From a virus: 22,650 nucleotides of DNA. The notes beneath the pieces were generated by a model, which saw only the letters and a program-made list of their open reading frames with translations, was not told the origin of the DNA and searched no databases. A program made the position numbers and the translations under genes. Shown here in pieces: positions 1 through 22,650 of the stretch (position 1 is the stretch's first letter; each line of letters opens with the position of its first letter). The stretch spans positions 1 through 22,650 of IMG/VR virus record IMGVR_UViG_3300009481_000113. The stretch is one strand, 5' to 3'.

Positions 1-141
1 AAAAAATTTCGTTATAGGATCTCAAGATTTACGCGCCTATGTAAAGGTAAAAGAAAAGCGAAAAAATCTCGTTATAGGATCTCAAGATTTATAAAGGTAT
101 CAAGCCCCACGACCCAAGCTCGTTGTAAGATCTCAAGATTT
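1..141. repeat. Cluster of three 20-bp repeats with palindromic core
   Basis: Copies lie at 11-30, 71-90 and 122-141. The first two are identical over 20 bp and sit in 31-bp near-identical units (1-31 and 61-91, one mismatch) exactly 60 bp apart. The third differs at two positions. Every copy contains ATCTCAAGAT, whose arms ATCT and AGAT pair around CA. The same core recurs three times at 3369-3455. The palindromic core and regular spacing suggest binding sites for a dimeric protein (operator or iteron) or phage-specific promoters. Which of these applies is inference. Confidence 0.85.
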
Positions 142-168
142 ACAAACGCCAACTTTGTTGGCGTTTGT
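142..168. other. 12-bp perfect hairpin (possible terminator)
   Basis: The arms 142-153 and 157-168 are perfectly complementary over 12 bp with a TTT loop, and the core is GC-rich (GCCAAC/GTTGGC). It starts directly after the third repeat copy and lies downstream of the minus-strand nuclease gene. Neither strand has a long T-tract after the stem, so a standard rho-independent terminator is not proven. A protein-binding site or RNA-stability element is equally possible. Confidence 0.6.
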
Positions 169-188
169 TAGTCAAGCGTGAGACGGGG

Positions 189-554
189 TTATAGCGTCAG
201 GATTTTTTGAAAAGCGTTAGGTAAGTTTAGGTTCGCACAAACTAGAACCAAATCTCTCGGTTCACGAACCACGAATATTTGTAGATTTTGAGAAGACCTC
301 TGCGAGAGGTCTTCTCGCAAGATAAAAGAAGTTCCGCCATTTTGAAAATGTTTTAAATGCCAATTGATTTGATATTTAGAAAGTCCACAATTCTTGATGT
401 CATTTGACTTTAACTCAATCCAAATACTTTTCCCATTTATCAACCAATAAATGTCAGGAATTCCATTAATTGTATTACTTTCTATACGAAAAATTTGACC
501 TTTTAACTTAAGTGATTTTATTCTTTTCCACAAATTACTTTCTGATTTTTTCAT
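189..554 (-). CDS. Small PD-(D/E)XK (VRR-NUC/resolvase-like) nuclease
   Basis: This 121-residue protein has the compact PD-(D/E)XK core. An early Glu (RIESNT) is followed by GIPD at about residue 31 and WIELK at about residue 45, then LSKYQ at about residue 58. That order (E, G-x-PD, ELK, Q) is typical of VRR-NUC and small phage Holliday-junction-resolvase-like nucleases, which cut branched DNA or process packaging and replication intermediates. The C-terminal third (from about residue 80) is unlike the core: it is encoded by a GC-rich stretch with a 12-bp hairpin (290-316) and a GGTTCGTGAACC motif, and may be an inserted element. The gene follows a terminator (581-616) and a dyad (555-577) that abuts its ATG, so it may have its own control. 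The fold is fairly sure; the substrate is unknown. Confidence 0.72.
   Translation of the reverse strand: MKKSESNLWKRIKSLKLKGQIFRIESNTINGIPDIYWLINGKSIWIELKSNDIKNCGLSKYQINWHLKHFQNGGTSFILREDLSQRSSQNLQIFVVREPRDLVLVCANLNLPNAFQKILTL
290..316. other. 12-bp perfect hairpin inside nuclease coding sequence
   Basis: The arms 290-301 and 305-316 pair perfectly over 12 bp with a GCG loop, inside the 3' half of the 189-554 gene. It is much more GC-rich than its surroundings. A GGTTCACGAACC motif lies 14-30 bases away, at 259-270. A similar pairing of hairpin plus motif occurs at 17351-17428 in the primase gene. Confidence 0.8.
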
Positions 555-577
555 TATGTTATTAAGTCAATAACATA
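555..577. promoter_or_regulatory. Dyad symmetry abutting the nuclease start codon
   Basis: The arms 555-563 and 569-577 are perfectly complementary over 9 bp around a 5-base centre. On the minus strand the dyad ends exactly at the ATG of the nuclease gene. It could be a repressor operator or an RNA hairpin that hides the start. No convincing Shine-Dalgarno sequence precedes that ATG. The regulatory function is inference. Confidence 0.5.
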
Positions 578-580
578 CAA

Positions 581-616
581 AAACCCCTAACGCCACTCTC
601 GCATTGTTAGGGGTTT
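581..616 (-). terminator. Rho-independent terminator after the 637-1098 gene
   Basis: The arms 581-591 and 606-616 pair perfectly over 11 bp, including a GGGG/CCCC block, with a 14-base loop. Read on the minus strand the stem ends in GGGGTTTTTG, giving a run of five T, and it lies 20 bases beyond the stop of the 637-1098 gene. This is the clearest intrinsic terminator in the window. Confidence 0.8.
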
Positions 617-636
617 AACTAGTCAAATATATACTA

Positions 637-1098
637 CTATATTACAGGGATAATTGGAAGTTCATTTATATTTGTATGAATAGCGCCACCATCATTTCCT
701 TCATCATCACTTGTTGGTGTTAACCAAGTACCATTGTCTAATAATATTTGAATGGGTTGACAATGCCACCCTTGATGTTCCATTTCTTTTTCTGAACAAT
801 AATCAATTCTAACAATTCTTCTTCCCTCTAAATGTTTAGCAATTCTCAATCCCCAACTTTCCGACAAAGTATGAATAAGCCAATAACCTTTAGATTTACC
901 CATGTTTATTATTTCTTTATTAGTTTTTTTATCAATATGAGACAATCCAATCGTGTAGTTATTATCTCTACAAATAATAAAAAATTTATCTTGTTCACTA
1001 TCGTAAGTAATGTAATAAGCATTATTTTTATCGCATACTAATTGATTTTCTTTTACTGCACTTTTTATATCTTCAATATTTTTTGAGTATTTTGCCAT
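637..1098 (-). CDS. Hypothetical phage protein, acidic Gly/Asp-rich C-terminus
   Basis: A 153-residue protein of unknown function. I chose the ATG at 1098 (MAKYSKNIED) because AAAGGA lies 7-8 bases upstream. An in-frame ATG 15 bases earlier has no such signal. The middle is mixed alpha/beta with a Cys and His-rich stretch (DYCSEKEMEHQGWHCQP, about residues 98-114). The C-terminus contains GTWLTPTSDDEGNDGGAIHTN followed by a hydrophobic end. From memory this tail resembles short proteins in uncultured marine phages, but I cannot assign a role. Its start overlaps the end of the upstream gene by 26 bases, and a strong terminator follows its stop. Confidence 0.7.
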   Translation of the reverse strand: MAKYSKNIEDIKSAVKENQLVCDKNNAYYITYDSEQDKFFIICRDNNYTIGLSHIDKKTNKEIINMGKSKGYWLIHTLSESWGLRIAKHLEGRRIVRIDYCSEKEMEHQGWHCQPIQILLDNGTWLTPTSDDEGNDGGAIHTNINELPIIPVI

Positions 1099-1282
1099 TA
1101 TTTTTCCTTTCATTTTCTTGAGTTAAATCCCACACTTTTATAAATCTTTCTAGCCAATCACATTGAGATTTATGTAATTTTGAATTCCAATATAATTCTT
1201 CATCAGCACTTCCGAGAGGGGACAATTTTTGTTTGTCCCCCCACGAATTGTATATATCAACTAATTTATTTAGTGATATCAT
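1073..1282 (-). CDS. Small hypothetical phage protein
   Basis: A 69-residue protein starting MISLNKLVDIYNSWG. The ATG at 1282 overlaps the stop of the upstream gene by 17 bases, a normal coupled arrangement here. A longer in-frame extension to 1342 would read through the end of the upstream gene and looks like a shadow. The second half (LERFIKVWDLTQENE) is helical with conserved-looking Trp residues. The centre (GDKQKLSPLGSADE) is encoded by a GC-rich patch that forms an 8-bp hairpin at 1218-1240. No function is recognised. Confidence 0.65.
   Translation of the reverse strand: MISLNKLVDIYNSWGDKQKLSPLGSADEELYWNSKLHKSQCDWLERFIKVWDLTQENERKNNGKILKKY
1218..1240. other. 8-bp GC-rich hairpin inside a small gene
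   Basis: GGGGACAA at 1218-1225 pairs with TTGTCCCC at 1233-1240 around a 7-base loop, within the coding part of the 1073-1282 gene. It is not at an operon end, so a terminator is unlikely. It is the third GC-rich coding hairpin in the window. Confidence 0.55.
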
Positions 1283-1886
1283 TTTCAATTGCCAATTGTG
1301 AATTGGTTGGAATATATAAATGAATTTGACTTTTTTTAGCAATACCTTGAATGGCTTTTAAAACCTCTGTACCAATCATATCACTATGTAAAAGATCATC
1401 TGCTTGTTCTTCTAGGTCATTTATATTTTTTATTTCTTGTCCTTTTTTAGAATTGTAAAATGCTTTTCTTGTTTCTTCTTTACAATTACTTTCTAAATAA
1501 CCCTCTATCTTTGACAGAAGATTAAACGCTTTATTATCTTCTCGTTCAAAATCAGGAAAAGACTTATCCCATTTTCGCGTGTCTTCAAAATCTTGACAAA
1601 CATTTGAAAGTTTTTTAAATATTTGTTCTAATTTAGATTTTTTTTCTTGTAGGCGTTTATCAAAGTTAATAAAATAATTGTTATAATCTTCTTCCAATTT
1701 TTTTATTATTTTAAGGTTTTGTTCTATTCCTAATCTTTTTTTAAAACTAGGAAAGTTTTTTCTTGCGAGTGAATTTATTTCTTCTATATGTATAGACTCA
1801 ATTGCACTCCTTTTATCAGCAAATTTTCTATTTAATTTTTTTTGCCAATATTCTCGGTTGTCTTTACTTATTTGTTTATTTGACAT
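1266..1886 (-). CDS. Charged coiled-coil hypothetical protein
   Basis: A 206-residue protein that is strongly charged and predicted helical. Lys/Glu-rich heptad-like stretches run from about residue 55 to 95 (LKIIKKLEEDYNN, KRLQEKKSKLEQIFKKL). No catalytic motif or transmembrane segment is visible. The ATG at 1886 has AAGGAG about 6 bases upstream, a strong ribosome binding site. A 216-base noncoding stretch precedes it, so it may start a transcription unit that continues into the 1073-1282 and 637-1098 genes. A structural or scaffold-like role is possible but unsupported. Confidence 0.68.
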   Translation of the reverse strand: MSNKQISKDNREYWQKKLNRKFADKRSAIESIHIEEINSLARKNFPSFKKRLGIEQNLKIIKKLEEDYNNYFINFDKRLQEKKSKLEQIFKKLSNVCQDFEDTRKWDKSFPDFEREDNKAFNLLSKIEGYLESNCKEETRKAFYNSKKGQEIKNINDLEEQADDLLHSDMIGTEVLKAIQGIAKKSQIHLYIPTNSQLAIENDITK

Positions 1887-2102
1887 TTCTGCTCCTTTGT
1901 TTTTGTTAGTTTGTTATGGTCAAGCTGTGTTTTATACCACCTGTGTTAATTCACTTGGACAGGAACTTAATTTAAAAGAACTATCCTGTATCCGAAATTA
2001 ATCGCTTTCATAGTGTCCTTACTTAACCACAGATTATTTTTATTTATATGCGTGGGAAATCCCAACTTTGCCAATATAATAAAAAACAATCAAAAAATTC
2101 TT
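1887..2102. other. 216-bp intergenic region with small palindrome and mini-ORF
   Basis: No gene of ordinary size lies here. TGGGAAATCCCA at 2053-2064 is a 12-bp palindrome. On the minus strand a 14-codon reading frame (1967-2011, MKAINFGYRIVLLN) starts 4 bases after AAGGA and could be a leader peptide for the downstream operon. I find no clear paired -35 and -10 boxes. Confidence 0.35.
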
Positions 2103-2699
2103 TTATCCAATAGTAAATCCCCCACTATATTTACAAAATTGAGAAAACTCCTCTACATTTTCAATTGAAAAAGGATAACTCGCATCACTATTTCTTTTTT
2201 TATAAATTTTATCCCACTTTTTTTTGTCCTCTGCAGGAAAATCATTTGGGGCAAGATTTTTTTTATTTAGTTTTTTTTCAACACTTTTACAAAAAGCGTC
2301 AAGTTCCTTTTCAACTTTTTTATTATTTTCTTCTAAAGTTTTTCTTCTTGTTTCCCAATGGATACTAAAGTGTTTGGTATGCCCTTTGTTAATTAATGCC
2401 TGTAATTGTTTATGAATTTGTTTAGCGTGAGTTTCATCTATTTCTGTAAAGTCGTTATAATGCCAACTCTGCTTTTTGTCTTCATCAATAACTTGAGTAA
2501 ATTCTAAAACATATTGCGCTAGAGGTCTCCACCACCACACATTATTTCTAAAATAAACGCCTTTATTTTTGTCCAAATATTTTTCTCGTGCTTTAAAATA
2601 TTTGTTTTGTTCTGCTTGACTTAAATTAAATAAGTCATCAGGTCTTTCAGGTTCTTTGCCTGAAATTTTTGGATTTAGTCCTGTTAAATCAAATCCCAT
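2103..2699 (-). CDS. Hypothetical phage protein with WWWRP motif
   Basis: A 198-residue protein beginning MGFDLTGLNPK. The most distinctive stretch is GVYFRNNVWWWRPLAQYV at about residues 47-64, followed by HYNDFTEIDETHAKQIHKQLQ. From memory, this N-terminal MGFDL and FRNNVWWWRP pattern is common in small proteins of marine phages, always of unknown function. The second half (about residues 115-175) is highly charged and probably helical. AAGGAG lies 6 bases before the ATG. The start overlaps the end of the 2689-2847 reading frame by 11 bases, suggesting coupling. Confidence 0.72.
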   Translation of the reverse strand: MGFDLTGLNPKISGKEPERPDDLFNLSQAEQNKYFKAREKYLDKNKGVYFRNNVWWWRPLAQYVLEFTQVIDEDKKQSWHYNDFTEIDETHAKQIHKQLQALINKGHTKHFSIHWETRRKTLEENNKKVEKELDAFCKSVEKKLNKKNLAPNDFPAEDKKKWDKIYKKRNSDASYPFSIENVEEFSQFCKYSGGFTIG

Positions 2700-2847
2700 T
2701 TTTACTCCTTTGTTTTTTTATTAGTTTATTTTTTATTTTGGTTGCATATTTTTTATCTGCTTTTGTTTCAAATAAACCTTTTTCTTTTGATCTTTCTACT
2801 TTTAAAAGTTTATTATCTTTATCAACAGTAAATTTTAACATAACCAT
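2689..2847 (-). CDS. Very small basic hypothetical protein
   Basis: A 52-residue reading frame (MVMLKFTVDKDNKLLKV...) that is Lys-rich and probably begins with a short beta strand. Its TGA lies inside the first codons of the 2103-2699 gene, an 11-base overlap of the type seen elsewhere in this window. GGGA sits about 6 bases upstream of the first ATG. A second ATG two codons later is also possible. No homology is recognised. Support comes from gene packing, not from domain content. Confidence 0.48.
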   Translation of the reverse strand: MVMLKFTVDKDNKLLKVERSKEKGLFETKADKKYATKIKNKLIKKQRSKNGI

Positions 2848-2926
2848 AATATCCCATTAATATAAGATAAAGGTTATTTTGTCAAATAATAATTTTATAA
2901 TAAAAACAGTAGTAAAATGGGGGTTT

Positions 2927-3031
2927 TTAAAGGATTATAATTAATAAAGTTATAATAATAATAGTAGGAATAGGATAAAAAATTAATATTCTAATAAGTG
3001 TTGCGATTAAATTATCCATAGCCCCCAACAT
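2927..3031 (-). CDS. Possible 34-residue membrane peptide
   Basis: This reading frame encodes MLGAMDNLIATLIRI followed by an almost unbroken hydrophobic stretch of Ile, Leu and Thr to its end, broken only by YPIPT. That is long enough for one membrane span. A second ATG at 3019 is possible. The ribosome binding site is unclear, and AT-rich DNA easily produces Ile/Leu-rich frames, so this call is tentative. It fills most of an otherwise empty 208-base gap. Confidence 0.33.
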   Translation of the reverse strand: MLGAMDNLIATLIRILIFYPIPTIIIITLLIIIL

Positions 3032-3055
3032 ATACACAAATAAATTTATTTCAAT

Positions 3056-3367
3056 CTAAATTTTTTTAATGCTTTTTATTACCGAATTAGGAATTAAAGT
3101 AGTATTGCCTATGGTTTCAATTCTTTTTTTATCATCTGAAAATGAGTAATCCCCAAAAATTCTAGTAATACCTTTAGATTGAGATAATAAATGACCTTTA
3201 GTAATACAAGTCGCTAGTTCAGAATTTTTTACTTCTTCAAAAGAACTCCAATTAGAATTTGAGATTATATCAAACCATTCTACAGAAACCATTGGATATT
3301 TTTCTATTTCAGAATAAATTTTTTTTGGAATTAAAATTTTTTTATTTTTTCTTTTTTTATTTTTCAT
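3056..3367 (-). CDS. Conserved small phage protein (YPMVSVEW motif)
   Basis: A 103-residue protein. After a Lys-rich N-terminus (about residues 1-17) comes YPMVSVEWFDIISNSNW, then LATCITKGHLL, FGDYSFSDD and a hydrophobic/basic end (IPNSVIKSIKKI). The pattern looks like a small beta-rich fold; from memory, proteins with 'MV.VEW.D...' and 'T.G.L' blocks are common next to phage packaging genes and lack a known role. Three tandem repeats lie immediately before the ATG, so transcription or translation of this gene may be controlled by whatever binds them. Confidence 0.68.
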   Translation of the reverse strand: MKNKKRKNKKILIPKKIYSEIEKYPMVSVEWFDIISNSNWSSFEEVKNSELATCITKGHLLSQSKGITRIFGDYSFSDDKKRIETIGNTTLIPNSVIKSIKKI

Positions 3368-3368
3368 A

Positions 3369-3455
3369 AAATACCGTTATGCAATCTCAAGATTTGAAAA
3401 ATACCGTTATGCAATCTCAAGATTTGAAAAATACCGTTATGCAATCTCAAGATTT
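3369..3455. repeat. Three tandem 30-bp repeats with palindromic core
   Basis: Units of 30 bp end at 3395, 3425 and 3455. Each holds CGTTATGCAATCTCAAGATT, identical in all three. The core AATCTCAAGATT is a 12-bp dyad (AATCT/AGATT around CA). The repeats share CGTTAT and ATCTCAAGATTT with the cluster at 1-141 and have the same orientation. They sit directly upstream of the ATG of the minus-strand gene ending at 3367 and downstream of terS. The 30-bp period is close to three helical turns, so bound proteins would sit roughly on one face. Confidence 0.9.
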
Positions 3456-3468
3456 CAAGCTTTCTCAT

Positions 3469-3552
3469 TTATTCTTTATCCTTAGTTAAAATACTTACAA
3501 TCCCAACAGAGGTATGGAGATTTTTATTATGAATCTCATTAAACACAGTCAT
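3469..3552 (-). CDS. Possible 27-residue peptide downstream of terS
   Basis: From the ATG at 3552 this frame encodes MTVFNEIHNKNLHTSVGIV and a short charged end. The open frame extends upstream to 3657 inside terS, but that part would be in a different frame from terS and is probably not translated. If real, the gene starts 14 bases after the terS stop. There is no clear ribosome binding site and no homology I can name. Confidence 0.33.
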   Translation of the reverse strand: MTVFNEIHNKNLHTSVGIVSILTKDKE

Positions 3553-3565
3553 CCATTTATCTGTT

Positions 3566-4072
3566 TTAACTAGATTCTTTTGGCGTAACGTCAATGATAT
3601 TTTTGGCTTCTCCGATTTTACCTTCAAGTTCGGATAACCTTTTCTCAAGCTGCTCACGACTCATTCCCTCCAATCCAACATGTGTAACTTCTTTTTTATC
3701 TACAAACATTCCTGCCATTTGCCCACTTCTATATTCAGCATTAACAGCTACTGCAAATTGTTTTTTCTCTTCTGCTTTTTTACTTAATATGTCAAATCTT
3801 TTATATTTCTTAAGCTTATCCCCTTCATGTTTTTTTAATTCTTGATTATATTTTTTTTCTAGATATCTCACTACATGAGGATTTTTGTTAGGATCAGTAA
3901 GTCTACTAGCAATTTCTGTTGGTCCTTCTTTTTTCTTAGAAGAATAACCAGCTCTTTGTGCAGCTTCGGTTTTAGATATGTTACCCCAATTAGAAACATA
4001 TATATCTACAAAAGCTTTTTGTTTCAAAGTTAATTCATTTATAGATTTTAAGGAATTCTTTCTTTTTGTCAT
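3566..4072 (-). CDS. terS: Terminase small subunit
   Basis: A 168-residue protein. Its N-terminus contains LTLKQKAFVDIYV...NISKTEAAQRAGYSS (about residues 15-46), the helix-turn-helix DNA-binding pattern of the Terminase_2 family (phage Terminase small subunit), with 'LT.KQ..FV..Y' and 'AA..AGYS' as its landmarks. A charged helical middle and a C-terminal segment rich in Glu/Lys (REQLEKRLSELEGKIGE, probable coiled coil, about residues 138-156) would serve oligomerisation and contact with the large subunit. TerS recognises the packaging site on concatemeric DNA. The 406-bp noncoding region just upstream is a natural candidate for that site. No large subunit gene follows within the window, which is unusual. 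The family call is good. Confidence 0.82.
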   Translation of the reverse strand: MTKRKNSLKSINELTLKQKAFVDIYVSNWGNISKTEAAQRAGYSSKKKEGPTEIASRLTDPNKNPHVVRYLEKKYNQELKKHEGDKLKKYKRFDILSKKAEEKKQFAVAVNAEYRSGQMAGMFVDKKEVTHVGLEGMSREQLEKRLSELEGKIGEAKNIIDVTPKESS

Positions 4073-4478
4073 CTTGACCAGATAATAGCATAAATTTTTC
4101 CTAATACACTTCCTTACAAATATTTTTTTTATTTTTTTATTTGCAGAAAATGCCCTCTCTGTTTTTTTCCTAGAACTTCTAGGAATTTTCCTAGTGTTTT
4201 CCTAGTCTATTTTGCTCTAGAAGTATTGATTTATATAGTATTTTCCTAGTTTCCTAGAAAAATGTCCTTACAAATATTTTTTTTTATTTTTTTTTCTAAG
4301 AAAGAGTATTGTAGGAAATTGGGAAGAATGTGGCAATTCAATGGCCGTGAGCCGTGATGCTTTATTATTGGTTTATTACCCACGACCCTCGTATTTTAAA
4401 TTGATTTTCAAAATAATTTATTATATATTAAAGCACTTACTAACTAACAATGGAATCGCATCTCGGAGCTCCCTTTGT
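4073..4478. other. 406-bp noncoding region, CTAG-rich, candidate pac/ori
   Basis: No gene is visible. Between 4170 and 4257 there are seven CTAG tetramers. Most lie in TTCCTAG: TTTTCCTAG at 4186-4194, 4197-4205 and 4241-4249, and TTTCCTAG at 4250-4257. There is also a 15-bp palindrome (CCTAGAA-C-TTCTAGG) at 4169-4183. A 20-bp direct repeat (TCCTTACAAATA plus T-run) flanks this block at 4111-4130 and 4265-4284, followed each time by further T-rich sequence. At 4343-4358 is a GC-rich GGCCGTGAGCCGTGAT. The placement beside terS suggests a packaging site; the AT-rich direct repeats would also suit a replication origin. Confidence 0.6.
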
Positions 4479-5096
4479 TTATTTTTTTTCACCGGGTTGC
4501 GATTCTAAAAGTGAAAAATTAGCAGCTACACTTATTCTAGTCACATCCGATCTAAAATTAGCAACCGAATGAGTTAGATTCCAAGGAAAAATAAAAAAGT
4601 CTCCTATCTCGGGTTTAAACTCAAATGAACGAGTATGAAAAGGCTGCGGATTTCCTGTAATAAACATTAAAGAACCAGGCCCACTACCAGTACCTTTCCA
4701 TTCCCTTTGTTCTTTTTTAATTTCATCAGGAATATCTATAAATAATACTGAAGATAAGTCACAACCATTATGGACATGAGGAGGATTAGATTCTCCTTTT
4801 TTCATAAAGTTAACCCATGCGTGGTTCACTTTAATTCCTTCCAGGTTTACACCATACCAATTTTGATGAGCGTTTTGGTATGCCTTAAAATAAGGTTTTA
4901 TAATATTTAAGTATTCAAATTTATCAATTACCCTTTCGTCTTTAATAATACCAGCTAAATTGCTCGAAAAATTTTCTGTGGCAGCATTACAAATTTTTTT
5001 AAATTCTTTAATATCTTCAAGTTTTACTCTACTTTTAAAGAGTAATGGTCCCCAAGGGTAAGTAGTATATTCTATTTTTTCTCTCTCAAGCCCCAT
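4479..5096 (-). CDS. 2OG-Fe(II) oxygenase family protein
   Basis: A 205-residue protein with the double-stranded beta-helix metal site of phage 2-oxoglutarate/Fe(II) oxygenases. NPPHVHNGCDLS (about residues 104-115) supplies the proximal metal ligands. GDFFIFPWNLTHSV (about residues 166-179) supplies the distal His, and RISVAANF carries the Arg expected to bind the 2-oxoglutarate carboxylate. The preceding HAWVNFMKKGE segment matches the usual pre-strand of this family. Such enzymes hydroxylate proteins or nucleobases; no substrate can be read from the sequence. Its start overlaps the stop of the upstream oxygenase-like gene by 25 bases, so the pair is probably co-translated. The ribosome binding site (AAAGGA) is 11 or more bases away, consistent with coupling. 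Confidence 0.75.
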   Translation of the reverse strand: MGLEREKIEYTTYPWGPLLFKSRVKLEDIKEFKKICNAATENFSSNLAGIIKDERVIDKFEYLNIIKPYFKAYQNAHQNWYGVNLEGIKVNHAWVNFMKKGESNPPHVHNGCDLSSVLFIDIPDEIKKEQREWKGTGSGPGSLMFITGNPQPFHTRSFEFKPEIGDFFIFPWNLTHSVANFRSDVTRISVAANFSLLESQPGEKK

Positions 5097-5578
5097 GATA
5101 AAATAATCCTTTCCTGGTAAGATAATGCAAAGTGTGGCAAACCTGAAGGAGATAATAATAAATCTCCTGGTCTTAAATGTATAGTTATATCTTGAGTATC
5201 AAATCTATACATAGCGTTGTTATAAACCCCTAAAATTAAAGAATTTTCTTCATCTACATGAGCTGCACCAATAGATCTTTTGAATGAGAAAAAAATATCT
5301 GCTTGATCAATATTAAAGTGTTTAAGCCCATTACATATTATCTTATGCAGAGGTCTTATCTCTGGAGCATCTTCAACTTTTCTTATTTGAAAAGGATTAC
5401 AAAAAATATCATTTTCGTTAATACCTACATTTTTATTTATTTGAATTCGGTTTTTGTAATTATTACTATTTAATAATTTACTTATGGTGTTAAAATTAAT
5501 ATTATTTTCTAACATTAATGCATTAGGTATATGTAAAACTTTACCCTGACTTATTGCTTGGGTTATTTTATCGAACAT
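5072..5578 (-). CDS. Cupin/2OG-Fe(II) oxygenase-like protein
   Basis: A 168-residue protein whose second half looks like a cupin or JmjC-like metal enzyme. AHVDEENSLILGVYNNAMYRF (about residues 110-130) carries H-x-D. LRPGDLLLSPSGLPHFALSY (about residues 138-157) carries the typical PGD turn and the distal His. RIILSW follows as a candidate co-substrate-binding strand. The N-terminal half has no recognised motif. The ATG is 2 bases after the stop of the upstream gene, and the gene overlaps the next oxygenase by 25 bases, so the two may act on the same pathway or form a heteromer. A non-enzymatic cupin cannot be excluded. Confidence 0.62.
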   Translation of the reverse strand: MFDKITQAISQGKVLHIPNALMLENNINFNTISKLLNSNNYKNRIQINKNVGINENDIFCNPFQIRKVEDAPEIRPLHKIICNGLKHFNIDQADIFFSFKRSIGAAHVDEENSLILGVYNNAMYRFDTQDITIHLRPGDLLLSPSGLPHFALSYQERIILSWGLREKK

Positions 5579-5580
5579 AT

Positions 5581-6018
5581 TTAAATATTTAAATCTTTAA
5601 GAAAATTTTTAACAAAAACATTATCAGCATACATAATTTGTTTTCTTTTATTTTCCACATTTCTCCTTAATTCTTTTCTAATTGCAGGATCTTTTTCCTC
5701 TTTAAGTCTTAAATATAAACTATAATATTCATTCCACAACAAATGTTTTCTTTTAAATCGAATAAATTCCTTAAGTAAAGCCTTTCTATATCGAGTCCTA
5801 ACTTCATCAGGATCCCAACCAGCCCACCAACAAATTTGATTAAAATCTTTTGAAGCAGCAATCCAAAAATGAGCATCACATTTATAAATACTAGACTTTC
5901 TATCAGTAGTCATAATTCGTGCATCTTCAAACGCATTTAAAATAACATGTCTCCACAATTTTTGTTCATTACAATTATGATTTTCAGCAATAATATCGGC
6001 AGCCACTTTAGTGCCCAT
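5581..6018 (-). CDS. Conserved marine-phage hypothetical protein
   Basis: A 145-residue protein starting MGTKVAADIIAENHN. I chose the ATG at 6018 because the longer frame to 6111 lies wholly inside the upstream gene and its product looks like a shadow. The start overlaps the upstream stop by 11 bases. The core LWRHVILNAFEDARI...DAHFWIA...FNQICWWAGWDPDEVRTRYRKAL (about residues 21-80) is helical and Trp-rich. It resembles, from memory, a protein common in SAR11-type phages with no known role. The C-terminal half is very basic and helical (KHLLWNEYYSLYLRLKEEKD), so nucleic-acid binding is plausible. Confidence 0.68.
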   Translation of the reverse strand: MGTKVAADIIAENHNCNEQKLWRHVILNAFEDARIMTTDRKSSIYKCDAHFWIAASKDFNQICWWAGWDPDEVRTRYRKALLKEFIRFKRKHLLWNEYYSLYLRLKEEKDPAIRKELRRNVENKRKQIMYADNVFVKNFLKDLNI

Positions 6019-6232
6019 AATTTTTAACAAGTCGAGAGAGTATATCACGATAGCACCTTTTGGAATTAATCCAATTGAATCGAGTAGCGACCTCGTAGTG
6101 TTCATGAACATCTTCTATAATTAGAGTAATGTCTGCGCCTTCAAGTTTTTCAACTTGAATGTAGTTTTTTATTTCATAGTATGTTTCTCGAGGAGTTATC
6201 ATCTCCCCATTATTATAAAGGTTACTTATCAT
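6008..6232 (-). CDS. Small hypothetical protein
   Basis: A 74-residue protein (MISNLYNNGEMITPRETYYEIKNYIQVEK...). I prefer the ATG at 6232, which overlaps the upstream stop by 11 bases and has AAGGG about 9 bases before it, over the GTG three codons earlier. The sequence is mixed helix with several Tyr and Arg residues (RFNWINSKRCYRDILSRLVKNYGH at the end). No motif is recognised. It sits in a chain of small overlapping genes leading to the oxygenase pair. Confidence 0.6.
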   Translation of the reverse strand: MISNLYNNGEMITPRETYYEIKNYIQVEKLEGADITLIIEDVHEHYEVATRFNWINSKRCYRDILSRLVKNYGH

Positions 6233-6491
6233 CTTTGCCACCCTTTATAAGTTTAAATGGAATTACATTATTTTTAATTTTTTTCTTTTTAGATCCTTTA
6301 GAATGAAGATCATAAATATCATTAGCGTCATTAATAAATCTTGGTCCCATTTCAGTATAACCAAACTGAACACCATTTAATAAAGCAAAGATAGTAGAAA
6401 TAACTTTGTCGTAAGTTTTTTTGTCTAATTTAGACGCAAGAGTGGCAAGAGTTTTAACAAGTTCAGTGATACCATCCTTTGGGTCTGCCAT
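6222..6491 (-). CDS. Small helical hypothetical protein, basic tail
   Basis: An 89-residue protein (MADPKDGITELVKTLATLASKLDKK...). The first two thirds are amphipathic helix (ELVKTLATLASKL, VISTIFALLNGVQFGY). From about residue 64 the chain is Lys-rich (SKGSKKKKIKNN) and ends in DDK. No family is recognised. GGA lies 8-9 bases before the ATG. Its start overlaps the zinc-finger gene upstream by 29 bases and its end overlaps the next gene by 11, so it belongs to the same transcript. Confidence 0.62.
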   Translation of the reverse strand: MADPKDGITELVKTLATLASKLDKKTYDKVISTIFALLNGVQFGYTEMGPRFINDANDIYDLHSKGSKKKKIKNNVIPFKLIKGGKDDK

Positions 6492-6693
6492 TTAAAAAAT
6501 CCAATGCTAGTTTATAAATTAAAGTTTGTTCAGCTTCATTGTGAGGGCCGTGAATCGTGGTACCTGAACTATTACAAATGATACAAGAAATTGGATTGTT
6601 ACTGAGCTTTCCAGTAATAAATCCTAAACCTTTACAGTCTTTACAAATCTCGTATTTGTATCTTTTTTCTTTCTTATAAAAATTTTTTAACAT
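6463..6693 (-). CDS. DnaJ-type zinc-finger small protein
   Basis: A 76-residue protein with two CxxC knuckles of the DnaJ cysteine-rich type: CKDCKGLGF at about residues 17-25 and CIICNSSG at about residues 37-44. They would bind one zinc ion. There is no J-domain, so this is a stand-alone finger, probably for protein or nucleic-acid contacts. I chose the ATG at 6693 because AAAGAG lies about 6 bases upstream; a TTG two codons earlier is less likely. The codons for TTIHGPHNEA contain one of the GC-rich CGTGA/TCACG motifs seen elsewhere. Confidence 0.7.
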   Translation of the reverse strand: MLKNFYKKEKRYKYEICKDCKGLGFITGKLSNNPISCIICNSSGTTIHGPHNEAEQTLIYKLALDFLNGRPKGWYH

Positions 6694-6719
6694 TTGCAAC
6701 TCTTTATTTTAAAGGTCGT

Positions 6720-6747
6720 GGGAGCAAAGCACAAGAGCTTTACTCCC
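6720..6747. terminator. 11-bp hairpin, T-rich on the plus-strand side
   Basis: The arms 6720-6730 and 6737-6747 pair over 11 positions with one G-T wobble; the stem starts GGGAG/CTCCC and has a 6-base loop. On the plus strand it is followed by TTTTATTTATTT, like an intrinsic terminator, but no plus-strand gene lies nearby. On the minus strand it separates the 6758-6970 gene from the zinc-finger gene. It may attenuate minus-strand transcription or act against antisense transcripts. Confidence 0.5.
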
Positions 6748-6757
6748 TTTTATTTAT

Positions 6758-6970
6758 TTAGTTAGGTTTAAAATCTTTGACTAACTCCCAAGTATCTTCA
6801 GCTTCTTTTTCTCTACGCGTTTCTTCAAATAAATTAAAAGCTTTATTAATTAAAAACGCAGCTACTTTAGACATACTATGGGGCATTTCAAATCTATATA
6901 ATGATAACTGTTTTAATTCATCATATGTATTTATATTAAGTGCAATAGACTTAAATTTACTATTATCCAT
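6758..6970 (-). CDS. Ribbon-helix-helix-like protein, paralogue of 9384-9620
   Basis: A 70-residue protein: SKFKSIALNINTYDELKQLSLYRFEMPHSMSKVAAFLINKAFN. A short strand (KSIALNI) followed by two helices fits the ribbon-helix-helix (Arc/MetJ) fold used by small dimeric DNA-binding proteins. It aligns by eye with the 9384-9620 product (SKWKSVAVAIKDYHLL...P.AMISKILNDYIE), so the two look like paralogues. GGAG lies 5 bases before the ATG, a strong start. Such proteins usually repress by binding palindromic operators; the ATCTCAAGAT repeats in this window are possible targets, but that is speculation. Confidence 0.6.
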   Translation of the reverse strand: MDNSKFKSIALNINTYDELKQLSLYRFEMPHSMSKVAAFLINKAFNLFEETRREKEAEDTWELVKDFKPN

Positions 6971-7055
6971 AAGGTCTCCATATTAAGTTATGATTGACTT
7001 TATTGCCAATCAGACCAAAATCTAATGACCTCAGATAACTTTGCAATCACTTATT

Positions 7056-8444
7056 TTATAGGACTTTTTTGATAGCAAGCCCTATTTCTCTTGCGATTTG
7101 TGGGACAATTGCGTTGCCGAGGGCTTTGATTCGGTTAACTCTACCTTTGTCCAATTCATAGGAAATCCCATGAGGAACTCCACGAAAGTCGGATTCAATT
7201 TTCCACCAACTGCTACATTGAGATTCGTCCCTTTTCTTTTGTATTGACTCGGCCCTGCGTTGTTCTTGCTGTCGTTCACTGTTGGAGTGGGTAACATTTT
7301 GTTTTTCTCCAAATACAGCATCGCGTCTGATAGTTTTGCTCCGAATGTCGAGTCGGGTTTGTTCTTCTTTCTTAGGATAAAAGCTCCAGATTTGGTTTGC
7401 TCCACTCTGCTTGATTGTTCTCCCCCTTCCTCGCAACCCACTGTCGGTGTTGGATACATCTTCACATGTTTTGCTAGAGTCATTCTTCTCTTGGGAGAGG
7501 GGTTCACATTTTTTGAATCGTCCACTTGTGGAGTTGGATACATTTGAACTGCGTGTCTCAATGCAAACTGAAGATTGATTCCCTCTTTTTTTTTCTCTGC
7601 TGCTCTCTTCTTCCAAGCTTCCAATGTCTCCGATTGATTCGCTAGATGATCTGATCTCTGTGGTGTTGGATACATCTTCACTGCTCTGTTTAATGTTATT
7701 TGGACGTGTTTGTTTGTCTTTGGGTTGTAAGCTCTCTCGTTCGGTTTTAAAGGTGTTCCATCCTTGCTCGTCAACGTTTCTAGAAACTCTCCTTCTCCCG
7801 CCTCCTGTGCTGATGGAGTTGGATACATTCTCATTGTCTCTGGATCCACTTGTTCTCTCAGATTCGATGGTTTGGTTCTGCCCTTCCTGTGACCCTCCAT
7901 TAATTTCTTGGTCCCTGCAGCGCTTCTCGGCGGCAAGTGATCCATTGTGTTCGGAGTGGCCAATAATCCAAACTCTGTTCCTTTTGTGCCAAGCACCGAT
8001 GCCTGAAGCTGGAATAAGGAAACATTGGACTTCGAAACCTTCACCTTCCAAGTCATCTTGCACCTGTCGGAGTACCATGCCGTCTTGGATGTTAATAATT
8101 CCTTGCACATTTTCCCCAATAACGAATTGGGGTTTGACTTCCCTAATGATTCTAAACATGTCTGGCCAGAGATATCTGTCGTCACTTGTTCCTTTTTGGT
8201 TTCCTGCGACTGACATTGGTTGGCAGGGAAATCCTCCAGTAATGACATCTGCTTCGAATTCTTTTCCTTTGACATTTTTTATATCCTCCTCAATGGGTAT
8301 GTTTGGAAAATTCTTATTTAATACTTTAATACAATAAGGATCTTTTTCAACAAATTTAATTGTTTCAAACGCTCCCGTAGAATGTAACCCTAAACTAAAT
8401 CCACCTATTCCACTAAATAAATCTAAAATCTTTAATTTTTTCAT
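7056..8444 (-). CDS. dcm: DNA cytosine-5 methyltransferase (Dcm type)
   Basis: A 462-residue enzyme transferring a methyl group from S-adenosylmethionine to C5 of cytosine in DNA. Motif I is DLFSGIGG (residues 8-15), motif IV GGFPCQP with catalytic Cys74, motif VI ENVQG (111-115), then HKRNRVWIIG (153-162), and motif X ALGNAIVPQIA (441-451) near the C-terminus. Residues about 165-425 form a long low-complexity region rich in Ser, Asn, Glu and Arg with repeated [D/N]VSN[S/T] units, where a target-recognition domain would lie. The ATG overlaps the stop of a 27-residue membrane peptide (ATGA). G+C is visibly higher than in neighbours (50% in 7861-7920). A second long frame (7082-8275) is nested in the +1 frame. 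No partner restriction enzyme is visible, so self-protection is the likely role. Confidence 0.9.
   Translation of the reverse strand: MKKLKILDLFSGIGGFSLGLHSTGAFETIKFVEKDPYCIKVLNKNFPNIPIEEDIKNVKGKEFEADVITGGFPCQPMSVAGNQKGTSDDRYLWPDMFRIIREVKPQFVIGENVQGIINIQDGMVLRQVQDDLEGEGFEVQCFLIPASGIGAWHKRNRVWIIGHSEHNGSLAAEKRCRDQEINGGSQEGQNQTIESERTSGSRDNENVSNSISTGGGRRRVSRNVDEQGWNTFKTERESLQPKDKQTRPNNIKQSSEDVSNTTEIRSSSESIGDIGSLEEESSREKKRGNQSSVCIETRSSNVSNSTSGRFKKCEPLSQEKNDSSKTCEDVSNTDSGLRGRGRTIKQSGANQIWSFYPKKEEQTRLDIRSKTIRRDAVFGEKQNVTHSNSERQQEQRRAESIQKKRDESQCSSWWKIESDFRGVPHGISYELDKGRVNRIKALGNAIVPQIAREIGLAIKKVL
7082..8275 (-). CDS. Protein encoded in +1 frame inside the methyltransferase gene
   Basis: A 397-codon frame lies entirely inside the methyltransferase gene, shifted by +1. 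GAGGAGG at 8285-8291 lies 9 bases before its ATG, better than most ribosome sites here. The product is not random-looking. TAWYSDRCKMTWKVK (about residues 65-79), SLFQLQASVLGTKGTEFGLLATPN (about 86-109), five blocks of [Y/L]PTP, and GGKLNPTFVEFLMGFPMNWTK near the C-terminus match, from memory, a phage protein family often found next to Dcm-type methyltransferases and sometimes labelled methylase. Its biochemical role is unknown to me. The PTP blocks are the same codons that read VSN in the methyltransferase. It could also be a by-product of methyltransferase codon use, but length and start signal argue for translation. Confidence 0.62.
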   Translation of the reverse strand: MSKEKNSKQMSLLEDFPANQCQSQETKKEQVTTDISGQTCLESLGKSNPNSLLGKMCKELLTSKTAWYSDRCKMTWKVKVSKSNVSLFQLQASVLGTKGTEFGLLATPNTMDHLPPRSAAGTKKLMEGHRKGRTKPSNLREQVDPETMRMYPTPSAQEAGEGEFLETLTSKDGTPLKPNERAYNPKTNKHVQITLNRAVKMYPTPQRSDHLANQSETLEAWKKRAAEKKKEGINLQFALRHAVQMYPTPQVDDSKNVNPSPKRRMTLAKHVKMYPTPTVGCEEGGEQSSRVEQTKSGAFILRKKNKPDSTFGAKLSDAMLYLEKNKMLPTPTVNDSKNNAGPSQYKRKGTNLNVAVGGKLNPTFVEFLMGFPMNWTKVELTESKPSATQLSHKSQEK

Positions 8445-8524
8445 AATACTACAATTAGCATATATAAAGCTAATAAAGTAATTAACCCTAATGATGCAAA
8501 AATAATAAAAAATATTTTATTCAT
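8441..8524 (-). CDS. 27-residue single-span membrane peptide
   Basis: The sequence MNKIFFIIFASLGLITLLALYMLIVVL is one hydrophobic helix with a single Lys at the N-terminus. Its ATG overlaps the upstream stop (ATGA), its TGA overlaps the methyltransferase ATG (ATGA), and GAAGAGAG lies about 7 bases upstream. Coupling on both sides is good evidence of translation. The size and shape suggest a membrane micropeptide, but the role is unknown; reading through it may simply deliver ribosomes to the methyltransferase, which lacks its own clear ribosome site. Confidence 0.6.
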   Translation of the reverse strand: MNKIFFIIFASLGLITLLALYMLIVVL

Positions 8525-8682
8525 TTCTTTCTCTCTTCAGCTTGTCTTTTTGATTCTTTATAGGACTCGTTTAATTCTGCTTTTTCCTTTTCCGCTTCTT
8601 CCAGAAAATCTTTGTACCCATTATCTTTACGCCATTGGTCAGAGTATTTTTTAATTAATTTTTTTTCTTTAATATAATTCAT
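8521..8682 (-). CDS. 53-residue charged helical protein
   Basis: The product (MNYIKEKKLIKKYSDQWRKDNGYKDF...) is highly charged and helical, ending in a Glu/Lys/Arg-rich coil (LEEAEKEKAELNESYKESK). ATGA overlaps join it to the genes on both sides, and there is no ribosome site of its own, so translation should depend on the upstream gene. No family is recognised. Confidence 0.62.
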   Translation of the reverse strand: MNYIKEKKLIKKYSDQWRKDNGYKDFLEEAEKEKAELNESYKESKRQAEERKK

Positions 8683-8975
8683 TTATTTTTTGACAAATTT
8701 TTTATTTCTTCTTGATAAACTTTAAGATCATATTTATATTCTTCTGTTGTTTTACTTAACTTTTCTTTTAATTTTTTATTTTCTCTTTGATATTGATCAT
8801 TAATATCGAGTGCTATTGATAAAGAGTTGTCCATTTCTTTAATCCGAGCTTGAAGAGTTTTCACTTCAGGAGAATTACTTCCAATTGCTTTAATAATAGA
8901 TAATTCCCCTTCGGCATCTTGTCTTTTCTTTTTTTCGTTTCTCCACATTTCCAATAATGTAGTATAGTCAGTCAT
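8679..8975 (-). CDS. Coiled-coil small protein
   Basis: A 98-residue protein (MTDYTTLLEMWRNEKKKRQDAEGELS...) with two coiled-coil stretches: about residues 37-54 (VKTLQARIKEMDNSLSIAL) and 60-95 (QYQRENKKLKEKLSKTTEEYK and on). No membrane span or catalytic motif. It overlaps the upstream gene by 8 bases and the downstream one by ATGA. A structural or adaptor role is likely; nothing more can be said. Confidence 0.65.
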   Translation of the reverse strand: MTDYTTLLEMWRNEKKKRQDAEGELSIIKAIGSNSPEVKTLQARIKEMDNSLSIALDINDQYQRENKKLKEKLSKTTEEYKYDLKVYQEEIKNLSKNK

Positions 8976-9213
8976 TATTGCGAACTCTGTTAGATCCTTT
9001 ATCTCTATATCTATTTTTCCATTTACATTCTATTTCTAATACTTTATCAGTTTTACCATGACAAATTTCAATTAAATGTCCCTCAGGTATAGAGGAAACC
9101 CAATAATTTTTATAATCATATAAAACAATTTTGTTTCTAGACCTTCTAGTTATTTTTTTTCTATTAGATAAGTAGGATCTAGCTTTAGACTTATGTTTAG
9201 TTTTGAATCTCAT
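8968..9213 (-). CDS. Very basic small protein
   Basis: An 81-residue protein. The first 30 residues are dominated by Lys and Arg (MRFKTKHKSKARSYLSNRKK), which suggests nucleic-acid binding. The middle (YWVSSIPEGHLIEICHG) looks like beta structure. The ATG overlaps the upstream stop by 17 bases. No family is recognised. Confidence 0.6.
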   Translation of the reverse strand: MRFKTKHKSKARSYLSNRKKITRRSRNKIVLYDYKNYWVSSIPEGHLIEICHGKTDKVLEIECKWKNRYRDKGSNRVRNND

Positions 9214-9418
9214 TTCTAATTTTAATAAATTTTAATTTAGCAATCTTTAACATCTTCTCAAATAAAGCTTCAGCGTTAGGAGTTTTAATAGTGTTTCTTA
9301 ATTCTCCATTAACATATAAACATAAACGATGTGAGGAGTGGTCTAATTCAATAGTAAAAAACTCTTTAGCTTTTATTCTTTTATCAATTTTTTTTAGATC
9401 CTCTCGTATCAGGGTCAT
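9197..9418 (-). CDS. Small hypothetical protein
   Basis: A 73-residue protein (MTLIREDLKKIDKRIKAKEFFTIELDHSSHRLCLYVNGELRNTIK...). Helix, then two or three beta strands, then a helix (NAEALFEKMLKIAKLKFIKI). AGGA lies about 8 bases before the ATG. It overlaps the upstream ribbon-helix-helix gene by 35 bases. No function is recognised. Confidence 0.62.
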   Translation of the reverse strand: MTLIREDLKKIDKRIKAKEFFTIELDHSSHRLCLYVNGELRNTIKTPNAEALFEKMLKIAKLKFIKIRNEIQN

Positions 9419-9620
9419 TTTTTATTCCTACTCCGTTTAAAAGTTTTTTCTTAAAAACATCCACAGACAGTTTATTTTTCTTTGCTTGAAATTCTATGTA
9501 GTCATTTAAAATTTTAGAAATCATTGCGCCAGGAGCTCTAAATTTATCTTTACACAATCCCCTGAGTAAATGATAATCTTTAATAGCTACTGCTACACTT
9601 TTCCATTTACTAGTGTTCAT
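9384..9620 (-). CDS. Ribbon-helix-helix-like protein, paralogue of 6758-6970
   Basis: A 78-residue protein. MNTSKWKSVAVAIKDYHLL and PGAMISKILNDYIEFQAKK give a strand followed by two helices, the ribbon-helix-helix layout. It matches the 6758-6970 product at SK-aromatic-KS, at the hydrophobic strand and at the Met-Ser/Ile-Lys of the second helix. The C-terminal 30 residues are an unrelated basic tail. The ATGA overlap at 9617-9620 ties it to the upstream gene. Probably a small DNA-binding regulator. Confidence 0.58.
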   Translation of the reverse strand: MNTSKWKSVAVAIKDYHLLRGLCKDKFRAPGAMISKILNDYIEFQAKKNKLSVDVFKKKLLNGVGIKNDPDTRGSKKN

Positions 9621-9829
9621 GATTTTGATTCCTTTCTAATAATATCTCCAATATTATTTACAGCTTTTTTTAAGTGTGAAATAAAACCGTGATCATCTAC
9701 TACACTAATCCCTAAACTTTCTTTAAGTCTTTTATTTTCTTCTCTTAATTGTTTTACTTCTTTACATAAACTATCAATCCCTTTTTCTAATCGGTTATAG
9801 ACAGTATCTTCATTGTTTACATTACTCAT
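9617..9829 (-). CDS. Small coiled-coil protein
   Basis: A 70-residue protein with a clear heptad region at about residues 12-40 (LEKGIDSLCKEVKQLREENK). A short helix follows near the end (HLKKAVNNIGDIIRKE). ATGA overlaps on both sides show translational coupling. No family is recognised. Confidence 0.63.
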   Translation of the reverse strand: MSNVNNEDTVYNRLEKGIDSLCKEVKQLREENKRLKESLGISVVDDHGFISHLKKAVNNIGDIIRKESKS

Positions 9830-10092
9830 TTATTTTTCTCCTCTGGTTGATTGTTTCGTTCTTCAAGTTCATCAAATACTAGAATAGTCGCTATAGTTCG
9901 TCCAAAAGGATAATGGATATTTTCTAGTCCATCCTTAAATGAAATAGTAGTGATACCATCAATGTACATATCAAAATGCATAGAGTCTTCAATTGGACAA
10001 CCATCAGTATCAAAAGAAGGTATAGAAGATAATTGTTGATCTACATCACTCATGATACTATTTAATATTGAACTTTTACTTTTTTGTTTCAC
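9826..10092 (-). CDS. Small acidic hypothetical protein, first gene of operon
   Basis: An 88-residue protein starting from GTG at 10092. It has a serine/glutamine-rich N-terminus, a central acidic/hydrophobic part (FDTDGCPIEDSMHFDMYIDG, GITTISFKDG) and a Glu/Asn-rich end. An internal ATG at 10050 is an alternative start; neither has a strong ribosome site. It is the first gene of the long minus-strand run and lies 46 bases from the divergent plus-strand operon, so shared control is likely. Confidence 0.58.
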   Translation of the reverse strand: MKQKSKSSILNSIMSDVDQQLSSIPSFDTDGCPIEDSMHFDMYIDGITTISFKDGLENIHYPFGRTIATILVFDELEERNNQPEEKNK

Positions 10093-10138
10093 TTATCTAT
10101 CTTAACTACATGGGAGACTTGAAAAAGTCAATTAAATT
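10093..10138. promoter_or_regulatory. Divergent intergenic region between two operons
   Basis: Only 46 bases separate the divergent starts. TTGACT on the minus strand (10126-10131) matches a -35 box, but I find no well-spaced -10 box. GACTT-GAAA-AAGTC (10116-10129) is a short dyad. Promoters for one or both operons probably lie here or extend into the first genes. Confidence 0.35.
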
Positions 10139-10357
10139 ATGAAAATATTTTTAGCCCTTATTATATGCTCAGGAACAGCTGGTACTTGTTTACCTCCTTA
10201 TACCCTACCCCAAACTTACTCTTCAACTTATGAATGCATGATGGAAGGATATAAACAATCCCTTGATAAAATGAAAGAAATTGGTAAAGAAGATGTAGAT
10301 AAGCACAAAATTTATATAAAATTTCATTGTGGAGTAGATCTTAGATACCCAACATAA
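10139..10357 (+). CDS. Small secreted Cys-containing protein
   Basis: A 72-residue protein with a signal-peptide-like N-terminus (MKIFLALIICSGTAGTC): a Lys, a hydrophobic stretch and small residues before a possible cleavage site. The mature part is short and polar with Cys residues at YECMM and FHCGV that could form a disulphide bond, pointing to export to the periplasm or envelope. From memory such proteins recur in marine phages without known function. It leads the only plus-strand block on this side of the replication operon. Confidence 0.6.
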   Translation: MKIFLALIICSGTAGTCLPPYTLPQTYSSTYECMMEGYKQSLDKMKEIGKEDVDKHKIYIKFHCGVDLRYPT

Positions 10358-10358
10358 A

Positions 10359-10616
10359 ATGATTTTAAAATTCATATTATTAGGCAGCATGTGTTATACC
10401 ATAGAAACTAAGGTTATTTGCAGAGATTTTATTCAAAACCCTATTTTAAGCGATTCTCAGTGTAGGTCTGCAGCTTACTCTATAGGTATGACAGTTAAGG
10501 ATAGAATCGAAAAAAAAGAGGGGTCTATGGAGCACTATGAGGTACATTGTATAGCTATTGACCCTGAAGGCTATAATATTGACCATTCCTTTAAAATATC
10601 TTATAATATCTTATGA
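10359..10616 (+). CDS. Small probably exported Cys-rich protein
   Basis: An 85-residue protein with a short hydrophobic N-terminus (MILKFILLGSMCYTIE) and Cys residues in VICRDF, DSQCRSAAY and EVHCIAID. The spacing is reminiscent of its upstream neighbour, whose product also ends in a HC motif, so the two may be distant paralogues. The ATG follows the upstream stop by one base and the end overlaps the next gene by ATGA. Confidence 0.58.
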   Translation: MILKFILLGSMCYTIETKVICRDFIQNPILSDSQCRSAAYSIGMTVKDRIEKKEGSMEHYEVHCIAIDPEGYNIDHSFKISYNIL

Positions 10617-10843
10617 AGGCTTATCGAGTCCAAGCTCGTATGGGAGGAAAGTATTTAGATACTAAACTAAATGCAGCCAACGATGTGGAGGCTTTAGAAA
10701 AGTTTTCTAAACTTGTGAGCGAAGGAAATATTGAAACTTACAAAGATGATTTTTGTAACAATAAGCAAGTTCACATAACTTATGAGGAACTGAATAATGA
10801 GTCCCAAAAAAATAGAGCTGTTGAAACAACTTCAACATCTTGA
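10613..10843 (+). CDS. Small hypothetical protein
   Basis: A 76-residue protein (MKAYRVQARMGGKYLDTKLNAANDVEALEKFSKLV...). The N-terminal YRVQARMGGKYLDTKLNAAND looks like a small beta-hairpin fold leading into a helix, as seen in compact phage proteins. It is coupled by ATGA to the preceding gene. Function is unknown. Confidence 0.58.
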   Translation: MKAYRVQARMGGKYLDTKLNAANDVEALEKFSKLVSEGNIETYKDDFCNNKQVHITYEELNNESQKNRAVETTSTS

Positions 10844-10985
10844 ACATAAGTGGTCAGCAGAATTAATGACTAATGGTTGCTGTACTGTTGACATGCTTAA
10901 AATAGAAACTGATATTAAATCTACTAGAAATAGTATTAAATATCAGGATGTACAAGAAAACTTAGTTCTTAATAGAGCTAGCTAG
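10797..10985 (+). CDS. Small helical hypothetical protein
   Basis: A 62-residue protein (MSPKKIELLKQLQHLEHKWSAELMTNGCC...). A first helix (about residues 4-22) and a second one from about 32 to 57 suggest a two-helix hairpin. GAGGA lies 8-9 bases before the ATG, an unusually good signal, although the gene overlaps its neighbour by 47 bases. It is the last gene of the plus-strand block; no clear terminator follows. Confidence 0.55.
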   Translation: MSPKKIELLKQLQHLEHKWSAELMTNGCCTVDMLKIETDIKSTRNSIKYQDVQENLVLNRAS

Positions 10986-11037
10986 TTTTTATTGTTTTTA
11001 AAAAATTAAGTTTTTCCCTAGGCTATCTATCGGCTTT

Positions 11038-11652
11038 TCATATTTTTAATGCTGTTGATCTATCACTTCTACCTATTACACCTTTTGCAAAAACATTAAA
11101 GGAAAGTGTGTATCTAGTTTCTTTATTATTATTTATAGGAACAAAGTGTTTTAATGTACTAGGAAATAAATATAAACTATTTTTAACATCTGGCATCCTC
11201 CAACTTTCTGAATTTAGATTATTATATTCTTCTACCGCAAATTGAAAAGTAGAAAATAAAGGAGAGTCTCTTTTAAAAGTAATTTGAGATAAACTTTCTG
11301 TTATAAAATATACGGCACTCAATATACTATTAGGGTGAGAATGTTCATGATGATAAGTACCTTGGGGAGTTTTATTTACCCAACTTTGTGTAATATAAAA
11401 TTCTGTCAGATAAGATATTTTTAAATATTTTTTTGTATATTCTTCTATTTTAGAATCAAAATATTTTTTTAAATTAGTTAATTCAGAATGATTTAATATA
11501 TATTGATCAGAAGATGAGTTATTATTACCTTCATTTAAATGATTGGTTTGACACAGTTTTATTAAAAAATTTTTTTCTTTTATAGATATTTGATATTCAT
11601 TAGAATGAAAAAGAGGTATCCCAAAAAGTAAGTGGACTCCAGGGTCTATCAT
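11038..11652 (-). CDS. 2OG-Fe(II) oxygenase
   Basis: A 204-residue protein resembling phage 2OG-Fe(II) oxygenases of the 2OG-FeII_Oxy_5 kind. QSWVNKTPQGTYHHEHSHPNS (about residues 89-109) has the typical 'SWVN...G..H.H.HPNS' block with metal ligands. SAVYFI follows as the next strand. SLYLFPSTLKHFV (about residues 160-172) contains the distal His. RYTLSFNVF carries the co-substrate Arg. Substrate unknown. It starts one base after the LAGLIDADG gene, at the tail of the replication operon, and has no ribosome site, so it is probably coupled. Its C-terminus lies 52 bases from the convergent plus-strand operon. Confidence 0.75.
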   Translation of the reverse strand: MIDPGVHLLFGIPLFHSNEYQISIKEKNFLIKLCQTNHLNEGNNNSSSDQYILNHSELTNLKKYFDSKIEEYTKKYLKISYLTEFYITQSWVNKTPQGTYHHEHSHPNSILSAVYFITESLSQITFKRDSPLFSTFQFAVEEYNNLNSESWRMPDVKNSLYLFPSTLKHFVPINNNKETRYTLSFNVFAKGVIGRSDRSTALKI

Positions 11653-11653
11653 A

Positions 11654-12058
11654 TTAAGTTTTTTTTTTAAAAAAATTAAATTTTGTATTTAGATTATCCA
11701 TTGGCTTGGTAAATTCGTAATGGTTTATTATTTTTAATAAATCTTTACGCTTAGTTAAGGCATAAGGAAATAATAATTTTGCAACTATTAAAGCTTTGCG
11801 ATGACTACATCTCCATCTCCATTGATCTTTTCTACCAAAGCCTCCATTTTTTTTATAATTAATAGATCCTAACTGTTGAATAATTTGATAAAAATGATGA
11901 ATAGTTTCTAAGTGAGTCATAGAAATTTCCATTCCCACATTCCATTTCATATAAATTTTACCATTTGGACTTTTAGATCTGTATTGAGCATAATTAACAT
12001 TACCCTCTCCATCAAATAAACCTGAACACCAACCTATTAAGGCTTTACTTTGTTCCAC
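11654..12058 (-). CDS. LAGLIDADG-type homing endonuclease-like protein
   Basis: A 134-residue protein whose N-terminus, ALIGWCSGLFDGEGNVNY (about residues 6-23), matches the LAGLIDADG helix with the catalytic acidic residue in FDGEG. The rest fits a single-motif enzyme: strands with basic residues (SPNGKIYMKWNVGMEIS; GGFGRKDQWRWRCSHR) and helices. Single-motif members act as homodimers. The GTG start at 12058 lies inside the end of the polymerase gene (14-base overlap), preceded 8 bases earlier by AGGAGG, so it should be translated well. Free-standing homing genes next to polymerase genes usually spread by cutting a nearby allele. Activity is not proven; it may have been recruited for another role. 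Confidence 0.75.
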   Translation of the reverse strand: MEQSKALIGWCSGLFDGEGNVNYAQYRSKSPNGKIYMKWNVGMEISMTHLETIHHFYQIIQQLGSINYKKNGGFGRKDQWRWRCSHRKALIVAKLLFPYALTKRKDLLKIINHYEFTKPMDNLNTKFNFFKKKT

Positions 12059-13919
12059 CCCAATTTCCTCCTAATCCATATTTTACAACAGAAGGTACTT
12101 TAAATTCTATTGTAGTTTCCATTATTTTTTTAATTTCTTCTGCGTGCTTTTTATCTTTAATATTAAAACAAAGTTCATCATGAATTTGTAATATAGGTAA
12201 ATGACCAGCATTAGCACAATCTAACATTGCTTGTTTAGTTTGATCTGCAGAAGATCCTTGAATTAATCTATTCAATGCTTTGTAAGTGTAAGCTCTTTTA
12301 ATATTGTCTCTACCATATTTAGCTACAGCATTATCAAAGGTTTCAGCAAGATGCAAACCAAAATCTTTAGTCTCCCATTTATCAAATCTGCATTTTCTAC
12401 CTTTTTTAGTTCTAATAACTCCTTTTTCATCCGCTGCTAATTTACATCTGTTAGATAATTTTTTTACAAAAGGAACTTTGTTATTGTATTTAATAATTAA
12501 TTCATCGGCTTCTTCTTTACTTACCCCTAATGAAATAGCTAATTTATTTTTACCCATTCCATACATTAAACCTAATCCAATTGTTTTAGCCTGAGTTCTT
12601 TCAATCCCTACCAAGTCAGCGATAGTTTGATGAAAGTCTGCATTAGCATTCTGATAAGCTTCTACTAATTCATTAGCACCTGAATAACCATTTTCTCCAA
12701 TGGAAGCTGCATAATGAACTGTCATCCGTGGTTCTTGTTGTGAATAATCAAAGCTCCCCCATTTATATCCTTCCTCGGGTAGAAAAAGACTTCTTATTTT
12801 AGGACCAAAGTCTTTATTTCTAGCTGGTACTTGTTGTAAATTGGGGTTAGTCATACTTAATCTACCGGATACAGTTCCTCCCAAATCGGATCTAAGCTGT
12901 TGGATCTCTCCATGAATTCTCCCTTTGATTTGATACTTCATTATGGAAGATAAGAAAGTTCCATGAAATTTATTTATCTCTCGGGCTTGAACAATTAATT
13001 TCGCTAGTTTATGGTTATTATTTATTAACCAATTTTGAGTAAAGGAAGGCTCTTTTGTTTTTTCAGTTCGTGGATATGGTAACTTTAGTTTGTCAAAAGC
13101 TTTGGCAATCTGGCGTGCTGCCCAAATGTCTACTTCTATTCCTGCTTCTTTTTTTATGTCCAACAGTAATTCTTTTTCTTGGCTCTTCATTTCTATTTGT
13201 AGTTTTTCAGCTGCTTCCACTTCTACTCTAACACCTCTCTGACGCATTTTTATTAATGTGGGAATTAATTGTTGTTCCATGTTCCATACAGTTGTTAAAC
13301 TTTGTGTAGATATTTCTTGTTTAAATCTTTGCCACAAATTAAGCGTGAGTCGTGCATCTTGTTCAGCATAATAACCAACATGTTCTGCAGGTAATTTCCA
13401 CATTTCTGCTTTAGCATCTATTCCATGAGCTGCCGCTGCCTCTTTTAAATCTGTTTCTGCTTTTATTTCTCCTAGATAATCAATTGACAATGCATTTAAA
13501 GAATAAGAAAATCTATTCTCATCTACTAACGCTGCAGCAATCATCGTATCAATTATTTCACCTTTAACTTCTATACCTGATGCTTGTAACCAACCAACAT
13601 CGTATTGAGCATTATGAAATATTTTAGGACACGGTAAAGCACATATTTTTTTCATATAAGTTTTTACTTGTGCAGGAATCATATTACCTCCTCCTAAATG
13701 ACCAAAGGGAAAGTAACCCTGCCATCCATCCACAGCTACAGCAAACCCTACTATTTCTCCTTTTCCTAAAGCCCAACCAGCTCCAAGCCCATTACTAATA
13801 CCTTCATCTCTAGTTTCTAAATCAATTGCTATTTCTGTTGCAGAAGATAAATCTTTATACTCACTGGGAGTATTCCACATAGATTTTTTAAATTCTAATG
13901 TTAACTGTAATCCTGTCAT
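12045..13919 (-). CDS. polA: Family A DNA polymerase with 3'-5' exonuclease
   Basis: A 624-residue replicative polymerase of T7/Pol I type without a 5'-3' exonuclease domain. The proofreading domain shows Exo I DLET (D33/E35), Exo II NAQYDVGW (D107) and Exo III YYAEQDARLT (D188). The polymerase domain shows DYSQQEPRM (motif A, D391), R-TQA-K-TIG-L-GLM-YG (motif B, residues 441-454) and IHDEL (motif C, D581/E582). The E. coli Phe762 position (here residue 449) is Leu, a change reported for marine phage polymerases and linked to slower replication. Motif A has QEP where IEL is usual. AGG lies 7 bases before the ATG. The start directly follows the small zinc-finger gene, and the end overlaps the homing endonuclease. 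Confidence 0.93.
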   Translation of the reverse strand: MTGLQLTLEFKKSMWNTPSEYKDLSSATEIAIDLETRDEGISNGLGAGWALGKGEIVGFAVAVDGWQGYFPFGHLGGGNMIPAQVKTYMKKICALPCPKIFHNAQYDVGWLQASGIEVKGEIIDTMIAAALVDENRFSYSLNALSIDYLGEIKAETDLKEAAAAHGIDAKAEMWKLPAEHVGYYAEQDARLTLNLWQRFKQEISTQSLTTVWNMEQQLIPTLIKMRQRGVRVEVEAAEKLQIEMKSQEKELLLDIKKEAGIEVDIWAARQIAKAFDKLKLPYPRTEKTKEPSFTQNWLINNNHKLAKLIVQAREINKFHGTFLSSIMKYQIKGRIHGEIQQLRSDLGGTVSGRLSMTNPNLQQVPARNKDFGPKIRSLFLPEEGYKWGSFDYSQQEPRMTVHYAASIGENGYSGANELVEAYQNANADFHQTIADLVGIERTQAKTIGLGLMYGMGKNKLAISLGVSKEEADELIIKYNNKVPFVKKLSNRCKLAADEKGVIRTKKGRKCRFDKWETKDFGLHLAETFDNAVAKYGRDNIKRAYTYKALNRLIQGSSADQTKQAMLDCANAGHLPILQIHDELCFNIKDKKHAEEIKKIMETTIEFKVPSVVKYGLGGNWGGTK

Positions 13920-14087
13920 TCAACTACCTTTCCTAAGTGTCTTATTACTGTCCACGGGCTTAGACTGTAATCTTTTGTGCAACTTAGTAATAAATTGCTC
14001 GACAGCACAATCACCACAATAATAAATTTTATTTTCAAGAATGACTGCATCTTTTTCACATTTATTACACTTTATTTTTTTTATCAT
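13920..14087 (-). CDS. Small CxxC zinc-finger-like protein
   Basis: A 55-residue reading frame: MIKKIKCNKCEKDAVILENKIYYCGDCAVEQF then a basic tail. Two knuckles (CNKC at residues 7-10 and CGDC at 24-27) are correctly spaced for a zinc ribbon. Its TGA is directly followed by the polymerase ATG, and it overlaps the DUF3310 gene by 23 bases. The tight packing and intact ribbon argue that it is real. Proteins of this kind may bind nucleic acid or partner proteins; the role is not known. Confidence 0.6.
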   Translation of the reverse strand: MIKKIKCNKCEKDAVILENKIYYCGDCAVEQFITKLHKRLQSKPVDSNKTLRKGS

Positions 14088-14316
14088 CTTCTATAGCTTT
14101 AATTTCTAATTCACAATAATGAATTATTTTTTGTAAATCTTTTATCTTATCTTTATTTAAATAGCGACAAACATACTTCACAACACATCCTTGAAAAAAA
14201 GATAATTTATTTTTGGTAATAAATTCAAAAGGCTGAATACGAAAGTTTTTATAATGAGTTCCTCCAATTTGTTTGTCTTGAGGAAATGCTTTATCAAACA
14301 TATCTTTATCTGTCAT
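14065..14316 (-). CDS. DUF3310 family protein
   Basis: An 83-residue protein. QIGGTHYKNFRIQPFEFI (about residues 16-33) and LSFFQGCVVKYVCRYLNK (about residues 38-55) followed by DLQKIIHYCELEI are the signature of phage DUF3310 (SaV-like) proteins. These are often called nucleotide-kinase-like in annotations, but an activity is not established. They commonly sit in phage replication operons, as here between the helicase (ATGA overlap) and polymerase genes. Confidence 0.85.
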   Translation of the reverse strand: MTDKDMFDKAFPQDKQIGGTHYKNFRIQPFEFITKNKLSFFQGCVVKYVCRYLNKDKIKDLQKIIHYCELEIKAIEDDKKNKV

Positions 14317-15947
14317 TTTTTCTCCTGAATGTAAATTAAATAATCAGATCCAATTGGATAATTAAACTTATAGTCAGATCTTAATAAATGTAAAGTTTTT
14401 TTAGCTCTAGTAGCCCCTGTATACCAAACTTTTTTTTCATCACTTTTTTCTTTCTTATTTTTATTCTCAAAGTCTGAAGGGTAGTTTCCTTTACTATACA
14501 GAACTACATGATTAGCTTCCCCACCTTTAACTGAATGAATAGTATCTATTGTAATTAAAGGATCTTTATCTAATTCTTTTTGGCCATATCTTCTTAGTAA
14601 TCGTATAAAATGCCGTACTTGTTTAGGCTTAAAATTTCTTCTTAATATCCAATACCACGGTTTACTTTTGTCTTTTAATGGTAGATCTAATCCTGCCCAT
14701 TCTACTAAGGATTCAAAATCATATTCTTTAAAATCAGGTTCAGAGCTCCAAAATTTATCACTTCTATATTTAGGATCTTTAAGTTCCCTAATGTATTTGT
14801 ACATATTTTTACTTTGTTTTTTATCTATCTTTTTATTTTTAGTAAGAGCCGTCCAAGATTTAATGGCTTCCCATTGTTTTATATCGAAACATTTTGTGTC
14901 CTTGTTATCTTTATAATAAAGACCCGCATCTTTAGCCAACATTCTTAATTCATTTACTGTTTCATTAATTCGACCTAAAATGTACCAATCTTCTTTTAAA
15001 GATTCAAAAGGAATTTCTCTAAAAGATAAATAACTTTTAACATATCCTTTCATCTTACCAGGTTGATATTCTTTTTCCTCACTATCACTTATCCCTCTTC
15101 TAATTACTTGAGAAAATTTATAAATAGCTTCTCCAAATCTTTGAGTTCTTCTTAATTTAACTTTACGACCTGGAAAAAATGTAGTGAAATATTTTGAGTC
15201 TGCTCCATTCCATTTGTAAATTCCTTGATCATCATCTCCTGCTAAATAAATTCTATTAACTTTATCAGCCATCTTATAAATAACAGACCATTGTAACGGA
15301 GTACAATCTTGTGCTTCATCTAAAATTAAAACTTTTAATTTAGGAAAATCTAAGGTAATTGCTTTTTCAATCATATCATCAAAATCAATAAAAGCTTTTT
15401 CTCCCCCATGTTTTTTATAATGCTCATAAGTAGCAATTTTTCTTTTAAAAATAGTAAGAGAATCTTTTTTATAACTCTCTCTTTTATAAGCTTCTTCTGG
15501 AGTAATAAGTAAATTTCTAGCTTTACTATAAATAGCTAAAGACCAATCTTTATAAGTAAAATTATCATCAGTTAATCGTTGATCACTTGTTTTAATTATT
15601 TTAGTTTGTAACGCAAAGTCTATTGCACAATGTTTAGGATCAAATACATCTTCCGAAAAATATCTCCTACAATAAGTATGAAGAGTTTTAAATCTCATAA
15701 AATCTTCTGTAGTATAATGAGGAAAAGATTCGATAGCTCTTTTTATTGCAGTATTAACAGCTTTATTGGTAAAAGATAAATATGCAATATCTTGAGGTTT
15801 AGTTCCTTTTCTTAAATAATTTTTTAATACTTTTTCAATTAAAGTATAAGTTTTACCTGTACCTGGCGGACCAAATATTTTTATTGTCTTGTGGTAAAGC
15901 TCTTTTAATTTATTCAGTTCTGAATTTTCCTGTGTGGAAGTCATCAT
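14313..15947 (-). CDS. UvrD/Rep-like superfamily 1 DNA helicase
   Basis: A 544-residue helicase. Walker A is GPPGTGKT (residues 26-33), Walker B DEAQD (210-214). IYLAGDDDQGIYKWNGAD fits motif III. TIDTIHSVKGGEANHVV (about residues 468-484) and YTGATRAKKTLHLL are motifs V and VI of UvrD/Rep helicases. It would translocate 3'-5' on single-stranded DNA using ATP. The large insert typical of full-length UvrD is shorter here. The start overlaps the primase stop by 38 bases; GGA lies about 5 bases before it. Within the operon it probably unwinds the fork or acts in recombination-dependent replication. Confidence 0.88.
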   Translation of the reverse strand: MMTSTQENSELNKLKELYHKTIKIFGPPGTGKTYTLIEKVLKNYLRKGTKPQDIAYLSFTNKAVNTAIKRAIESFPHYTTEDFMRFKTLHTYCRRYFSEDVFDPKHCAIDFALQTKIIKTSDQRLTDDNFTYKDWSLAIYSKARNLLITPEEAYKRESYKKDSLTIFKRKIATYEHYKKHGGEKAFIDFDDMIEKAITLDFPKLKVLILDEAQDCTPLQWSVIYKMADKVNRIYLAGDDDQGIYKWNGADSKYFTTFFPGRKVKLRRTQRFGEAIYKFSQVIRRGISDSEEKEYQPGKMKGYVKSYLSFREIPFESLKEDWYILGRINETVNELRMLAKDAGLYYKDNKDTKCFDIKQWEAIKSWTALTKNKKIDKKQSKNMYKYIRELKDPKYRSDKFWSSEPDFKEYDFESLVEWAGLDLPLKDKSKPWYWILRRNFKPKQVRHFIRLLRRYGQKELDKDPLITIDTIHSVKGGEANHVVLYSKGNYPSDFENKNKKEKSDEKKVWYTGATRAKKTLHLLRSDYKFNYPIGSDYLIYIQEKK

Positions 15948-17472
15948 CCATTTCCGATACTGTTTTAGTATTTGGTTTAGTAGTATTGTTTATTTTTTTA
16001 TGATCCACAAAAGTAGGCATTTTTACTGACCATACATTTTTAACTCCTTCATGATAGTCTAATCTTTGGCAGCTTAAGAGATTAAGAGCTTCTGTAGCAC
16101 TTTTAAATGTTTTGTTATTACCTAAAAATTTTTCAAAAGTTATTTTTTTAAAATAACAAGTATTAGTTTTAGAATCTAATATAACATAATTGTCCTGTAG
16201 TTTTTCAAAATCATCTTCTTCAATATGACTTTCAAAAAACTTCTTAAGAAAATTATATTTTTCTTCTCCCAATGTATCTTCAAATTTCATTTTTTCATTT
16301 TCTACTGCCTTTCTTACTAAGGTAGCCATAAGCATTTCAAATGGAGAAGCTCCTGTTTTAGGTCGAGGTAAGGTCATCCAATAAATACCATATCTTAATA
16401 ATTTTACTCTAAAAGATTTTTCATCTTTCATATCTTCAGGATTAATAATAATTTTTTCATTTTGAAATTTAAAAGTATATTCAATTGATTTGGTACTTCT
16501 AATAAATTCTACTTCTTCAAACTCATCTATTAAATCAGGGACCTGTGAACCAATTCCTAGTTTTCTTAGCTTACATAAATCTTTATTACAAATAGGAGTA
16601 ATAGCTCCTAATTTTGGAGGACATTTGTAAGTGTAATCTTTTTTACTTACAGATTTAACTACAGAATTTTCTACTTCTCTTGGATCCATTGGAGTAACAA
16701 AAATTTCTTGATTTCTTTTTTGAAGTATTCTAGAGATATCTTCTTTACTTAAATTACCATCGGCTTTTTTCATTTCTAAAACGCCAACATTAAATAATAA
16801 ATCATTTCTATGATTCCCTGCCCATTTATCAGCAATCATTTTTTGAACACAAGGAGGATAATCTTTCCAATTTATTTCGGGTTCATATTCTTTAACTTGA
16901 ATATTATTTAACTGTTCTAAGGTAACAGTTTTTTTAAATGCTATTTCTAAAAATGTATTTATTAATACAGGTGTATTGTTATCATTGTATGCAAATTCGG
17001 TAGTTTGATCCATATTAAAATATGGCATGTTCAAACATTTATTCATGGGAAATACTTCTAAGGCTTGAAAGAAATTATTATTCCATTCATGTAATTTTTT
17101 TAAAATATCTTTTATAGGTGTCCAATCCTTTAAAAATAAAAATAAATGGAGACCTCCTGACTTTGATCTAGCAGGAACTAAAGGTAATTTATTATCTCTA
17201 ATAATATCTACAACTTTTTTTTCTGAATAATCTTTATAACTTTGAGGATCTATATCAATACACCCCCATTTAGCAACAGCTCCATTTTCAGGTTTGATAC
17301 CAATTCTAGTTTGACCTGCTAAATGTTTTTTCCATAGCTCTAGTGTAACAGGTTCGTGAACCGTGATAGTTTTGGCAACTCTCTTGCCCCGTTCATCTAC
17401 TTCCCCCGTGAGGGAAGTAGTGATGAACAGTTCAGAATTACCCTCAAATAAATTTAAGAGTTTCTGCTCCAT
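15910..17472 (-). CDS. Archaeo-eukaryotic-type (AEP) primase
   Basis: A 520-residue protein. CIDIDPQSY (D73, D75) is the catalytic hDhD motif, and SGGLHLFLFL (H109) the sxH motif, of the AEP superfamily; the flanking HEPVTLELWKKHLAG is the type seen in TOTE-like primases. The C-terminal half begins with NHRNDLLFNVGVLEM and ends SVSKKDYTYKCPP, a PriCT-like helical region. A Cys-rich stretch follows (C-x10-C-x4-C, KLRKLGIG), probably a metal site. It would make primers for the family A polymerase. Its stop and the next gene's ATG share bases with neighbours. A GC-rich hairpin (17391-17428) and a GGTTCGTGAACC motif lie inside codons 15-40, unlike the rest of the gene. Confidence 0.82.
   Translation of the reverse strand: MEQKLLNLFEGNSELFITTSLTGEVDERGKRVAKTITVHEPVTLELWKKHLAGQTRIGIKPENGAVAKWGCIDIDPQSYKDYSEKKVVDIIRDNKLPLVPARSKSGGLHLFLFLKDWTPIKDILKKLHEWNNNFFQALEVFPMNKCLNMPYFNMDQTTEFAYNDNNTPVLINTFLEIAFKKTVTLEQLNNIQVKEYEPEINWKDYPPCVQKMIADKWAGNHRNDLLFNVGVLEMKKADGNLSKEDISRILQKRNQEIFVTPMDPREVENSVVKSVSKKDYTYKCPPKLGAITPICNKDLCKLRKLGIGSQVPDLIDEFEEVEFIRSTKSIEYTFKFQNEKIIINPEDMKDEKSFRVKLLRYGIYWMTLPRPKTGASPFEMLMATLVRKAVENEKMKFEDTLGEEKYNFLKKFFESHIEEDDFEKLQDNYVILDSKTNTCYFKKITFEKFLGNNKTFKSATEALNLLSCQRLDYHEGVKNVWSVKMPTFVDHKKINNTTKPNTKTVSEMDDDFHTGKFRTE
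17391..17428. other. Long hairpin inside primase coding sequence
   Basis: CTACTTCCC (17397-17405) pairs with GGGAAGTAG (17412-17420), and GTTCAT (17391-17396) pairs with ATGAAC (17423-17428), leaving a two-base bulge and a six-base loop. The 15 bp of pairing is the longest in-gene hairpin I see. GGTTCGTGAACCGTGAT at 17351-17367 is nearby, as at 259-316 in the nuclease gene. It is not followed by a T-tract, so termination is unlikely. Confidence 0.8.
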
Positions 17473-18296
17473 TAAAAGGGTACGGTTTCCTTTTTGTTAG
17501 CTTGAGCAATACTATCTTGTGAGAAATCTACTTTCCCAAAAATATCACTCTTCATAGCACTTTGATAAAAGCCTTGAGTGGTTTCAAGTACTTTTAAATT
17601 CGAAGTAGAATTTAAAAATTTATCAAATTCTACAACCCAACCATACCACGAGTTTTGAGAATTAGACTCTTTGGTAGTGGTTAATCTATAAGAAGTAGAC
17701 CATGATGGTGGATTAAAGAAACCTGATTTACCTTGAGATCTCCTAGACATTATCATGGAGTTCCAAGTTTTAGATTTCTTTTTTTGCGTAGACTTCATTG
17801 TAATCAAAGCTTGCTCAATTGGATTATAATCTTCATCCAAAATATAAACAAAATGATTACCTGTATCCTCAATATAATTACCGTTTTCTAAACGGTCTTT
17901 ATTATCTGCACCTCTAGAGGTATCAGACATTACTGAAGGATCAGTATGAATTGCCACAGGTCTTCCTGGGCTATCTCCTTTGTCTTTCCATTCATTAAAT
18001 GTATTTATATAAAGACAAGGTACTACGATTACTCCTTTTTTACCTTTCCATACTGTGCCAGATGTTTCACTCCATATATCTCCTTGCTTTGCAGTCTCGA
18101 CATATTTCCCATCACTTTCATCAAGTACAGGGGAGTTAGCATATAGTATTTTTAGGATTGGTAGTTTTTGATCCCGAGCTGTCACATACTCTTGACCTTG
18201 ACCCGCCATCTCTTCTAAATTAAAATTAGATGGAAGGTTACTCGCTTTTTTTATTACCTCTTTAGCTTGAGGTTTTGCGTTGTTGCCGTTTGCCAT
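17472..18296 (-). CDS. Putative ssDNA-binding-like replication protein
   Basis: A 274-residue protein conserved, from memory, in marine phage replication operons. After a disordered N-terminus comes LPILKILYANSPVLDE, then GDIWSETSGTVWKGKKGVIVVPCLYI and VYILDEDYNPIEQALITMKST, which suggest a beta-rich, OB-like core. The C-terminal part contains YGWVVEFDKFL and ends QANKKETVPF, with a mildly acidic preceding region. Position between the coiled-coil protein and primase fits a single-stranded DNA binding protein, but no acidic tail of the classic type is present and I cannot prove the fold. AAGGAG lies 6 bases before the ATG. Confidence 0.5.
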   Translation of the reverse strand: MANGNNAKPQAKEVIKKASNLPSNFNLEEMAGQGQEYVTARDQKLPILKILYANSPVLDESDGKYVETAKQGDIWSETSGTVWKGKKGVIVVPCLYINTFNEWKDKGDSPGRPVAIHTDPSVMSDTSRGADNKDRLENGNYIEDTGNHFVYILDEDYNPIEQALITMKSTQKKKSKTWNSMIMSRRSQGKSGFFNPPSWSTSYRLTTTKESNSQNSWYGWVVEFDKFLNSTSNLKVLETTQGFYQSAMKSDIFGKVDFSQDSIAQANKKETVPF

Positions 18297-18299
18297 TGT

Positions 18300-18845
18300 T
18301 TACTCCTTCGTGGTTATTTTTGTTTTATTTGCAACATAGGTTCCGAACAATTCAGCAGGAACATTCCTTCCAAGTTCTTGAATTTGTTCTCTAACAAATC
18401 CTCTTAAAGTACTTGGATGTACTGTTGTCTTCTGTTGTACAGGTAAACCTTTTTGTTTCAGCTCTTCTATAATTGATTTAGCTTCATTATCTTGCTGCAT
18501 TCCAAATTCCAAAGTAACTTGATTTTTTATCAAATCACCATGACCATTTTCACGCAACCATGAAAAAGCTTCATCAGCTTTAGATGCTGGTATTCGCGCT
18601 GAATAAAAAGGCCTAATTTCAACAGATGAACCATCTGCTAATTTAAGCATTGATATACCAGCTTGTTGCATTAAGTTTGGAATTGTTTGCTCAGAAAGAG
18701 TGTTTTCAACATCTTTTAACTTTTTTAGTTGTTCTTCAACCGTTGATATTTTCTTCTGAGTTTCCAATAACTTATTGCAAGATTCGGCAATGTCTCTAGA
18801 CATGCCAGTATCTACCGATACGATAGATTCTGCTTCTAAGTCCAT
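18300..18845 (-). CDS. Coiled-coil phage protein, first gene of replication operon
   Basis: A 181-residue protein. Residues 20-55 form a coiled coil (CNKLLETQKKISTVEEQLKK). Then comes ISMLKLADGSSVEIRPFYSARIP (about residues 68-90), FSWLRENGHGDLIKNQVTLEFG, and VHPSTLRGFVREQIQELG...VPAELFGTYV near the end. This arrangement recurs, from memory, in podovirus-like phages as an unnamed protein encoded beside DNA-replication genes. AAGGAGGT lies 5 bases before the ATG, the strongest ribosome site in the window, as expected of an abundant first gene product. It ends just 3 bases before the next gene. Confidence 0.72.
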   Translation of the reverse strand: MDLEAESIVSVDTGMSRDIAESCNKLLETQKKISTVEEQLKKLKDVENTLSEQTIPNLMQQAGISMLKLADGSSVEIRPFYSARIPASKADEAFSWLRENGHGDLIKNQVTLEFGMQQDNEAKSIIEELKQKGLPVQQKTTVHPSTLRGFVREQIQELGRNVPAELFGTYVANKTKITTKE

Positions 18846-18915
18846 AAGAACCTCCTTAGCGAATCAATATATTATATATTTGTAAAAAGCAAACAAATAA
18901 TTTATAAAAAAGAAA
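18846..18915. promoter_or_regulatory. Divergent promoter region of the replication operon
   Basis: Seventy AT-rich bases lie between the divergent starts of the coiled-coil gene and the SNF2 helicase. On the minus strand TATAAT at 18871-18876 is a perfect -10 box. TTGTTT at 18891-18896 is a possible -35 box, but the spacing of 14 is short. TAAGGAGGT follows before the ATG. On the plus strand only a weak AAAGAAA precedes the helicase ATG. Promoters here are likely but not proven. Confidence 0.5.
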
Positions 18916-20322
18916 ATGTATAATTATAAAACTTCCCCTTTTAAACATCAAAGACACGCTTTAATTCAAGGAGCCAAAGAAAAAAATTTCGCTTATTTTA
19001 TGGAAATGGGAACTGGTAAGACTAAAGTAGCCATTGATAATGCTTGTTTTTTATTTCAACAACAGTATATAAATTATTGTTTTGTAATTGCTCCTAATTC
19101 TGTCTATCAAAATTGGGCCAAAGAAATTAGTATGCATTGCCCAGAAACCCACAATATATGGATATGGAAAGTAGACTCAGAAAAGACTCTAGATTTGAAT
19201 GATTCTAAACTAACTTTTATTTTAATGAATGTTGAAGCTTTATCTCACAAGTCGGGTCAAAAATGGTTGGAAAAATTATTAAGTGTAGTTGGATTAAGAT
19301 CATTAATGGTAGTAGATGAAAGTACTACTATTAAAAACAGAACTGCTAGAAGAACTAAATGTATTATTAAATTAGGAAAGTTAGTTAGATTTAAAAGAAT
19401 ATTAACGGGGTCTCCTGTTACCAAATCCCCTTTAGATTTATTCACTCAATGTTATTTTTTAGATTGGAAATTATTAGGGTATGAAAGTTTCTATCCTTAT
19501 AGATCTCGCTATGCTGTTATGCATAGTATGGAAATGAATGGTCGTCAAATTATGTTTCCAAAATATTATACGAATTTAGAGGAATTAGAACATAAATTAA
19601 AAAATTTTAGTTATAGAGTAAGAAAAAAAGATTGTTTAGATTTACCCCCAAAAACATATGTTCAAAGATATATAGATTTAACCGAGGAACAAAGGAAAGT
19701 ATATAATGATTTAAAACGCAGAGCTCTAGCAATAGTTCAAGATGAGACTATTTCATATACTAATAAACTTACTGAAGTTTTAAAACTTCATCAAATTACT
19801 TGTGGTTTTTATAAAACAGATGAAGGAACAATTACCTCTTTTAAAAGCAACCCTAAATTAAATGAATTACTCAATATATTGGAGGAGACTGAAGATAAGT
19901 GTATCATATGGGCAAACTATATTTTTAATATAAAAATGATTAAACAGAAATTAGAGGAGACCTATGGAAAAGATACAGTGGTTTCGATATACGGTGAAGA
20001 TTCAATTAAAGTACGTAATGATGCTGTTGAAAGTTTTCAACATAATGCTAGATGCCGTTTCCTCGTTGGTAATCCTACTGTTGGTGGTTACGGTCTTACC
20101 CTTACTGCTGCTAGGTATGTTATATATTATAGTAATAATTACAATCTTGAAGTCCGCCAGCAAAGCGAAGATCGTGCTCATAGATATGGTCAAACTGCTC
20201 AAGTCACATATGTCGATTTAATTGCAAATAAAAGTATTGATGAAATGATATTAAACTCTTTAGAAGGTAAAATAGAAATATCTGCTAAGACTCTTGGGGA
20301 AGAGGCTCAGAAGTGGCTTTAG
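18916..20322 (+). CDS. SNF2-family DNA helicase/ATPase
   Basis: A 468-residue superfamily 2 ATPase. It shows MGTGKTK (Walker A, residues 31-37), VVDESTTIKN (motif II, D134/E135), ILTGSPVTKSPLDLFTQ (motif III) and, in the second lobe, GYGLTLTAARYVIYYS and QQSEDRAHRYGQ (motifs V/VI; the RAHRYGQ signature is SNF2-specific). SNF2-like helicases in phages translocate on duplex DNA and are thought to help replication or recombination. No extra DNA-binding domain is seen. It is the only large plus-strand gene, divergent from the replication operon, and its 3' end overlaps the convergent nuclease gene by 38 bases. Confidence 0.9.
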   Translation: MYNYKTSPFKHQRHALIQGAKEKNFAYFMEMGTGKTKVAIDNACFLFQQQYINYCFVIAPNSVYQNWAKEISMHCPETHNIWIWKVDSEKTLDLNDSKLTFILMNVEALSHKSGQKWLEKLLSVVGLRSLMVVDESTTIKNRTARRTKCIIKLGKLVRFKRILTGSPVTKSPLDLFTQCYFLDWKLLGYESFYPYRSRYAVMHSMEMNGRQIMFPKYYTNLEELEHKLKNFSYRVRKKDCLDLPPKTYVQRYIDLTEEQRKVYNDLKRRALAIVQDETISYTNKLTEVLKLHQITCGFYKTDEGTITSFKSNPKLNELLNILEETEDKCIIWANYIFNIKMIKQKLEETYGKDTVVSIYGEDSIKVRNDAVESFQHNARCRFLVGNPTVGGYGLTLTAARYVIYYSNNYNLEVRQQSEDRAHRYGQTAQVTYVDLIANKSIDEMILNSLEGKIEISAKTLGEEAQKWL

Positions 20323-21025
20323 TTTTATAATATTTATCTACCCTCTCTAGCCATTTATCTTCATACTCTTTTAATTTATCTTCATTCATTTTAAATTCTT
20401 GATAAACTTTATCTTTAGTACAGATACATATAAGTCCTTGTGTTATAGGACCATATTGTTCTTTATGTGCTAAGGAATATGCACAGATCTGATAATAGTA
20501 ATCTTCAACATAATCTTCTCTTTTTAATTTATTAGATTGTTTAAAGTCTATTATAGTAGGTTGTTCATCATATAGCCCCACCACATCAGTAGAACCTGCC
20601 CATAAATCTTTATAAGCTAAATTAACTTCATTCCCATAAACTATTTTTAATTTTTCTAAATTGTTAACTATTTCATGAGCCATCATTCGTGCTAATGCCC
20701 CATCTTCAGATAGATTTAAATATCCTTTACCATCTATATAATTTTCTAATACATAATGCATTTCCGTTCCTCGTGTTGCTGCCTGAGTAGTTATTCTTTG
20801 TGCCTCTTGATAACCTACTCTTTCTCTCCATCGATCTAATGAATCTTGTTTATTTTTAGATTGAGTAGCTGATAATATAGTAGTAACGGAAGGAATTTTT
20901 TTATCACCCACATTATAGTGTCGTGAGCCGAGATCGGTGTCTCTAGTATATTTGCTATACTTATATTTATTTTCCCGTTTAAGATCAGTAATTAAAAATT
21001 TATTATTTTCTTTAATAAGACGCAC
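20285..21025 (-). CDS. RecB/Cas4-like PD-(D/E)XK exonuclease
   Basis: A 246-residue nuclease. AATRGTEMHYVLENYI (about residues 83-98) carries the N-terminal His. GNEVNLAYKDLWAGSTDVVG (about residues 135-154) with Asp in GSTD, IIDFKQSNK (DxK) and YYYQICAYSLAH follow, giving the E/H-D-DxK-QxxxY order of RecB/Cas4-type nucleases. Phage members of this type degrade or process DNA ends in replication and recombination. The start is GTG at 21025 with a weak AAAAG; the ATG two bases away is in another frame. It starts 8 bases after the membrane protein gene and overlaps the helicase gene convergently. Confidence 0.85.
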   Translation of the reverse strand: MRLIKENNKFLITDLKRENKYKYSKYTRDTDLGSRHYNVGDKKIPSVTTILSATQSKNKQDSLDRWRERVGYQEAQRITTQAATRGTEMHYVLENYIDGKGYLNLSEDGALARMMAHEIVNNLEKLKIVYGNEVNLAYKDLWAGSTDVVGLYDEQPTIIDFKQSNKLKREDYVEDYYYQICAYSLAHKEQYGPITQGLICICTKDKVYQEFKMNEDKLKEYEDKWLERVDKYYKTKATSEPLPQES

Positions 21026-21033
21026 ATGGTCTT

Positions 21034-21249
21034 TTAGAATACTTTCAATAAAAGAGCAACAATTAATCCCAACATAGATGTTATTAAAAATGCAGAAGAA
21101 GAGATCATTATTTTTTCTATTCGATGAATATCTGTATGTAATTCATTTATTTTACGATTTGTTTCTCTTTGCATTATTTGACACAATTTTTCATGATCAT
21201 CTATTCTTTGATGAGCTAATGAATCTTTGCTAGAAATTTTTTTTGGCAC
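21034..21249 (-). CDS. Coiled-coil plus transmembrane protein, holin/XhlA-like
   Basis: I chose the GTG at 21249 because AGGTGG lies about 7 bases before it and the overlap with the upstream gene is then only 20 bases. An ATG at 21300 would overlap by 71 bases without a ribosome site. The 71-residue product has HQRIDDHEKLCQIMQRETNRK, a helical coil, and a C-terminal membrane span (SSAFLITSMLGLIVALLL). This layout resembles the hemolysin XhlA-type holin-associated proteins of prophages. Lysis function is a guess. Confidence 0.55.
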   Translation of the reverse strand: MPKKISSKDSLAHQRIDDHEKLCQIMQRETNRKINELHTDIHRIEKIMISSSAFLITSMLGLIVALLLKVF

Positions 21250-22650
21250 TGATAATCCCACCTGTTTTAAATTGTTGAGGTTGAGATGCAATAGCTCCAT
21301 ATAAATTACCAGAGGCTAGGGCTGCTCTAGTTTGTGGATTTTGGCCAGTCATAGATAAATTAGAAGGAGATACATTAGGTAACTGTTCCGAAAAGACGGC
21401 AGTTTCATCAATAACTTCTCCTCCACCTCCGCCTCCACTTTCTACACCTTCTACCGGTATTGCTGGAGCTTCTGCTGGATTAGATTGTCTTACAATAGAA
21501 CCTTCATATTTTCCTGTTTCAAAAAATTTATCATAGTAAGCTTTGTTGCCTTGAAGTTGTTTCATAGTTTCTTCTCCTTCTTGTGCACTTACTACTCCTG
21601 CTCCAATTAATCCTGTAGTTAATTGCCCCATATATCTAGTTAATTTGGAATAACTATCTATAGTTTTGTTTCCCCCACCTAATCCATCCATCATTAAACG
21701 GCTTAGTTTAGGATTAGAAAAAATTCTAGATAGTCCCAAAGGAGCAGCCACAAAGAAAATTGCAGTACCAGGATCTATAAGCCCTGTACCTCCTGCGAAC
21801 ACTCCAATTCCTTGTGATATAGCTCCAGCTTGGTTTAATTGAATAAACATTGCTGGATTAGAACCTGCAGCTCCTGTAGGTTTTAGTGTACCTTCAACAA
21901 ATTTTATTCTATTAGTATAGTCTTTAATATTTTTTATTTGACTCTTTGTTAAGAATCCCTCTTTACTTAATAAAAAGTCATGATTGTCTAAAAATTTTTG
22001 AGCTCTTGAAGCATTTAATTTTGGATATTGACCACCCGCTTCAACAGAATGTTTTAAGTAGTCTTTAAAAAATTGTCCTCTAAGACCCCCTACTATAAGT
22101 TCTTTATTTGGAAATAGATCATATGATTTGGTTGTACCATCCGAAAGTTTATAACTAACTTTTCCTTCATCAAGAGCTCTTGCAAAATCATCATAATAAC
22201 TTTCTTTACCTGAAGCTATAATTTGTTTGTATAATGCTTCATGTCCTCTTTCTGTATTTAAAATTTTTTTTATAACAGAGTTGTTAAATGCTGATCCTCC
22301 CATAGTAGTAAATTTAGCAGCACTTTGTCTAAGTACGCCTATATTACCTGGAAGAGGAGAATTATTTAACATGGATTGCATTCTTTGTAAAAGGTTTGCT
22401 TGAACTTCTGCTTGTCGACCTACCACTTTTGTTTCTGCTATGGCAGTGTAAATGTTTTTAAAATCATTATAGTCTGTTCTTCCTTGTGCTCTCATTAGCA
22501 TTCCTAACATACCTTTAATAGTTTCATCATCAACATTTCTGTTTACTTTTAATGCTTCATTAATATAATCATTTAAATTACTTACAGTTTTAGGATAACT
22601 AGCTTTACCTGCAGGTGTGACTAGAACATCTAATTGTAGGGGTGCTCCAG
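21230..22650 (-). CDS. Probable internal virion protein, C-terminal part (5' end outside window)
   Basis: The frame is open to the right edge, so the N-terminus is missing; at least 473 residues are present. The sequence has alternating helical and hydrophobic stretches (GAISQGIGVFAGGTGLIDPG; AIFFVAAPLGLSRIF; LTTGLIGAGVVSAQ), a glycine run (ESGGGGGGEV) and a Ser/Asn/Pro-rich end (NPQTRAALASGNLYGAIAS). The C-terminal KTGGIISAKKNF and the general composition match, from memory, large virion or injected proteins of marine podovirus-like phages. No catalytic domain is visible in this part. It is probably transcribed with the downstream small membrane gene, with which it overlaps. Confidence 0.6.
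   Translation of the reverse strand, partial: GAPLQLDVLVTPAGKASYPKTVSNLNDYINEALKVNRNVDDETIKGMLGMLMRAQGRTDYNDFKNIYTAIAETKVVGRQAEVQANLLQRMQSMLNNSPLPGNIGVLRQSAAKFTTMGGSAFNNSVIKKILNTERGHEALYKQIIASGKESYYDDFARALDEGKVSYKLSDGTTKSYDLFPNKELIVGGLRGQFFKDYLKHSVEAGGQYPKLNASRAQKFLDNHDFLLSKEGFLTKSQIKNIKDYTNRIKFVEGTLKPTGAAGSNPAMFIQLNQAGAISQGIGVFAGGTGLIDPGTAIFFVAAPLGLSRIFSNPKLSRLMMDGLGGGNKTIDSYSKLTRYMGQLTTGLIGAGVVSAQEGEETMKQLQGNKAYYDKFFETGKYEGSIVRQSNPAEAPAIPVEGVESGGGGGGEVIDETAVFSEQLPNVSPSNLSMTGQNPQTRAALASGNLYGAIASQPQQFKTGGIISAKKNF

Follow-up and report, generated by a model that had tools for sequence, protein, structure and literature searches.

The nested frame in the methyltransferase gene

The DNA analyzed here, referred to as the window, is the 22,650 nt stretch of IMG/VR virus record IMGVR_UViG_3300009481_000113. 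It carries a C5-cytosine methyltransferase gene (MT), whose product matched the Pfam family DNA_methylase (E 2.2e-48) and PHROG_363 (E 2.4e-70). An earlier inspection of the letters alone (the sequence-only reading) had described a 397-codon ORF with an ATG start, lying wholly inside this gene in the +1 frame, and the ORF listing confirmed it. The PTP repeats and the block GGKLNPTFVEFLMGFP, which that reading had picked out in the product of the nested frame (OV), were both found. The features of the locus are listed in Table 1. The GC content rises from 26% in the non-overlapping 5' part of MT to 44-45% in the overlap. Hydrophobic residues make up 16% of the MT segment opposite the OV modules, as compared with 38% of MT residues 1-165, and the segment is likely to be a disordered linker.

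Table 1. Features of the MT/OV locus, in coordinates of the window
Feature	Position	Strand	Evidence
MT, ORF of the proposed C5-cytosine methyltransferase catalytic subunit, 462 aa, motifs I-VIII and X	7056..8444	-	Pfam, PHROG, M.HhaI likeness
MT motifs I-VIII (motif I DLFSGIGG 8400-8423, PCQ 8217-8237, ENV 8100-8120)	7959..8444	-	MT dN/dS 0.045 over the overlapped part
Shine-Dalgarno sequence GAGGAGG for OV, 9 nt before its ATG, inside MT codons (PIEED)	8285..8291	-	
OV, nested +1-frame ORF, 397 aa: N domain, six PTP modules, motif IX; proposed second subunit	7082..8275	-	
OV N domain, residues 1-106, +1 frame of the MT stretch ending with motif VIII	7958..8275	-	OV NN/NS 0.165 [0.112-0.234]
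MT-frame passenger segment opposite the modules, polar and variable	7218..7958	-	MT dN/dS 1.16 [0.87-1.65]
OV module 1, LLATPN... (cluster m2)	7829..7966	-	
OV module 2, MYPTPSAQ...	7676..7828	-	
OV module 3, MYPTPQRSD... (cluster m6)	7544..7675	-	order relative to module 4 reversed in L006
OV module 4, MYPTPQVDD...	7460..7543	-	
OV module 5, MYPTPTVGC... (cluster m1)	7298..7459	-	
OV module 6, MLPTPTVND...	7208..7297	-	
C5-MTase motif IX in the OV frame, GGKLNPTFVEFLMGFPMNWTK	7145..7207	-	alignment with motif IX of single-chain relatives (hhalign 99.1%; also 98.6%)
MT motif X, RIKALGNAIVPQIAREIG	7080..7133	-	motif-X-region model matches in the MT frame of other loci

An antisense ORF of 237 aa (7624-8337, plus strand) covers the same region as the MT/OV overlap. 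In many loci the antisense strand of the overlap is fairly open too (medians 55-100 codons), with no one frame preferred in all of them, and this openness is probably a side effect of the two sense frames. Elsewhere in the window, 2OG-Fe(II) oxygenases of PHROG_81 are encoded by two separate genes on the minus strand (4479-5096 and 11038-11652).

Length of the open frame and start signals

The longest open +1 run in MT is 398 codons. When the MT codons were permuted synonymously, the +1 open run had a mean of 115 and a maximum of 318 codons in 20,000 runs, and none reached the length of OV, as expected from the claim of the sequence-only reading that such a length is unlikely to arise by chance. 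Resampling of codons with the usage of the other genes in the window gave a mean of 73 and a maximum of 223, again with none of 20,000 as long, and the other long genes in the window have at most 88 open +1 codons.

The GAGGAGG sequence is separated from the OV ATG by the 9-nt spacer noted earlier, and no such site was present in the 20 nt before the MT start. Among 234 loci, a Shine-Dalgarno match of at least 5 nt was found at 66% of the OV starts versus 22% of the MT starts and 8% of the other ATGs in the gene. These frequencies support internal initiation of OV at its own Shine-Dalgarno sequence and ATG.

Distribution of the gene pair

Scanning of viral contigs with OV yielded 142 relatives, and in all 80 viral loci kept an overlapping MT relative was found with OV at +1. 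A profile scan detected far more relatives, including bacterial genomes of many phyla. Because the earlier loci had been picked by the OV frame, a second scan used MT residues 1-162 only; the overlapping pair was present in 70 of its 79 loci, and the remaining nine were contigs ending inside the gene, with the OV N domain still visible in +1. Among bacterial loci, 76 of 80 had the pair. In total, 248 distinct overlaps, viral and bacterial, kept both frames open in one and the same register, with a median of 886 nt. GenBank records sometimes list both ORFs, as in Paenibacillus phage Tadhana, whose genes 54 and 55 are each called 'DNA-cytosine methyltransferase'.

OV matched PHROG_1008 ('DNA methyltransferase') with E 8.7e-33, and OV relatives did so with values up to E 1.6e-74; the label is silent on the out-of-frame nesting of the members and on the part of the enzyme that they represent. 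In a single-protein search OV had no match in PDB, NCBIfam or Pfam (none at E<=1 in the latter). The AlphaFold prediction for OV alone was poor (pLDDT 65.6, pTM 0.32), and this low-confidence model gave no meaningful match to PDB structures. OV relatives accompany a C5-MTase, either as an out-of-frame nested ORF, as a partly separated gene or as an in-frame fusion. In the loci examined, an MTase gene or remnant was present at the site of every OV relative, save one spare cassette that adjoins such a gene. The sequence-only reading had recognized OV as a phage protein family in its own right: OV is indeed a real conserved protein with phage relatives, but it is not independent, as it ends in a motif IX that MT lacks (see below).

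Some loci depart from the common layout. On a Bacteroides finegoldii plasmid (L088, 1855-2764) OV is open (298 aa) and the MT frame has two in-frame stops; judged from these frames, MT may be broken and OV intact. On a Paenibacillus polymyxa plasmid (L087, 2417-3729) the motif IX region is duplicated 3' of the OV stop, within the long MT frame. An archaeal (Lokiarchaeota) bin (L229, 2805-3582) carries the 3' end of the pair and an extended OV tail beside a run of N; this sequence is possibly viral or a binning error. L084 and L237 were dropped as single-ORF fusions, as they look like frameshifted or broken copies.

Selection on the two frames

Isolated differences were classed as synonymous or nonsynonymous in each frame, using 56 disjoint pairs with 1-12% divergence. 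Over the part of the overlap that encodes motifs I-VIII, the ratio was 0.045 for MT and 0.165 [0.112-0.234] for OV. Across the module array dN/dS was 0.045 [0.033-0.059] for OV and 1.16 [0.87-1.65] for MT, and in the region of motif IX and the 3' end the values were 0.049 for OV and 0.052 for MT. The pattern recurred at 12-25% divergence, in the loci found with MT only and in the bacterial loci. As a control, the non-overlapping 5' part of MT in the same loci gave pseudo-OV ratios of 0.60 [0.35-1.23] and 0.97 [0.61-1.62]; therefore the OV ratio of 0.165 over motifs I-VIII is not a codon-position artefact. MT-synonymous changes per site were approximately twice as common in this non-overlapping part as in the motif I-VIII overlap.

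Constraint is thus handed over along the gene: in the 5' part it is strong on MT and clear on OV, in the middle it acts on OV only, and at the 3' end on both. Across the module array MT drifts neutrally. The sequence-only reading had suggested that the two proteins may be a co-evolved, dual-coded pair and had proposed measuring constraint in both frames. Both frames are under selection, to a degree that varies along the gene, and their register is kept across loci; free variation in the OV frame, which would have spoken against the proposal, was not seen, and it is instead the MT frame that is free in the central region. Taking the start signals and the substitution pattern together, OV is almost certainly a protein that is made and selected, its translation being predicted from the DNA.

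PTP modules

OV of the window has six modules of 28-54 aa each. In 244 loci 742 modules were counted, 1-7 per OV protein, with a median length of 40.5 aa. The (M)YPTP at the module boundary reads VSNT or VSNS in the MT frame. Module types, defined as coarse single-linkage clusters, recur at different positions and in different contexts, and 20 type pairs occur in both orders. In L006, a close relative, the order of modules 3 and 4 of the window is swapped.

The modules, whose homologues the sequence-only reading had proposed to look for, were also found outside the MT frame, namely in OV extensions, in a cassette of L137 and in single-chain enzymes (see below). In 16 loci (12 distinct) OV extends past the MT stop by a conserved 138-aa stretch that opens with a further module. 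The DNA of this extension is almost wholly single-coding, and its three codon positions differ by 0.109, 0.045 and 0.325, respectively. The extension (...TTIDHWLRSDHCFAYPT...ESDWE) was seen in L016, L021, L033, L036, L060 and others, and had no match in PHROG. In L137 an ORF consisting of a spare module and motif IX lies directly 3' of the MT gene.

The shuffled modules of about 40 aa sit between motifs VIII and IX, as tandem recognition units would, and they probably set target specificity, judging from this position and from their exchange between loci.

Motif IX and single-chain relatives

Over residues 4-161, up to motif VIII, MT resembles M.HhaI, and its C-terminal end carries motif X. 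The MT polypeptide lacks motif IX; a model of this motif matches in the +1 frame of every complete intact pair. In OV, the L, N-P, V-E, M-G, P and W-T of motif IX are invariant or near-invariant.

In actinophage relatives, Ritam007 gp68 among them, a single frame holds motifs I-VIII, several (L)LPTP modules and motifs IX and X. The OV profile aligned with the modules and motif IX of these single-chain MTases (hhalign 99.1%, E 6e-19). A model of one of them (L379) was superimposed on M.HhaI along the whole chain, residues 1-343, with Z 23.8 and rmsd 3.1 (253 aligned residues). The single-chain motif IX-X stretch falls on M.HhaI 274-307 (motif IX 274-294), a match that is collinear, albeit not significant. 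In C5-MTases the target recognition domain (TRD) lies between motifs VIII and IX (PMC5944983). The single-chain alignment, the L379 model and the published TRD position place the modules and motif IX at the position of the small DNA-recognition domain. The single-chain enzymes have nothing between motifs VIII and X that corresponds to the OV N domain.

Gp77/gp76 of Mycobacteriophage Noelle are split with a short overlap and represent an intermediate form. In several actinophage single-chain MTase genes (L328, 2526-3059; L334, 1679-2185; L350, L365, L366 and L369) an OV-N-domain-like +1 ORF was detected with E down to 2e-10, so the nested small protein may persist there too.

Proposed two-subunit enzyme and alternatives

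We propose that OV is very probably the second subunit of the methyltransferase and contributes motif IX. The long frame would encode the catalytic, AdoMet-binding subunit with motifs I-VIII and X, and ribosomes would also start at the internal Shine-Dalgarno sequence and ATG to make OV in the +1 frame. Since OV holds an N domain, the six modules and motif IX, it would supply the small DNA-recognition domain that MT lacks, and the two polypeptides would associate into one active enzyme. There is a high likelihood that a single stretch of DNA encodes a two-polypeptide C5-MTase with exchangeable recognition modules; its translation, subunit association, activity and module specificity are predicted from motif layout and substitution patterns. 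Dual-open cassettes would recombine at the repeated (M)YPTP, which is VSNT/S in the MT frame, and module exchange would alter the specificity and with it the set of host restriction systems that the phage can evade. With more reserve, we lean towards viewing the nested frame as a recombining specificity array, in which dual-open cassettes of about 40 codons are traded between phages and the MT frame, maintained merely without stops along the array, encodes a disordered linker there; one gene would then alternate which frame carries the selected protein.

Programmed ribosomal frameshifting, rather than internal initiation, could fuse motifs I-VIII of MT to the modules and motif IX of OV. Judging from the single-chain relatives, a fusion of this kind can work, and in the bacterial locus L217 the parts are joined in one frame, which could reflect two assembly errors. 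We nevertheless consider frameshifting very improbable, because the conserved and selected OV N domain would be missing from a product shifted after motif VIII, the fusion would lack motif X, which is kept in the MT frame, and a strong Shine-Dalgarno sequence precedes the OV start in most loci. It is very improbable that OV is an independent phage protein, e.g. an anti-restriction or DNA-binding protein, overprinted on the MT gene. Such a protein would fit with the lack of Pfam and PDB matches to OV and with an N domain that the single-chain enzymes do not have in the interval from motif VIII to motif X, but OV ends in the motif IX missing from MT, the modules and motif IX occur in frame in single-chain methyltransferases, and apart from the adjoining spare cassette no OV relative was free of an MTase gene or remnant in the loci examined. 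The last alternative, that codon bias and the repeats of MT have left the +1 frame open and that it yields no protein, has a negligible probability and is already contradicted by the substitution pattern. In its favour, the overlap is unusually open on the antisense strand as well (237 aa in the window). Against it, no shuffled sequence matched OV in length, the OV frame is under purifying selection where MT is neutral, and it runs past the MT stop as conserved single-coding DNA with the codon-position differences given above.

Comparison with known systems

In its layout, the two-subunit enzyme proposed here most resembles M.EcoHK31I (YGGCCR). Lee, Kam and Shaw reportedly found in 1995 that its small subunit is encoded inside the large one in another frame and that both are needed for activity; the OV gene likewise lies within the MT gene in another frame. 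By published motif layout, the large subunit of M.EcoHK31I contains motifs I-VIII and X, and motif IX alone is on the small subunit (PMC3404938), as in MT and OV. The predicted TRD of M.EcoHK31I was placed in the large subunit (PMC3404938), whereas here the module array is in the nested frame and MT is neutral across it. Set beside the M.EcoHK31I small subunit, OV has 397 aa and six modules. M.AquI is also split into two polypeptides within the variable region (PMC3404938), but motifs IX and X are both on its small subunit; here motif X stays in the MT frame, and the arrangement is not of the M.AquI type. Noelle gp77/gp76 looks AquI-like.

The C5-MTases of the Bacillus phages SPR and H2 have tandem target recognition domains and are multispecific (PMC8936443). 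These domains resemble the PTP array, but they are in one polypeptide and one frame, and several recognition sequences have been reported for them, whereas the recognition role of the OV modules is putative. The ShiLan domain is an HNH endonuclease concealed in an alternative frame of an actinophage methylase gene (PMC11855218). Like OV, it is a second protein encoded within a phage methylase gene but not in the methylase frame. It is a mobile HNH insertion with no detectable Shine-Dalgarno sequence, whereas OV is not an insertion and is kept in nearly every relative. A hidden HNH of the ShiLan type was rejected for OV, which had no HNH match (no Pfam match at E<=1).

In the literature searched, which reached few subscription papers, no report of the nested modular form in phages was found. 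To our knowledge, few cases of long same-strand nesting in bacteria and phages have selection shown for both products. What is new here is that the modules form a shuffled array, that the catalytic frame drifts neutrally across this array, and that the arrangement is so broadly distributed.

The MT/OV nesting is widespread and has been largely hidden by annotation that calls the whole long frame a methyltransferase; despite this label, about half of the MT frame is under no detectable protein-level constraint. The pair offers a natural system for studies of dual coding and a source of split methyltransferases with exchangeable putative recognition modules, and it makes changes of methylation specificity in phages testable at the bench.
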